64,000 bases of DNA from contig NZ_LFLU01000001.1 of the NCBI RefSeq assembly GCF_001189965.1, forward strand, positions 62,001 to 126,000, in the 5' to 3' direction. Source of the DNA: Herbaspirillum rhizosphaerae. GTDB lineage: Bacteria > Pseudomonadota > Gammaproteobacteria > Burkholderiales > Burkholderiaceae_D. Positions within the stretch are counted from its first letter, which is position 1; every line of letters starts with the position of its first letter. The notes below the pieces were generated by a model. The model was not told the DNA's origin, made no database searches, and saw nothing but the letters and a program-made list of their open reading frames with translations. Positions 1-64,000 of this stretch are shown here, in pieces. Both the position numbers and the translations under genes were made by a program.

Positions 1-94
1 GCGTTATTTCTTCTCGGATCGAGGCGCCGTGTTCAGCCGCGACTTGCCGAAGAACACGCGCGACTTTTACGGGCAACTGGATGACGGACGGTAA
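1..94 (+). CDS. C-terminal end of an unidentified protein, probably from the cellulose operon
   Basis: An open frame enters from the left edge (codons from position 2) and runs about 30 residues to a TAA at 92-94, ending in the residues FYGQLDDGR. Its stop overlaps the ATG of the endoglucanase gene, which points to translational coupling in one operon. The neighbour makes a bcs (cellulose synthase) gene likely, but the tail is too short to say which one. Partial at the window edge. Confidence 0.5.
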   Translation, partial: RYFFSDRGAVFSRDLPKNTRDFYGQLDDGR

Positions 95-1227
95 TGATGT
101 TGCGACGTGATTTTCTGGCGGCATCGGCTGCGCTGGCTTTATCGGCCACAGCCGGTCCGGCAATGGCGCAGAGTTGCAAGGCGTGGCCGCAATGGCAGGC
201 GTTTGTGCAACATCACATCCAGAGCGACGGACGTGTCGTCGACCAGTCGGTAGCGAATCAGCAGAGCACTTCCGAAGGGCAGTCTTACGGCATGTTCTTT
301 GCGCTGGTCGCCAACGACCGCGAGCAGTTCGCCCGGCTGTGGCGCTGGAGCCGCGACAACCTCGGCGCGGGAAGCGACAGGTTGCCGGCCTGGCAATGGG
401 GCAAACGAGACAATGGCAGCTACGGCGTGCTCGATCCGAATTCCGCTTCCGACGCCGATCTGTGGTTCGCCTATGCCTTGCTGGAAGCCGGACGTCTGTG
501 GCGCATGCTCGATTATCAGAAAGCCGGCATGGCCTTGCTGGCGCAAATCAAGGACAAGGAAATCACCGATTTGCCGAAGCTGGGAGCGATGCTGTTGCCG
601 GGGCCGGAAGGCTTCGCCCTTGCCAACGAGACGTGGCGCCTGAATCCGAGTTATCTGCCGTTACCTCTGTTGCGCAAGCTGGCGCGCGTCGATGCGGCGG
701 GGCCGTGGAATGCCTTGATCGGTACGGCGCAGCAATTGATCCGATCATCGTCGCCGCAAGGCTATGTTCCCGACTGGGCTGCCTATCAGGCGGTGCAAGG
801 TTTCATGCCGGATGAGCAGACCAGAGGCATCGGCAGCTACGACGCCATTCGCACTTATCTGTGGGCCGGCATGACGGATGACGGCGATCCGCTGGCGCAG
901 GCATGGCGCAACAGTTTGCAGGGTATGGCGCGTCACGTGGCGGCCAACGGTGCGCCGCCGGAAAAGGTCGACACCGTCAGCGGCGCGGCCGAGGGCAAGG
1001 GGCCGGTCGGTTTCTCGGCCGGCCTGCTGCCGTATCTGCGCAGCCTGAAACTGGATGCGGCGCTCAAGGGCCAGCAGCAGCTGGTGCAGGAGCAGTGGAG
1101 CAAGAGCAGCGACCAGGGCTATTACAACAGCGTGCTGATGCTGTTCGGCTGGGGCTGGGAGCAAGGACAGTATCGCTTCGCTGCGGATGGTGATCTGCAG
1201 CCGTCATGGTTGTCATGCATGAAATAA
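94..1227 (+). CDS. bcsZ: BcsZ-type endo-1,4-beta-glucanase (GH8 cellulase)
   Basis: Periplasmic GH8 cellulase of 377 aa that cleaves beta-1,4-glucan. In bacterial cellulose operons this enzyme trims or edits the nascent polymer. A signal peptide of about 25 residues ends in AMA and begins MMLRRDFLAA, a Tat-like twin-arginine start. The GH8 signature SEGQSYGMFFAL carries the probable general acid Glu61, and ADLWFAYALLEAG carries the conserved Asp122; NPSYLPLPLL is another family motif. Length fits BcsZ (about 370 aa). The ATG overlaps the stop codon of the upstream gene, and a terminator follows at once, so this is the last gene of its operon. Family assignment is firm; the cellulose role is inferred from the family and coupling. 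Confidence 0.9.
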   Translation: MMLRRDFLAASAALALSATAGPAMAQSCKAWPQWQAFVQHHIQSDGRVVDQSVANQQSTSEGQSYGMFFALVANDREQFARLWRWSRDNLGAGSDRLPAWQWGKRDNGSYGVLDPNSASDADLWFAYALLEAGRLWRMLDYQKAGMALLAQIKDKEITDLPKLGAMLLPGPEGFALANETWRLNPSYLPLPLLRKLARVDAAGPWNALIGTAQQLIRSSSPQGYVPDWAAYQAVQGFMPDEQTRGIGSYDAIRTYLWAGMTDDGDPLAQAWRNSLQGMARHVAANGAPPEKVDTVSGAAEGKGPVGFSAGLLPYLRSLKLDAALKGQQQLVQEQWSKSSDQGYYNSVLMLFGWGWEQGQYRFAADGDLQPSWLSCMK

Positions 1228-1250
1228 AACACGTGAAGAGAAAACCAGAC

Positions 1251-1279
1251 AAGCCGGCGGCCCTGCCGGCTTTTTCTTT
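1251..1279 (+). terminator. Rho-independent terminator after bcsZ
   Basis: The stem AAGCCGGC/GCCGGCTT has a 6-nt loop and is followed by TTTCTTTT. It lies 24 bp past the bcsZ stop and closes the cellulose operon. Confidence 0.85.
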
Positions 1280-1441
1280 TCTGCCGCCAATTTCCCTCGT
1301 TGATCAAAGGAATGATGCAGTTGCGCCAAAGCTATACTGGCCCGCCATTTGCCGGGTATATCCATCAATCGGCAATCCATGTTGTCAATCTGGCTATCCG
1401 CTTTATTGTCAATCCATCATCTTATAAAAATAGAGACGTTC

Positions 1442-3061
1442 ATGAACATCATCGCCAATCTGAAAATCGGCAAACGGCTTGCGCTGGGATTCTCCGTTAT
1501 TTTGCTGCTGGCCATCACCATCATCTGCATCGGCATCTGGCGCCTGCAAAGCGTGACCGATGCGACCAAGGCCATGATGCAGCGGCCGCTGGAAAAAGAA
1601 CGCCTGATCAGCGACTGGTTTCCGATCGTGCAAACCTCCATCACGCGCGTGACTGCGATCGCCAAGAGCAGCGACCCGGCGTTGGCGCCGTTCTTCGCCA
1701 AGGAAGATGCGGCGTCGTCGAAGATCTCGACCGAGTTGCTCAAGAAGCTGCAACCGATCCTGGAAAGCGAGCAGGAGCTGACGCTGTTCAAGAAGATCGA
1801 GACGCAGCGTTCGCTGTACGTCGTGGCGCGCGACCAGATGCGCAAGGCCAAGGCCGCCGGCGATCTGGAAGAAGCGAACCGCCTGCTGGAAAACGCCTTC
1901 ATGCCGCGCGCCAATGACCTGAAGGATGCCTTGCAAAACCTGCTGACGATGCAGCGCAAGAGCATCGACGACACCGCCGCCGATATCGAACGCATGGCGC
2001 AGACCGGCCGCAGCTTGCTGATCGTGCTCGGCGTGCTGATCCTGCTGTTCGGCATCTGTAGCGCCTGGTATCTGACCGTCAACATCACCGGCCCGCTGAC
2101 GGTGGCGGTGGGTGTGGCGCGCGGGATTGCCGACGGCGATCTGACGGCGCGCATCGTCGTCAGGAGCAAGGATGAAGTCGGCATGCTGCTGAGCGCGCTG
2201 AAGGATATGAACGGCAGTCTGCTGCGCATCGTCGGCGACGTGCGCGGAGGCACCGACGCGATTGCCACCGCCTCCGGCGAGATCGCCAGCGGCAACCTGG
2301 ATTTGTCATCACGCACCGAAGAACAGGCCAGCTCGCTGGAACAGACCGCCGCCGCGATGGAGCAATTGTCGGCGACGGTGAAACAGAATTCCGAGAACGC
2401 CGTGCAGGCGAATGCGCTGGCTAGTTCGGCCTCGACCGTGGCGGCAGAAGGCGGCGACGTGGTCGGCGAAGTGATTTCCACCATGCGCTCCATCGACGCG
2501 TCGTCGAAGAAGATTGTCGACATCATCAGCGTAATTGACGGCATCGCCTTTCAGACCAATATCCTTGCGCTGAATGCCGCAGTGGAAGCTGCGCGCGCCG
2601 GCGAACAAGGCCGCGGTTTTGCAGTGGTGGCATCCGAGGTACGCAGCCTGGCGCAGCGCAGCGCTGCCGCCGCGAAGGAAATCAAGACGCTGATCGGCGA
2701 CTCGGTAGAGAAAGTCGGCGCCGGCACGCGCCTGGTGGAAAAAGCCGGGGTCACCATGAACGACGTGGTGGCGAGCGTGAAGCGCGTCACGGACGTGGTC
2801 AGCGAGATCTCGTCGGCCAGCCGCGAGCAGAGCGAAGGCATCGATCAGGTCAAGCATGCCGTCACGCAAATGGATAGCGTGACGCAGCAAAATGCCGCCC
2901 TGGTGGAAGAAGCTGCCGCCGCTGCGCAATCGCTGCAACAGCAGGCCGACAATCTGGCGCGTATCGTCAGCGTGTTCAAGCTCACTCATGACGCCGTGCA
3001 GGTGGGGCATGCGCCACGCCGCATGAAAGACATTCCCGCTGATCCGGTGCGACTGACGTAA
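1442..3061 (+). CDS. Methyl-accepting chemotaxis protein (Tsr/Tar type)
   Basis: Inner-membrane chemoreceptor of 539 aa that would signal through CheW-CheA to the flagellar motor. TM1 is about residues 13-33 and TM2 about 191-212. Between them is a helical periplasmic domain of roughly 155 residues of the four-helix-bundle type. HAMP follows (about 213-265), then a long coiled-coil signalling domain whose hairpin tip lies around 365-410 (QTNILALNAAVEAARAGEQG). No NWETF-like CheR-binding pentapeptide is visible at the C-terminus. The ATG at 1442 is chosen because it places TM1 directly after a short basic N-terminus; the in-frame ATG at 1349 would add 31 unlikely residues. The ligand cannot be predicted. 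Confidence 0.9.
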   Translation: MNIIANLKIGKRLALGFSVILLLAITIICIGIWRLQSVTDATKAMMQRPLEKERLISDWFPIVQTSITRVTAIAKSSDPALAPFFAKEDAASSKISTELLKKLQPILESEQELTLFKKIETQRSLYVVARDQMRKAKAAGDLEEANRLLENAFMPRANDLKDALQNLLTMQRKSIDDTAADIERMAQTGRSLLIVLGVLILLFGICSAWYLTVNITGPLTVAVGVARGIADGDLTARIVVRSKDEVGMLLSALKDMNGSLLRIVGDVRGGTDAIATASGEIASGNLDLSSRTEEQASSLEQTAAAMEQLSATVKQNSENAVQANALASSASTVAAEGGDVVGEVISTMRSIDASSKKIVDIISVIDGIAFQTNILALNAAVEAARAGEQGRGFAVVASEVRSLAQRSAAAAKEIKTLIGDSVEKVGAGTRLVEKAGVTMNDVVASVKRVTDVVSEISSASREQSEGIDQVKHAVTQMDSVTQQNAALVEEAAAAAQSLQQQADNLARIVSVFKLTHDAVQVGHAPRRMKDIPADPVRLT

Positions 3062-3080
3062 CTGCGCAAACTCAGCAGGC

Positions 3081-3114
3081 AAAAAAACACCCCTTCTAGA
3101 GGGGTGTTTTTTTT
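3081..3114. terminator. Bidirectional terminator between chemoreceptor and MFS gene
   Basis: ACACCCC and GGGGTGT form a stem around TTCTAGA, with an A-run on the left and eight T on the right. It can terminate the chemoreceptor mRNA and the convergent MFS-SDR-FAH mRNA. Confidence 0.9.
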
Positions 3115-3142
3115 CGTCTGTGAAGAACGCTTGCCAGGATGC

Positions 3143-4462
3143 TTATTTCTCTGCCGGTTCGCGGAAGTAGATGCGCTTCGGCAGCGCCCACAGCAACAGC
3201 GCTGCGCCGAGCAGACATTCCAGCGCGACGACGTACAGACCGAGCGATGCGCTGCCGGTCATGTCGCGGATCTTGCCGACCATGTAGGGCGTGATGATGC
3301 CGCCCAGCTGGCCGACCGAGTTGATCAGCGCGATACCGCCTGCAGCAGCGGCGCCGGTCAGCACGCGCGGCGGCAGGATCCAGAACAGGCCGATGCCGGC
3401 GATGATACCGGTGGCGGCAAACGACAGGCCGACCACCAGCACCAGCGTGTTGTTGCCGAAGTAGGCGCTGACGGCATAGCCCAGCGCGCCGGCCAGTGCG
3501 CAGCCGGCCAGATGCCAGCGGCGTTCGCCGGTGCGGTCCGAGCTGCGGCCGATCAGGATCATGCCGATGGCGGCGCACAGGTAAGGGATCACAGTGATCA
3601 GGCCGATGATGAAGGTGTCGTCGGTGCCGGCGGTCTTGATCAGTTGCGGCATCCAGAACACCAGGCCGTAGATGCCGGAAGCCAGCACCAGATAGATCAG
3701 CGACATGGTGATGGTCGACGGCTGCTTCAGGGCGTCGCGGAAGGAATGCACCGCTTCGCTCTTCGGCTCTGCGGCGAGACGCGCCAGCAGCAGTTTCTTT
3801 TCATCGTCCTTCAGCCAGCGTGCATCTTCGATCTTGTTGTCGATGACGATCCAGCAGATCACGCCGAGCACGATCGATGGAATCCCTTCCAGCAGGAACA
3901 GCCATTGCCAGCCGTGCAGTGAGCTCACGCCGTGGGTGAACTTCATGATGCCGCCCGAGATCGGGCCGCCGATCATGCCGCACACGGCGATCGCCGCCAT
4001 GAACAGCGAGTTGATGCGGCCGCGGCGTTGCGACGGGAACCAGTTGGTGAAGAAGTACAGCGCACCGGGAACGAAGCCGGCTTCCAGGCTGCCGATGAGG
4101 AAGCGCAGGATGTAGAACCCGGTTTCATTGGTGACGAACATCATCGCCGCCGAGGCGATGCCCCAGGTGACCATGATGCGGGCGATCCAGCGCTTCGGAC
4201 CGACCTTGTGCAAGATCATGTTGCTCGGAATCTCGAACAGGAAGTAGCCGACGAAAAAAATACTCGCACCAAGGCCGTAGACGGCGTCGGAAAAGCCGAG
4301 GTCTTGCTGCATCTGCAGCTTGGCGAAGCTGATGTTGACGCGATCAAGGTAAGCGAACACAAAGCAGATCACCAGCAGCGGCACGAAGCGCAGGGTGATG
4401 CGGCGGTAAAGACTGGATTCCTGGATATCCAGCGCGGTGGCCGGATAGGGGACTGCTGCCAT
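3143..4462 (-). CDS. MFS transporter, anion:cation symporter family
   Basis: Twelve-helix major facilitator of 439 aa. It resembles the anion:cation symporter group that imports sugar acids, phthalates or tartrate (N-terminus RITLRFVPLLVICFVFAYLDRVNIS, a central hydrophilic loop after six helices, and LIGRSSDRTGERRWH between later helices). A strong ribosome site, AGAGGAGAGAG, precedes the ATG at 4462. It is the last gene of a minus-strand run FAH hydrolase -> SDR -> MFS, so it probably imports the acid those enzymes degrade. The 175-bp gap before it contains a GGCGC...GCGCC-TTTTTT stretch that could act as a partial intra-operon terminator. The exact substrate is unknown. Confidence 0.85.
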   Translation of the reverse strand: MAAVPYPATALDIQESSLYRRITLRFVPLLVICFVFAYLDRVNISFAKLQMQQDLGFSDAVYGLGASIFFVGYFLFEIPSNMILHKVGPKRWIARIMVTWGIASAAMMFVTNETGFYILRFLIGSLEAGFVPGALYFFTNWFPSQRRGRINSLFMAAIAVCGMIGGPISGGIMKFTHGVSSLHGWQWLFLLEGIPSIVLGVICWIVIDNKIEDARWLKDDEKKLLLARLAAEPKSEAVHSFRDALKQPSTITMSLIYLVLASGIYGLVFWMPQLIKTAGTDDTFIIGLITVIPYLCAAIGMILIGRSSDRTGERRWHLAGCALAGALGYAVSAYFGNNTLVLVVGLSFAATGIIAGIGLFWILPPRVLTGAAAAGGIALINSVGQLGGIITPYMVGKIRDMTGSASLGLYVVALECLLGAALLLWALPKRIYFREPAEK

Positions 4463-4637
4463 TTCTCTCTCCTCTGAAACATTAAAAAAGGCGCAGCATG
4501 ACCACCGGCGGTGCTTGTGGCGGCGCCGGGAGACAGGCTGGAAATATTGTTATTTTTTTGGGATAGCGCGGCGCATGTTCGATATGGCGATGCACCGCTG
4601 GTGCTATCCGTACTGCAGGTGCTACTTTTCGGCAGGA

Positions 4638-5390
4638 TCAGTAAGTCGCGCGGCCGCCCGACAGGTCGAAGACCGAGCCGGTGGTGAACGAGTTTTCTTC
4701 CGAGACCAGCCAGGTCACCATCGCCGCGATTTCTTCCACTTTGACGAAGCGTCCGCGCGGGATCTTCGACAGCATGTAGTCGATGTGCGCCTGGGTGCAT
4801 TGCTCCAGGATGCGGGTTTGTGCAGCCGCAGGCGTGATCGCGTTGACGGAAATGTTCTTGGTCGCGGTTTCTTTGCCGAGGCTCTTGGTCAGGGCGATCA
4901 GGCCGGCTTTGGCGGCGCTGTAGGCCGATGCGGTCGGGTTGCCTTCTTTGCCGGCGATCGACGCAACGTTGACGATACGGCCGTAGTTTTGCGCGATCAT
5001 GCGTTGCACGACCACCTGGTTGACGTAGAACGCGCCGTTCAGATCGATGTCGATGACGCGGCGCCATTCTTCCGGCGAGTACTCCGCAACCAGACCGTTC
5101 TGGCCGGCGATGCCGGCGCTGTGCACCAGCACGTCGATCGATTGGGTGACTTTTTCAGTGGCTTCGATGGCGCGTTGTACGGCAGCCTGGTCGCCGATGT
5201 TGACGACCACGGTTTCGACGTTGCCCAGCGGTTCCAGCTTGACGCGCGCTTCCTGCAATACCTTCTCGTCCATATCCCACAGGACGACTTTGGCCTTGCC
5301 TTGCAGCAGACGTTCAGCGATGGCAAAGCCGATGCCCTGCGCGCCGCCGGTGATGATCGCGCTGCGACCCTGGAAATCGTAGTGATTCAT
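4638..5390 (-). CDS. Short-chain dehydrogenase/reductase (SDR)
   Basis: NAD(P)-dependent oxidoreductase of 250 aa. The cofactor motif GGAQGIG is at residues 15-21. The catalytic set is Ser144 (NVASIAG), Tyr157 and Lys161 (YSAAK). The usual NAG turn reads SAG at 91-93. FabG-like sequences with this context often oxidise sugars or sugar acids. Next to an FAH hydrolase, a plausible role is a 2-keto-3-deoxy-sugar-acid 4-dehydrogenase, as in non-phosphorylating L-fucose or L-rhamnose routes. The ribosome site GGAG precedes the ATG at 5390. The family is certain; the substrate is inference. Confidence 0.85.
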   Translation of the reverse strand: MNHYDFQGRSAIITGGAQGIGFAIAERLLQGKAKVVLWDMDEKVLQEARVKLEPLGNVETVVVNIGDQAAVQRAIEATEKVTQSIDVLVHSAGIAGQNGLVAEYSPEEWRRVIDIDLNGAFYVNQVVVQRMIAQNYGRIVNVASIAGKEGNPTASAYSAAKAGLIALTKSLGKETATKNISVNAITPAAAQTRILEQCTQAHIDYMLSKIPRGRFVKVEEIAAMVTWLVSEENSFTTGSVFDLSGGRATY

Positions 5391-5463
5391 GTTGACTCCG
5401 TTCTCTTTACTCTTGAGGAAACCCGTGTATTTTTTCCGCCTTCTGTGGACGGCTAATTAGTGC

Positions 5464-5606
5464 AAACCTGTTTCTGCGCCGTAGCGAGAGGCCATCAGCC
5501 GTTGACGGCCGGAGCGCAAGGACCGGAACGTACTTAAAGTACGTGAGGATCCTGAGCACCGCCCGGCAGCGGATCATGGTCTCGCAGTAGGCGCAGGAAC
5601 AGGTTT
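5464..5606. repeat. 143-bp near-palindromic element with inverted ends
   Basis: The left end AAACCTGTTTCTGCGCC and the right end, read on the other strand as AAACCTGTTCCTGCGCC, are nearly identical. The inverted symmetry continues inward through GCGAGA and CCAT...CCG blocks to a central ACGTACTTAAAGTACGT. The element fills the gap between the FAH hydrolase and SDR genes and touches the FAH stop codon. It would fold as one very long hairpin in the operon RNA. It resembles a MITE or dispersed intergenic repeat; only one copy is in this window. Confidence 0.7.
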
Positions 5607-6451
5607 TAGGCGTTGATGGTTTTTTGTTGTTGCTCGCCCAGCCCTTCAATGCTCAGACGCATCGTCTGACCGGCAACCAGATACACCGGATTAGGCTTGA
5701 CGCCCATGCCGACGCCTGGAGGCGTGCCTGTCGAGATCACGTCGCCAGGCTGCAGGCTCATGAACTTGCTCAGGTAGGAAATGATGAACGGCACATTGAA
5801 AATCATCGTGTTGGTGTTGCCGTTCTGGTAGCGCTTGCCGTCGACTTCCAGCCACAGTTGCAGGTTGTTCGGGTTGGCGATTTCATCGCGCGTCACCAGC
5901 CATGGACCGATAGGACCGAAGGTGTCGCAACCCTTGCCCTTGTCCCAGGTGCCGCCGCGTTCTGTCTGGAATTCGCGCTCGGACACGTCGTTGACGACGC
6001 AATAGCCGGCGATGTGCGACAGTGCATCTTTCTCTTCGATGTAGGCGCCGCCCTTGCCGATGACCACGCCCAGTTCGACTTCCCAGTCGGTCTTCTTGGA
6101 GCCGCGTGGAATCTTGACGTCGTCGTTGGGACCGACCACGGCCGAAGTCCACTTGTTGAACACGACCGGCTCAGCAGGGATAGGCAGGTTGGATTCAGCG
6201 GCGTGGTCGGCGTAGTTCAGGCCGATGCAGATGAACTTGCCGATGTTGCCGACGCAGGCGCCGATACGCGGATTACCGTCCACCACCGGCAGGGTTTGCA
6301 GATCCAGCGCGCGGATCTTGGCGATCGTCGCGTCGTCCAATGCTGCGCCGTTGATGTCCTTGACGTGCGCCGACAGATCGCGAATCTTGCCAGCCTGATC
6401 CAGGATGCCTGGCTTTTCTTGGCCGACAGGGCCGTAACGGAGTAATTTCAT
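5606..6451 (-). CDS. Fumarylacetoacetate hydrolase-family enzyme, probable diketo-deoxy-sugar-acid hydrolase
   Basis: FAH-fold metal-dependent hydrolase of 281 aa. Predicted metal ligands are Glu124 and Glu126 (DWEVELGVVIG) and Asp155 (VVNDVSERE). The C-terminal FAH signature NVPFIISYLS...GDVISTGTPPGVGMG is present. Length and the N-terminal MKLLRYGPVGQEKPG match enzymes annotated as 2,4-diketo-3-deoxy-L-fuconate/rhamnonate hydrolase or ureidoglycolate lyase-like proteins. It is first in the minus-strand operon with an SDR and an acid transporter, which favours sugar-acid catabolism. AAAGGAAGAGCA precedes the ATG. No fucose or rhamnose dehydratase is in the window, so the pathway is unproven. 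Confidence 0.82.
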   Translation of the reverse strand: MKLLRYGPVGQEKPGILDQAGKIRDLSAHVKDINGAALDDATIAKIRALDLQTLPVVDGNPRIGACVGNIGKFICIGLNYADHAAESNLPIPAEPVVFNKWTSAVVGPNDDVKIPRGSKKTDWEVELGVVIGKGGAYIEEKDALSHIAGYCVVNDVSEREFQTERGGTWDKGKGCDTFGPIGPWLVTRDEIANPNNLQLWLEVDGKRYQNGNTNTMIFNVPFIISYLSKFMSLQPGDVISTGTPPGVGMGVKPNPVYLVAGQTMRLSIEGLGEQQQKTINA

Positions 6452-6537
6452 TGCTCTTCCTTTGGTGGTTGATCTAAAGAATAAAGCGCCATCTTGGCAA
6501 ATGTGCGGCGCGTAGTCCTGCTTGGGAATCGAGATAG

Positions 6538-6553
6538 TACCAATTAATTGGTA
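6538..6553. promoter_or_regulatory. 16-bp palindromic operator candidate upstream of the FAH operon
   Basis: TACCAATTAATTGGTA is a perfect palindrome 87 bp upstream of the FAH hydrolase ATG. Its form resembles GntR/FCD or LacI-type operators of sugar-acid operons. The regulator gene is not in the window. The rest of 6452-6906 is AT-rich leader and promoter DNA for the two divergent units, and I see no gene in it. Confidence 0.5.
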
Positions 6554-6866
6554 AGACCATCAAACAACTTTGCCGGAATGTAGATGAAAATATCTAACGT
6601 CGGCGATGTGCAATTTAATCGAGTCTGGGGAGTTTTTAGCCGACTTTTTATTTCTGTCCTTATAAATCAAAGGCTTAGAAGAGGGCGCTTGATAAGCCGG
6701 GATGTCCGGGGCGCATGTTGAGGCGCGCGTCGGAGTGTTCCTGTCTACATGCTCGTTATCAATCGACGTATTTTTAAAAATAACATTGCGCGCTAATTAA
6801 TTGTGCGATATATTTCTATCCGTGCTGTCGCCGGACTCCTTTTAAAGGAGTTTTTAAATCTCAATC

Positions 6867-6882
6867 ACTTAGCGTGCTAAGT
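6867..6882. promoter_or_regulatory. 16-bp palindrome before the exported hydrolase gene
   Basis: ACTTAGC-GT-GCTAAGT is perfect, with 7-bp arms, and lies 24 bp before the hydrolase ATG. It would overlap the leader or promoter. It is a candidate site for the MarR/OhrR-type protein encoded just downstream, or for another dimeric regulator. Confidence 0.4.
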
Positions 6883-6906
6883 AATTTATTCCTTGAAAGA
6901 ATCATC

Positions 6907-7674
6907 ATGAAACTGACCTCCATCGCCAACGCCGTTCTCGTTTCCACCTTGTTGTCTGCCGCTGCAATCAGTGTGCAGGCTGCGCCCGTCGCTTCCGACG
7001 CCACCACCGTCGTCCTGGTTCACGGGGCGTTTGCCGACGGATCGAGCTGGGAGAAGGTGATTCCGCTGTTGCAAGCCAAAGGCTTGAAAGTCGTCGCGGT
7101 ACAGAATCCGCTGACTTCGCTGGCCGACGACGTCGCCGCCACCCAGCGCGTGGTCGATGCGCAGACGGGCAAAGTCGTGCTGGTCGGCCACTCCTGGGGC
7201 GGCACGGTAATCACGCAAGCCGGCACCAGCGACAAGATCAAGGCGCTGGTCTATGTCGCAGCATTTGCACCTTCGGAAGGCGAGGCCGCCGGCGCGCTCG
7301 GCAAGGAATATGCCGTTCCTCCAGGTATCGCCACACTGCAGATGGATGCCGCGGGTTACCTGTGGTTGCCGGCTGACTCGGTCGCCAAGAATTTCGCACA
7401 GGATGTCTCGCCTGCCACGGCTGCGCTGATCGCTGCAACCCAAGGTCCGATCAGCGCCAAGGCGTTCGGCGAACCAACCACCGTCGCTGCCTGGAGAAAC
7501 AAGCCGAATTACTACATCGTGTCGAAGCAGGACCGCATGATCGCGCCGGAACTGGAGCAGGCATTCGCGAAGAAAATCAACGCCACCACCACGGTCTTGA
7601 ACACCAGCCACGTGCCGATGGTGTCGCAACCGGAAAAAGTCGCTGAAGTAATCTTTGCGGCTTCACAGCGTTAA
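6907..7674 (+). CDS. Exported alpha/beta-hydrolase
   Basis: Alpha/beta-hydrolase of 255 aa with a Sec signal peptide ending about residue 25 (ISVQA). The mature protein has the oxyanion strand VVLVHGAF (about 34-42), nucleophile elbow GHSWGG with Ser96, a late Asp in KQDRMI and the catalytic His in NTSHVPM. This compact layout resembles plant methylesterase/hydroxynitrile-lyase-like hydrolases. The start at 6907 puts the signal peptide first and has GAAAG upstream; the in-frame ATG at 6874 would add 11 residues. It lies directly upstream of an OhrR-type regulator gene. Substrate unknown. Confidence 0.85.
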   Translation: MKLTSIANAVLVSTLLSAAAISVQAAPVASDATTVVLVHGAFADGSSWEKVIPLLQAKGLKVVAVQNPLTSLADDVAATQRVVDAQTGKVVLVGHSWGGTVITQAGTSDKIKALVYVAAFAPSEGEAAGALGKEYAVPPGIATLQMDAAGYLWLPADSVAKNFAQDVSPATAALIAATQGPISAKAFGEPTTVAAWRNKPNYYIVSKQDRMIAPELEQAFAKKINATTTVLNTSHVPMVSQPEKVAEVIFAASQR

Positions 7675-7743
7675 TCTGCAGCGTTCGCTTATCTTCGGAG
7701 TTGATGGGGGCCGGCCTTGCCGGTCGCCCGTCTGTTCCCATTT

Positions 7744-7769
7744 GTCGCAAGCATTGCAACCCTTGCGAC
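7744..7769. promoter_or_regulatory. Inverted repeat upstream of the OhrR-type gene
   Basis: GTCGCAAG and CTTGCGAC are perfect 8-bp arms separated by 10 bp, located 80 bp before the regulator ATG. This fits an operator for autoregulation or an mRNA hairpin; the sequence alone cannot decide. Confidence 0.4.
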
Positions 7770-7848
7770 GCGTAACAGCAATCGCAATTTGCTTTGCCGG
7801 GGCGGAGCCGTTAGGCTAGGGGATTCCGACTTTCGCAGCATCTTTGTC

Positions 7849-8280
7849 ATGGCCAAATTTGTACCGCCCACACTTGAGCAGCATCTGTGCTTCTCGCTCT
7901 ACAGCACGTCGCTGAAAATGACCCAGCTCTACAAGTCCTTGCTGGCGCCGCTGAACCTGACGTATCCGCAATACCTGGTGATGGTGGTGCTCTGGCAGCA
8001 GCAGGAGCTGGGTGTGAAAGACGTGGCGCAGCGCCTGCAGCAGGATTCGGGATCGGTCACGCCATTGATCAAGCGCCTGGAAGGGGAAGGCCTCATCAGC
8101 CGCACGCGCGACCCGCGCGACGAGCGCAACCTGATCCTCAATCTGACGCCTGCAGGCGAAGCCATGCGCGAAGCCGGCGTGCGTGTCAGCGAGGCGATCG
8201 CCCACGGATGTTCGGTCAGCAAGCCCGAATATGAGCGCATGATGGCCGATCTGGAAAAGCTTAATAAAACGCTGTCTTAG
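7849..8280 (+). CDS. MarR/OhrR-family transcriptional regulator
   Basis: Winged-helix MarR-family repressor of 143 aa. The N-terminal segment LEQHLCFSLYSTSLKMTQLY matches the OhrR signature, including the peroxide-sensing cysteine, here Cys14. The wing region carries TRDPRDERNLILNLT. OhrR proteins normally control an ohr peroxidase gene next door; here the neighbour is an exported alpha/beta-hydrolase and no ohr is visible. The ATG at 7849 is preferred because the OhrR family begins just here, although no clear ribosome site precedes it; the longer frame from 7717 adds non-family sequence. Confidence 0.85.
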   Translation: MAKFVPPTLEQHLCFSLYSTSLKMTQLYKSLLAPLNLTYPQYLVMVVLWQQQELGVKDVAQRLQQDSGSVTPLIKRLEGEGLISRTRDPRDERNLILNLTPAGEAMREAGVRVSEAIAHGCSVSKPEYERMMADLEKLNKTLS

Positions 8281-8315
8281 TTCCGAGTTCCACCTGAAGG
8301 ATTCTCTCCGGCGTC

Positions 8316-8948
8316 TTACGGTATCGCCGTCGCTTTCGAGCGGTAGATCACCACCAGTGCGCGCGATTCTCCGCTGAGGCTGCGTCCGCGATGGGGCGTG
8401 CGCGAATCAAAATAAACACTGTCGCCCGGGGCCAGAATCCAGGTCTTGTTGCGACCGTCGATGGTGGCTTCGAACTCGACTTCGCCGTCGAGGATGAACA
8501 TGAATTCTTCGCCCTCGTGTTCGAAGCGGATGTCGCGATCCACCTTCGACGGGAACACCATGATGAAGGGTTCCATCTGCTTGTGATGGCGCTTGTGCGC
8601 CAGCGCGGCATAGTCGTAGCCGAACGAGCTGCCGCCCTTGATGACGGCTTCGCGCTGCCATGAACGGACCACGCAGATGGCGTCGTTCTGGTCGGGCGCG
8701 TCTTCCGGCTCGAGCAGATCGGCGACGTCGGTATCGAGCACCTGGGCGATCTTGACCAGCGTGCCGATCGGCGGGATCACTTTGGAGTTTTCAATCTTCG
8801 ACAGATATCCTTTGGTGAAGCCGGTGGCAGCCGCCAGCTGATCCTGCGTGCGGCCGCGCGCTGCGCGCAGTTTGGAGATCCGTTTTCCCAGTTGCAGCTC
8901 AATGGCTGTCGGCGCATCTTCTTTGTTTGAATCTATCTCGTCCGTCAT
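8316..8948 (-). CDS. XRE-family regulator with C-terminal cupin domain
   Basis: DNA-binding regulator of 210 aa. A lambda-repressor-like helix-turn-helix lies at about residues 20-76 (SKLRAARGRTQDQLAAATGFTKGYLSKIEN), followed by a cupin sensor at about 110-205 (FEHEGEEFMFILDGEVEFE...APGDSVYFDSRTPHRG). Such XRE-cupin proteins usually sense small carboxylates or amines and control nearby catabolic genes. Its start lies 50 bp inside the end of the DJ-1/PfpI gene on the same strand, so the two are co-transcribed. The divergent transporter-RidA-MBL-cupin operon is the likely target. Confidence 0.88.
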   Translation of the reverse strand: MTDEIDSNKEDAPTAIELQLGKRISKLRAARGRTQDQLAAATGFTKGYLSKIENSKVIPPIGTLVKIAQVLDTDVADLLEPEDAPDQNDAICVVRSWQREAVIKGGSSFGYDYAALAHKRHHKQMEPFIMVFPSKVDRDIRFEHEGEEFMFILDGEVEFEATIDGRNKTWILAPGDSVYFDSRTPHRGRSLSGESRALVVIYRSKATAIP

Positions 8949-9576
8949 TCGCTGAGTCGTTGATGATTGAAGGAAACTGCTCGCTGTTGGCCGTGCGCGC
9001 CCGTGAGTATTCCATGATCCGGGCGGTTTCCGCTGCGACTTGCGGCCCCAGGCATGCTTCCAGAATATACAAGGTGGCGTCGATGCACAGCGTCACGCCG
9101 CCGCCCGTAATGATACTTCCATTGTCGACCAGCATGGCGTTCTGCACATCGATCGCCGGATAGTCTGCGCGCATTGCCTCGATCGGCGGATGTTCGGGCG
9201 GTACGACTTCGCGCTTGGTGGTCGCCGTCTTGCCGTCGAGGACGCCGGCGGCGGCGAGGATCATGCCGCCCGTGCAGACCGACGCCAGCAAGGTATCGGC
9301 TGCGCGCCGGCGCAGGAATGCCAGCGTCGCCTCATCCCGAGTCTGCGCCTGCCATCCGGGGCCGCCGGTGACGATCAGCACATCCACCGCCGGCGCATCG
9401 GCAATCCCGAAATCGGCCAGCACCGTCAGTCCGTTGGACAGGCGCACCGCGCCGGCCTGCGGAGCGATGGTGCAAAACCGGATCTCCGGGGCGATACGCC
9501 GCGCCATGGACAGCACACCCACGGTCGCCAGGTCGATCGGCTCGACGCCTTCATATAAATAGACTCCAAAAAACAT
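8899..9576 (-). CDS. DJ-1/PfpI-family protein
   Basis: GATase1-like protein of 225 aa, related to isonitrile hydratases and to the N-terminal domain of GlxA-type regulators. The nucleophile-elbow cysteine is Cys101 in LLASVCTGGMILAAAG; the N-terminal FGVYLYEGVEPIDLATVG is the family start. There is no HTH domain. The start at 9576 is chosen over the ATG at 9618 because the ribosome site CCGGAGGGG sits directly before it. The 3' end overlaps the XRE regulator gene by 50 bp. It could be an amide, isonitrile or glyoxal-type enzyme of the adjacent pathway; which is unknown. Confidence 0.82.
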   Translation of the reverse strand: MFFGVYLYEGVEPIDLATVGVLSMARRIAPEIRFCTIAPQAGAVRLSNGLTVLADFGIADAPAVDVLIVTGGPGWQAQTRDEATLAFLRRRAADTLLASVCTGGMILAAAGVLDGKTATTKREVVPPEHPPIEAMRADYPAIDVQNAMLVDNGSIITGGGVTLCIDATLYILEACLGPQVAAETARIMEYSRARTANSEQFPSIINDSANDGRDRFKQRRCADSH

Positions 9577-9604
9577 TTCCCCTCCGGTAATAAGTTGAAT
9601 TTGC

Positions 9605-9631
9605 ATGAAACATTTCATATAAATGTTTCAT
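9605..9631. promoter_or_regulatory. Perfect inverted repeat, candidate XRE-cupin operator
   Basis: ATGAAACATTT and AAATGTTTCAT are 11-bp perfect arms separated by 5 bp. The site lies 29 bp upstream of the DJ-1 gene ATG, followed by a further GCATGAAAT half-site. It is a natural autoregulatory site for the XRE-cupin protein encoded in the same unit. Confidence 0.5.
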
Positions 9632-9683
9632 GGCATGAAATATGCTCAATCTGCTGATATCGACCTGAAAGCGCCATAATATA

Positions 9684-9738
9684 GGAATATTGGCGTGCAA
9701 TGGTGATGGTGCAAGTTGAATTTATGTGCCAATATTGG
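9684..9738. promoter_or_regulatory. Paired AATATTGG operator-like sites before the MHS transporter
   Basis: GGAATATTGG (9684-9693) and the perfect palindrome CCAATATTGG (9729-9738) have centres 45 bp apart, and a TTTCCTAATAT block follows. The spacing of about four helical turns fits cooperative binding by a regulator in this 271-bp divergent promoter region. Confidence 0.35.
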
Positions 9739-9847
9739 GCGGAAGTTTCCTAATATGATCACTTTTGGTGTGTCGGTGCAACCCAAGGAGTTACACGAAA
9801 ACTGCAGCGAAATCTGCAGCGAAAACTGCTTTCTAAAGGACACCAGC

Positions 9848-11164
9848 ATGACTACCAGTTATGGCGCCCGCACCGTCGGGCAAACGATCGAACAGCCGAA
9901 AAGCATCCGATCCGTCGTTTTTGCAAGCTCGATCGGCACCATCATCGAGTGGTATGACTTTTTGATTTACGGCATGGCCGCGGCACTTGTTTTCAACAAA
10001 CTGTTTTTCCCCAACATCGATCCTTTGCTGGGCACGCTCGCGGCGCTGGGCAGTTACGCCGTCGGTTTTCTGGCGCGGCCGCTGGGCGGCGCCATTTTCG
10101 GCCACTACGGCGACCGACTTGGCCGTAAATCCATCCTGATGCTGACGCTGGTGCTGATGGGGCTGGGCACCTTCCTCATCGGCGTGTTGCCGACCTACAG
10201 CCAGATCGGCATCTGGGCGCCGGTCATGCTGGTGAGCTTGCGCTTCATCCAGGGCATCGGCCTGGGCGGGGAGTGGGGCGGCGCAGCCGTGATGGTGCTG
10301 GAGCATGCGCCCAGGAATCGTCGCGGCTTGTACGGCAGCTTCGTCCAGGTCGGCTTTCCGCTGGGGCTGGTGATCGCCACGCTGGTGTTCGGTGCAGTGT
10401 CCAAAATGCCGGAAGCCGACATCCTGAGCTGGGGCTGGCGCGTACCGTTTCTGGTGAGTGCGGTACTGATCGTGTTGGGCATGTTCATTCGCGCCAATGT
10501 GACCGAGTCGCCGGTGTTCGAGCGCATGAAAGCGCGCCAGGAGATCGTCAAAAATCCGGTGTGGCAAGCCATCGTGCGTCATCCACGCAGCTTTCTGGTC
10601 GCCATCGGCCTGAAGATTTCGGAGGTGTCGTGGGTCTACATGCTGACCGTGTTCATCGTGGTCTACGCCACCGGCACGCTCAAGCTGCCCAAGTCGCTGA
10701 TCCTCGACGCCATCCTGATTGCCGCGCTGGTCGAGCTGATCACGATTCCGCTGTTCGGCTGGCTGTCGGACGTCGTGGGTCGCCGTCCGCTGTATTTCAT
10801 CGGCGCGATCTTCACCATTGCCTTCGCCTATCCCTTGTTCTGGCTGCTCGACCTGAAGACGCCTGAAGCGGTGATCCTGACCGTCGTGGTCGCCATGAGC
10901 ATGGGCCACGGTCTGATGTTCGCGCCGGAAGCGACCTACTTCCCCGAGCTGTTCGGCGCCAACGTGCGCTATAGCGGCGCCTCGTTCGGCTTCCAGGTGG
11001 CGGCGGCCATCGGCGGCGGCTTTTCGCCGGTGCTGGCCACTGCGCTGGCGGGCTACATGGGCGGCACGGCGGGCGTCTCGATCATGCTGATCGTGCTGGC
11101 GCTGATTACCTTGCTGGCGGCGTTCTTTGCCCGCGAAACCAAAAATGAATCTTTGATTAACTGA
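9848..11164 (+). CDS. MFS transporter, metabolite:H+ symporter (MHS) family
   Basis: Proton symporter of 438 aa with about 12 membrane helices, in the family of KgtP, ProP and ShiA. Family marks are SSIGTIIEWYDFLIYG in helix 1, GHYGDRLGRK in loop 2-3, RFIQGIGLGGEWGGA in helix 4, and FGWLSDVVGRRP between helices 8 and 9. The ATG at 9848 with AAAGGA upstream gives the normal MHS start; the frame from 9716 carries a non-family extension. First gene of an operon with RidA, MBL-fold and cupin genes, so it is probably the importer of the organic acid or amino compound degraded there. Confidence 0.88.
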   Translation: MTTSYGARTVGQTIEQPKSIRSVVFASSIGTIIEWYDFLIYGMAAALVFNKLFFPNIDPLLGTLAALGSYAVGFLARPLGGAIFGHYGDRLGRKSILMLTLVLMGLGTFLIGVLPTYSQIGIWAPVMLVSLRFIQGIGLGGEWGGAAVMVLEHAPRNRRGLYGSFVQVGFPLGLVIATLVFGAVSKMPEADILSWGWRVPFLVSAVLIVLGMFIRANVTESPVFERMKARQEIVKNPVWQAIVRHPRSFLVAIGLKISEVSWVYMLTVFIVVYATGTLKLPKSLILDAILIAALVELITIPLFGWLSDVVGRRPLYFIGAIFTIAFAYPLFWLLDLKTPEAVILTVVVAMSMGHGLMFAPEATYFPELFGANVRYSGASFGFQVAAAIGGGFSPVLATALAGYMGGTAGVSIMLIVLALITLLAAFFARETKNESLIN

Positions 11165-11191
11165 AACCCAACCCGACGACAGAGGAGACTT

Positions 11192-11650
11192 ATGTTGGAA
11201 AAGAAACTCGCCGAAATGAAACTGGTGCTGCCTGAACTCCCCGTCAGCAGCGCCAGCTTTGTCGGCTACAAACGCAGCGGCAACCTGGTGTATGTCTCCG
11301 GGCAATTGCCCTTGAAAGACGGCAAACCGACCTTGATCGGCTGCCTCGGAGACGACGTTTCCATCGACGACGCCTACGTCGCCGCACAGCAGTGCGCGCT
11401 CAATGTACTGGCGCAGCTCAAGCTGGCCGTCGACGGCAACTGGGAACGCGTGACGCAGATCGTGCGCGTGGGCGGTTTCGTCCGCTGCACAGGCGATTTT
11501 GCCGATGCCGCCAAGGTCGTCAACGGCGCCTCGGATCTGTTCGTGCGCCTGTTCGGCGTGAGCGGCAGCCATGCGCGCGCGGCGATCGGCGTCAGTTCTT
11601 TGCCGCTCAACGTCGCGGTGGAAATCGAAGCAATCATTGAAATCAGCTAA
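11192..11650 (+). CDS. RidA/YjgF-family protein
   Basis: RidA-fold protein of 152 aa. Family members hydrolyse reactive enamine/imine intermediates released by PLP enzymes, or have specialised deaminase roles in catabolic operons. Visible marks are VYVSGQLPLKDGKP and the substrate-binding Arg region SHARAAIGVSSLPLNVAVEIEA. It belongs to the longer (about 150 aa) subgroup rather than the 128-aa housekeeping RidA. The ribosome site AGAGGAGAC precedes the ATG, 27 bp after the transporter stop. Confidence 0.88.
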   Translation: MLEKKLAEMKLVLPELPVSSASFVGYKRSGNLVYVSGQLPLKDGKPTLIGCLGDDVSIDDAYVAAQQCALNVLAQLKLAVDGNWERVTQIVRVGGFVRCTGDFADAAKVVNGASDLFVRLFGVSGSHARAAIGVSSLPLNVAVEIEAIIEIS

Positions 11651-11668
11651 TACCAGGTAAGGATCATC

Positions 11669-12547
11669 ATGAGCACAATGTCATCAAAACCTTCAATATC
11701 TTCTAAATCGGCCAAACTGAAATACTTCGGCTGGTCCAGCATCTCGCTGGAAACCGCCGACGGCGCTTTGTTCTTCGACCCGTTCTATCGCCCGTATTGC
11801 GGCGCTGAATGGTTTCATCTGGACGACTTCAAAACGGCGCGCTACATCTGCGTCACGCACGGCCACGAAGAGCACTTCCTCGACGTGCCGGAAGTGGCGA
11901 AGAAGACCGGCGCACTGGTCATCGGCGCACCATCGCTGTGCCGCTTCATGCAGCGCCGCCACAAGTTCGGCGTCGACAAACTGCGCCCGATTAATCCCGC
12001 CACGTTTGAAAAAACCAGCGTGCCGGGATTCAAGATCACGGCCTTGCCATGGCAGCACCGCGACATCAACCTGTACAAGGCGCTGACCAAGGCGGTATTT
12101 CAGGGCAACACCACGCAACTGGCCTGGGCCTGGAGCAGCGCCACCAACGCGCCGTTTTATTCGCCTTACACCGGTTTCCATGTCGAGCTGCCGGACGGCA
12201 CCACCATCCTCAATTACAACGAGGGATTCAACAGCAAGATGACCGATCAGGAAATCGTTGCGCTGGGCCGCCGCTTCAAGACCGACATCCTGCTGGCCGG
12301 CATGCAGCTCAACTTCATCGACGACGTCGTGCGCGGCGTGGCGGCGCTCAATCCCAAGATGGTGGTGCTGTATCCGCCGCACGAAAAATTCCACGAAATG
12401 ATGGGCGTCACTTCCGAACCGTGGGCGGACTTCGCCAAAGCGGTGCGCGAGCGCTTCCCGCATGTCGTGGTGCATGTTGCCGAGCCGGGCTTCGAACTGG
12501 ATCTGCAGAGCGGCGTTGCTGCTGCAGACCTGCATCAGGCCGCGTAG
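11669..12547 (+). CDS. MBL-fold metal-dependent hydrolase
   Basis: Metallo-beta-lactamase-fold protein of 292 aa. The metal motif is THGHEEH (His64, His66, Glu68, His69), where the usual Asp of HxHxDH is Glu. The strands KLKYFGWSSISLET...FFDPF fit UlaG-like lactonases and the YtkL/RomA-type group, but no closer assignment is possible. AAGGATCATC precedes the ATG, 18 bp after the RidA stop. In this operon it may open a lactone or hydrolyse an ester or amide; this is inference only. Confidence 0.8.
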   Translation: MSTMSSKPSISSKSAKLKYFGWSSISLETADGALFFDPFYRPYCGAEWFHLDDFKTARYICVTHGHEEHFLDVPEVAKKTGALVIGAPSLCRFMQRRHKFGVDKLRPINPATFEKTSVPGFKITALPWQHRDINLYKALTKAVFQGNTTQLAWAWSSATNAPFYSPYTGFHVELPDGTTILNYNEGFNSKMTDQEIVALGRRFKTDILLAGMQLNFIDDVVRGVAALNPKMVVLYPPHEKFHEMMGVTSEPWADFAKAVRERFPHVVVHVAEPGFELDLQSGVAAADLHQAA

Positions 12548-12625
12548 TTATTCCTTCATCATTTTTGTCAGGCCGTACCCGGCGCGTGCACCAAGTCAGG
12601 CGCGCCGGCTTTTCAAGGAGTCGTC

Positions 12626-13087
12626 ATGAGTGAAGTCATCGATAAAGCTTTCAGCGAAAGACTGAAAGACAATCTGCAACCAACCGAGCAAGGTTCCACC
12701 TATCTGAAACCGCAGGACATGGAATGGAAACCGTCCCAATTTGAAGGTATCGAAATCAAGGTCTTGTACGAGAACAAGCAGCTCGGTGAAATGACCTGCC
12801 TGCTGCGCTGGCAGCCCGGCACCACGCTGCCGTTTCACAAGCATCCCGAGATCGAGCAGAGCTATGTCATCTCCGGTTCGTTCTCGGACCACGACGGCAT
12901 CTGCCGCGCCGGCGAATTCGTCTGGAGAAAGCCCGAGTCGCAACACGAAACGCACAGCGCCGAAGGTTGCACCATTCTCGCCATCTATCGCAAGCCGAAC
13001 ATCTTCAAGAACAGCGCCGGATTCGATGCCGAGAACAAAAAACAGATCAAGACAAACCGACCGCCGGCGAGCGCGCAGGGCTATTAG
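12626..13087 (+). CDS. Single-domain cupin protein
   Basis: Cupin of 153 aa. Motif 1 is complete: PGTTLPFHKHPEIEQSYVIS with His71, His73 and Glu77. Motif 2 has the ligand candidates His107 and His110 (PESQHETHS). It resembles ChrR-type and acetylacetone-dioxygenase-like cupins, so an iron- or manganese-dependent dioxygenase or isomerase is possible. AAGGAGTCGTC precedes the ATG. Last gene of the transporter-RidA-MBL-cupin operon. Confidence 0.83.
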   Translation: MSEVIDKAFSERLKDNLQPTEQGSTYLKPQDMEWKPSQFEGIEIKVLYENKQLGEMTCLLRWQPGTTLPFHKHPEIEQSYVISGSFSDHDGICRAGEFVWRKPESQHETHSAEGCTILAIYRKPNIFKNSAGFDAENKKQIKTNRPPASAQGY

Positions 13088-13267
13088 CGGGCCGACGTGC
13101 GGCGCACGTTGCGACTTTCGCATCCCGTGATATCGTTTGCCCGATAGACCTCTTCGCCAGCGGATCAGGCGGCCTCCAATGCGATTTCAGCGTGGACGCC
13201 TTCGCCGGACTCGCCCGGATGGCATTAAAAATGCTTGCAGGAGGTGAATTCTTGGCGGGAGGAAAGC

Positions 13268-14053
13268 ATGCTGGATAGCGACGTAGTGTTCAATGCGCAA
13301 GACAACTATCGCAATGGCGCACATGCCCATCTCGACGATATGTTGTTCATTCCCCTGTCCGGGCAGTATGCAGTCGGAAGCGGCGGCGAAGGCGGAGCCA
13401 GGCGTCCGGGCACGCTGAATTTATTTCCAAACGGCATCTATCTGGCGCCGCGAAAGAAAATACACAGCTTTCAGTCGGCCGGGCAGCAGGAGCATCTTTG
13501 CTACTATCTGGACGCTTCGAAAATCGGCGGCGGCTTGCCGGATCACAGCCGGATCTGGCAAAAGTCGACCTATCTGTCGGGGCTGGCGCTGGTGCGGCGT
13601 CAGCTGTTCATCCGCTCCCGCAACCGCAAGACTTACGAAGCCGCCGCCATTGACGACCTGATCGTGCGCGAGGTGCATCGCATCGTTGCCGACGTCGCGC
13701 CCGCCGTCGCGTGGAGCGAAGCGGGGCTGGTCGACGCCGTGTGCGATTTTGTCGAGACCAACTTGGCGGAGGAATTGTCCGCGGCCGCCATCGCCGAGGC
13801 GTTCCGGCTGTCCGAGCGCACGCTGGCGCGCTGGTTTCAATTGCATAAAGGGATGCCGCTGGGACGCCATGTCCTGTCGGCCAGGTTGCATCGCGCCCGC
13901 GACTTGCTGTGCAGCACCGACCTGAACGTGGGGCAGATTCAGGCCGCGACCGGCTTCGACAGCGCGGCGCATTTTGCCTACGCGTTCAGGCGTCTGTTCG
14001 GCGTTTCCCCTTCGGACATGCGCCGCGGCAATGGCATGGCAGAAAATCGATAG
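13268..14053 (+). CDS. AraC-family regulator
   Basis: Regulator of 261 aa. An N-terminal cupin-like ligand domain (NYRNGAHAHLDDMLFIPLSGQY) is followed by a two-HTH AraC domain in the last 95 residues or so (LAEELSAAAIAEAFRLSERTLARWF...GFDSAAHFAYAFRRLFGVSP). The ATG at 13268 is preferred because GGGAGGAAAG lies before it. It sits between two catabolic operons and may control either. Confidence 0.87.
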   Translation: MLDSDVVFNAQDNYRNGAHAHLDDMLFIPLSGQYAVGSGGEGGARRPGTLNLFPNGIYLAPRKKIHSFQSAGQQEHLCYYLDASKIGGGLPDHSRIWQKSTYLSGLALVRRQLFIRSRNRKTYEAAAIDDLIVREVHRIVADVAPAVAWSEAGLVDAVCDFVETNLAEELSAAAIAEAFRLSERTLARWFQLHKGMPLGRHVLSARLHRARDLLCSTDLNVGQIQAATGFDSAAHFAYAFRRLFGVSPSDMRRGNGMAENR

Positions 14054-14121
14054 TCGCGGCAGGAATTCGCTAGCGGCTGTGCGGAGGCGGCGCTAAGCTT
14101 GTTCCTTCTTCAAGGACGCCG

Positions 14122-14967
14122 ATGATCAACCGTTCTCACAAGCTGACAGCCATGTTGCCCGACGTCGTGCATTGCGAGTTGAGCAGTGCGGACGGCTACG
14201 CGATGGACTGGCATGCGCATGACTGCCATATGCTGCTGTTGCCGCGTCACGGCAGCTTGTTGCTGTCGACCGAAGACTGCAACAGCCATGCCCGCTTGTC
14301 CAGCTTGTCGTTCTCGGTCATTGTTCCCGATTTCGGTCACGCGACTTCCGCCGTGCACGGCAGGGAAAGCCATCTCACGCTGTATGTCGACCCTGATTAT
14401 CTGCGCCGGTACGGACCTGAACACGCGGGGATGGATCTCGATGCCGAGATCGCAGGCCATGGGCAGTGGCAGCGCAGCGACATCCTTGACAGCATCCTCG
14501 CGCTGCACGACAAGGTCGGGCCGGCGGCGCAGAGCAAGAGCGGCAGCGACATGCTCCGCCTGCATCATCTCAATCACCTGCTGTTCGTCGAATGCATGCG
14601 TATCGTGGCGGGCACCCGGCGCCTCTGCGCTGCCGGCAAGAACGGCAACAGCATCATGCTGATCCGCCAGGTGCAGGCATTCATCACGGACAATCTGGAA
14701 GCGCATCACGGCATCGATACCTTGTGTCATCAGTTCCATCTGTCGCGACGGCATCTGACACGTTTGTTTCGCGACGTGACGCAGGAAACGGTGGTCGATT
14801 ATGCCAACCGCCAGCGTGTTGACCGCGCGCACCGGCTGATCCGCGAGCACGGGATGTCGGCACTGGACGCCGGACTGGCAGTTGGCATCGATTCGCCGTC
14901 CTACCTGGCGCGGCTTTTCCGCAAATACCTGGGCATCTTGCCCAGCGACTGTCGCCGACATCACTAA
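14122..14967 (+). CDS. AraC-family regulator
   Basis: Second AraC-type protein, 281 aa. A cupin-like N-terminal domain (YAMDWHAHDCHMLLLPRHG) is followed by a C-terminal double HTH (GIDTLCHQFHLSRRHLTRLFRDVT...LARLFRKYLGILPSDCRR). It is transcribed toward the PhzF-RidA-ABC-aldolase operon that starts 119 bp downstream, and is the most likely activator of it. AAGGA precedes the ATG. Confidence 0.87.
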   Translation: MINRSHKLTAMLPDVVHCELSSADGYAMDWHAHDCHMLLLPRHGSLLLSTEDCNSHARLSSLSFSVIVPDFGHATSAVHGRESHLTLYVDPDYLRRYGPEHAGMDLDAEIAGHGQWQRSDILDSILALHDKVGPAAQSKSGSDMLRLHHLNHLLFVECMRIVAGTRRLCAAGKNGNSIMLIRQVQAFITDNLEAHHGIDTLCHQFHLSRRHLTRLFRDVTQETVVDYANRQRVDRAHRLIREHGMSALDAGLAVGIDSPSYLARLFRKYLGILPSDCRRHH

Positions 14968-15085
14968 GGCCTGCGTACAGCGCAAATGGCGCAAATGTCG
15001 CTGCACGTGGCCTGATTGTGCGAGAACCGGCGTCGCCTTCGCATCACACTGATTGCAACCCAATCAGCAACGATGCAAGGTCACC

Positions 15086-15991
15086 ATGTCCCACGTAGAA
15101 GTAGTCAATGTCTTCACGTCCTCGTCCGGCGGCGGCAACCCGGCGCCTATCGTGATCCATGCCGACGGCCTGGCCGAAGCCGACATGCTGGCGATCGCCA
15201 AATCCTACGGCCATGAAAGCGGGTTTGTCTTCGCGCCCGACAATGCCGGCCTGAATGATTTCCGCTTTCGTTTTTTTGTGCCGCGCCATGAGATGAGCAT
15301 GTGCGGCCATGCCACCATCGGTGCGCTATGGCTGCTGGCCAGACACGGCAGGCTGGCGTCCGGTCGCCTGTCGATCCAGACCTTGAGCGGCACGGTCATG
15401 GCTTATCTGGACGACAAGCCCGACGGCGGCAAGTCGATTGAGATCTCGCAACCAAGCGGCACCGTTACCGAGTTGACGCGTCCGGAGTTGCGCGATGACA
15501 TTTTGCGCTCAATGGGCTTGCAACCTGACGATGCGCTCGACCTGCCTTTTCTGAATGCCTGCACCAGTCGTGTCAAAACCCTGATCCCTCTGAAAAGTCC
15601 AGCGGTGCTGGATGCCGCCAGACCCGATTCCGTCGTGATCGAAAAGTTGTGCGAAGAGATCGGTTCGACCGGCTTGTATCCCTTTGCCGTCGACGCCGGG
15701 CAGGCGCGCAAGTTCGATGCGCGCCAGTTTCCGAAATCGTCCGGTTATCCGGAAGACGCCGCCACCGGCATCGCTGCAGCAGCGTTGACGTTCGGCCTGC
15801 TGCACTATGGCCTGATCGGGCTCGATCCGGCGCCGGTGCTGATTCATCAAGGGCGTGCAATGGGGCAGCCGTCGGATATCTTCGTGCGCTTCGATCTCGC
15901 CGCCGCATCGTCTTCCCGGCCGGTCGGCTGCTTCGTCGGCGGCACCGTTGCGCTGGCGGAAAATTTCCAGCCGGGAGGGGCGCATGACTGA
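15086..15991 (+). CDS. PhzF-family isomerase/epimerase
   Basis: PhzF/DapF-fold protein of 301 aa. Family marks are GGGNPAPIV near residue 15, the putative general base Glu44 in GHESGFVF, EMSMCGHATIGA (about 69-80) and the second-domain ATGIAAAAL. The family includes the phenazine isomerase PhzF and many uncharacterised catabolic isomerases. No other phenazine genes are present. The ATG at 15086 fits the family start, with AAGGTCACC before it; the frame from 15053 adds 11 residues. First gene of a probable seven-gene operon. Confidence 0.87.
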   Translation: MSHVEVVNVFTSSSGGGNPAPIVIHADGLAEADMLAIAKSYGHESGFVFAPDNAGLNDFRFRFFVPRHEMSMCGHATIGALWLLARHGRLASGRLSIQTLSGTVMAYLDDKPDGGKSIEISQPSGTVTELTRPELRDDILRSMGLQPDDALDLPFLNACTSRVKTLIPLKSPAVLDAARPDSVVIEKLCEEIGSTGLYPFAVDAGQARKFDARQFPKSSGYPEDAATGIAAAALTFGLLHYGLIGLDPAPVLIHQGRAMGQPSDIFVRFDLAAASSSRPVGCFVGGTVALAENFQPGGAHD

Positions 15992-16523
15992 TGCCATTGC
16001 GCAGCGCCAGTGGATGCCGCTGGACGAGGTCGGCGAGCCGTTTCGTACACGGCTGCTGGAAGTTTTTCATGACATGCCGCGCACACACGCGCAACCGGCG
16101 CACTTCGATCTCAGCAATAGCAGTGATGCAGGAAATGGACGGCAGCTGTGGATTTCGGGACAGGTGCCACGCTTTGAAAACGTGGTGCGCTATCAGGGCG
16201 TGGTCGGGCTTGATGTCTCCATCGATACCGCATGCGACGCTGCACGTCTGTCGCTCATTAACCTGCTGTCGATTCTGGCGGCGGCCTGCGGCGGGGATCT
16301 TTCGCGCGTGGACAAATTCATTCGCCTGACCGGCTATGTCCGCAGCACGTCCGATTTCAGCGAACACGCCAAGGTCATCGACGCCGCATCGGAAATCATC
16401 AACGCCGTCTTCGGTGAGCGCGGCCGGCATGTGCGTTCGGCCATCGGCGTGGCGTCGCTGCCCGGCAATGCCTCGGTGGAGCTGGAGTGCGTCGTGCAGC
16501 TGAAGCCGCCGCAAACCAGCTAG
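15984..16523 (+). CDS. RidA/YjgF-family protein
   Basis: Second RidA-like protein of the window, 179 aa with an N-terminal extension of about 35 residues. QLWISGQVPRFENVV opens the core, and RHVRSAIGVASLPGNASVELEC holds the conserved Arg region. GGGAGGGG before the ATG and a short overlap with the end of phzF show tight coupling. It probably removes an enamine or imine made in the pathway. Confidence 0.85.
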   Translation: MTDAIAQRQWMPLDEVGEPFRTRLLEVFHDMPRTHAQPAHFDLSNSSDAGNGRQLWISGQVPRFENVVRYQGVVGLDVSIDTACDAARLSLINLLSILAAACGGDLSRVDKFIRLTGYVRSTSDFSEHAKVIDAASEIINAVFGERGRHVRSAIGVASLPGNASVELECVVQLKPPQTS

Positions 16524-16645
16524 CCAATCACCGCATTACAGAAGCAGGAGCATCGTCCTCGGCAGGACAACACCGCGTGCATCAGCGAGCGGTCACAGCA
16601 TCGCGACGCACATTTCAACATTTGGCACACTCAGGGAGCATGACC

Positions 16646-17557
16646 ATGTTTTACATCCGACGCTGTTTTTCCTTGTCCTTCGCACTATCGGGGCTGCTTG
16701 CCCTGGCCGCGCAATCGTCGTCCGCACAAGATCTGGGACCGACGCTGTCCAAAATCCGCGATGGCGGCGTGATGGTGATCGGCCATCGCGAGGCATCGAT
16801 TCCGTTTTCTTACTACGACAGCAACCAGAAAGTCATCGGCTTTTCGCAAGACCTGTGCCAGAAGGTGATTGACGCCGTCAAAGTACGCGTGAAAAAGCCG
16901 GACCTCGCCGTTCGCCTGGTCCCGGTGACGTCGCAGAATCGCATCACGCTGGTGCAGAACGGCACCATCGATATCGAATGCGGCGCCACCACCAACACCA
17001 AAGCGCGTCACGCACAGGTGGCGTTCTCCGACACGATCTTCCTGGCGCTGACCAAGTTGCTGGTGAAATCCGATTCCGGCATCAAGGATTTCGGCGATCT
17101 GGCCAACACCACCGTGGTCACCAACGCCGGCACGACGGCAGAAGCGATTCTGCGCCGTCTGAACGTTGAAAAAAATCTCAACATGAACATCATCAGCGCC
17201 AAGGACTACGGCGACTCTTTCCTGGCCTTGCAGACCGGCCGCGCCAAGGCTTTCATGCTGGATGACGTGCTGCTGTCGGGCGCACGCACGCTGGCGCGCA
17301 ACCCGGGCGACTGGATCGTCACCGGGACGCCGCAATCGCTGGAGCCCTACGCCTTCATGATGCGCAAGGACGATCCGCAGTTCAAGAAGCTGGTCGACGA
17401 AACCTTGTCGAAGCTGATGACTTCCGGCGAGATCAACGGCATGTACGCCAAGTGGTTCCAGCAACCGGTCCCGCCCAAGAATCTGAACTTCGAATTTGGC
17501 ATCAGTCCTGAGCTGAAAGCCTTGTACGCCAAACCGAATGACGAAGCGGCGTACTGA
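16646..17557 (+). CDS. Amino-acid ABC transporter substrate-binding protein (GltI-like)
   Basis: Periplasmic solute-binding protein (SBP family 3) of 303 aa with a Sec signal ending near QSSSA. The mature part starts with LSKIRDGGVMVIGHREASIPFSYYD and carries IDIECGATTNTKARH, typical of the glutamate/aspartate group. The ATG at 16646 is chosen because GGGAG is 8 bp upstream; the ATG at 16640 is too close. It works with the permease pair and ATPase downstream. The ligand is probably an acidic or polar amino acid or derivative. Confidence 0.88.
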   Translation: MFYIRRCFSLSFALSGLLALAAQSSSAQDLGPTLSKIRDGGVMVIGHREASIPFSYYDSNQKVIGFSQDLCQKVIDAVKVRVKKPDLAVRLVPVTSQNRITLVQNGTIDIECGATTNTKARHAQVAFSDTIFLALTKLLVKSDSGIKDFGDLANTTVVTNAGTTAEAILRRLNVEKNLNMNIISAKDYGDSFLALQTGRAKAFMLDDVLLSGARTLARNPGDWIVTGTPQSLEPYAFMMRKDDPQFKKLVDETLSKLMTSGEINGMYAKWFQQPVPPKNLNFEFGISPELKALYAKPNDEAAY

Positions 17558-17631
17558 CCGATATTGATCGCAGTGAAACGGCGGTGTCGCAGGTGGCGAC
17601 GCCGCCGGGGTTATCGCAAGGAGACAACCAC

Positions 17632-18426
17632 ATGGCACACGCTCTGGAAAAAAGCACCGTACCGGCATCGATCGTCATCGCACCGGGCAGTCCCGATGCC
17701 GAACGCATCAGGCAGACCCGGATCGATCTGGCCGCCTGTTTCCGCATGGCCGCACGGCTCGGGCTGCAGGAAGGCGTCTGCAATCATTTCTCGGCGATGG
17801 TGCCGGGCAGGGATGATTTGTTTATCGTCAACGCCTTCGGTTATGCGTTTGAGGAAATGACGGCGTCCAGCCTGCTGGTCTGCGATTTCCACGGCAATGT
17901 GATCGATGGCGAGGGCGTGCCGGAGATCACGGCTTTCTATATCCATGCCCGCGTTCACCTGCATGCCAGGCGCGCCCGGGTAGTGTTTCACACGCACATG
18001 CCCAACGCCACGGCGCTGGCGATGGTGCAGGGAGAGCCGCTCAAATGGGCCGGCCAGACGGCATTGAAGTTCTATGGCCGCACCACGATCGATGCGCGCT
18101 TCAACGGACTGGCGCTCGATGAGGCGGAAGGCGATCGCATCGCGGCTTCGATTGGCGAGGCGGATATCGTCTTCATGAAAAATCACGGTGTCATGGTCGT
18201 CGGCGAAACCGTCGCCGAAGCCTGGGACGATCTCTACTACCTCGAACGCGCCTGCGAAGTGCAGCGGCTGGCGGAGTCGACCGGGCGGCCTTTGCAGATC
18301 ATCGATCCGGACATGGCGGCGCGCACCTACGCGCAGATGCGCGCCGGCGGCCGTGCCAGCGCGCATGCGCATCTGGCCTGCATCAAGCGCATTCTCGACA
18401 AGTCCGAACCGGACTACGCCGCCTGA
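17632..18426 (+). CDS. Class II aldolase/adducin-family protein
   Basis: Zinc-dependent class II aldolase fold, 264 aa. Metal ligands are His120 and His122 (VVFHTHMPNA) and His185 (FMKNHGVMVVG); GVCNHFSAMVPG is the N-terminal substrate loop. Family members split or epimerise phosphorylated or free hydroxy-acids. Its position between the binding protein and permease genes means the cleaved compound probably enters by this transporter. AAGGAGACAACC precedes the ATG. Confidence 0.87.
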   Translation: MAHALEKSTVPASIVIAPGSPDAERIRQTRIDLAACFRMAARLGLQEGVCNHFSAMVPGRDDLFIVNAFGYAFEEMTASSLLVCDFHGNVIDGEGVPEITAFYIHARVHLHARRARVVFHTHMPNATALAMVQGEPLKWAGQTALKFYGRTTIDARFNGLALDEAEGDRIAASIGEADIVFMKNHGVMVVGETVAEAWDDLYYLERACEVQRLAESTGRPLQIIDPDMAARTYAQMRAGGRASAHAHLACIKRILDKSEPDYAA

Positions 18427-18453
18427 TTCACTCATCGCTACAAGGAAAGATCC

Positions 18454-19193
18454 ATGTCATATCACTGGAACTGGGGCATTTTGCTGGAACCCGTTTCCAC
18501 CGGCGACCCTCAACTTATCTCGGCTGGCTGCTGTCGGGTTTCGTCAATACGGTTGCGGTGTCGCTGGCGGGGTGGCTGATCGCGCTGGCGGTCGGTGTCG
18601 CCATGGGCATCCTGCGGACATTGCCGGACCGCCGGCTGGCCGCCGTCGGTACGCTCTATGTGGTCATCTTCCGCAACATTCCGCTGATCGTGCAGTTCTT
18701 CATCTGGTATATCGTCCTGCCCGAACTGTTGCCCAAGGCGGTCGGCGACTGGTTCAAGTCGCTGGCGCCGGTATTGCAGTTTTACACTACGTCGATACTT
18801 TGCCTCGGCCTGTTTACTGCGGCGCGCGTCTGTGAGCAAGTGCGTTCAGGCCTGAACGCCTTGCCGCGCGGGCAGAAGGCCGCCGGCCTGGCGATGGGTT
18901 TCACGCTGGCGCAGGTGTACCGCTTCATCTTGCTGCCGGTGGGTTTCCGGATCATCGTGCCGCCGATTACGTCGGAGTTTCTCAATATCTTCAAAAATTC
19001 CGCCGTCGCGTCGACGATAGGACTGCTGGAACTGTCGGCGCAGGCGCGCCAGCTGGTCGACTTCACGGCGCAGGCTTACGAGTCCTTCATCGCCGTCACC
19101 GTCGCCTACGGCCTGATCAATCTGAGCGTGATGTACCTGATGCGCTGGTTGGAAAACAAAACCAGGCTGCCTGGTTACATGGGAGCGAAGTGA
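18454..19193 (+). pseudogene. GltJ-like amino-acid ABC permease with a one-base frameshift near its start
   Basis: Membrane permease expected to be about 246 aa. The ATG at 18454, after AAGGAAAG, opens the typical N-terminus MSYHWNWGILLEPVSTGDP. After GACCC at about 18511 the family sequence (STYLGWLLSGFVNTVAVSL) continues only in another frame. Restoring one C to the CCC run would join them. In the sequence as given, frame 1 stops after 41 codons. An intact frame from GTG 18558 still encodes 211 aa, including the permease signature and a C-terminus that overlaps the next gene. Sequencing error, true frameshift, or translation from 18558 are all possible. Confidence 0.75.
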
Positions 19194-19870
19194 TGGAACG
19201 ATTGGATTGGTCTGGTTTGCCGCATGCCTTGCCGACCTTGTGGTCCGGCATGCTGATCACCTTGCAGATCACGGTGCTGGCGATTGCGGTGGGCGTGGTG
19301 TTCGGTACGGTGCTGGCGGCGATGCGTTTGTCCGGCGTCAGGACGCTGGAATATTTTGCGCGCCTGTTCGTCACCGTTTTTCGTTCGTTTCCGCTAGTGC
19401 TGGTGCTGCTGTGGTTTTTCTTGCTGATTCCGCAGTTGCTGCAGGCGGTGCTGCGGATTCCGCCGACTACCGATATTCGCCTGGTGTCGGCGATGGTGGC
19501 GTTTGCGCTGTTCGAGTCGGCGTATTACTCGGAGATCATCCGCGCCGGCATCCAGGCGGTGCCGCGTGCCCAGTTCGGCGCATCGCTGGCCCTGGGGATG
19601 ACGTATCTGCAAGCGATGCGGCTGGTGATCCTGCCGCAGGCTTTTCGCGCCATGTTGCCGCTATTGCTGACGCAAGCCATCGTGCTGTTTCAGGACACTT
19701 CGCTGGTGTATGTCATCGGTCTGGCGGATTTCTTCCGTTCGTCGGCCAACATCGGCGATCGCGACGGTACGGCGGTCGAGATGGTGTTGTTCTCGGGCCT
19801 GGTGTATTTCGTGATCTGCGGCGCCACATCGGGCATGGTCAAAATATTGCAAAAAAAGGGAGCGCGATGA
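19193..19870 (+). CDS. Amino-acid ABC transporter permease (GltK-like)
   Basis: Second permease of the ABC importer, 225 aa, about five membrane helices. Marks are [20 protein letters not shown] in helix 1, [18 protein letters not shown], and the cytoplasmic EAA-like loop around [23 protein letters not shown]. Its ATG overlaps the TGA of the first permease, and its own TGA overlaps the ATG of the ATPase, so the three genes are translationally coupled. Confidence 0.88.
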
Positions 19871-20598
19871 TTTCGCTGAACAAGGTTTCCAAATGGTACG
19901 GACCATTTCAGGTCCTCAAGGATTGCTCGCTGGAAGTCGGCAAAGGCGAAGTCGTGGTGGTCTGCGGACCGTCGGGTTCCGGCAAGTCGACGCTGATCAA
20001 GACCGTCAACGGTCTTGAAGCGATCCAGCAAGGGCAGATCTTCATCGGCGACAGCGAGGTCAGCAGTCCGAAGAGCAATCTTCCCGTACTGCGCTCGAAG
20101 GTCGGCATGGTGTTCCAGCATTTTGAGCTGTTTCCTCACCTGAGCATCATCGAGAACCTGACGCTGGCGCAGATCCGCGTGCTGGGACGCTCGCAAGAAG
20201 AGGCCTGCCACAAGGGCTACCGGCTGCTTGAGCGCGTCGGCCTGCGTGCGCACAGCGAAAAATTTCCGGGCCAGTTGTCCGGCGGCCAGCAGCAGCGCGT
20301 GGCCATTGCGCGCGCCTTGTGCATGGATCCGATTGCAATGCTGTTCGACGAACCGACCTCGGCGCTGGATCCGGAGATGATCAACGAGGTGCTCGACGTC
20401 ATGGTCGAACTGGCGCAGGAGGGAATGACCATGATGTGCGTTACGCACGAGATGGGTTTCGCGCGCAAGGTGGCGCATCGCGTGGTCTTCATGGATCACG
20501 GCGTGATCGTCGAAGACCGGCGCAAGGAAGAATTTTTTGCGAACCCGGCATCCGAGCGCGCCCGCGATTTTTTGTCGCGCATCTTGTCTTCACACTAA
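19867..20598 (+). CDS. Amino-acid ABC transporter ATP-binding protein (GltL-like)
   Basis: ABC ATPase of 243 aa that drives the importer. Walker A is GPSGSGKS, Q-loop [10 protein letters not shown], signature LSGGQQQR, Walker [14 protein letters not shown], and the H-switch is in [10 protein letters not shown]. The polar amino-acid uptake family is clear. Last gene of the PhzF-to-ATPase operon; no terminator hairpin is evident after it. Confidence 0.92.
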
Positions 20599-20909
20599 AA
20601 AGTCCGGCAATGGACGCACGGACGTCTGGCGCAATAGTCCGGTCAGAGGGGCTTGTTGCGCGGGTTGTCGATGCGCCAACATCGGTTCCTGCTCATATAA
20701 ATCCGGGGCAGGTTGATGCCTTGGCAGTTCTTCGGCAAGCGCCGTCATGAGCAAGTAACACTGCAATGTGAAGATTCTCCGTCTTTTTCCTTGGTTTGAT
20801 CATTCGCATTTCTCCGGGCGCGGCGGACAGCGTTCTCCATACGCCGGAACGAGAAATTGCGGGATCGGACCAGGGTCGATCAATCGTCGCGTCGGAGAAA
20901 ACGGTGAGC
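20599..20909. other. Intergenic stretch between ABC operon and CheX-like gene
   Basis: 311 bp without a convincing gene. A short GTCCG...CGGAC inverted repeat near 20602 has no T-run. The frame of the CheX-like gene stays open back to 20796, but that part has no family resemblance and is read as leader. Confidence 0.5.
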
Positions 20910-21848
20910 ATGGATTCCGAGTTGTTTAGCAAAGTTCTGGTGCTGGATCAGAACCCCGAGTGTTACGGCGTCATCAAGGCTTTCTGCGAGAGCCATAACC
21001 TGCTCGGCCTGAAGGTGCAGGAAGAGCGCATGATGTCGGTGTTGCAGTCCTATATCGATCTGGGCGGAATCATGTTGTCGGAAAGCTGTGCCGGCCTGGA
21101 TGAGCCCGATGGCGGACTGGCGCGCGCGATCCACAAGATGCGTCCGGAGCTGCCGATTTTCCTGCGCCTGAAGCGTGAAGAGTCGGCGCCGCCCATTCCG
21201 CCGTCGGATCTCAAGCTGTTCAACGCCACCTATCGCATCGACGATATCAACGTGTTGCATGAGGCAGTCGTGGCCTCCATCTTCAGCCAGGACTATCCGA
21301 ATGCGCTGGTGCGCGGCATCATTGAACTGAGCCTGCATATCCTGACGAGCCAGTTTCCGTCGATGAATGTCGAGGTGGAAAAACCTTATCTGGTGCGCGA
21401 CCGCCTGATTTCGGGCGAGGTGACTTCATTGATTCCGCTGGAGAGCAATTGGTGCCGCGGCTACATGATGCTGCAGGCAAAAGAGAGCGCGCTGCGCGAA
21501 CTGGTGCCGGGGAAATCCGGCGATTTCCGCTTGCTGAACAATATGTTGGGCGAACTCACGAACCTGACGTGGGGCGCCTTCAAGAGCCGCTATATCAATC
21601 AGGCGCCGTCGACGCCCTATACCAGCCAGGTGCCGACGATCGTCAATCACGAGCAGCGCTACATCACCTTCGGTTCCGACGATCCTTTGCTGTGCTTTAA
21701 CTACCTCCTCAGCGCCAAAGATGGCGGACCGCCGGTGACCTTGCAGCAGCGTTTCATCTTCAACCTCAACTGGTCGCCGGAAGATTTCAGGGAGAACGAA
21801 ACGTCCGTGGATGATTTTTTCAAGTCGGGTGAGCTGGAGCTGTTCTGA
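20910..21848 (+). CDS. CheX/CheC-like phosphatase-domain protein with receiver-like N-terminus
   Basis: Protein of 312 aa. Residues about 1-125 look like a degenerate receiver-type domain (SKVLVLDQNPECYGVIKAFCE). Residues about 130-310 resemble CheX: the helix LLNNMLGELTNLTWGAF holds the ExxN phosphatase pair Glu215/Asn218. CheX/CheC proteins remove phosphate from CheY-like regulators. No che or flagellar genes are adjacent. ATG 20910 is used; GTG 20904, two codons earlier and closer to GGAGAAAA, is an alternative start. Confidence 0.75.
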   Translation: MDSELFSKVLVLDQNPECYGVIKAFCESHNLLGLKVQEERMMSVLQSYIDLGGIMLSESCAGLDEPDGGLARAIHKMRPELPIFLRLKREESAPPIPPSDLKLFNATYRIDDINVLHEAVVASIFSQDYPNALVRGIIELSLHILTSQFPSMNVEVEKPYLVRDRLISGEVTSLIPLESNWCRGYMMLQAKESALRELVPGKSGDFRLLNNMLGELTNLTWGAFKSRYINQAPSTPYTSQVPTIVNHEQRYITFGSDDPLLCFNYLLSAKDGGPPVTLQQRFIFNLNWSPEDFRENETSVDDFFKSGELELF

Positions 21849-21911
21849 ACGTTCCGATCCGGTCGGATCGGAACCTGCCCCCGATATTTTCTGACGCCTG
21901 ATCGGGCGCGA

Positions 21912-22832
21912 TCAGCGCGTTGCGTCCGGCGTTGTTTCGCTGAAAAAACGCATCAGTTCGCCAGCCACTGCGGCGGGGGCTTCTTCCGGCATGTAATGCC
22001 CGCAGTTTTCCATGACGCTGCCGCGCACATCGGCGGCAATGCCGCGCACCGTATTGAACAACATGTCCTTGACGCCATGTACGGCACCGCAGGCAAGGAT
22101 GGGCATGGTCAGCGGCTTTTCGGTCCGGTTGCGGCTTTGCGCCAGACCTTCCGGGCTGAACGCGACGCGATAGTAGGATAGGGCTGCGCGCACGGCGCCG
22201 GGTGCGGAGAACACGCGTTCATACTCATCCAGATCGGCTGGTGCAATGGCCCAGCGATTGTCTGCCTTGGTGTGGAACAGATAGCTGAGGAAGGCGCGCT
22301 CGTGTCCCTGCAGCAAAATCTCCGGCAGATCGTCGAGGCGGTTGAATGCGAAATGCCACGTTCTGGTATTGGCTTCCGCCGTAGGGATTCCTGCCGGAGG
22401 CGGCGGTGTGATGCCGGGGAGGGCGGCATCGAACAGGGCGAGTCTGCGGATGTCGTCGGGCCAGTCTGCCGCATAGGCGTGGGCGATCCAGGTGCCGATG
22501 TCGTGGCCGGCAACATCGAGCGCGCCCTTGTCCAGCAGGCCGAGTGCATCGGCAAACGCGTGCAGATCGGCGGCGACCGTTTTCAGGTCGTAACCGCTCG
22601 CCGGTTTGTCGGAATCTCCCATGCCGCGCGGATCAATGGCGATGACGCGGCGTCCGCCGGCGGCCAGCAAAGGCATGACCAGACGCCAGGCGTACCAGCT
22701 TTGCGGCCAACCGGGAATGAGCAGGATGGGCGCGCCGCTGCCGCCTTCGACGTAATGCAGCCGCACGCCGTTGACATGGATGCTGCCGTGGTGGAAATCG
22801 TTCCAGAATGTGGCGGGAGAGAAGGTCTGCAT
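21912..22832 (-). CDS. Alpha/beta-hydrolase, epoxide hydrolase/haloalkane dehalogenase type
   Basis: Cytoplasmic hydrolase of 306 aa. The elbow reads AGHDIGTW, so the nucleophile is Asp111 rather than Ser, as in epoxide hydrolases and dehalogenases. The oxyanion motif is IPGWPQSW and the catalytic His lies in ENCGHYMPEEAP. The start at 22832 has AAAGGA 7 bp upstream; the ATG at 22871 lies within the operator region. It follows a tetR-type gene on the same strand, with a matching operator before each gene, so it is probably induced by that regulator's ligand. Confidence 0.86.
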   Translation of the reverse strand: MQTFSPATFWNDFHHGSIHVNGVRLHYVEGGSGAPILLIPGWPQSWYAWRLVMPLLAAGGRRVIAIDPRGMGDSDKPASGYDLKTVAADLHAFADALGLLDKGALDVAGHDIGTWIAHAYAADWPDDIRRLALFDAALPGITPPPPAGIPTAEANTRTWHFAFNRLDDLPEILLQGHERAFLSYLFHTKADNRWAIAPADLDEYERVFSAPGAVRAALSYYRVAFSPEGLAQSRNRTEKPLTMPILACGAVHGVKDMLFNTVRGIAADVRGSVMENCGHYMPEEAPAAVAGELMRFFSETTPDATR

Positions 22833-22875
22833 GGCGGGTCCTTTGATTTGAGTCGAGAGGGTGATTTTCATTAAA

Positions 22876-22895
22876 TAGGAAATAAATGTTTCCTA
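22876..22895. promoter_or_regulatory. TetR operator copy 1, before the hydrolase
   Basis: TAGGAAA-N6-TTTCCTA is a perfect inverted repeat 44 bp upstream of the hydrolase ATG. It has the same layout as the site before the tetR gene. Confidence 0.6.
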
Positions 22896-22910
22896 AATTG
22901 GTAAAAATTT

Positions 22911-23534
22911 TTAGCCGAGCAATTTCAGGGCATGGTCGATCAGGCCGTTCATTTCTCTTTTGCTGCGGCCTGTTTTTCCGATGACGCGCATGCCTTGCAA
23001 TACACAGAGCAGCAAGCGAGCTGTTGCCGGAGCGTCGACGTGTGCGGGAATGCTGCCGTCTTCCTGCCCCTGGCGGATGAAAAGGCTCAGCCGTTTTTCG
23101 TGGATGTCCAGCGATTGCGCGACGCGCGTTGCGATGTCAGGATCGGAGAGGGACAGTTCGACGGCGCTGCTGATGATGAGGCAGCCGCGGCGTCCTTCGG
23201 CGTCATGGCTGGAGGAAGCATAGAGCGCCAGCAAGGCGCGCACGCGCTCGCGACCGGTCTTCGCAGGTTTCAGCGCTTGTTGCAGGCGCTCGGTGCGCAA
23301 GGCGATGTAGCGCTCAAGCGCGGCGATGAAGAGGGATCTTTTATCGTCGAAGGCTTTGTAGATGCTGCCGGCGGTCAGCTCCAGCGCGGCGCCCAGGTCG
23401 TTGATGGAGGTGCCGTAGTAACCTTTGTCCGTAAAGACGGCGATGGCCTTGTCCAGCACCGCTTCAATGTCGAACTCGCGTGGGCGGCCGCGGCTGCGCG
23501 TCGTGGTTTCAGTAGTCGTAACGGAAGAGGTCAT
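22911..23534 (-). CDS. TetR-family regulator
   Basis: Repressor of 207 aa. The HTH is at about residues 20-65 (DIEAVLDKAIAVFTDKGYYGTSINDLGAALELTAGSIYKAF). The C-terminal part (GRRGCLIISSAVELSLSDPDIA) is typical of the TetR_C group that includes AcuR- and NemR-like sensors. The start at 23534 is chosen because the longer frame runs back over the operator and the divergent patatin gene. It is predicted to repress itself and the hydrolase downstream. Confidence 0.87.
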   Translation of the reverse strand: MTSSVTTTETTTRSRGRPREFDIEAVLDKAIAVFTDKGYYGTSINDLGAALELTAGSIYKAFDDKRSLFIAALERYIALRTERLQQALKPAKTGRERVRALLALYASSSHDAEGRRGCLIISSAVELSLSDPDIATRVAQSLDIHEKRLSLFIRQGQEDGSIPAHVDAPATARLLLCVLQGMRVIGKTGRSKREMNGLIDHALKLLG

Positions 23535-23545
23535 GTCAGTGATTA

Positions 23546-23565
23546 TAGGAAATGATTGTTTCCAA
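23546..23565. promoter_or_regulatory. TetR operator copy 2, between tetR-type and patatin genes
   Basis: TAGGAAA-N6-TTTCCAA has one change from the copy at 22876 and lies 12 bp upstream of the regulator ATG. It also sits in the promoter region of the divergent patatin gene, which might therefore be co-regulated. Confidence 0.6.
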
Positions 23566-23643
23566 ATCAAGGGGAAGGCTGGCAGAGCGTTTAGGCTAAA
23601 ATGGCAGCGCCCGTTCGGGCTGAGATTCTCTGCTCTCGAAAAC

Positions 23644-24573
23644 ATGTCTGTTTTACATCGCGTCGTCGCCGTACTCTCCCTTTCCCTTCTGGCTGCCTGC
23701 AACAGCCTCATGCCGTCCAGGTCCGCCGCGCCGGTCGAAACGTCTCCGGTGACGCCGGTTGCGGCGCCGACCAAGCCGCCGCAAAAGCCGCGTATTGCTC
23801 TGGCGCTGGGCGGCGGCGCGGCGCGCGGGTTTGCGCACGTGGGCGTGATCAAGGCGCTGGAGTCGCAAGGCATCGTGCCCGACATCGTGGTGGGTACCAG
23901 TGCGGGCAGTTTGGTGGGCGCTTTATATGCGGCGGGCAATAACGGTTTTGCTTTGCAAAAGCTGGCGCTGGATATGGACGAGGCGACTATTTCGGACTGG
24001 TCGGTACCGTTTTTCTCCAAGGTCAGCGGCGTATTGAAGGGTGAGGGCGTGCAGACGTATGTGAATCGCTCGGTCAATAATCTGCCGATCGAGAAATTCA
24101 AGATTCCCTTCGGTGCAGTGGCGACGGATCTGAAGACCGGTCAGCCGATTCTGTTTCGCCGCGGCAATGCCGGCATCGCGGTGCGCGCATCGTCGGCGGT
24201 GCCGGGGGTGTTCCAGTCGGTCAAGATCGGCGATCACTATTATGTCGACGGCGGTCTGGTGGCGCCGGTGCCGGTGCATTTTGCGCGCGAAATGGGCGCG
24301 GATTTCGTGATTGCGGTGAACATCTCGGCGCAGCCCGAGGCGCAGGCGTCGTCCAGCTCGGTCGACGTGATGCTGCAAACCTTCGCCATCATGGGGCAGA
24401 GCATCAATTACTATGAACTGAAGGATGCCGACATCGTGATCCAGCCGGGTCTGGGGGCGATGAAGGGCAGTGACTTTGCGGGACGCAATCTGGCGATCCT
24501 GGCCGGCGAGCAGGCGGCGATGAAGATCATGCCGGAGCTGAAGGCGAAGTTGAGGGCCAAAGGGGGGGATTGA
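23644..24573 (+). CDS. Patatin-like phospholipase lipoprotein (RssA type)
   Basis: Lipoprotein of 309 aa. The lipobox LLAAC puts Cys19 as the lipidated residue. A proline-rich linker follows, then the patatin domain: GGGAARGFAHVG (oxyanion loop), GTSAG with nucleophile Ser86, and the dyad Asp in DGGLVAP. It probably hydrolyses acyl esters in the periplasm or at a membrane. The start at 23644 places the signal peptide first; the longer frame crosses the divergent promoter. Confidence 0.87.
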   Translation: MSVLHRVVAVLSLSLLAACNSLMPSRSAAPVETSPVTPVAAPTKPPQKPRIALALGGGAARGFAHVGVIKALESQGIVPDIVVGTSAGSLVGALYAAGNNGFALQKLALDMDEATISDWSVPFFSKVSGVLKGEGVQTYVNRSVNNLPIEKFKIPFGAVATDLKTGQPILFRRGNAGIAVRASSAVPGVFQSVKIGDHYYVDGGLVAPVPVHFAREMGADFVIAVNISAQPEAQASSSSVDVMLQTFAIMGQSINYYELKDADIVIQPGLGAMKGSDFAGRNLAILAGEQAAMKIMPELKAKLRAKGGD

Positions 24574-24743
24574 TTCTGATGTGTATCTGGCAATGCTTGC
24601 TGTATTCAGCAGGGCGCCGGATATCACGGATGTATTTTGAATCGGCGTCGGACAGTGCTAATTAGAATAGAAACGACGCCGGTTGAATCGGAGTCGGGAC
24701 AACAGGAATCGCAATCCTTGACTCCCGCTACTCCCTGAAACGC

Positions 24744-25346
24744 TTATTGCTGATCTTCGGCAGTTGCGGAGATGCGGCGCGCACCATTAAAGCGCTTTTT
24801 CCAGTAGGCGACATCCATGTCTTCGATGCGCACCTGTCCGCCGGCGGAGGGCGAGTGGATGAATTTGCTGTCGCCCAGATAGATGCCGACATGCGAAAAG
24901 CCGCGGCGCAGGGTGTTATAGAACACCAGGTCGCCGGGACGCAGGTCGAGCTTGTCGACTTTTTCGCCGACGCGGCTGATTTCTGCCGACGTGCGCGGCA
25001 AATCGGTGCCCAGCGCTTCCTTGAACACGTAACGCACCAGACCGCTGCAATCCAGACCGGTTTCCGGCGACGTGCCGCCGTAACGGTAGTTGATGCCGAG
25101 CATGCTCAGTGCCTGGACGGCCAGTTCGGAAGCGCGGTTGGTGATGTCTTGCAGTTTGGCGAGAGCGAGGGTCGCTTTGCCGGGAGGAAGAGGGTCTTGC
25201 TGAACTTGCTGAATCTGTTGAATTTGCTGGATGGGAAGGTCGATGCTCCAGGCGGTGCTGCAGAACCAGAAACCGGCAGCCAGCACGCATGCTTGTGCGA
25301 GGCGAGGTCGGTATCGGCTGGTTTTTGCGGCGCTGCGTGTTGTCAT
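24744..25346 (-). CDS. NlpC/P60 cell-wall endopeptidase
   Basis: Exported cysteine peptidase of 200 aa, of the type that cuts peptidoglycan stem peptides. A hydrophobic signal segment is at about 16-35. It is followed by a glutamine-rich stretch (about 40-50, IQQIQQVQQ) encoded by imperfect 9-bp repeats. The catalytic domain has Cys100 (LDCSGLVRYVF), His152 (FSHVGIYLG) and His164 (KFIHSPS). It stands alone between convergent and divergent neighbours. Confidence 0.88.
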   Translation of the reverse strand: MTTRSAAKTSRYRPRLAQACVLAAGFWFCSTAWSIDLPIQQIQQIQQVQQDPLPPGKATLALAKLQDITNRASELAVQALSMLGINYRYGGTSPETGLDCSGLVRYVFKEALGTDLPRTSAEISRVGEKVDKLDLRPGDLVFYNTLRRGFSHVGIYLGDSKFIHSPSAGGQVRIEDMDVAYWKKRFNGARRISATAEDQQ

Positions 25347-25577
25347 CAGGACATTTCCTTATCGGTATGACTGCTGGAATGTAAACAATTTCATTGGTAA
25401 TGTCAAAAGGTTATTTCGCGTTATCTTACAAAAATTGTAATGAAGTCAATACCTTACGCGTGTAGGAGGATGCCCTCAGTTAGGGCGCGATCGCCGAGGT
25501 TTTGCATATTTTGTGCCAGCGGGCCATTCTCGCCTTACAATCAGCATTCTTTTTTACTTGAGACATGTGAGCGCATC

Positions 25578-25985
25578 ATGCAAACGAAACCGTACCTGAC
25601 ACTCGACGACCTGAAAAAAATCGCTGCCGGCGCCGAAGCCGAAGCCAAGGCCAATAACTGGGCAGTTGTCATCTCTATCGTCGACGATGGCGGCCATTTG
25701 CTGTGGTTGCAACGCCTGGACGGCGCAGCGCCTGCTTCCTCGCACATCTCGCCGGCCAAGGCCAAGACAGCCGCGCTGGGCCGCCGCGAAACCAAGATTT
25801 ACGAAGACATGATCAACAACGGCCGCGTCGCCTTCCTGTGCGCGCCTGAGCTGGACGGCCTGCTGGAAGGCGGCGTGCCTATCGTTGTCGACGGTCAATG
25901 CGTCGGCGCGGTCGGCGTGTCGGGCGTGAAGTCGTCGGAAGATGTGCAGATCGCTAAAGCGGGTATCGCTGCGCTGGGTCTGTAA
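25578..25985 (+). CDS. GlcG/HbpS-family heme-binding-like protein
   Basis: Small protein of 135 aa of the GlcG/HbpS fold (TLDDLKKIAAGAEAEAKANNWAVVISIVDDGGHLLWLQRLD ... GGVPIVVDGQCVGAVGVSG). Family members bind heme or cobalamin-like ligands or accompany glycolate and diol catabolism; the role here is unknown. No signal peptide is seen from ATG 25578, which is the start that matches the family. It is a single-gene unit. Confidence 0.8.
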   Translation: MQTKPYLTLDDLKKIAAGAEAEAKANNWAVVISIVDDGGHLLWLQRLDGAAPASSHISPAKAKTAALGRRETKIYEDMINNGRVAFLCAPELDGLLEGGVPIVVDGQCVGAVGVSGVKSSEDVQIAKAGIAALGL

Positions 25986-26110
25986 AACCGGCTCGAGATC
26001 CCGCGGATCTTGAACAGGTTTGGCGTTTATCTGACGCTAATTAATTGATTTTTAGCCGGTTTTTGCTAGCCGGCAAAGTCTTGGAATGCGCCTTCCGGCA
26101 ATCTTAGGAT

Positions 26111-26139
26111 TTGCTGGGGGGCGCATTTTGCGCTATAAT
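26111..26139 (+). promoter_or_regulatory. carAB sigma-70 promoter
   Basis: TTGCTG (26111-26116) and TATAAT (26134-26139) are separated by 17 bp. Transcription would begin near 26146, leaving a leader of about 190 nt before carA. The 351-bp gap 25986-26336 holds this promoter and leader; no gene was found in it. Confidence 0.75.
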
Positions 26140-26336
26140 CGAGCGGTTTAGCTAATTTAAATTCCGCCGTAGCGCATACCGAATCCTTCACCTCGTCCCT
26201 GCAGACCAAACAACTACCCCATGTGCATCAAAACGGGGCGTTTGCGCCGGTCGCCTTGGGTACTGAGAATTGAGTGCAGAGTCTCAGCAGCGCGATCTGG
26301 TCAGGCCAGCGGCGGTAACAATCTCAGGAGTTACCC

Positions 26337-27492
26337 TTGCTGCCTCTTCTTTCTGGCCCTACCGTTCCGGCCATCCTCGCGCTAGCAGACGGGTCCGTTT
26401 TTCTTGGTGTTTCCATCGGCGCTGCCGGTAACACGACTGGTGAAGTCGTTTTCAACACCGCCATGACCGGCTACCAGGAAATTCTGACCGATCCCAGCTA
26501 CAGCCGCCAGATCGTCACACTGACTTACCCGCATATCGGCAATACCGGCGTCAATCCCGAAGACATTGAAGCATCGCAGATCCATGCTGCCGGCCTGATC
26601 ATCAAAGACCTGCCGCGTCTGACCTCCAATTTCCGCACCAAGCAAACACTGGCCGAATACCTGCAAGCCAGCAACATTGTGGCCATTGCCGATATCGACA
26701 CGCGCAAGCTGACCCGCATCCTGCGTGAAAAGGGCGCGCAAAACGGCGCCATCGTCGCCGGCGAAACAAACATTGAAGCGGCAACCGCCAAGGCGCTGGA
26801 ACTGGCGCGCGGTTTCCCGGGACTGGCGGGCATGGACCTGGCCAAGGTCGTGTCGACCAAGCAAGCCTACAACTGGACCGAGACCGAGTGGAAACTGGGT
26901 CGCGGCTACGGCCAGCAAATTACCCCGAAATTCCACGTGGTCGCGTTCGACTACGGCGTCAAGTACAACATCCTGCGCATGCTGGCCGAGCGCGGCTGTA
27001 AAGTCACCGTGCTGCCGGCGCAGGCAACTGCCGCCGAAGCGCTGGCTTTGAATCCGGACGGCATCTTCCTGTCGAATGGTCCCGGCGATCCGGAACCATG
27101 CGATTACGCGATCGCTGCCTCCAAAGAATTGATCGAGCGCGGCATTCCGACTTTCGGCATCTGCCTCGGCCATCAGATCATGGCGCTGGCTTCCGGCGCC
27201 AAGACGCTGAAGATGAAATTCGGCCACCATGGCGCCAACCATCCGGTGCAGGATCTGGACACCAAGCAAGTGCTGATCACATCGCAAAACCACGGCTTCG
27301 CGGTTGACGCCGCCACGTTGCCGGCCAACTGCCGCGTCACGCACGTGTCGCTGTTCGACGGCTCGCTGCAAGGTTTTGCCCGTACCGATAAGCCTGCGTT
27401 CTGCTTCCAGGGCCACCCCGAAGCATCGCCCGGGCCGCATGACATCGCCCCCCTGTTCGATAAATTTGTGGCGATGATGGAGAAAAAGAAAC

Positions 27493-27500
<8 letters not shown>
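26337..27500 (+). CDS. carA: Carbamoyl-phosphate synthase small (glutaminase) subunit
   Basis: Cytoplasmic subunit of 387 aa. It hydrolyses glutamine and passes ammonia to CarB to make carbamoyl phosphate for arginine and pyrimidines. The N-terminal domain starts [13 protein letters not shown]; the class I glutaminase domain has the nucleophile Cys in [12 protein letters not shown] and the His-Glu pair in [11 protein letters not shown]. The start is TTG at 26337, with AGGAG 7 bp before it. The gene overlaps carB by 8 bp. Confidence 0.96.
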
Positions 27501-30726
<3,226 letters not shown>

Positions 30727-30752
30727 ACCCACATACACGTTTTATTGCTAGT

Positions 30753-30796
30753 CACAGAGGGCATCTGAGTATTCGATGCCCTCTGTGTCTTTTTTA
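30753..30796 (+). terminator. Terminator after carB
   Basis: A perfect 13-bp stem CACAGAGGGCATC/GATGCCCTCTGTG with a 9-nt loop is followed by TCTTTTTT. Confidence 0.93.
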
Positions 30797-30823
30797 ACGG
30801 CAAACTCTGTATTTGCCCGTCAG

Positions 30824-30891
30824 GGCTGTTGCAAAATCGATCTCGTGCCGCGTCGCGTTTTATCTCCGCTCAGTTTGATTTTGCAACAGCC
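30824..30891. repeat. 68-bp element with 15-bp perfect terminal inverted repeats
   Basis: GGCTGTTGCAAAATC at 30824-30838 is repeated in inverted form at 30877-30891, with 38 bp between. The ends resemble insertion-sequence termini, but there is no coding capacity and no T-run that would make a terminator. It lies between the carB terminator and greA, and is probably a MITE-like remnant or structured leader. Confidence 0.55.
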
Positions 30892-30939
30892 TCCAGGGCA
30901 AGTCATACAAAAGTGCCTCATTTTTTTGTTGAGAGTTTT

Positions 30940-31422
30940 ATGAGTACAGTTCCTATCACCAAGTATGGTGCAGAGCTTCTGAAGGAAGAGTTGCAACGCC
31001 TGAAGTCCAAAGAGCGTCCCGCGGTCATCAACGCGATTGCCGAAGCGCGTGCGCAGGGCGATCTGTCGGAAAACGCCGAATACGATGCCGCCAAGGAACG
31101 CCAGGCCTTCATCGAAGGCCGCATTGCAGATCTGGAAGGCAAGCTGGGTTCGTCGCTGGTCGTCGATCCGGCGACACTGAGCGCAGGCGCGGATGGCCGC
31201 GTGGTGTTTGCTGCGACAGTCGATCTGGAAAATCTGGATAGCGGCGAGAAAGTCACCTATCAGATCGTCGGCATCGACGAAGCCGACATCAAGGAAGCCA
31301 AGGTTTCCGTGACCTCGCCGATCGCACGTGCGATGATCGGCAAGAGCGCCGGCGATGTGGTTGCCGTTGAGGCGCCGTCCGGTGTGCGCGAGTATGAAAT
31401 TCTGGAAGTGCGCTACGTTTAA
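30940..31422 (+). CDS. greA: Transcription elongation factor GreA
   Basis: GreA, 160 aa, which rescues arrested RNA polymerase by promoting cleavage of the backtracked RNA. The N-terminal coiled coil contains the acidic tip GDLSENAEYDAAKE; the C-terminal FKBP-like domain ends VREYEILEVRYV. The ATG at 30940 gives the usual GreA length; the longer frame from 30829 would translate the inverted-repeat element. Confidence 0.96.
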   Translation: MSTVPITKYGAELLKEELQRLKSKERPAVINAIAEARAQGDLSENAEYDAAKERQAFIEGRIADLEGKLGSSLVVDPATLSAGADGRVVFAATVDLENLDSGEKVTYQIVGIDEADIKEAKVSVTSPIARAMIGKSAGDVVAVEAPSGVREYEILEVRYV

Positions 31423-31493
31423 GTGGTAGCGTAAAGGCCGACGCAGGCGCTGTTGATGACAAGCTGCAAATAATTTACAGCACTGCGATGGTG

Positions 31494-31526
31494 AAAAAAA
31501 TGCCCGCTTCAGCGGGCATTTTTTCT
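31494..31526. terminator. Bidirectional terminator between greA and yhbY
   Basis: TGCCCGCT and AGCGGGCA form a stem with A7 on the left and T6 on the right, serving the convergent greA and yhbY genes. Confidence 0.9.
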
Positions 31527-31575
31527 TGCTTGAATCCGATGGCGATATGGCCGCTTACACGGCTGCCACAGTGAT

Positions 31576-32040
31576 TTAACCCATGGATTTCTTCGCGCTC
31601 TTCTGACGCGGCTTGGCGCGCTTGATGGAGCCGCCCGCAGTAACGCGTTCGTTGCCCTTGAGCATGACCTTGGTCACCGATGGGCGCTTGGTGCCGCTGG
31701 CGCTGGGCTTGACGATGGTGACTTCGCGCATGCCCTTGCCGCGTGTTTCGCTGCGTTCTTTGACTGCATCCTTCTTGGGGCGGAAGATCACCAGCAGCTT
31801 GCCGATATGCTGCACCGGCGCTGCCTTGAGTTGTTCGCAGATGGTGTCGTAGATGGCGACGCGCGCTTCGCGGTCATCGCCGAACACGCGGACCTTGATC
31901 AGGCCGTGGGCGTTCAGGCTGGCATCGATCTCTTTGGTGACGCCGGCAGTCAGGCCGCCTTCGCCGATAATCACGACAGGGCTCAGGCCATGCGCTTCGG
32001 CGCGCAATTCACTGCGCTCTGCAGGAGTAAGTTTCAACAT
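31576..32040 (-). CDS. yhbY: YhbY-family (CRM domain) RNA-binding protein
   Basis: Ribosome-associated RNA-binding protein of 154 aa. The CRM domain fills about residues 1-97 (LTPAERSELRAEAHGLSPVVIIGEGGLT ... HIGKLLVIFRPKK). The E. coli protein ends there; this one has a basic tail of about 55 residues rich in Lys, Arg and Ser. It is divergent from rlmE, the usual betaproteobacterial arrangement. The leader contains a 17-bp palindrome (32077-32093). Confidence 0.9.
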   Translation of the reverse strand: MLKLTPAERSELRAEAHGLSPVVIIGEGGLTAGVTKEIDASLNAHGLIKVRVFGDDREARVAIYDTICEQLKAAPVQHIGKLLVIFRPKKDAVKERSETRGKGMREVTIVKPSASGTKRPSVTKVMLKGNERVTAGGSIKRAKPRQKSAKKSMG

Positions 32041-32135
32041 AGTTTGTTTCCGGTGGGCGAGCGGCTTGGCGCCTGAGGCCGGTTAAACCGGCCCGAACTC
32101 TGTCCCTCAATATTTAAAACCAGTATTCTACGCGA

Positions 32136-32780
32136 ATGGCAAAGAACAAATTAAACAAAAACTGGCTGCACGATCACATTAACGACCCGTATGTGAAGCT
32201 TGCGCAGAAGGAAGGCTATCGCGCACGCGCGGCCTACAAGCTCAAGGAAATCGACGAAGACGAGAAGCTGATCAAGCCCGGTCAGGTGATCGTCGACCTC
32301 GGCTCCACGCCCGGCAGCTGGTCGCAGTACGCACGCAACAAGCTGGCGGGGCTGGAAGGCGGCGGCATTCGCGGCACCATCATCGGGCTGGACATGCTGC
32401 CGATGGATCCGATCGCCGACGTGCATTTCATCCAGGGCGACTTCCGGGAAGAGGATTCCCTGCGCCAGCTGGAAGCCATTCTGGACGGTCGCCAGGTCGA
32501 CCTGGTGCTGTCCGACATGGCGCCGAACCTGTCCGGCGTGGCGATTGCCGACGCCGCCCGGGTCGAGCATCTTATCGATCTGGCAATTGAATTTGCGCAG
32601 GCGCACATGAAGCCGACCGGCTCGGTGTTGGTGAAATGCTTCAACGGCACGGGCTACAACGAACTGGTGCACAAATTCCGTGCCGAATTCAAAACCGTCA
32701 CGTCGAAAAAGCCGAAAGCTAGCCGCGATAAATCGTCAGAAATTTTCCTTTTGGGCAAAGTTTTGAAAAATCCCCAATAA
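32136..32780 (+). CDS. rlmE: 23S rRNA 2'-O-ribose U2552 methyltransferase
   Basis: RlmE (FtsJ/RrmJ), 214 aa, methylates U2552 of 23S rRNA in the 50S subunit. The SAM loop is [16 protein letters not shown]. The catalytic tetrad is complete: Lys35, Asp127 ([10 protein letters not shown]), Lys167 (LVKCFNGTG) and Glu202. A -10-like TATTCT ends 6 bp before the ATG and no ribosome site is visible, so the mRNA may have almost no leader. Followed 281 bp later by ftsH. Confidence 0.95.
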
Positions 32781-33061
32781 ATCCGCCGGTAATCTTGCAT
32801 TTCGGCCATTTTTCTTCTTGATTTCGTCGATTCCGGCCACACATCCACTGCTGGAAGCTTTCGTTTCCTGTCCCTTGAGGCGGTTTTTGCGGCGATTCGG
32901 AGATGTTCCTGCCTTCGCCCGCGATTCAAGTTTGTTCGCCGGTCTGCCGTAGTCAACTTACGTCAGCCAGGGATGGACGGTTTCCTAGTAAGCGCAGATG
33001 AATCCGAGTAAAATCGGATATATACAAGGTAATGAGGCGCGCTCGCGTCGGAGGAGTTCTA

Positions 33062-34945
<1,884 letters not shown>

Positions 34946-34974
34946 TTGCGGGACTGGAAGCGCAGCTGGTCTCA

Positions 34975-35001
34975 GGGTGAGGAGCGATCCTCGCCCTTTT
35001 T
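34975..35001 (+). terminator. Terminator after ftsH
   Basis: GGGTGAGGA and TCCTCGCCC pair (one T.G) around GCGA and are followed by TTTTTC. Confidence 0.85.
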
Positions 35002-35122
35002 CTTTGGGTGTGCGGACTCTTGCAAGAGTTTGCGCAGATGTCCGAAAGCCGGAGCGAGTTGAGTAGTGACAGCTTCGCCGGCAGTGCAGAAACACCCGGA
35101 GTCTGAATTTCGAAGCAACTGA

Positions 35123-35980
35123 ATGAGCCAACAATATCTACAATGCGGGCGTTATCGCCTTCCTGTCACGCCGGGGCGCAGGCCGCTGGTGATGGGCATC
35201 CTCAACGTCACTCCCGACTCCTTTTCCGACGGCGGCAATTACCATGCGCTGGAATTCGCCATCTCGCACGCGGAGCAGATGATCGCCGACGGCGTCGACA
35301 TCATCGACATCGGCGGCGAATCGACCCGGCCGGGGATTCCGCCGGTTCCGCTGGAGGAAGAACTCAAGCGCGTGATGCCATTGATTTACGCCTTGCGCGA
35401 TTGCGGCAAGCCTTTGTCGATCGACACTTACAAGCCCGAAGTCATGCGCGAAGCGCTGATTGCCGACGCCGACATGATCAACGACATCAACGGCTTTCGC
35501 GCACCGGGCGCCATTGATGCGGTGAAGGACAGTACCGCCGGTCTGTGCATCATGCACATGCAGGGCGAGCCGCAAACCATGCAGCAGAAACCGATATACG
35601 ACGACGTGGTCGAAGAAGTGGCCGCGTTTCTCCAAGAGCGGGTGGACGCGTTCAAGATTGCCGGCGTTGACCGCGATCGCTTGTGCATCGACCCCGGCTT
35701 CGGTTTCGGCAAGAGCGTCGAACACAACTACGCGCTCCTCAGAAACACCCAAAAGCTGATCCAGACCCTGGACCTGCCCTTGCTGGCCGGGATGTCGCGC
35801 AAGTCCATGATCGGCGCGATTACCGGCAAACCGCTGGACCGGCGTCTGGCCGGCAGTATCGGTGCGGCCTTGGCAGCAGCGGCGCAAGGTGCGATGATTA
35901 TCCGCGTGCACGATGTGGCGGAGACGGTCGACGCGCTCAATGTCTGGCATGCAGGCATGGTCGACGCGATCGGTATCTGA
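35123..35980 (+). CDS. folP: Dihydropteroate synthase
   Basis: Folate-pathway enzyme of 285 aa that condenses p-aminobenzoate with dihydropterin pyrophosphate. Both signatures are present: [15 protein letters not shown] (about 28-42) and [12 protein letters not shown] (about 61-72). Asn in INDINGF and the late MSRKSMIG lysine region complete the active site. This is the target of sulfonamides. glmM follows after 44 bp. Confidence 0.96.
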
Positions 35981-36024
35981 TAATTATTTATAAAAAAGAT
36001 TCTTCAAGAGGAAACACAGGAATC

Positions 36025-37362
36025 ATGGCTGGAAAATATTTTGGCACCGATGGTGTGCGTGGACGCGTTGGCGTTGCTCCGATTACCCCTGATTTCGTCA
36101 TGCGTCTCGGCTACGCTGCCGGTAAGGTATTGACCAAGTCGTGGGCGTCTTCGGCCAAGCCGACGGTATTGATCGGCAAGGACACCCGGATTTCCGGCTA
36201 CATGCTGGAAGCCGCACTGGAAGCCGGTTTTGCCGCCGCCGGCGTGGATGTCATGCTGGCCGGTCCGATGCCGACTCCCGCGATTGCCTATCTGACGCGC
36301 GCGCTGCGCCTGTCGGCCGGCGTGGTGATTTCGGCCTCGCACAATCCCTTCCATGACAACGGCATCAAGTTCTTTTCGGCCTCGGGCAACAAGCTGCCGG
36401 ATGCCGTCGAGGCGGAAATCGAAGCCGAACTCGATACGCCAATGACTTGCGTATCGTCCGAAAAACTGGGCAAGGCAAAACGCCTGGACGACGCCCAGGG
36501 ACGCTACATCGAATTTTGCAAGGGCACCTTCCCCAACGACCTCGACCTGCACGGCATGCGCATCGTCGTCGATTGCGCGCACGGCGCCGCCTACAACATT
36601 GCGCCGCATGTTTTCCACGAGCTGGGCGCGGAAGTCATCAACATCGGTAACCAGCCCAACGGGCTGAACATCAACGAAGGTTTCGGCGCCACCGCGCCGG
36701 AAGCCTTGTCCAAATCTGTGCGCGCCAACCACGCGCACGTCGGCATCGCGCTTGACGGCGACGCCGATCGCCTGGTGATGGTGGATGCCGCCGGCCGCAT
36801 TTACAACGGCGACGAGCTGCTGTACGTGATGGTCAAGGATCGTCTGGCGGCCGGGCCGGTGCCAGGCGCCGTCGGCACACTGATGACCAATATGGCGCTG
36901 GAAGTCGCTTTCAAGAAAATGGGCATCGGTTTTGCGCGCGCCAAGGTCGGCGACCGCTACGTGCTGGAAACCCTGCAGGAGCGCGGCTGGCTGCTCGGCG
37001 GCGAAGGCTCGGGTCATTTGCTGTGCCTCGACAAGCACACCACCGGCGACGGCATCGTCTCGGCGCTGCAGGTCATGTCGGCGCTCAAGCGTTCCGGACA
37101 AAGCCTGGCCGAGATGACGGCGGATATCCGCATGTATCCGCAGGTGCTGATCAACGTGAAGATTCCGGCCGGTTTCGACTGGAAAACCAATCCCGGCATG
37201 CAAGCCGAAAAGGATGCCGTCGAGAAGGCGCTCGGCGACACCGGCCGCGTCCTGATCCGCCCATCCGGCACCGAACCGCTGATCCGCGTCATGGTGGAAG
37301 CGCAGCAGGCAGAGACAGCGCAGGCGATGGCCCAGCGGATTGCTGATAAAGTAGCGGCCTGA
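36025..37362 (+). CDS. glmM: Phosphoglucosamine mutase
   Basis: Enzyme of 445 aa that converts glucosamine-6-P to glucosamine-1-P for UDP-GlcNAc, peptidoglycan and LPS synthesis. The phosphoserine is Ser105 in [11 protein letters not shown], the metal loop is DGDADRL, and the phosphate-binding loop is [14 protein letters not shown]. The ATG at 36025 ([13 protein letters not shown]) with AAGAGGAAA upstream is the family start. Confidence 0.96.
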
Positions 37363-37436
37363 GAGGAAAGGGCAGGATGGCGGCGAGCCGTTATCCTGAA
37401 CACATCGCCCATCATTACAAGTCAAAATAGCAGCGC

Positions 37437-38138
37437 ATGTCAAAAGATCAGCCACACATCTTGTTAGTCGAGGACGAGCCGAGCATCGCCGAGTTACTGC
37501 GTTTCACGATGCAGGGCGCAGGCTTTGCCACGAGCATCGCCAGCGACGCGACCGAGGCGCGCAAGCTCATCGCCACGGTCTTGCCGCAACTGGTGCTGCT
37601 GGACTGGATGCTGCCGGATACCTCCGGGCTGGCGCTGCTGGGCGAGTGGCGCAGGGATGCGCGCACCGCCGCGTTGCCGGTCATCATGCTGACCGCGAAG
37701 GGGATGGAAGAAGACAAGGTCAAAGGCCTCAACGAAGGCGCCGACGACTACGTCACCAAACCGTTTTCACCGAAGGAACTGGTGGCGCGCGTACAAGCGC
37801 TGTTGCGCCGCAAGGCGCCGGAAGTCGGTCAGCAGAGCTTGTCCTACGGCTTGCTCGGCATCGATACCGAGCGCCATCGCGTCACGGTCGACAAGGACGA
37901 GATCGAACTGGATCAGGCGGAATTCAAATTGCTGCGCTATCTGGTGGCGCATCCGGAACGGATTTTTTCACGCGCCCAGTTGCTGGATAAAGTCTGGGGC
38001 GATCACACCTTCATCGAAGAGCGTACCGTCGATGTCCACATCATGCGCCTACGCAAATCGCTGGGCGCGGCGGCCGACTATGTGAAAACCGTACGCGGCA
38101 TGGGCTACAAACTGAGCATGGAAGCCAAGAACGGCTGA
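37437..38138 (+). CDS. phoB: Phosphate-regulon response regulator PhoB
   Basis: OmpR/PhoB-type response regulator of 233 aa. The receiver domain has Asp56 as phosphoacceptor (LVLLDWMLPDTSG) and Lys in VTKPFSPKEL; the C-terminal winged helix includes RTVDVHIMRLRKSLG. The sequence is PhoB-like. In many Burkholderiales glmM is followed by pstSCAB-phoU-phoB-phoR; here phoB follows glmM directly and no phoR or pst genes are near. No clear Pho box or ribosome site is seen before the ATG. Confidence 0.85.
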   Translation: MSKDQPHILLVEDEPSIAELLRFTMQGAGFATSIASDATEARKLIATVLPQLVLLDWMLPDTSGLALLGEWRRDARTAALPVIMLTAKGMEEDKVKGLNEGADDYVTKPFSPKELVARVQALLRRKAPEVGQQSLSYGLLGIDTERHRVTVDKDEIELDQAEFKLLRYLVAHPERIFSRAQLLDKVWGDHTFIEERTVDVHIMRLRKSLGAAADYVKTVRGMGYKLSMEAKNG

Positions 38139-38177
38139 TTCCCGGATTTAAGGTCTGCTCCGGTCCTTGCATCCGAC

Positions 38178-38208
38178 GAGATTCTGCACTCGACAGAATC
38201 TCTTTCCT
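38178..38208. terminator. Terminator after phoB
   Basis: A perfect stem GAGATTCTG/CAGAATCTC with a 7-nt loop is followed by TTTCCTT. It sits between convergent phoB and the cytochrome gene. Confidence 0.75.
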
Positions 38209-38225
38209 TATCCGGCTCTCAACAA

Positions 38226-39515
38226 TCAATCCAGCGGAATCGAGCGGTAGCGATTCACCTCTTGCGGCGAGACGAAGCCGGCGCGATTGTCCCAGCTGTT
38301 CCTGATGTACGACACCACCGCAGCGACTTCCTGATCGTTCAATGCCTGGCCGAAAGGCGGCATGCCATAGGGCCGCGGATTGCCGTCGGTTGACGGCGGG
38401 AAGCCGCCGTTCAGCACCATGCGGATAGGATTGACGGCCGAACCCATCGTCAGCGCGCGATTGCCGCTCATCGGCGGATAAGCCGGCGGCATGCCCTGGC
38501 CGTTGGCCTTGTGGCACTCGGCGCATTGCTGCTCATAGATTTTGCTGCCGGTCTGCAGGATACGGTCGGCTGTCGCCTTGTCCGGCTGCGCCGTGTCGAG
38601 CGCCGGCGGCGGATCGTTTTGCGGCAAGGCTTTCAGATAGACCGCCATGGACCGGATGTCGGCGTCGTTCAGATGTTGCAGGCTCTGGCTGACGACTTCC
38701 GCCATCGGACCGAACACGGTGCTGCGCGGCGACACGCCGGTTTTCAGCAGCGCGGCGATGTGCTCCGTTTCCCATTTTCCCAGCCCGGCTTCGGCATCCG
38801 AAGTCAGGGAAGGTGCGTACCAGTTCATGATCGGGATCAGGCCGCCGGCGAGGTCGGATTTGTCCACGGTGGCGCCGAAGGCGTTGCGGGTGGTGTGGCA
38901 GGCGCTGCAGTGCCCCAGTCCTTGCACCAGATAGGCGCCGCGATTCCACTCCACCGATTGCTTGTTGTCCGGCGCATACGCGCCCGGCGTGAAGTACAGT
39001 GCGCGCCATCCGGCCAGCAGGATGCGGTAGTTGTAGGGGAAGCGCAGCGCATGTTCCTGATTGGCCTGCTGCACCGGCTTGACGGTTTGCAGATAGGCGA
39101 ACAGGGCGTCGGCGTCTTCGCGCGTGACTTTGGTGTAGTTCGGATAGGGGAAAGCGGGATAGAGGAAACTGCCGTCCTTGGCCTTGCCGTGATGCAGCGC
39201 GCGCCAGAAATCTTTCGCGCTCCAGTTGCCGAGGCCGGTTGCCTTATCGGCGGTGATGTTGGGCGCATACAGCGTGCCGAACGGCGTCGGGAGGGCGCGT
39301 CCGCCGGCGTAGGGCTGGCCGCCGCGCGCCGTGTGGCAGGCCATGCAGTCGCCGGCGCGGGCCAGGTAGGCGCCGCGGGCGACTTGCTGCCCGGGATTGA
39401 TCGGTGAGGACGATTGGGCTGGTATATCGTCCTCATGATCGACAAATTGCATGCCGACCATGACGGCAGGGACGGCAATAATCAGCAGGAGCAGCGCCAG
39501 CAAGATGCGTTTCAT
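38226..39515 (-). CDS. Tri-heme membrane-anchored cytochrome c (alcohol/gluconate dehydrogenase subunit type)
   Basis: Cytochrome of 429 aa with an N-terminal membrane anchor (about 3-22). It has three CxxCH heme sites: CMACH, CSACH and CAECH. Length and arrangement match the cytochrome subunit of membrane PQQ- or FAD-dependent alcohol, aldehyde or gluconate dehydrogenases, which hands electrons to ubiquinone or an oxidase. No dehydrogenase subunit is encoded nearby. AAGGGG precedes the ATG, 10 bp after the upstream cytochrome gene. Confidence 0.88.
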   Translation of the reverse strand: MKRILLALLLLIIAVPAVMVGMQFVDHEDDIPAQSSSPINPGQQVARGAYLARAGDCMACHTARGGQPYAGGRALPTPFGTLYAPNITADKATGLGNWSAKDFWRALHHGKAKDGSFLYPAFPYPNYTKVTREDADALFAYLQTVKPVQQANQEHALRFPYNYRILLAGWRALYFTPGAYAPDNKQSVEWNRGAYLVQGLGHCSACHTTRNAFGATVDKSDLAGGLIPIMNWYAPSLTSDAEAGLGKWETEHIAALLKTGVSPRSTVFGPMAEVVSQSLQHLNDADIRSMAVYLKALPQNDPPPALDTAQPDKATADRILQTGSKIYEQQCAECHKANGQGMPPAYPPMSGNRALTMGSAVNPIRMVLNGGFPPSTDGNPRPYGMPPFGQALNDQEVAAVVSYIRNSWDNRAGFVSPQEVNRYRSIPLD

Positions 39516-39525
39516 GAGCGGCCCC

Positions 39526-40260
39526 TTATTCTGCGACGCTGCCGCAAGCCAGCGGCAGCTTGACGGTGGCGGCCGCGGCCGGCACTGCGCCCTCCGGCAC
39601 GGTTTGGGCGGCGAGCCAGCTGCTGGCGGCGTTGATGTCTTCCAGCGTCAGCTTCTGCGTGATCTGAGCCATGCAGTCGGGGGTTTTTGCTTTGCGCACG
39701 CCGTTTCTCCAGGCGCCGAATTGCGAATTGATATAGTCGCGCGGCAAACCGATCAGGCCCGGCACGGCAGGCGCCACGCCGGTCAGCGCATGGCCGTGGC
39801 AGGCGATGCAGGCCGGCACCTTTTTGCTGCTGTCGCCGTGCATGACCAGATTGCGGCCGCGCTCCAGCACCGCCGGTGTCGCGTCACCCGGTTGCGGCGC
39901 GGGGTAGGGTGGATGCTGTTGGGAGAAGTAGCTGGCGATCTCGTGCAGATAAGCGTCGGACAGATGATCCAGCAAATAAGTCATCAGCGGATATTGCCGG
40001 CGACCGTCGCGAAAATTGGTGAGCTGGTTGAACAGATAGCCTTCCGGTTTGCCGGCGATGCGCGGATAGAAACCGTCGCTGGAGGCGCGGCCCTCCTTGC
40101 CGTGGCAGGCGGTGCAGGCGACGACGCGCTGGGCAATCGTATCCGGCAATGTCTGTTGCGACTGGGCGTGCACAGTCGGTAACAGGCAGGTCATCAGCGT
40201 CGCGCACAATATCAGCACGCAACGACGAGCGGGTATCAGAGAAAACATAAGGCTGGCCAT
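39526..40260 (-). CDS. Di-heme cytochrome c4-like protein
   Basis: Periplasmic protein of 244 aa with a signal peptide ending near TVHAQ and two heme sites, CTACH and CIACH, one in each of two similar halves, as in cytochrome c4 or c-553 proteins. It is the first gene of a two-cytochrome unit with the tri-heme subunit and is the likely soluble electron partner. An alternative start lies four codons downstream. Confidence 0.85.
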   Translation of the reverse strand: MASLMFSLIPARRCVLILCATLMTCLLPTVHAQSQQTLPDTIAQRVVACTACHGKEGRASSDGFYPRIAGKPEGYLFNQLTNFRDGRRQYPLMTYLLDHLSDAYLHEIASYFSQQHPPYPAPQPGDATPAVLERGRNLVMHGDSSKKVPACIACHGHALTGVAPAVPGLIGLPRDYINSQFGAWRNGVRKAKTPDCMAQITQKLTLEDINAASSWLAAQTVPEGAVPAAAATVKLPLACGSVAE

Positions 40261-40441
40261 ATAAATAGTTGTTGTAAGTTATATGCGGCGAGCTGATCGG
40301 ATAACCGATCGCATGATTTGCATTGTATAAGAGCGGGCGTTTATCATGCCTGCACACCGGCAGCGCGAAAATCCAAGTACAGTAGCGTTTTTGTCGTAGT
40401 TGTTGCCGTACAGATCAATTCCACAAGACAGACGAATCCCC

Positions 40442-41011
40442 ATGACCGACAAGTCGTTTGAACAGTCCGTGATTGCCGAGCGTAGCATGCTGGTCAAGTT
40501 CGCGCGTTTGCATGTGCAGGAAGACGCGGCCGAGGACGTGGCGCAGGAAACCTTGCTGGCAGCCTTGCAGAATCCTGCGGGTTTCTCCGGCAAATCGTCG
40601 CTGCGCACCTGGCTGGTCGGCATCCTCAAGCACAAGATCGTCGACCTGATCCGCAAGGAAAAGAAATATGTCCAGGTCACGCAGGAAGAAACCGGCGATC
40701 CGACCGACTTCGACGTCCTCTTCGACGAAACCGGTCACTGGGCCGAAGCGCCTGCCGATTGGGGCAATCCGGCGGAAACCCTGCAGCAGTCGCAGTTCTT
40801 CGACATCATGGATTTTTGTGTCAACAAGCTTACGCCGGTGATGGCGCGGGTATTTTCTATGCGCGAGCTGTTTGAGTTCGAGATCGCCGAGATCTGCAAG
40901 GAACTCAAGATCACCACCAGCAATTGCAGCGTGCTGCTGTATCGCGCCCGCATGCAACTGCGTCTGTGCCTCGACCAGAACTGGTTCGACGGCCGCACCA
41001 GCCGCGCATGA
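40442..41011 (+). CDS. ECF-type RNA polymerase sigma factor
   Basis: Sigma-70-family group 4 factor of 189 aa. Region 2 includes AAEDVAQETLLAALQNP and SLRTWLVGILKHKIVDLIRKE; region 4 includes LFEFEIAEICKELKITTSNCSVLLYRARMQL. The two are joined by an acidic linker of about 35 residues. No anti-sigma or zf-HC2 gene follows: the tRNA-Arg gene begins 52 bp after the stop. The start at 40442 is the ATG that matches the family N-terminus; no clear ribosome site. Regulon unknown. Confidence 0.87.
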   Translation: MTDKSFEQSVIAERSMLVKFARLHVQEDAAEDVAQETLLAALQNPAGFSGKSSLRTWLVGILKHKIVDLIRKEKKYVQVTQEETGDPTDFDVLFDETGHWAEAPADWGNPAETLQQSQFFDIMDFCVNKLTPVMARVFSMRELFEFEIAEICKELKITTSNCSVLLYRARMQLRLCLDQNWFDGRTSRA

Positions 41012-41025
41012 TTCTGCCACGCGCC

Positions 41026-41054
41026 TTTCCATACCTGCCGACACCCGCTACAAT
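41026..41054 (+). promoter_or_regulatory. Candidate promoter of the tRNA-Arg gene
   Basis: TTTCCA (41026-41031) and TACAAT (41049-41054) are separated by 17 bp, with the mature tRNA 5' end 10 bp after the -10 box. The -35 element is weak. Confidence 0.45.
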
Positions 41055-41063
41055 AGCGCCCAC

Positions 41064-41387
41064 GCCCCCGTAGCTCAGTGGATAGAGCGATCCCCTCCTA
41101 AATACAATTGGGCACCGGCATCCGAAAGGCGCCGCGTGAATGGAGTCAAATTCGGTGAACCCTGACAGCGCTTGCCATGTTGATGTTGCAAACGGCTGCT
41201 GGCGATACCGAGCCAAGCCGCACCGGGTTGTTATCGTGCGGAAGGTGTAGAGACTAGACGGCTCCGGCCTGCGGACTGCAAGTCTATGGCCAAGGTATAG
41301 TCCAGACCACAAACAAGTTATTTGGTGGCGAAAGCCATGGTGGTACGAAGGGATAGGTCACACGTTCGATCCGTGTCGGGGGCGCCA
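41064..41387 (+). tRNA. tRNA-Arg(CCU), interrupted by a group I intron
   Basis: Exon 1 is 41064-41099 and exon 2 is 41348-41387, joining to a 76-nt tRNA with encoded CCA (41385-41387). The acceptor stem is GCCCCCG/CGGGGGC with discriminator G. The D stem is GCTC/GAGC. The anticodon stem is ATCCC/GGGAT around the loop CTCCTAA, giving anticodon CCU (41097-41099), which reads AGG. The T arm is CACACG-TTCGATC-CGTGT-like and complete. The gene is split after anticodon base U36. All helices form only when 41100-41347 is removed. Confidence 0.93.
41100..41347 (+). ncRNA. Group I self-splicing intron (IC3-like) in tRNA-Arg(CCU)
   Basis: 248 nt without an ORF. The 5' exon ends in U and the intron ends in G, as required. 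P1 can pair exon CCU with GGG at 41110-41112 (G.U at the splice site). P4 is TCGGT (41152-41156) with ACCGA (41207-41211). The conserved R core GTAGAGACTAGACGGC (from 41247) and S core AAGGTATAGTCC (41292-41303) give P7, GACTA (41252-41256) with TAGTC (41298-41302). Blocks such as GTCAAATTCGG, CCGAGCCAAGC and GAAGGTGTAGAGACTAGACGG closely resemble the Azoarcus tRNA-Ile intron as I remember it. Confidence 0.92.
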
Positions 41388-41398
41388 GGCACAAAAGT

Positions 41399-41434
41399 AA
41401 AAAAGCGCAGAAGATGTTGTCTTCTGCGCTTTTT
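41399..41434. terminator. Bidirectional terminator between tRNA-Arg and mrcA
   Basis: AAAAAAGCGCAGAAGA and TCTTCTGCGCTTTTT form a 15-bp stem with a 5-nt loop, flanked by an A-run and a T-run. It serves the tRNA and the convergent PBP gene. Confidence 0.92.
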
Positions 41435-41457
41435 CTTTTGGAGAACCGGTTAGCGTG

Positions 41458-43893
41458 TCAATGACCTTGATAGAGCTTTTCGCGGTCGACCTGTGCAGGC
41501 GCCGACGCCGGTGCGCCGGTCGAGCCTGACGGCGCAGGCGTCTCCGAGTTCGGATTCTTCGACCAGCCGAAGAAGTTGGACAAGGCATCCACTACGCCGC
41601 CGCCGTCCGTGCCCAGCGAAGCAACGAAGCCGTCGCCCGGCGCGAAGTTGTCGTAGTAGGGCTCGTTGTCGATAAACCTGATGCCGGCCGGCGCAGGCAT
41701 GTCGAATTGCGGCACGCCCTTGAGCGCCACACCCATGTAATCCACCCAGATCGGCAAGGCCAGTTGTGCGCCGAATTCCTTGCTGCCCAGCGTCTTGGGC
41801 TGGTCGTAACCCATCCACACCACCGTCGCCAGCGTGCGCTGATAGCCGGCGAACCAGCCGTCCATTGCATCGTTGGTGGTGCCGGTCTTGCCTGCCAGGT
41901 CGGTGCGCTTGAGCGTGTTGCTGCGGGCGCCGGTGCCGCGTTGGGCAACCGATTGCAGCAGGCTGGTCATGACATAGCTGTTGCGCTCGTCAATCGCACG
42001 CGGCGCGTTGCTGCCGACGATCAGCGGATCCGCCTTGGACAAGACCTTGCCGCGCGCATCGGCGATTTGCGTGATCAGGTAAGGATTGATCTTGTAGCCG
42101 CCGTTGGCGAAGATGGCGTAGGCAGACGCCAGTTGCAGCGGCGTGGTCTGGCCGGCGCCCAGCGCCATCGGCAGGTAAGGCGGCACCTTGTCGACGTCGA
42201 AACCGAAATGGCTGGTGATGAAGTCTTGCGCATATTTCACGCCGATGGCGTCGAGCGTGCGGATCGCCACCAGGTTGACCGACTTCTGCAAGGCGGTGCG
42301 CATCGACATCGGACCGGCCGGCGGATCGTCATCCTTCGGTTCCCAGTTCGGCTGGCCGTTGCCGGCAGGGTAGGACACCGGCGCATCGTTGATGATACTG
42401 GCCGGGCCGAAGCCTTTTTCCAGCGCCGCCGAATAGATGAAGGGCTTGAAGGTCGAGCCCGGCTGGCGCCATGCCTGGGTCACGTGGTTGAAGTTGTTCT
42501 GCGTGAAGTCGAAGCCGCCGACCAGTGCGCGGATCGCGCCGTTTTGCGGCGTCACCGACACCAGCGTGGCTTCCACTTCCGGCAATTGCACGATCTGCCA
42601 GGTCTTCTTGGTATCCTGCATGACGCGGATCACCGCGCCCGGGGCAATGCGGATTTCCTTCTTGGCCTTTGGGCCCAGCGCTGCGGCAACGAACTTGAGC
42701 GTGTCGCCGCTCAGCGTGATCTTGTCGCCGCTGCGGATCACCGCCTGGATTTGCTTGGGATCGGCCGAGACCACGACGGCGGCGAGGATGTCGTCGTTGT
42801 CCGGGTGATCGTCCATGGCGTCGTCGATGGCCTGCGAGCGGTCATCGTCGCCGGACGGCAATTCGATGGTTTCTTCCGGGCCGCGATAGCCGTGGCGGCG
42901 GTCGTAATCCATCACGCCCTTGCGCACCGCGTCATAGGCGGCCTTTTGATCGGCGGCATTGATGGTGGTGGTGACGGTGATGCCGTGGGTGTAGGTGTCT
43001 TCCTTGTATTGCGCATAGACCATCTGGCGCACCATTTCATTCACGTATTCGGCATGAACGTTGTACTGGTTGCCGGGCGCGCGCACCTGGATGTCTTCTT
43101 TCACGGCGGCGTCATATTGCGCCTGCGTGATGTATTCCAGATCCAGCATGCGTTGCAGGATGTACTGCTGGCGGATATGGGCGCGCTTGGGGTTGACGAT
43201 CGGGTTGTAGGCCGACGGCGCCTTGGGCAGGCCGGCCAGCATGGCGGCCTGCGCCAGCGTCACGTCCTTGATGTCCTTGCCGAAATAGGTGCGGGAGGCG
43301 GCGGCAAAGCCGAAGGCGCGTTGCCCCAGATAGATCTGGTTCATGTACACCTCAAGGATCTGGTCCTTGCTCAGCGTCGCTTCGATCTTGTTGGCCAGCA
43401 GCACTTCATAGAGCTTGCGCGAGAAAGTTTTTTCTTTCGTCAGGAACACATTGCGCGCCACTTGCATGGTGATGGTGCTGGCGCCCTGGCTGGCGTGGCC
43501 TTTGATCAGGTCGGTCGCGAGTGCGCGCGCGATGCCGATGTAGTCGATGCCGCCATGTTGGTAGAAACGATAGTCTTCAATCGCCAGCACTGCGTTCTTC
43601 ACGTTGGCGGGGATGGCCTCGAGTTTCACCAGACTGCGCTTTTCTTCGCCGAATTCACCGAGCAGGACATTGTCGGCGGAGTAGATGCGCAGCGGAATCT
43701 TCGGACGGTAGTCGGTGATGACGTCCAGCGACGGCAGGCGCGGGTTGATGAAGATCAGCGCGTAGGCGATGATCAGCGCGCCGATGATCGCCAGCCCGAG
43801 GACGGAAAAGGCGAGGAATTTGGCGATGTTGGGATTCAGAAAACCGCGTTGACGGGAAAACTGGGGCAAACGAGAGTTAAAGCGCATGGTCAT
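41458..43893 (-). CDS. mrcA: Penicillin-binding protein 1A
   Basis: Bifunctional class A PBP of 811 aa that polymerises and crosslinks peptidoglycan. An N-terminal TM helix (about 24-48) is followed by the GT51 glycosyltransferase domain (AIEDYRFYQHGGID with catalytic Glu, GASTITMQVARN, KIEATLSKDQILEVYMNQIYLG). An OB-type insert follows, then a transpeptidase domain with nucleophile Ser in PGSTFKPF, SVN-like KSVNLVAI and KTGT. The ATG at 43887, two codons in, is an alternative start. Confidence 0.95.
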   Translation of the reverse strand: MTMRFNSRLPQFSRQRGFLNPNIAKFLAFSVLGLAIIGALIIAYALIFINPRLPSLDVITDYRPKIPLRIYSADNVLLGEFGEEKRSLVKLEAIPANVKNAVLAIEDYRFYQHGGIDYIGIARALATDLIKGHASQGASTITMQVARNVFLTKEKTFSRKLYEVLLANKIEATLSKDQILEVYMNQIYLGQRAFGFAAASRTYFGKDIKDVTLAQAAMLAGLPKAPSAYNPIVNPKRAHIRQQYILQRMLDLEYITQAQYDAAVKEDIQVRAPGNQYNVHAEYVNEMVRQMVYAQYKEDTYTHGITVTTTINAADQKAAYDAVRKGVMDYDRRHGYRGPEETIELPSGDDDRSQAIDDAMDDHPDNDDILAAVVVSADPKQIQAVIRSGDKITLSGDTLKFVAAALGPKAKKEIRIAPGAVIRVMQDTKKTWQIVQLPEVEATLVSVTPQNGAIRALVGGFDFTQNNFNHVTQAWRQPGSTFKPFIYSAALEKGFGPASIINDAPVSYPAGNGQPNWEPKDDDPPAGPMSMRTALQKSVNLVAIRTLDAIGVKYAQDFITSHFGFDVDKVPPYLPMALGAGQTTPLQLASAYAIFANGGYKINPYLITQIADARGKVLSKADPLIVGSNAPRAIDERNSYVMTSLLQSVAQRGTGARSNTLKRTDLAGKTGTTNDAMDGWFAGYQRTLATVVWMGYDQPKTLGSKEFGAQLALPIWVDYMGVALKGVPQFDMPAPAGIRFIDNEPYYDNFAPGDGFVASLGTDGGGVVDALSNFFGWSKNPNSETPAPSGSTGAPASAPAQVDREKLYQGH

Positions 43894-44221
43894 TGTTAGT
43901 GAAGGGCGTGCCGTATCTTACAACATGGGGTGGGCCGGACTGCCGTTCTGAGGCCAAACCGGGCAGGGATTATGTTTCCAATTGTATGCAGCGGATTGTA
44001 TTGAGCCGATTTCGGTGCGGGAACATGCCAGAAACACATCGTTTGTTGCTATTTGGCAATTGCAATTGTTGCGCTGCGGTGTCACGGCAGGAAGATCGTG
44101 CGCAGATCGACGTTAGATTCACCAAGCCCGCGCGCAATCGGTACAATGCGGTCTTTCCTCTTAATTCAGTCGCGGCAAAGCAGTTTCTGCCCGGCCTTCG
44201 ATTTCACCCCTCGGCATACTT
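43894..44221. other. Divergent promoter region of mrcA and uup
   Basis: 328 bp with no gene. A sigma-70-like pair TTCACC (44118-44123) and TACAAT (44142-44147), 18 bp apart, can drive uup. On the other strand a TAAGAT box near 43915 could serve mrcA. A GCAATTGCAATTGTTGCGC stretch near 44058 is locally repetitive but not a clear operator. Confidence 0.45.
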
Positions 44222-46135
44222 ATGGCAGTCATTTCTCTTTCCAATGCGCAGCTGGCATTCGGACACGTTGCGCTTCTCGATCGCGCGGAGTTTTCCCTCG
44301 AAACCGGCGAACGCGTCGGTCTGATCGGCCGCAATGGCACCGGCAAGTCGTCCTTGCTGAAAATCATCGCCAGCGTTTCCAGGCTAGATGACGGTCTGCT
44401 GGTGATGCAGCAAGGGCTGAAGATTGCCTATGTCGACCAGGAGCCGCATTTCCCCGCAGAGATGTCGATTTTCGACGCGGTCGCTTCCGGCCTCGGCGAG
44501 TTGCCGGCGTTGCTGGCCGAATATGAATCGCTGACCGGCCAGTTCGGCGGCGACAACGACGACGCGCTGATGGAGCGCATGCACGACATCCAGGTCAAGC
44601 TCGACGCCGCCGATGCCTGGAGCCTGAACCACAAGGTCGAAACCACGCTCGACAAGCTCAACCTGAAAGCTGATTCGCTGATCGGCGAGCTGTCCGGCGG
44701 CATGCAAAAGCGCGTGGCGCTGGCATGCGGCCTGGTCGGCGCGCCCGACGTGCTGCTGCTGGACGAGCCGACCAACCATCTGGATTTCGGCTCCATCCTG
44801 TGGCTGGAAGCGCTGCTGCGCGACTACAAGGGCAGCGTGCTGTTCATCACCCATGATCGTAGCTTCCTCGACAACGTGGCGACCCGCATCATCGAACTGG
44901 ACCGCGGCAAGATCTTGTCCTTCCCGGGCAACTTCAGCACCTATCAGGCGCGCAAGGCCGAGCTGCTGGCCAATGAAGAAGTGGAGAACGCCAAGTTCGA
45001 CAAATTCCTCGCGCAGGAAGAAGTCTGGATCCGCAAGGGCGTGCAGGCGCGCCGCACCCGCGACGAAGGCCGCGTGCGCCGTCTCGAAGCCTTGCGCCAG
45101 GAACGCAGCGTGCGCCGCGACCGCCAGGGCCAGGTCAAGCTGGAAGTGTCGTCCGGCGAACGCTCCGGCAAGATCGTGGCGGAACTGGAAAACGTCAGCA
45201 AGGCCTATGGCCCGAAGACCATCGTGCGCGATTTCACCGGCACCATCATGCGCGGCGACAAGGTCGGCCTGATAGGCCAGAACGGCGCCGGCAAGACCAC
45301 TTTGCTCAAGCTGATTCTCGGCGAAGAAACGGCGGACGCCGGTACGGTCCGCCAGGGCACCAAATTGCAGGTTGCGTATTTCGACCAGATGCGCACCCAG
45401 CTCAATGAAGAAGCCACCTTGGCCGATACCATCGCGCCGGGCAGCGACTGGGTGGAAGTCAACGGCCAGCGCAGGCACGTGATGACTTACCTTGGCGATT
45501 TCCTGTTCGCACCGGAACGCGCGCGTTCGCCGGTACGCACCTTGTCCGGCGGCGAGCGCAACCGTTTGCTGCTGGCGCGTCTGTTCGCCAAACCGGCCAA
45601 TGTGCTGGTGCTCGATGAACCGACCAACGATCTCGATATCGATACGCTGGAGTTGCTGGAAGAACTGCTGGAAGAATATGCCGGCACCGTGTTCCTGGTC
45701 AGCCATGACCGCACCTTCCTCGACAACGTGGTGACGCAGGTGATTGCCTCCGAAGGCGACGGCGTGTGGCGCGAGTATGTCGGCGGCTACAGCGACTGGG
45801 AGCGCGTGCGCGCCAACATGCAGGCGACGGCGAAGAAGGCCGACGGCAAGTCGGAAGCCAAGCCGGCGGAAGTGCAGGCAGCGCCTGTTGCCGCTGCAGC
45901 CAAACCGAAGAAACTCAGCTACAAGGAACAGCGTGAGCTGGAAGAATTGCCCAAGCTGATCGCGCAACTGGAAGAAGAGCAGGCGGCGATTTCCGCCAAG
46001 CTGGCCGATCCGGATCTCTATAAGCAAGGTGCGGATGCCGCGGTGAAGCTGAATGCGCGCTTTGCCGAGATCGACGGCCTGTTATTGGAAAACCTGGAAC
46101 GCTGGGAAGTGATCGAAGCGCGTTCCAAGGGGTAA
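44222..46135 (+). CDS. uup: ABC-F ATPase Uup
   Basis: Soluble ABC-F protein of 637 aa with two ABC domains: Walker A GRNGTGKS and GQNGAGKT, signatures LSGGMQKR and LSGGERNR, Walker B DVLLLDEPTNHLD and VLVLDEPTNDLD. A linker with many Arg residues and a C-terminal coiled coil (about 565-637, KLSYKEQRELEELPKLIAQLEEE) identify Uup rather than EttA or YheS. Uup is linked to ribosome function and to limiting transposon excision and replication-fork trouble. No membrane part. Confidence 0.92.
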   Translation: MAVISLSNAQLAFGHVALLDRAEFSLETGERVGLIGRNGTGKSSLLKIIASVSRLDDGLLVMQQGLKIAYVDQEPHFPAEMSIFDAVASGLGELPALLAEYESLTGQFGGDNDDALMERMHDIQVKLDAADAWSLNHKVETTLDKLNLKADSLIGELSGGMQKRVALACGLVGAPDVLLLDEPTNHLDFGSILWLEALLRDYKGSVLFITHDRSFLDNVATRIIELDRGKILSFPGNFSTYQARKAELLANEEVENAKFDKFLAQEEVWIRKGVQARRTRDEGRVRRLEALRQERSVRRDRQGQVKLEVSSGERSGKIVAELENVSKAYGPKTIVRDFTGTIMRGDKVGLIGQNGAGKTTLLKLILGEETADAGTVRQGTKLQVAYFDQMRTQLNEEATLADTIAPGSDWVEVNGQRRHVMTYLGDFLFAPERARSPVRTLSGGERNRLLLARLFAKPANVLVLDEPTNDLDIDTLELLEELLEEYAGTVFLVSHDRTFLDNVVTQVIASEGDGVWREYVGGYSDWERVRANMQATAKKADGKSEAKPAEVQAAPVAAAAKPKKLSYKEQRELEELPKLIAQLEEEQAAISAKLADPDLYKQGADAAVKLNARFAEIDGLLLENLERWEVIEARSKG

Positions 46136-46186
46136 TCAGTTCTGCAGAGACGGCGCTTCCAATGTCAATTCGGTCTGAGTTGAATC

Positions 46187-47026
46187 TCAATTGGGGCGCC
46201 GGCTGGCATGGCGCAACTCCGGTAGTTTCTCGCGCATGATGTCGGCGTCTTCGGCATCGGGACGCAAGGCCAGATAGGCCTCCAGATCGTCCAGCGCAGC
46301 CTGCGGCTCCGCCATGTTTGCATAGGCCAGCCCGCGGTCGCGGCGCTCGGTAATTTCATCCGGCAATAAAATCACCAGGCGTTCCTGCACGTCGAGCACG
46401 CGCTGCCAGCGTTGCGCGTCGGTGAAGATCGCTTTCAGATTGCGCAGCATGCGGGTCAGGATTTCGCGTGGATGCGCTGCACGCAGATAAGCGGCCAGCG
46501 GCAGCTCGTCGCCGTATTCCTGCTGCTCCAGATAGGGTTCAAGACGTTCTTCCAGTTCTTCGCGCGACAGGCTGGAACCGTTCATCGGATCCAGCACGAT
46601 GTCGCCGGACTGCACCGACAGCTTCATCAGGAAGTGGCCGGGGAAGGAGATACCCTTCATGTTCAGGCCGATCTGCTGGCCCAATTCCATGTACACCACC
46701 GCCAGCGAAATCGGGATGCCGCGGCGCGAGGTGATGACGCGATGGATGTAGCTGTTGTCGGGATCGTAATAATTATTGATGTTGCCGGCGAAGGCCAATT
46801 CCTGGAAAAAGAAATGGTTCAGCATGCGCAGTTTCTGAATATGCGATGCATCGGCGGAGAGACGCTGCTTCAGCTTGAGCGCTAAAGTGTCCATCTCGAT
46901 CTGGCAGGCGGAAAAATCCAGATCGGGATAAGCATCCTGGCCCAACGCCAGAGCCGATTCAAACAGCGGAATCGAGTCGTCTTGACGAACCAGCGAAGAA
47001 AAATATTCGAGCGGTGTAAGCGTCAT
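46187..47026 (-). CDS. SirB1/transglutaminase-like TPR protein
   Basis: Protein of 279 aa of the SirB1 family. The N-terminal transglutaminase-like region includes LNHFFFQELAFAGNINNYYDPDNSYIHRVITSRRGIPISLAVVY. The C-terminal part (about 190-275) is TPR-like (ERLVILLPDEITERRDRGLAYANMAEPQAALDDLEAYL). Biochemical role unknown. It follows murJ on the same strand, with about 94 bp between the genes. Confidence 0.85.
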   Translation of the reverse strand: MTLTPLEYFSSLVRQDDSIPLFESALALGQDAYPDLDFSACQIEMDTLALKLKQRLSADASHIQKLRMLNHFFFQELAFAGNINNYYDPDNSYIHRVITSRRGIPISLAVVYMELGQQIGLNMKGISFPGHFLMKLSVQSGDIVLDPMNGSSLSREELEERLEPYLEQQEYGDELPLAAYLRAAHPREILTRMLRNLKAIFTDAQRWQRVLDVQERLVILLPDEITERRDRGLAYANMAEPQAALDDLEAYLALRPDAEDADIMREKLPELRHASRRPN

Positions 47027-47119
47027 ATGTTGGTCATGCTATCAAAATATGCGCGCTTGTGAAATGTTTGTCCGGCAATGGGGCGCTAAAGCAACATTGC
47101 CGGAAAATAATTAAGCTGA

Positions 47120-48670
47120 TCAGCGGCCAATGCGCTTGAAGTCGCGGAAACGGAAACCCATCGCCATCAAGGCGCCGAAATAGGCGATGCCGCAGGCGGC
47201 AAACACCAGCATCAGCGCGCCGACGCGTTCGGCCGGATGTGCGCGCATGGCGATCCAGTCGAAATGCCGCGCCACCGCCAGCGCGACCCCGGCCAGCAGG
47301 AACAGCGCGCCGGTCAGCTTGATCAGGAACATGCGCCAGCCTGGCTGCGGCGTGTAGATGTTGCGGCGGCGCAGTCCCCAGAATAGAAACGCGGCGTTCA
47401 GGCAGGCGCCCAGTCCGATGGACAAGGCCAGGCCGGCATGTGCGATCCAGGGCACAAAAATGTAGTTCATCAGCTGTGTGGCGATCAGCACGCCGATGGC
47501 GATCTTGACCGGCGTGCGGATGTCTTGTTTCGCATAAAAGCCGGGCGCAAGAATCTTCACCAGAATCAGGCCGATCAGGCCGACGCCGTAGGCGACCAGC
47601 GCGTTGCTGGTCATGGCGACCGACAACGTGTCGAATTTGCCGTAATGGAATAGCGTTGCGGTCAGCGGCACCGACAGCGTCGCCAGGCCGACGGCGCAGG
47701 GCAGCGCCAGCAAAAAGGTCAGGCGCAGGCCCCAGTCGAGCAGGGAGGAGTATTCCTGCATATCGTTTTCGGCATGCGCGTTGGACAAGCTTGGCAACAG
47801 GATCGTGCCGAGCGCCACGCCGAGCAGCGCGGTTGGGAATTCCATCAGGCGGTCGGCGTACGATAGCCACGATACGCTGCCATGCGCCAGGCGCGAAGCG
47901 ATGTTGGTATTGATCATCAGGCTGATCTGCGCGGCCGAGACGGCGAACACGGCCGGTCCCATCTTCTTGAGCACGCGTTTGACGCCTTCGTCGGACAGGC
48001 CGATCATCGGATTGAGATACAGGCGCGGCAACATGCCGATCTTGGTCAGCGCAGGGATCTGCAGCGCGACTTGCAGCACGCCGCCGACGAACACCGCAAA
48101 CGCCATCGCATAGATAGGCTGGTCCATGTAGGGCGCGACGAACAGCGAGGCGACGATGAAGGACACGTTCAGCAGCACCGACGTAAAAGCCGGGATCTTG
48201 AATTCGCGCCAGGTGTTGAGGATGCCGCCGGCCAGTGCCACGAAGGCCATGAAACCGATATACGGAAACATGATCCGCGTCATCATCACGGAAGCGTCGA
48301 ACGCGCCCTGGTTGTATTTGAGGCCGGTGGCGATGAAGTAGACGATCACCGGCGTGGCGAGGATGCCGACGATGCTGGTGGCCAGCATCACCCAGATCAG
48401 CACCGTTGCCACATGATCAACCAGGTTTTTGGTGGCGGCATCGCCTTTCTGGTTCTTGTATTCGGCGAGGATGGGGACGAACGCCTGCGAGAACGCTCCT
48501 TCGGCGAACAGGCGGCGCAACAGGTTGGGAATGCGGAACGCCACGTTGAAGGCGTCCGTATAGGCCGAGGCGCCGAATGCGCGTGCGAACAGGATTTCTC
48601 TTGCGAGGCCGGTAATGCGGGAGAGCATCGTCATGCCAGAGACGGTGGCAAGCGTTTTATGCAAGTTCAT
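47120..48670 (-). CDS. murJ: Lipid II flippase MurJ
   Basis: Inner-membrane flippase of 516 aa with about 14 helices. It moves lipid II across the membrane for peptidoglycan growth. MOP/MVF-family marks include TMLSRITGLAREILFARAFGAS at the N-terminus, RRLFAEGAFSQAFVPIL, and helix-7 to -8 FYAKQDIRTPVKIA. The essential arginines in RLFAEG and the Asp of helix 1 region are present. It is divergent from rpsT, a common proteobacterial pairing. Confidence 0.95.
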   Translation of the reverse strand: MNLHKTLATVSGMTMLSRITGLAREILFARAFGASAYTDAFNVAFRIPNLLRRLFAEGAFSQAFVPILAEYKNQKGDAATKNLVDHVATVLIWVMLATSIVGILATPVIVYFIATGLKYNQGAFDASVMMTRIMFPYIGFMAFVALAGGILNTWREFKIPAFTSVLLNVSFIVASLFVAPYMDQPIYAMAFAVFVGGVLQVALQIPALTKIGMLPRLYLNPMIGLSDEGVKRVLKKMGPAVFAVSAAQISLMINTNIASRLAHGSVSWLSYADRLMEFPTALLGVALGTILLPSLSNAHAENDMQEYSSLLDWGLRLTFLLALPCAVGLATLSVPLTATLFHYGKFDTLSVAMTSNALVAYGVGLIGLILVKILAPGFYAKQDIRTPVKIAIGVLIATQLMNYIFVPWIAHAGLALSIGLGACLNAAFLFWGLRRRNIYTPQPGWRMFLIKLTGALFLLAGVALAVARHFDWIAMRAHPAERVGALMLVFAACGIAYFGALMAMGFRFRDFKRIGR

Positions 48671-48857
48671 GGGACGGCATTATAGCTTTCGTTTTTGCTG
48701 CGGCAGGCGCTTTGATGCCATTGTCAGCCGGGTTGATGGCGTTTGAGGAGGCGAGGGTGCGAAGGTTCGGCAAAGCGGGAAATGTTGGCGGCGGGTTTGT
48801 TGATGACGGGCAATCTGACCGGTTTGCAACAGGCTGGAGGCGATAATGAGGCTGTAT

Positions 48858-48886
48858 TTGCCAGTTTGAGGAAAAATGGTTATAAT
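48858..48886 (+). promoter_or_regulatory. rpsT promoter
   Basis: TTGCCA (48858-48863) and TATAAT (48881-48886), 17 bp apart, give a leader of about 70 nt before rpsT, ending in AGGATAATTATTC. Confidence 0.8.
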
Positions 48887-48962
48887 CCGTGGCTTTACAG
48901 AATTCCGCCTCGCAAGTTATCAAGATTGCGATGCTCTCGATCTCGATTTAGGATAATTATTC

Positions 48963-49229
48963 ATGGCAAATACCGCACAAGCACGCAAGCGTGCTCGTCA
49001 AGCTGTTAAGCAAAACGCGCACAACTCCAGCCAACGTTCGACTCTGCGTACAGCAATCAAGGCTGTTCGTAAGGCAATCGAAGCAGGCGACAAGGCTGCT
49101 GCGGCTTCCGTGTTCCAGGCTTCGGTTTCGACCATCGACAGCATCGCTGACAAGAAAATCATTCACAAGAACAAGGCTGCTCGCCACAAGAGCCGTCTGG
49201 CTGCTGCCCTGAAGGCACTGGCTGCTTAA
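48963..49229 (+). CDS. rpsT: 30S ribosomal protein S20
   Basis: S20, 88 aa, binds 16S rRNA early in 30S assembly. The sequence is Ala/Lys-rich with [34 protein letters not shown] and [21 protein letters not shown], typical of the family. Strong codon bias and its own promoter and terminator indicate high expression. Confidence 0.97.
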
Positions 49230-49309
49230 TTCTTGTTGCTGATCGGATCTTTGCTGCGGCAGAGATCCTCGCAATGCTGAATCGATAGCAATGTCGATTC
49301 GAAAACATC

Positions 49310-49339
49310 AACCCGCCCAAGCGATTTGGCGGGTTTTTG
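49310..49339 (+). terminator. Terminator after rpsT
   Basis: ACCCGCC and GGCGGGT pair, extended by AA/TT, and are followed by TTTTT. Confidence 0.88.
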
Positions 49340-49484
49340 CATTTCCAGGCGTTATTGTGTGCCGGATCGCAGCTTCTGGCGCCAATTGAGGCGCACATTG
49401 CCATGAGTCATTCTCAGGGGGATTGCGGCGCCGCGACGTCGCTCCGGGCGTCACGGGCTTGATGTCGGGCGTGTTGTCAGAGGT

Positions 49485-49925
49485 TTAACGCGGCAAGCCT
49501 TCAATCACCGTGCCTGGCTTGATGTTCTTTTGCTTGAACCAGCCCTTGTTCATCTCCAGGGCGTAGGTTGCCGCCTTGGTCGCGCAATGCGAATCCAGGG
49601 TTTGTTCCTTCATTTCCTCGATGTTGATGATCTTGCCGGTTTCGTCCATGAAGGCGACCGACAGCGGGATCAGCGTATTTTTCATCCACATGCAGACTCC
49701 CGCCGGCTGGCCGAAGACGAACACCATGCCTTCATTGGCGCCCATTTTGTCCCGGAACATCAAGCCTTGCTCGCGCTGCGCTTCGGTCGAGGCGACTTCC
49801 GCCTTGATCAGGTACAGGCCGGCGTTGAGCGTGGTGGTGGGGAATTTCTGGAGTTGCTGGGAGTAAGATGGAAGGGCGGTCGCGAAAGCAGCAAGTGCGG
49901 TAAGCAGTGCAAGTGAACGGCGCAT
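49485..49925 (-). CDS. DUF192 family exported protein
   Basis: Protein of 146 aa with a signal peptide ending near YSQQ. The DUF192 domain has EQGLMFRDKMGANEGMVFVF, CMWMKNTLIPLSVAFMDETGKI and YALEMNKGWF. The biochemical function of this widespread family is not established. Single gene convergent with rpsT. Confidence 0.88.
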   Translation of the reverse strand: MRRSLALLTALAAFATALPSYSQQLQKFPTTTLNAGLYLIKAEVASTEAQREQGLMFRDKMGANEGMVFVFGQPAGVCMWMKNTLIPLSVAFMDETGKIINIEEMKEQTLDSHCATKAATYALEMNKGWFKQKNIKPGTVIEGLPR

Positions 49926-50050
49926 GATGATTTGAGATGAGGGTGACGGACGATCAGCGGATTATAGCGAGGATAGCGATTGCCGGTGGCACATCGGGCC
50001 AGTCGAGGCGAGGGACGTTGGCGGATCCGGCTGAAAACCGGGAGCAGAAA

Positions 50051-50079
50051 TGAAAAAAGGCAGGACGAGCCTGCCTTTT
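50051..50079 (-). terminator. Terminator of the small Ala/Lys-rich gene
   Basis: AAAAGGCAGG and CCTGCCTTTT form a 10-bp stem with loop ACGAG. On the minus strand it ends in a T-run, directly after the small secreted-protein gene. Confidence 0.82.
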
Positions 50080-50097
50080 AGTGATGCAAAAGCCAGA

Positions 50098-50292
50098 TTA
50101 CTTAGCAGCGTCAGCAGCTGGAGCAGCCTTCTTTGCCTTCTTAGCCTTGTGGCTCTTCTTCGCTTTCTTAGCCTTTGGAGCAGGAGCAGCAGCGTCAGCA
50201 GCTGGAGCTGCTGGAGCAGCAGGAGCTGCAGCTTGTGCGAACACGGAAGTGGCGAACAGACCAGCGATCAGAGCGGCGATCAATTTTTTCAT
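50098..50292 (-). CDS. Small secreted Ala/Lys-rich protein
   Basis: Preprotein of 64 aa. The signal peptide is MKKLIAALIAGLFATSVFA. The mature part is only Ala, Pro, Lys and a few Asp/Ser/His (AKKAKKSHKAKKAKKAAP), very basic and disordered. AAGGACTGCAAA precedes the ATG at 50292; the longer frame from 50391 is not supported. Codons are mostly GCT/GCA/AAG, unlike the GCC-rich neighbours, as in highly expressed genes. It resembles acid-shock or histone-like secreted peptides; function unknown. Confidence 0.82.
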   Translation of the reverse strand: MKKLIAALIAGLFATSVFAQAAAPAAPAAPAADAAAPAPKAKKAKKSHKAKKAKKAAPAADAAK

Positions 50293-50446
50293 TTTGCAGT
50301 CCTTCAAATTTAACATGTTAAGAAAACGGTGATTCTCGTGAATCATTGCCAATAACGACGTGCAGAAAGCTTGGTTGACAGAAAATTCCAAAAAAGAATA
50401 TTTCTTTGCATCCCGCGTAGTATGAGGCTTTTCAGTCAGTGGTTTG

Positions 50447-51013
50447 TCAGGTTTGGCGGCTGAGCTCAGAGGGATCCACCGCCTTCCACTCGCCCGGCAT
50501 CAGCGGATGCGTGTGCAGGGAAAACGGACCGATGGCGATGCGCACCAGGCGCAAAGTGGGCAGGTCGACTGCTGCCGTCATGCGGCGCACCTGACGATTT
50601 TTTCCTTCCGAGATCCTGATGGTCAGCCAACTGGTCGGCTGGCTTTGCCTCACGCGTATCGGCGGGTTGCGCGGCCATAGCCAGGCCGGTTCCTCGACAT
50701 GTTTCACTTCGCTGCGCTGCGTAACGAAATCGCCCAGATCGAGCGGATTGCGCAGGCGGTCCAGCGCCTCGCGGTCGGGCACGCCGTCTACTTGCACCAG
50801 GTAAACTTTCGGCTGCTTGCGCTTGGGGTGGCTGATCTCATGCTGCAATTCGCCGTCGTCGGTCAGCAGCATCAGACCTTCGCTGTCGGCATCCAGGCGA
50901 CCTGCGGGGTAAATATCGGGAATGTCGAGGTAATTGGCCAGCGTGTCGCGCTCCGGGTGCGCCGAAAATTGGCACAGGACCTGAAACGGTTTGTTGAACA
51001 AGATCAGAGGCAT
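50447..51013 (-). CDS. rluE: 23S rRNA pseudouridine synthase, RluE-like
   Basis: RsuA-family pseudouridine synthase of 188 aa without an S4 domain, which fits RluE (23S rRNA U2457). The catalytic Asp is in GRLDADSEGLMLLT; ISEGKNRQVRRM and the C-terminal LHTHPLMPGEWK are family motifs. The N-terminus MPLILFNKPFQVLCQF starts directly in the catalytic domain. Confidence 0.9.
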   Translation of the reverse strand: MPLILFNKPFQVLCQFSAHPERDTLANYLDIPDIYPAGRLDADSEGLMLLTDDGELQHEISHPKRKQPKVYLVQVDGVPDREALDRLRNPLDLGDFVTQRSEVKHVEEPAWLWPRNPPIRVRQSQPTSWLTIRISEGKNRQVRRMTAAVDLPTLRLVRIAIGPFSLHTHPLMPGEWKAVDPSELSRQT

Positions 51014-51376
51014 GCTTGAGCGGAAGAGGTGTTGAATCGAATAGGCAGCGTCGCTTGCGGCAGTCGGTCTGCGGCAGCGCGTCAGGGGTAAATGTTACAG
51101 CCTGGGTATTGCAAAGGCACGACATTCAGTAAAATACTCGTGCATGATAAAAGTGGTATCTTATGTCTTATATAAGACGCCGCTTACTTTTATTTCTTGC
51201 AGAAATCTTGTACGGGCCCTTGCGGCAGCACTGCTGCGCCGTCCTGGCCTGGCTGCCCGGATTCGACTCGCCGCTGTTTCCTGATGCCGCGTGCGGGATT
51301 CTGGTTCAGAATGGCAGGCCGTGACCATTCGCATTTTTTCGCTTCAATCCGTTTAGTTTAATTGTCGGAGACAACG
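51014..51376. other. Promoter/leader region between rluE and icd
   Basis: 363 bp without a gene. It holds the divergent promoters and the palindrome at 51165-51178. A leader of up to about 190 nt precedes icd, ending with GTCGGAGACAACG. Confidence 0.5.
51165..51178. promoter_or_regulatory. Palindromic operator candidate upstream of icd
   Basis: GTCTTATATAAGAC is a perfect 14-bp palindrome about 200 bp before the icd ATG. Its AT-rich centre overlaps a possible promoter. From memory, a similar motif precedes other TCA-cycle genes in betaproteobacteria and is attributed to a GntR-type regulator; I cannot confirm this here. Confidence 0.55.
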
Positions 51377-52630
51377 ATGTACCAACATATCAACGTGCCG
51401 TCTGAAGGTAAGAAAATTACCGTCAACGCAGACTTTTCCCTCAATGTTCCGGACAATCCGATCATTCCATTCATTGAAGGCGACGGCACCGGCAGTGATG
51501 TGACGCCTGTCATGCTCAAGGTCGTCAACGCGGCAGTCGAGAAGGCCTACGGCGACAAGCGCAAGATCAGCTGGATGGAAATCTATGCCGGCGAAAAGTC
51601 GACCAGGTTGTACGGCGACGACGTCTGGCTGCCGGAAGAAACCGTTGCGGCCGTCAAGGAATACATCGTTTCGATCAAAGGTCCGCTGACCACCCCGGTC
51701 GGCGGCGGCATCCGTTCGCTCAACGTGTCGCTGCGCCAGCAACTGGATCTGTATGTCTGCCTGCGCCCGGTGCGCTACTTCAAGGGCGTGCCGTCGCCGC
51801 TGCGTGAGCCTGAGAAGACCAACATGGTCATCTTCCGAGAAAACTCGGAAGACATTTACGCCGGCATCGAATGGCAAGCCGGCTCGGAAGGTGCCAAAAA
51901 GCTGATCGACTTCCTGGTCAAGGAAATGGGCGTCAAGAAATTGCGCTTCCCTGAGACCTCCAGCCTCGGCATCAAGCCGGTATCGCAAGAGGGTACCGAG
52001 CGTCTGGTGCGCAAGGCGATTCAGTACGCCATCGACCACGACAAGCCATCGGTCACCCTGGTCCACAAGGGCAACATCATGAAATTCACCGAAGGCAGCT
52101 TCCGCGACTGGGGCTATGCCCTGGCGCAGAAGGAGTTCGGCGGGGTGATCATCGATGACGGTCCATGGGTGCGGGTGAAAAATCCGAAGACCGGTCGCGA
52201 CATCATCGTCAAGGATTCGATCACTGACGCCTTCATGCAGCAGATCCTGCTGCGTCCGGCGGAGTACAGCGTCATCGCGACGCTGAACCTGAACGGCGAC
52301 TACATCTCGGACGCACTGGCGGCGCAGGTCGGCGGCATCGGCATTGCTCCCGGCGCCAACATGTCGGATTCGGTGGCGATGTTCGAGGCCACGCATGGCA
52401 CTTCGCCGCGCTATGCAGGCAAGGATTACGTCAACCCGGGTTCACTGATCCTGTCGGCCGAAATGATGCTGCGCCACATGGGCTGGACCGAAGCGGCTGC
52501 CATCATTGTCGAAGCGATGCAAACGACGATTTCATCGAAGAAGGTGACTTACGACTTTGCGCGCCTGATGGAAGGCGCGACGCAGGTGTCGTGTTCCGGG
52601 TTTGGTGATGCCGTGATCGAAAACATGTGA
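51377..52630 (+). CDS. icd: NADP-dependent isocitrate dehydrogenase
   Basis: TCA-cycle enzyme of 417 aa that oxidises isocitrate to 2-oxoglutarate. Marks are the substrate loop Ser-Asn region in [21 protein letters not shown], the catalytic Lys in [15 protein letters not shown], the metal-binding Asp residues around [18 protein letters not shown] and the NADP loop [29 protein letters not shown] precedes ATG 51377. Length and sequence fit the E. coli-type dimeric enzyme. Confidence 0.96.
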
Positions 52631-52678
52631 TTCGTCGATCGTGCGCAGCCTCAGTGGTGCTGCAAGCGATGAATGATG

Positions 52679-52707
52679 AAAAGGGCCGGTTATCCGGCCT
52701 TTTTTAT
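52679..52707 (+). terminator. Terminator after icd
   Basis: GGCCGG and CCGGCC pair (extended by G.T and A-T) around TTAT and are followed by six T. Confidence 0.88.
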
Positions 52708-52756
52708 TGCCGGTGCATTTTCGGCAGGCACAACAGGCATCAAAAAAAACAGGCAT

Positions 52757-52788
52757 AAAAAAAGCTCCTGTCGAAACAGGAGCTTTTT
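52757..52788. terminator. Terminator of cspA
   Basis: AAAAAGCTCCTGT and ACAGGAGCTTTTT form a 13-bp stem around CGAA with A/T runs on both sides. It terminates the minus-strand cspA mRNA and could also back up icd termination. Confidence 0.92.
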
Positions 52789-52808
52789 AGAAGCGTCTTA
52801 ATACGAAA

Positions 52809-53012
52809 TTAAGGAGCCTGGATGTTGGAAGCTTGCTTGCCTTTAGGGCCTTGCGTGACTTCGAACTGAACTTTTTGACCTTCTTTGAGGGTCTTGAAGC
52901 CGTTCATCTGAATTGCCGAGAAGTGTGCGAACAAATCTTCACCGCCGTCGTCCGGAGTGATAAAGCCAAAGCCCTTAGAATCGTTGAACCACTTGACTGT
53001 ACCTGTTGCCAT
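52809..53012 (-). CDS. cspA: Cold-shock-type RNA chaperone
   Basis: CspA-family protein of 67 aa. The RNA-binding motifs KGFGFI and LFAHF are present in a single five-strand cold-shock domain ([20 protein letters not shown]). The start at 53012 is the family start; six extra codons from 53027 are not needed. GAAAG is upstream. A leader of about 100 nt rich in G-runs and a CTCGCGAG palindrome may fold. Confidence 0.95.
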
Positions 53013-53111
53013 AAAAGCATCTTTCAATTAATAAAAAATCACACGAGCCGTTAAAGCAAGAAGCCTCGCGAGATTAAAACGTCCGCAGCCCCCCTTAAAC
53101 TTGCCCCCTTC

Positions 53112-53139
53112 GTATTAACAAGCAGTAACTACTTATCAA
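53112..53139 (-). promoter_or_regulatory. Candidate cspA promoter
   Basis: On the minus strand TTGATA (53139-53134) and TAATAC (53117-53112) are separated by 16 bp, placing the start about 100 nt before the cspA ATG. It lies in the 342-bp cspA/clpS divergent region, which has no gene. Confidence 0.5.
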
Positions 53140-53320
53140 TGAATTCCATTGTTCTCGTTAAAAATACAAAAGTCAAGCTGTTTTCAGTGGAATTATTAAG
53201 CTTTTGTTCACTCGATGGGATGACGTGCTCTTGATTTACGATAAATAAGCGTTATCTGCGGACTATCAGGAAAACGCGTAATATCTAATTTAATTTGGAT
53301 ATTTTCTTCATCGTTGTGCG

Positions 53321-53348
53321 TTGCACAGTTGATTGATAGTTTTAGAAT
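53321..53348 (+). promoter_or_regulatory. Candidate clpS-clpA promoter, near-leaderless
   Basis: TTGCAC (53321-53326) and TAGAAT (53343-53348) are 16 bp apart. The expected start is at or next to the clpS ATG at 53355, where there is no ribosome site. Confidence 0.5.
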
Positions 53349-53354
53349 AGATGC

Positions 53355-53669
53355 ATGGCAACCAAGCACGATAATGATAACGGTACAGTCCTGGCGCGGC
53401 AGGAGCAAAAGCTCAAGCCGCCTCCTATGTACCAGGTATTGTTGTTGAACGATGACTATACGCCGATGGAATTCGTCGTCGCAGTCATTCAGGAGTACTT
53501 CAACAAAGACCGTGAAACGGCGACGCAGATTATGCTCAAAGTTCACCGCGATGGGAAAGGTATGTGTGGTGTGTATCCGAAAGATATCGCATCCACAAAA
53601 GTTGAACTCGTATTAACCCACGCTAGGAAAGCAGGGCACCCCCTGCAGTGCGTGATGGAGGAAGCATGA
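53355..53669 (+). CDS. clpS: ClpS adaptor for ClpAP (N-end rule)
   Basis: Adaptor of 104 aa that delivers N-degron proteins to ClpA. After a flexible N-terminus, the core has [24 protein letters not shown] (binding-pocket Asn/Asp and Met) and [23 protein letters not shown]. The stop overlaps the clpA start. Confidence 0.96.
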
Positions 53670-55972
53670 TTGCGCAGGAATTGGAAGTCAGTTTGCACAT
53701 GGCATTTGTTGAGGCCAGACAATCCCGTCACGAATTTATCACGGTAGAGCATTTGCTCCTCGCCCTGCTCGACAATCCGTCGGCGGCGGAAGTAATGCGC
53801 GCGTGCTCGGTCAATATCGACGACCTGCGCAAGACGCTGACGAATTTCATTACCGACAACACGCCGACCGTTCCCGGCACCAATGAAGTCGACACGCAGC
53901 CGACGCTGGGTTTCCAGCGCGTGATCCAGCGTGCGATCATGCACGTGCAGTCGGCTTCCAACGGCAAGAAGGAAGTGACCGGCGCCAACGTGCTCGTCGC
54001 CATCTTCGGCGAGAAGGACTCGCACGCTGTCTATTATCTGCATCAACAGGGCGTAACCCGCCTGGACGTAGTCAATTTCATTTCTCATGGTGTGCGCAAG
54101 GATCAGCAGGTCGATTCGCAAAAAGCGCCTGAAGGAGCGGAAGACGTGCAGACCGAAGGCCAGCAAAAGGAAAGTCCTCTCGATCAGTTCACCCAGAATC
54201 TGAACAAGGCTGCCGCAGAAGGCAAGATCGATCCGCTCATCGGCCGCGATGCCGAAGTCGAGCGCGTGATCCAGACGCTCTGCCGCCGCCGCAAGAACAA
54301 CCCCTTGCTGGTCGGCGAAGCCGGCGTCGGCAAGACTGCCATCGCCGAAGGCCTGGCATGGCGCATCACGCAAAGCGATGTGCCGGAGATCCTCAAGAAC
54401 GCCGTCGTGTATTCGCTCGACATGGGCGCTCTGCTGGCCGGCACCAAGTATCGCGGTGATTTCGAACAGCGCCTGAAAGCCGTCCTCAAGCAATTGAAGG
54501 ATAGCCCCAACGGCATTCTCTTCATCGACGAAATCCACACCATCATCGGCGCCGGTTCGGCTTCGGGCGGTACGCTGGATGCATCCAATCTGCTCAAGCC
54601 GGCATTGTCCAGCGGTCAGCTCAAGTGCATCGGTGCGACCACTTACACCGAATTCCGCGGCGTCTTCGAAAAAGACCACGCCTTGTCGCGTCGCTTCCAG
54701 AAGATCGACGTCAACGAGCCGACCGTCGAGCAGACCATCCAGATCTTGCGTGGTTTGAAGTCCAAGTTCGAAGAGCACCACGGCGTGAAGTATTCCGCTT
54801 CGGCGCTGACTTCCGCAGCCGAGCTGGCAGCACGCTTCATCAACGACCGTCACCTGCCTGACAAGGCGATCGACGTCATCGACGAAGCCGGCGCCGCGCA
54901 ACGCATCCTGCCGAAGTCGAAGCAAAAGAAAACCATCGGCAAGTCCGAGATCGAAGAGATCATCTCCAAGATCGCGCGCATTCCGCCGCAATCCGTCAAT
55001 CAGGACGACCGCACCAAGCTGCAAACGATCGATCGCGACCTCAAGAATGTCGTGTTCGGCCAGGATCCGGCGATCGAAGCCCTGGCGTCGGCGATCAAGA
55101 TGGCGCGTGCCGGCCTGGGCAAAACCGACAAGCCGATCGGCTCCTTCCTGTTCTCCGGTCCGACCGGCGTGGGCAAGACCGAAGTGGCGAAGCAACTGGC
55201 CTTTATCATGGGCATCGAGCTGATTCGTTTCGACATGTCTGAATACATGGAGCGCCACGCGGTCAGCCGTCTGATCGGCGCGCCTCCGGGCTACGTCGGT
55301 TTCGACCAGGGCGGTCTGCTGACCGAAGCGATCACCAAGAAGCCGCATGCCGTGCTGCTGCTCGATGAAATCGAAAAGGCGCATCCGGATATTTTCAATA
55401 TCCTGTTGCAGGTGATGGATCACGGCACGCTGACCGACAACAACGGCCGCAAGACCGACTTCCGCAATGTCATAATCGTGATGACCACGAATGCCGGCGC
55501 AGAAAGCCTGCAAAAGCGTTCGATCGGTTTCACCGACAAGAAGGAAGCCGGCGACGAGATGGCGGACATCAAGCGTATGTTTACGCCGGAATTCCGCAAC
55601 CGTCTGGATTCGATCATCAGCTTCCGTGCGCTGGACGAAGACATCATCCTGCGCGTGGTCGACAAGTTCCTGATGCAACTGGAAGAGCAGTTGCACGAGA
55701 AGAAGGTGGAAGCCGTATTCTCCGACACCTTGCGCAAGTTCCTGAGCAAGAAGGGCTTCGATCCGCTGATGGGCGCGCGTCCGATGTCGCGTCTGATCCA
55801 GGACATGATCCGCAAGGCGCTGGCCGACGAACTGCTGTTTGGCCGTCTGGTCAACGGCGGCCGTGTCACCGTCGAGCTGGACGACAAGGATCAGGTCAAG
55901 CTGGAATTCCCCGAAGGCGACGATTCGACGCCTCCGCCGGAAGAGCCGCAGGAAAAGCTGGAAGTCGAATAA
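53666..55972 (+). CDS. clpA: ATP-dependent Clp protease ATP-binding subunit ClpA
   Basis: AAA+ unfoldase of 768 aa partnering ClpP. The N-domain (1-145) binds ClpS. AAA1 has GEAGVGKT and [17 protein letters not shown]2 has [15 protein letters not shown] and [14 protein letters not shown]. The ClpP-binding IGF-type loop appears as KRSIGFTDK. The ATG at 53666 with GGAGGAAGC upstream matches the family ([10 protein letters not shown]). Confidence 0.96.
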
Positions 55973-56033
55973 GCAGTCTCGACCATACCGGCGCATCGCA
56001 AGGAGCGCCGACTCAGCAGCAAGCAGTGAAAAT

Positions 56034-56069
56034 AAAAAGGCCGGAACGTTTGATCGTTCCGGCCTTTTT
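56034..56069 (+). terminator. Terminator after clpA
   Basis: AAAAAGGCCGGAACG and CGTTCCGGCCTTTTT form a 15-bp stem with a 6-nt loop. The A-run makes it usable in both directions. Confidence 0.93.
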
Positions 56070-56186
56070 GCTTTGTTGCCTGTCTTGTTGCTTCACTGCT
56101 GGTGCGGTGCTTCGTTCGGACGAACCAGAAGCCATCCGGAAGCGCGTGATGGCATCGATGCCTCCGTTGCCATCTCCGCATTCACA

Positions 56187-57278
56187 TCACGGCGTCAGCG
56201 GCTTCCCTGCAGCTTGCTTCGCCTTGAGCGTCTGAATCGATTTGTCGATCATGGTCATGCGATAGGCCGTTGCCGGATGCAGCGCCGTATAACCGTTCGG
56301 CACGCTGGCGGGATACTGCGACGCCAGGCGCTGCCAGAAGGCCGCATAGCCGTCGATGCTGTAGCCGGCGCGCACCAGCATGTACAGTGCCAGATTGTCG
56401 GCTGCAGCGTCCAGATCCTGCGGATATGGACGAATGCCGCCGGTGCCCGCTGCGGCGGTCGGATCCGGTTGTGCGCGCATCAGGTTGTCGATCACGCTGC
56501 CCGTGGTCGCCACCATGCGCTGGCGAATGGCGTGGCCCAACGAATTGTGCGCCATGTCCTTGGCGATCAGGTAGGCCAGCTCTTCGTCCGACTTCGCAAA
56601 ATTCATCATGCCGCGTGTGATCAGCACGCGGCGGCCGTCGGCGTAGGTATTGACGTTGTCGGCGTTGCCCAGCTCGATGCTGAAGGCGCAGGCCAGCGTC
56701 AGCGGCACGATGACGTTTTGCTGCGCCTTGTTGCGCATCACGGTCAGCTTGATCGGCGCGCGGCCGTTGGTGACCAGCGGTCCCAGCAGATTGGCCGCCT
56801 GGCGCTCGGCGTCGGGGCCTTGCTGCAGCGGTTTGTCGGCAACCGCCAGCAACACGTCGCCGCGTTGGATACCGCTCTTGGCGGCGCCGCTGCCGGGCAA
56901 CACGCCGGTGACTTGCAGGCGGTCGTCAAAACCCAGCGATTGCGCTGCGTTGACGAACTCCGCCGGATAGGAATACTTGTTCTTGGCGGTGAAGCCAAGC
57001 AGGTTGCGCGCATTGCCGCGGCACAGCGGCGCGTTGCTGGTCAGCAGCGGCGCCGCGACGTTGTACAGACGATCCTGCTGCGCCGCCAGCGCGCGCAGGG
57101 CGATCTGATCCGGCGTCAGCACCGGCGGCTTCACGGCGACCGGGGCAGTCACGGCTGGCGCAGGTGTGTTGAGGGTAGAGCCATCCTGCGGTGTGACGCA
57201 TGCTGCGAGTAATGCTGCCGGAACGACGGCCAGCGCTATTTTTATTCTTCCCCAATATTCCTGGTGTCTTGCGCGCAT
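56187..57278 (-). CDS. M48-like PDZ lipoprotein with degenerate zinc motif
   Basis: Lipoprotein of 363 aa; the lipobox LLAAC places Cys27 as the lipidated residue. A PDZ domain lies at about 115-180 (TGVLPGSGAAKSGIQRGDVLLAV). The M48 peptidase region follows, but the HExxH position reads KDMAH (Lys240, Asp241, His244), and the later E-x-x-x-D ligand site reads DLDAAAD, with Ala where Glu is expected. It is probably catalytically dead, perhaps a chaperone or scaffold. It could also be a distinct family with M48 ancestry. Confidence 0.75.
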   Translation of the reverse strand: MRARHQEYWGRIKIALAVVPAALLAACVTPQDGSTLNTPAPAVTAPVAVKPPVLTPDQIALRALAAQQDRLYNVAAPLLTSNAPLCRGNARNLLGFTAKNKYSYPAEFVNAAQSLGFDDRLQVTGVLPGSGAAKSGIQRGDVLLAVADKPLQQGPDAERQAANLLGPLVTNGRAPIKLTVMRNKAQQNVIVPLTLACAFSIELGNADNVNTYADGRRVLITRGMMNFAKSDEELAYLIAKDMAHNSLGHAIRQRMVATTGSVIDNLMRAQPDPTAAAGTGGIRPYPQDLDAAADNLALYMLVRAGYSIDGYAAFWQRLASQYPASVPNGYTALHPATAYRMTMIDKSIQTLKAKQAAGKPLTP

Positions 57279-57298
57279 CCAATACTCCTTTGTATTCC

Positions 57299-57748
57299 TT
57301 AGTGTTTGCCGGTGCTGCCGAAGCCGCCCGCGCCGCGCTCGCTGCTGTCGAACTCTTCAACCACGTTGAAGCCGACCTGCAGGACGGGAACGATCACGAG
57401 TTGCGCCAGGCGCTCCATGGGGTTTAGGACAAACTCGGTCTGGCCGCGGTTCCATGTGGAGACCATCAACTGACCTTGGTAATCGGAGTCGATCAGACCG
57501 ACCAGGTTGCCCAGCACGATGCCGTGCTTGTGGCCCAGGCCGCTGCGCGGCAGGATGATCGCTGCATAGCCGGGATCGGCAACGTGGATCGCCAGGCCGG
57601 TCGGGATCAGATGCGTGGTTCCCGGTGCGATCGTCAGCGGCGCGTCCAGGCAGGCGCGCAGGTCCAGTCCGGCGCTGCCGGCGGTGGCGTAGGCGGGCAG
57701 TTGGTCTTTCATGCGCGGGTCGAGGATTTTGACGTCGATAGTTTTCAT
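57299..57748 (-). CDS. dut: Deoxyuridine 5'-triphosphate nucleotidohydrolase
   Basis: dUTPase of 149 aa; converts dUTP to dUMP, keeping uracil out of DNA. The five trimeric dUTPase motifs are visible, including [28 protein letters not shown] and the C-terminal arm [10 protein letters not shown]. The start at 57748 (MKTIDVKIL) is the family start. Confidence 0.96.
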
Positions 57749-57785
57749 GAGAACAAAAGTCGTTAAGTTAAAAGTCAGTACGGAA

Positions 57786-58994
57786 TCAGTGTGTGCCTGA
57801 TGTCGACAAGCGATGCGCGATCTCGCGCACCAGTTGCCGCGCCAGCGTCTGCTTGTCGGCACGCGGCAGGCTGGTGTGGCCCTTGTCGTCGAACAGCGTC
57901 AGCGCGTTTTCATCCTTGCCGAACGTCTGATGGCCGATGTTGCCGACCAGCAGGGGGATATTCTTTTTCACGCGCTTGGCGGCGCCGTATTGTTCGAGGT
58001 TTTCGGACTCGGCCGCAAAGCCCACGCAGTACGGACGCTTGGGCAAAGCCGCGACGTTGGCGAGAATGTCGGGATTCTGTTCGAAGGACAATTGCAGGCT
58101 GTCGTCGTCCGCGTTCTTCTTGATCTTCTGGTTGCTGACATTGGCGACGCGCCAGTCGGCCACCGCCGCCACCGCGATGAAAACGTCCTGGCCCGTGACA
58201 TTGGCGAACACCGCGTCATGCATCTGCTGCGCTGTCTGCACATCGATACGACGCACGCCGTAAGGCGCGTCCAACGCCGTCGGGCCGGACACCAGCACGA
58301 CTTCGGCGCCGGCTTCCCGCGCGGCGCGCGCAAGGGCGTAACCCATCTTGCCGGACGACAGATTGGTGATGCCGCGCACCGGGTCGATCGGCTCGAAAGT
58401 CGGTCCGGCAGTCAGCAGCACGCGGCGGCCGGCCAGCAACTTCGGCTGGAACGCTGCGATGATTTCTTCCAGCAGTTGCTCCGGTTCCAGCATGCGGCCG
58501 TAGCCGACCTCGCCGCAAGCCTGGTCGCCCGAATCGGGGCCGAGCAGCTTGATGCCGTCCTGCTGTACTTGCGCGATGTTGCGTTGGGTTGCCGGGTTCT
58601 GCCACATTTCGACGTTCATCGCCGGGGCAATCATCAGCGGCACGCCATGCGGACGCGCCACGCACAGCGTCGACAGCAGGTCATCGCACGCGCCGTGCGC
58701 CAGTTTGAAAATGAAATCGGTGGAGCAGGGCACGATCACGATGGCGTCGATGCCGCGCGTCAGATCGATGTGCGGCATGTTGTTCTCGATGCGCGCATCC
58801 CATTGATCGGTGTAGACCGTGTTGCCGGTCAGCGCCTGCATGGTGACGGTCGTGATGAACTGCGTTGCCGCCTGCGTCATGACGACCTGCACCGAAGCGC
58901 CGGCCTTGCCCAGGCCGCGCGCGAGCTCGGCGGCCTTGTAGCAGGCCACGCCGCCGGTCAGGCCGAGAAGGATTTTTTTGCCAGCGAGATCCAT
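57786..58994 (-). CDS. coaBC: Bifunctional phosphopantothenoylcysteine decarboxylase/synthetase
   Basis: Coenzyme A biosynthesis enzyme (Dfp) of 402 aa. The N-terminal CoaC flavoprotein domain has [14 protein letters not shown], the substrate-flap Cys in [12 protein letters not shown] and [12 protein letters not shown]. The C-terminal CoaB domain has [28 protein letters not shown]. The start at 58994 has AAGGAG upstream; eight further codons to 59018 are not required. Confidence 0.96.
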
Positions 58995-59061
58995 TGCCTT
59001 ACTCCTTATAGAACTCATTCACGAGGGCGTCAGTCATCAACGCAGCCTTGCCGACTGTCAT

Positions 59062-59571
59062 CTATTTGCCGACGCGGCGCAATTCATCCAGCACGAACAA
59101 TACCGCACCTACGCAGATCGCACTATCGGCGATATTGAACGCCGGCCAGTGCCAGCTGCCGACGAAGACGTCGAGGAAGTCGATCACGTGACCGTACACG
59201 ATGCGATCGATCACATTGCCGATGGCGCCGCCCAGGATCAGCGCCAGCGCCCAGCAGAACATGCGCTGGCCGGCATGCTTGCGCAGCAGGTAGATGATGT
59301 AGATCGCCGCGCCGATGCCGATGGCGGTGAACAGATGGCGTTGCCAGCCCGACTCGGCCGCGAGGAAGCTGAACGCCGCCCCTTTGTTATAGACCAGCAC
59401 CAGGTTGAAGAAGCCGGTGACCGGACGCGATTCGCCGTAGTGGAACAGCTTGAGGATCGTGATCTTGGACAACTGATCCAGCAGCAGCACGATCAGCGAG
59501 ATACCCAGCCATGGCAGCAGACTGTTGTTATTGCTGGAGCTGGGCATGAGGCGTTTTTTATTGGAAGCCAT
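59062..59571 (-). CDS. lspA: Lipoprotein signal peptidase
   Basis: Signal peptidase II of 169 aa, four TM helices. It cleaves prolipoproteins after lipid attachment. The catalytic Asp residues are in GNVIDRI and FNIADSAI; the motif NKGAAFSFL is typical. It lies between coaBC and ileS, all on the minus strand. Confidence 0.96.
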
Positions 59572-59689
59572 GGATGATGGATGTCGATGATGTCAGAGAA
59601 GGATATTCGGAAACGGATATTCTGCAACAGCGCCGGCACGCGCTATCGGTGAATGCTCGCGTGCCGGTCTGCTTGATACTTGATGATGC

Positions 59690-62584
59690 TTAAGCGAAGT
59701 GGCGGGTTTCGCCGCTGCCGAACAGATTGGCCACGCAACGGCCGCACAGGCCTTCGTGCTCGGCATGCGAGCCGACATCGGCGCGGTAGTGCCAGCAGCG
59801 CTCGCACTTCTGGTTGGCCGATGGTGTAACCACGATCGCTTCATCGGCTTCCGCGGCCACCGCAGTAACCTTGGCCGCCGAGGTGATCAGCACGAACTTC
59901 AGGTCGTCGCCCAGGCTTTGCAGCAGGGCTACCTTGTCGCCGCTGACCTTGAGTTCGACTTCCGCCTGCAGCGACGAACCGATGTTGCCGGCGATGCGGA
60001 CTTCTTCCAGTTGCTTGGTCACCGCCGCGCGCACTTCGTGCAGCACGTTGAACTTCGCGACCAGCGCCTCGGCTTGCGCCACTTCCGGCAGCGTGTAATA
60101 GGTCTGCGAGAAAATGGTTTCGCTGCTGTCGGCAAACGCTTCCTTGCCGGCGAAGAAGCTCCAGGCTTCTTCCGCCGTGAACGACAGCGTCGGCGCCATC
60201 AGGCGCAGCAGCGCCTGGGTGATGTGCCAGATCGCGGTCTGCGCCGAACGGCGCGCGTGCGAATCGACGCCGCTGGTGTACAAGCGATCCTTGAGGATGT
60301 CGAGGTAGAAGCCGCCCAGGTCTTCCGAGCAATACATCTGCAGCTTGGAGACCACCGGATGGAACTCGTAAGTCTCGTAATGCGTCAGGATGTCTTTTTG
60401 CAGATTCGCCATGTTGGCGATCGCATAGCGGTCGATTTCCAGCATCTCGGCAACCGGCACGGCGTTCTTGGCCATGTCGAAATCGGCAGTGTTGGCCAGC
60501 AGGAAGCGCAGCGTGTTGCGGATGCGGCGATAGGCTTCGGTCACGCGCTTCAAGATTTCGTCGGAGATCGAGATCTCGCCGGAGTAATCGCTCGACGCCA
60601 CCCACAGGCGCAGGATTTCCGCGCCCAGCGAGTCGGCCACCTTTTGTGGTTCGACGCCGTTCTTGAGCGACTTCGACATCTTGCGACCTTCGCCGTCGAC
60701 CACGAAACCGTGGGTCAGCAGCGCCTTGTAAGGCGCGCGACCGTTCAGCATAGCCGAGGTCAGCAGCGACGAGTGGAACCAGCCGCGATGCTGGTCTGAA
60801 CCTTCCAGGTACAGGTCGGCCGGGAATTGCAATTCTTGCTTGTGCGAACCGCGCAGCACGGTCTGATGGGTCGAGCCGGAGTCGAACCACACGTCCAGCG
60901 TATCCTTGTTCTTCAGGTACTGATCGGCCTCGTCGCCCAGCAATTCCTTGGGATCCAGCGTCTGCCATGCTTCGATGCCGCCTTGCTCGATGCGCTGGGC
61001 GATCTGCTCCAGCAGCTCAGGCGTGCGCGGATGCAGCAGGCCGGTTTCCTTGTGCACGAAGAAAGCCATCGGCACGCCCCATTGGCGTTGGCGCGACAGC
61101 GTCCAGTCGGGACGATTGGCGATCATGCCGTGCAGGCGCGCCTTGCCCCACGATGGGAAGAAAGCGGTGTCTTCGATGCCTTGCAGCGCGGTTTCGCGCA
61201 GGCTCTTGCCGCCGTCCTTCGGCGTGTTGTCCATGCTGGCGAACCATTGCGAAGTGGCGCGATAGATGATCGGCGTCTTGTGGCGCCAGCAGTGCATGTA
61301 GCTGTGATCGAACATCACCAGCTTGAACAGCGTACCGACTTCTTCCAGCTTGGCGCAGATCGGCTTGGAGGCCTCCCAGATCGTCAGGCCGGCAAACAGC
61401 GGCAACGATGAGGCATAGCGGCCATCGCCCATGACCGGGCTGATGATGTCGTCGTCCTTCATGCCATGCGCCTTGCACGAGATAAAGTCTTCGATGCCGT
61501 AGGCAGGCGCCGAGTGGACGATGCCGGTGCCGCTGTCGGCCGTCACATATTCACCGAGATAGATCGGCGACAGGCGGTCATAGCCCTTGTCGGCGGTCGC
61601 CAGCGGATGATGGAAGGCGATCAGCGACAGCGCTTCGCCCTTGGCGGTAGCGATGACCTTGCCTTCCAGGCCGAAGCGTTGCAGGCAGGATTCGACCAAG
61701 TCGTTGGCCAGGATCAGCAGCGTCGCTTCGCCATTGCGTTCGGTCTGCACCAGCGCGTAATCGAATTCAGGATGCACGTTCAGCGCCTGGTTGGACGGGA
61801 TGGTCCATGGCGTGGTGGTCCAGATGACGATGTAGCCCTTGTCTGTCGGCAGCTTGGGCAGGCCGAAAGCCTTGGCGATCTTGTCGTGTTCCGCAAACGG
61901 GAAGCCGACGTCGATGGCCGGGTCGCGCTTGTCCTGGTATTCCACTTCCGCTTCCGCCAGCGCGGAGCCGCAGTCGAAACACCAGTTGACCGGCTTCAGG
62001 CCGCGATAGACGTAACCCTTCTCCAGAATCGTGCCGAGTGCGCGCAGCTCGTCGGCTTCGTTGGAGAAGTTCATGGTCTTGTATGGGTTGTCCCATTCGC
62101 CCAGCACGCCCAGGCGGATGAAATCCTTCTTCTGCAGCTCGATCTGTTCGTTGGCGTAAGCGCGCGCCTTGGCTTGCACTTCGGCCACCGGCAGGTTCTT
62201 GCCGTATTTCTTTTCGATCTGGATCTCGATCGGCATGCCGTGGCAATCCCAGCCCGGCACATATTGCGCGTCGAAGCCGGCCATGTTGCGGGCCTTGACG
62301 ATCATGTCCTTCAGGATCTTGTTGACGGCGTGGCCCAGGTGGATCTCGCCGTTGGCATACGGCGGACCGTCATGCAGGATGAATTTCGGGCGGCCGGCCG
62401 AGGCCTGGCGGATGCGTTGATACAGTTTCTTGCTCTGCCATTCCTTGACCCATTGCGGTTCGCGCTTGGCGAGGTCGCCGCGCATCGGGAAAGCGGTCTC
62501 GGTCATGTTGACCGGATACTTGCTGACCGGCTTGCCTTCAGGTTTGCCCGGCTTGTTTGGCTTGGAGGATTCGTTGTTCGACAT
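59690..62584 (-). CDS. ileS: Isoleucyl-tRNA synthetase
   Basis: Class I synthetase of 964 aa. The HIGH motif is HLGH in [15 protein letters not shown], the KMSKS motif is [11 protein letters not shown], and the CP1 editing domain lies between. A C-terminal zinc site has [24 protein letters not shown]. The N-terminal extension [17 protein letters not shown] is Lys/Pro-rich. The start at 62584 is preferred over the longer frame from 62770. Confidence 0.97.
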
Positions 62585-62690
62585 AAGTTGTTTTCGGTTA
62601 AATTCTGGAAATCGGTGACGGCTGCTGCGCCGGTTGATACGGTAAGAAGCGTCGCCGCAAATCACTGCCGGCGAGCGGGGCGGGCCAGCG

Positions 62691-63668
62691 TCAAATTCGG
62701 TCGGTGGCGGACACGGCGAAACTCGCCTGTTCCTTGAACCAGGCACGCGCCTGTTGCGCATCGCGCTCAATGGCTGCCGTCAATGTCGGCAGGTCGACGT
62801 ATTTCTCTTCGTCGCGCAATTTCTTCAAGAATTCCACGCGCAGCAGCTTGCCGTAGCAATCGCCGCTGTAATCGAAGATATGCGTTTCCAGCAGCACGCG
62901 GCCGCTGTCGTCAACGGTCGGGCGCACGCCCAGGCTGGCCACCGCCGGCAAGGGGCGGTCGCCCAGTCCGTGCACCTGCACGATAAAGATCCCCGACAGC
63001 GCCGGACGCTTGTGGCCCACACGCATGTTCAGCGTCGGAAAGCCGATGGTGCGGCCGAGCTTCTTGCCGTGCACCACGTGGCCGGAAATCGCATACGCAT
63101 GGCCCAGCAACTGGCGCGCATGCGGAAAATCCGCCTTCGCCAGCGCCGCGCGGATGGCCGACGACGAGATGCGCACGCCTTCGTTGTTCACGTTGGGCAT
63201 GGTGTGCACTTCGAAGCCATACTGCTTGCCGGCGTCGATCAGGGTCTGGATGTTGCCGGCGCGGCGCGAGCCGAAGCAAAAGTCTTCGCCCACCAGCAGC
63301 CAGCGCACGTGCAGGCCCTGGATCAGGATCTTTTCGATGAAATCTTGCGGCGACAGGGCGGCGAAGTTGGCGTTGAAGTGTTCGACGATCACGCGGTCGA
63401 CGCCGGCGTTGGACAGCGATTGCAGCTTGTCGCGCAGGTTGGCGATGCGTTGCGGGGCTTTTTCCGGGGCGCCGGCCAGTTGCGCGAAGAACTCGCGCGG
63501 ATGCGGTTCGAACGTCATCACGGCGGCATCCAGGTTCAGGCGGGTTGCAGCTTCGCGCACCTGCGCCAGCAGCGCCTGGTGGCCACGGTGCACGCCGTCG
63601 AAGTTGCCGATCGTCAGCGCGCAGGGCGCACGCGATTCAGCATTGGGAAGTCCGCGAAATACCTTCAT
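62691..63668 (-). CDS. ribF: Bifunctional riboflavin kinase/FAD synthetase
   Basis: RibF, 325 aa, makes FMN then FAD. The N-terminal FMN adenylyltransferase domain has [18 protein letters not shown] and [14 protein letters not shown]. The C-terminal kinase domain has [16 protein letters not shown] and [15 protein letters not shown]. It precedes ileS on the same strand, in the conserved ribF-ileS-lspA order. Confidence 0.96.
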
Positions 63669-63830
63669 GGAAGAGGTTAAAAGTGATGCCGTTGCAAAAG
63701 CCTTCCATTATAAATGTTTTCGGAGGCTTACCCCTGATTTGGCGGCGAAACGGCGGGAAACAAGCGATGGCGATGCCTGTTCCGGGGCTGGACAGCGGCT
63801 ATCGAGGCCGGTTTTCACCATCGGGTTGTC

Positions 63831-63853
63831 ATATTGAAATTATTTCAATATGG
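63831..63853. promoter_or_regulatory. 23-bp perfect palindrome before the GNAT gene
   Basis: CATATTGAAAT and ATTTCAATATG are perfect arms around a single centre T, about 100 bp before the acetyltransferase start. Shorter palindromes follow: CGGCATTAATGCCG and GGCAGACGTCTGCC. This is a candidate regulator-binding region in the 286-bp gap after ribF. Confidence 0.45.
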
Positions 63854-63954
63854 AAATGTTGTCCGGCATTAATGCCGTCTTCCGCATCTCTGGGCATAAT
63901 GTCGGCATCAGGCAGACGTCTGCCGCCATCCATCACGACACCAGGGAAACAGCC

Positions 63955-64000
63955 ATGCAGATAGAAGTGGACGACCTTTCGCGCCCCGCCATCCACGCCT
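63955..64000 (+). CDS. Start of a probable GNAT acetyltransferase gene
   Basis: ATG 63955 follows CAGGGAAACAGCC and opens MQIEVDDLSRPAIHA, which runs off the window. This resembles the N-terminus of GNAT-family N-acetyltransferases, but only 15 residues are visible. Confidence 0.45.
   Translation, partial: MQIEVDDLSRPAIHA

Follow-up and report, generated by a model that had tools for sequence, protein, structure and literature searches.

The question raised by this locus is whether the insertion that splits a tRNA-Arg(CCU) gene in the window (the whole analysed stretch of 64,000 nt from Herbaspirillum rhizosphaerae) is a working self-splicing intron, and from where such an intron reached this tRNA. 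Using ARAGORN with introns allowed, the gene was resolved into a 5′ exon that terminates with the anticodon CCU (41064..41099), an insert of 248 nt (41100..41347) placed between tRNA positions 36 and 37, and a 3′ exon with an encoded CCA (41348..41387), all on the plus strand. The spliced exons give a 76-nt tRNA-Arg(CCU) with a full cloverleaf and CCA, which confirmed the complete tRNA and the boundaries proposed in a sequence-only reading of this DNA. Several group I signs listed in that reading were located as claimed: U is the final base of the 5′ exon (41099), G is the final base of the intron (41347), and the two strands of P7, GACTA and TAGTC, start at 41252 and 41298, respectively. The insert carries no homing endonuclease gene, for which it is too short.

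Upstream of the gene, a sigma-70-like promoter on the plus strand (41026..41054; TTTCCA, 17 nt, TACAAT) matches the consensus at 9 of 12 positions. Two promoter-like sites, the other one within the gene, were found in a 601-base stretch against a shuffle mean of 0.3, and TACAAT stands at the same place in all ten relatives inspected, five with a filled and five with an empty site. Downstream, a weak terminator-like hairpin (41399..41435; one found against a shuffle mean of 0.8) was detected on the minus strand only, and a similar hairpin is present in the inspected relatives; lying between the tRNA on the plus strand and a converging gene on the minus strand, it may be shared by both. The promoter-like site and the weaker hairpin therefore make the gene look like its own transcription unit. 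Its neighbours, both named by eye from their translations, are a sigma-factor-like ORF upstream (40400-41011, plus strand) and the converging penicillin-binding-protein-like ORF downstream (41458-43893, minus strand). Elsewhere in the window, an Rfam scan reported a cspA thermoregulator (RF01766, 94.2 bits) at 52757-53137 on the minus strand.

All the group I core helices are present in 41100-41347. The internal guide triplet GGG (41110..41112) pairs with the CCU of the 5′ exon, leaving a U.G pair at the splice site, and P1 is extended by pairing of UU (41108-41109) with AA (41100-41101). P3 is formed by 41142..41147 with 41260-41265 and P7 by 41252..41256 with 41298-41302. P2, closed by a GAAA loop (41116..41134), P5 (41166..41169 with 41195-41198) and the P9 domain, again with a GAAA loop (41306..41344), were read in an alignment of 26 introns; P4 (41152..41156 with 41207-41211), P6 and P6a (41212..41246) and P8 (41266..41291) were read both in this alignment and in a second one of 34 introns. 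Judged by its structural features, with P5 as one hairpin and GAAA loops present, the intron is a possible member of subgroup IC3; IC3 introns are described in PMC11835236 as lacking P5(a-d). The unguided fold of the pre-tRNA contained every pair of P1 (five of five, extension included), P2, P3, P4, P5, P6a, P8, P9, P9a and the anticodon stem, and lacked P6 (0 of 3 pairs) and P7 (0 of 5), which forms a pseudoknot and so lies beyond what the program can draw. The minimum free energy of the pre-tRNA was not better than that of shuffled sequences (z = -0.20; 40 of 100 shuffles fold as well).

Covariation was measured on a structure named by hand, pseudoknot included, in two sets: the window intron with 25 relatives, all in tRNA-Arg(CCU), and 34 intron cores from several tRNA hosts. 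In the set of 26, 98.3% of the cells were paired and 14 of the 54 pairs carried double changes; none of 500 shuffles scored as high on any of five measures, a comparison that, here as in the second set, is inflated by the kinship among the aligned rows. Pairing fell to 23-43% when the partners were slid by one to three columns, controls over which a structure drawn from one of the aligned sequences has an advantage. The helices that covary among these same-tRNA introns are P2, P6a, P8 and P9; P3 and P7 are invariant, so that this set is uninformative about them. Across hosts, 97.8% of the cells were paired and 20 of 30 pairs showed double changes, with no shuffle out of 500 as high on four measures and one on the fifth; both sides had changed in four of the six pairs of P3 and in three of the five of P7. 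The two pseudoknot helices were paired in 100% of the cells in both sets. The U ahead of the insert and the G at its end are found in 26 of 26 introns, whose exons rejoin to tRNA-Arg(CCU) in every case, and the core is nearly constant among them, with a flanking gene 78-92% identical to that of the window (27 other alignable loci). Anatomy and covariation are in this way directly established, and the ARAGORN call together with the covarying core helices bears out the proposal that tRNA-Arg(CCU) is split in its anticodon loop by an ORF-less group I intron.

The covariance model RF00028, suggested in the sequence-only reading as a check, gave a different result. A permissive scan of the window scored the intron at 18.1 bits (E 0.031) with a cut-off of 50, there was no group I match in the window at the gathering score, and the model had no match in the whole genome at E 0.001; on Rfam alone, therefore, the claim would fail the reading's own test. 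Among 38 distinct loci that carry such introns, seven reached the cut-off, four in a first scan and three in a second: none of the 11 loci of Herbaspirillum and genus g33, three of nine Arg(CCU) loci from other classes of the phylum, one of five Arg(CCU) loci of Comamonadaceae type (in the second scan), the one Arg(UCU) intron and two Ile(CAU) introns. We thus rejected RF00028 as arbiter of group I identity, since it is too insensitive; the shortfall is a limit of the Rfam model and not the lack of a defining group I trait. The tRNA itself was overlooked, as had been anticipated. Default ARAGORN, which allows no introns, found no tRNA anywhere in the window, and the Rfam tRNA model missed every interrupted tRNA among the loci given, with the empty-site control L075 reported at 65.7 bits.

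When 198 genomes, among them the own one, were searched by DNA sequence, the whole interrupted gene was found in 26, of which 24 belong to Herbaspirillum and two to genus g33 of the same family. Among 34 Herbaspirillum species, 24 have the intron, nine have an exact empty site with the intact junction CCTCCT|AAGGG, and the one without a match is represented by a genome that is 63% complete. The insert is not a chance feature: an intron stands at the same place in 23 other species and the junction is intact in nine. Each of the 33 species with a match has one CCU gene, and in each of the 24 intron species the tRNA query hit a single place at E 1e-5 or better; a second match appeared at a looser limit in one of them (G018). 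In the own genome (55 contigs, given as 100% complete), the Rfam tRNA model had 48 matches, the interrupted gene being absent from them; read by ARAGORN, these include Arg tRNAs with anticodons CCG, UCU and ACG (two copies) and no CCU, so that no second tRNA of this kind was found in the genome. The exact empty sites and the lack of a detected back-up gene are likewise direct observations.

In a tree of the flanking gene, built from 28 of 35 loci (21 filled and seven empty; seven flanks that do not align, five with the intron and two empty, were excluded), at least two changes are required to explain where the intron is present, and, provided that the midpoint root is correct, the empty species sit inside the filled ones. 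Such a pattern is compatible with an old intron that was lost in one group, with either a regain or repeated loss in addition. G021, which lies within the empty group, has an intron nearest to that of G003 (92.4% identity, with 88.7% in the flank); a regain by transfer was considered for it and dropped, since repeated loss explains the pattern equally well. The Herbaspirillum-type junction pattern occurs in 27 of 392 genomes of the family and in two of 44 genera, and among named genomes in 27 stretches, 16 labelled Herbaspirillum and 11 with other labels that include Ottowia, Polaromonas, Ramlibacter, Variovorax and Xylophilus; these counts are lower bounds, because the pattern demands one exact exon. 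Seven of the 11 stretches were compared with the core model and six match it. No stretch with this junction was found in viral contigs. The seventh stretch compared with the core model, from an Oceanospirillaceae MAG (L179) found by the junction pattern, was set aside, having no match to R1, a 138-position core model built from 34 introns, which has a single match in the whole own genome, the window intron.

We propose that the gene would be transcribed as a precursor tRNA-Arg(CCU), in which the intron would fold into a small group I ribozyme whose guide GGG pairs with CCU, the anticodon that closes the 5′ exon, with U36 in the U.G pair. A guanosine bound at P7 would then attack after U36, the freed 5′ exon would attack after the terminal G, and the joined exons would form the single CCU tRNA detected in this genome. 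We infer from the known family that the reaction takes place, that it needs GTP and that it functions in vivo; Bartonella bacilliformis has a tRNA-Arg(CCU) intron, BbgpI, reported in PMC7717549 to splice in vivo and in vitro. From its sequence and its relatives, the window intron is a real group I intron and very probably an active one, and we consider it very likely that self-splicing removes it to yield the genome's only detected CCU tRNA.

Two other readings were weighed against self-splicing. The gene could be dead and its group I intron decayed, with AGG read by tRNA-Arg(UCU). A tRNA-Arg(UCU) is indeed present in the genome, AGG is a rare codon (49 out of 17547, spread over 25 of the 49 window ORFs chosen by length and GC3 rather than by a gene caller) and the RF00028 score is low; against decay, joining the exons restores a tRNA in all 26 copies, the core hardly varies, double changes preserve the helices, and all 33 matched species show one CCU gene each, interrupted in 24 and intact in nine, so that we consider this reading very improbable. 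Removal by proteins, in the manner of archaeal or eukaryal tRNA introns, would suit the place of the insert, next to the anticodon being the canonical site of protein-removed introns according to PMC4033280. The length of the intron and its complete group I core speak against it, as does the description of bacterial tRNA introns in the same source as self-splicing group I introns, and we give protein excision practically no credence. With self-splicing retained, a narrower matter is whether the host depends on it to decode AGG, as the sequence-only reading had suggested it may. That the interrupted gene is the sole CCU tRNA found agrees with such a dependence. The intact tRNA-Arg(UCU), which could decode AGG by wobble, weakens it, and strict dependence therefore does not follow.

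Self-splicing introns in tRNA genes have been known since the 1990s, and the window intron belongs to this known kind. The tRNA-Arg(CCU) family is traced in PMC7717549 to Agrobacterium (1992) and to other alphaproteobacteria (Paquin 1999, whose title, as cited there, names horizontal transmission and transposition); the Bartonella host tRNA had, according to the same paper, been unannotated. Our intron shares with the alphaproteobacterial ones the host tRNA, the site after the anticodon and the guide GGG, yet it is only 56-65% identical to 12 Arg(CCU) introns from other classes of the phylum (217-314 nt long) and stands apart from them in the tree. The sequence-only reading had seen a special likeness to the tRNA-Ile(CAU) intron of Azoarcus. 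Three Ile(CAU) introns from the sampled genomes, which we take to be of the Azoarcus-type group IC3, the Azoarcus sequence itself being outside the comparison, share with the window intron the core layout, the P9 GAAA loop, a GNRA-like P2 loop and a guide for the anticodon triplet; they differ from it in having the guide GUG for CAU, where the window has GGG for CCU, and a length of 204-212 nt. At 53-63% identity they are no closer to it than 36 Leu(UAA) introns (55-68%) or the 12 Arg(CCU) ones, and the special likeness was not upheld. The proteobacterial tRNA-Leu(UAA) introns have the same core and guide logic but are inserted after U34 and carry the guide GAG. Among the papers listed by a literature search and judged by titles and the beginnings of abstracts, none dealt with Herbaspirillum tRNA introns, which is not proof of absence, the lists being capped and most subscription papers lying outside the collection, and none was a bench test of an intron from this branch. 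The Herbaspirillum/Comamonadaceae branch and its presence or absence by species are new.

The model R1 gave 48 matches in 41 of 398 sampled Pseudomonadota genomes; a later run of the core model was made without the window's copy and the three weakest matches (L176, L177 and L178). The hosts are tRNA-Leu(UAA), Leu(CAA), Arg(CCU), Arg(UCU) and Ile(CAU), the last at two sites, as read from ARAGORN output together with the flanks; two matches had no ARAGORN call, two calls were not used, and the names Phe, Ser and His, due to misplaced splice sites in Leu(UAA), Ile(CAU) and Arg(CCU), were corrected by hand. Related introns were also seen, as single cases, in tRNA-Ser(UGA) (L079, genome G053) and in tRNA-Arg(UCU) (L132, genome G537). 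In three tRNA-Leu(CAA) introns (L096, L167 and L171) the 5′ exon seems to end in C, so that C-G replaces U.G. Six introns stand after U33, before the anticodon (L091, L094, L095, L172, L173 and L174), five in tRNA-Ile(CAU) and one in tRNA-Leu(UAA). Outside chromosomes, similar introns were observed in a tRNA-Lys(UUU) of Gordonia phage Daredevil (L099; NC_048021.1, about 41.8-42.1 kb) and in a tRNA-Leu(UAA) of Agrobacterium phage Atu_ph07 (L100; MF403008.1, about 112.9-113.3 kb), with no tRNA among the annotated features shown at either locus; according to a 2014 review (PMC3984707), every phage intron known until then lay in a protein-coding gene. An Acinetobacter plasmid (L101; CP033531.1) has a tRNA-Leu(UAA) with a similar intron and an aminoglycoside resistance gene nearby, and DNA similar to this locus was found on four further plasmids, from Acinetobacter, Aeromonas, Klebsiella and E. 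coli.

Read in fixed alignment columns of the 90 introns placed in a tree, the guide is GGG in 45 Arg(CCU) introns and one Arg(UCU) intron, GAG in 41 Leu or Ser introns and GUG in three Ile introns. It starts with G in 90 of 90, and its middle base is complementary to exon base -2 in 90 of 90, with the exon triplets assigned by host class; this triplet, whose middle base fits the host exon throughout, is a new observation. A separate search of the flanks found the expected exon ends in 90 of 90 rows checked, a slightly different set from which L073 and L074 (read elsewhere, in the 26-intron set), L137 and the six U33 introns were left out. A fit between guide and exon is expected, because no group I intron works unless it pairs with its exon; the informative point is that a three-base guide suffices across hosts. 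The 90 fits do not stand for 90 independent events: on a tree built without the guide columns, the middle base need change no more than four times (three in a set of 80 rows).

The 90-row tree was obtained from 99 rows by excluding the six U33 introns, the two phage introns and one without an identified host. In it, the 12 Arg(CCU) introns from other classes of the phylum, which we infer to be alphaproteobacteria, group in a clade (98/97) that joins 18 Leu(UAA) introns (98/96), of which 16 come from the other classes, one belongs to the order of the window and one is carried by a plasmid. The introns of Herbaspirillum and the other beta Arg introns fall on the opposite side of a weak central branch (77/93), together with the Ile(CAU), Ser(UGA) and Arg(UCU) introns and five Leu(UAA) introns. 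A single origin of all beta Arg(CCU) introns (p-AU 0.408) and their union with Ile(CAU) (p-AU 0.393) are neither supported nor rejected. An earlier tree (135 core columns, 99 rows), which placed the Herbaspirillum introns beside Ile(CAU) (81/98) and the Arg introns somewhat differently, was set aside as poorly resolved, with 16 of 96 inner branches starred.

The tree suggests repeated invasion of tRNA-Arg(CCU), which we judge more probable than a single one. The Herbaspirillum intron could instead share one lineage with the Agrobacterium-type intron, passed on by descent or by transfer inside this one host gene. The two share tRNA, position and guide GGG, and one clade of all 45 Arg(CCU) introns is not rejected on 90 rows (p-AU 0.127, or 0.243 without the guide columns). 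This single lineage is at odds with the grouping of the other-class Arg clade with Leu(UAA), away from the beta introns, across the weak dividing branch (77/93), and the single clade is rejected (p-AU 0.041, and 0.028 without the guide columns) after dropping ten long rows that were picked once the first tree had been seen; we regard it as rather unlikely. A wider reading, to which we give somewhat less than an even chance, is that one ORF-less family changes its tRNA host through the middle base of the guide (GGG for the CCU of Arg, GUG for the CAU of Ile, GAG for the CUU or CUC of Leu and Ser) and that it invaded tRNA-Arg(CCU) independently in alphaproteobacteria and in the kin of Herbaspirillum.

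For Herbaspirillum, these results uncover an annotation gap: a tRNA gene interrupted in 24 of 34 species is unseen by default ARAGORN, as tested in the window, and by the Rfam tRNA and intron models, as tested in the own genome and in 11 loci of this branch. For the family of introns, the guide-to-exon rule makes a change of host directly testable, and the filled and empty sites within one genus, together with the fit between guide and exon, are natural material for such tests. A GMG/CNU guide-tag system has been made in the laboratory from the Azoarcus ribozyme (PMC6274277); host change by the middle base, if true, would be a natural version of that code.
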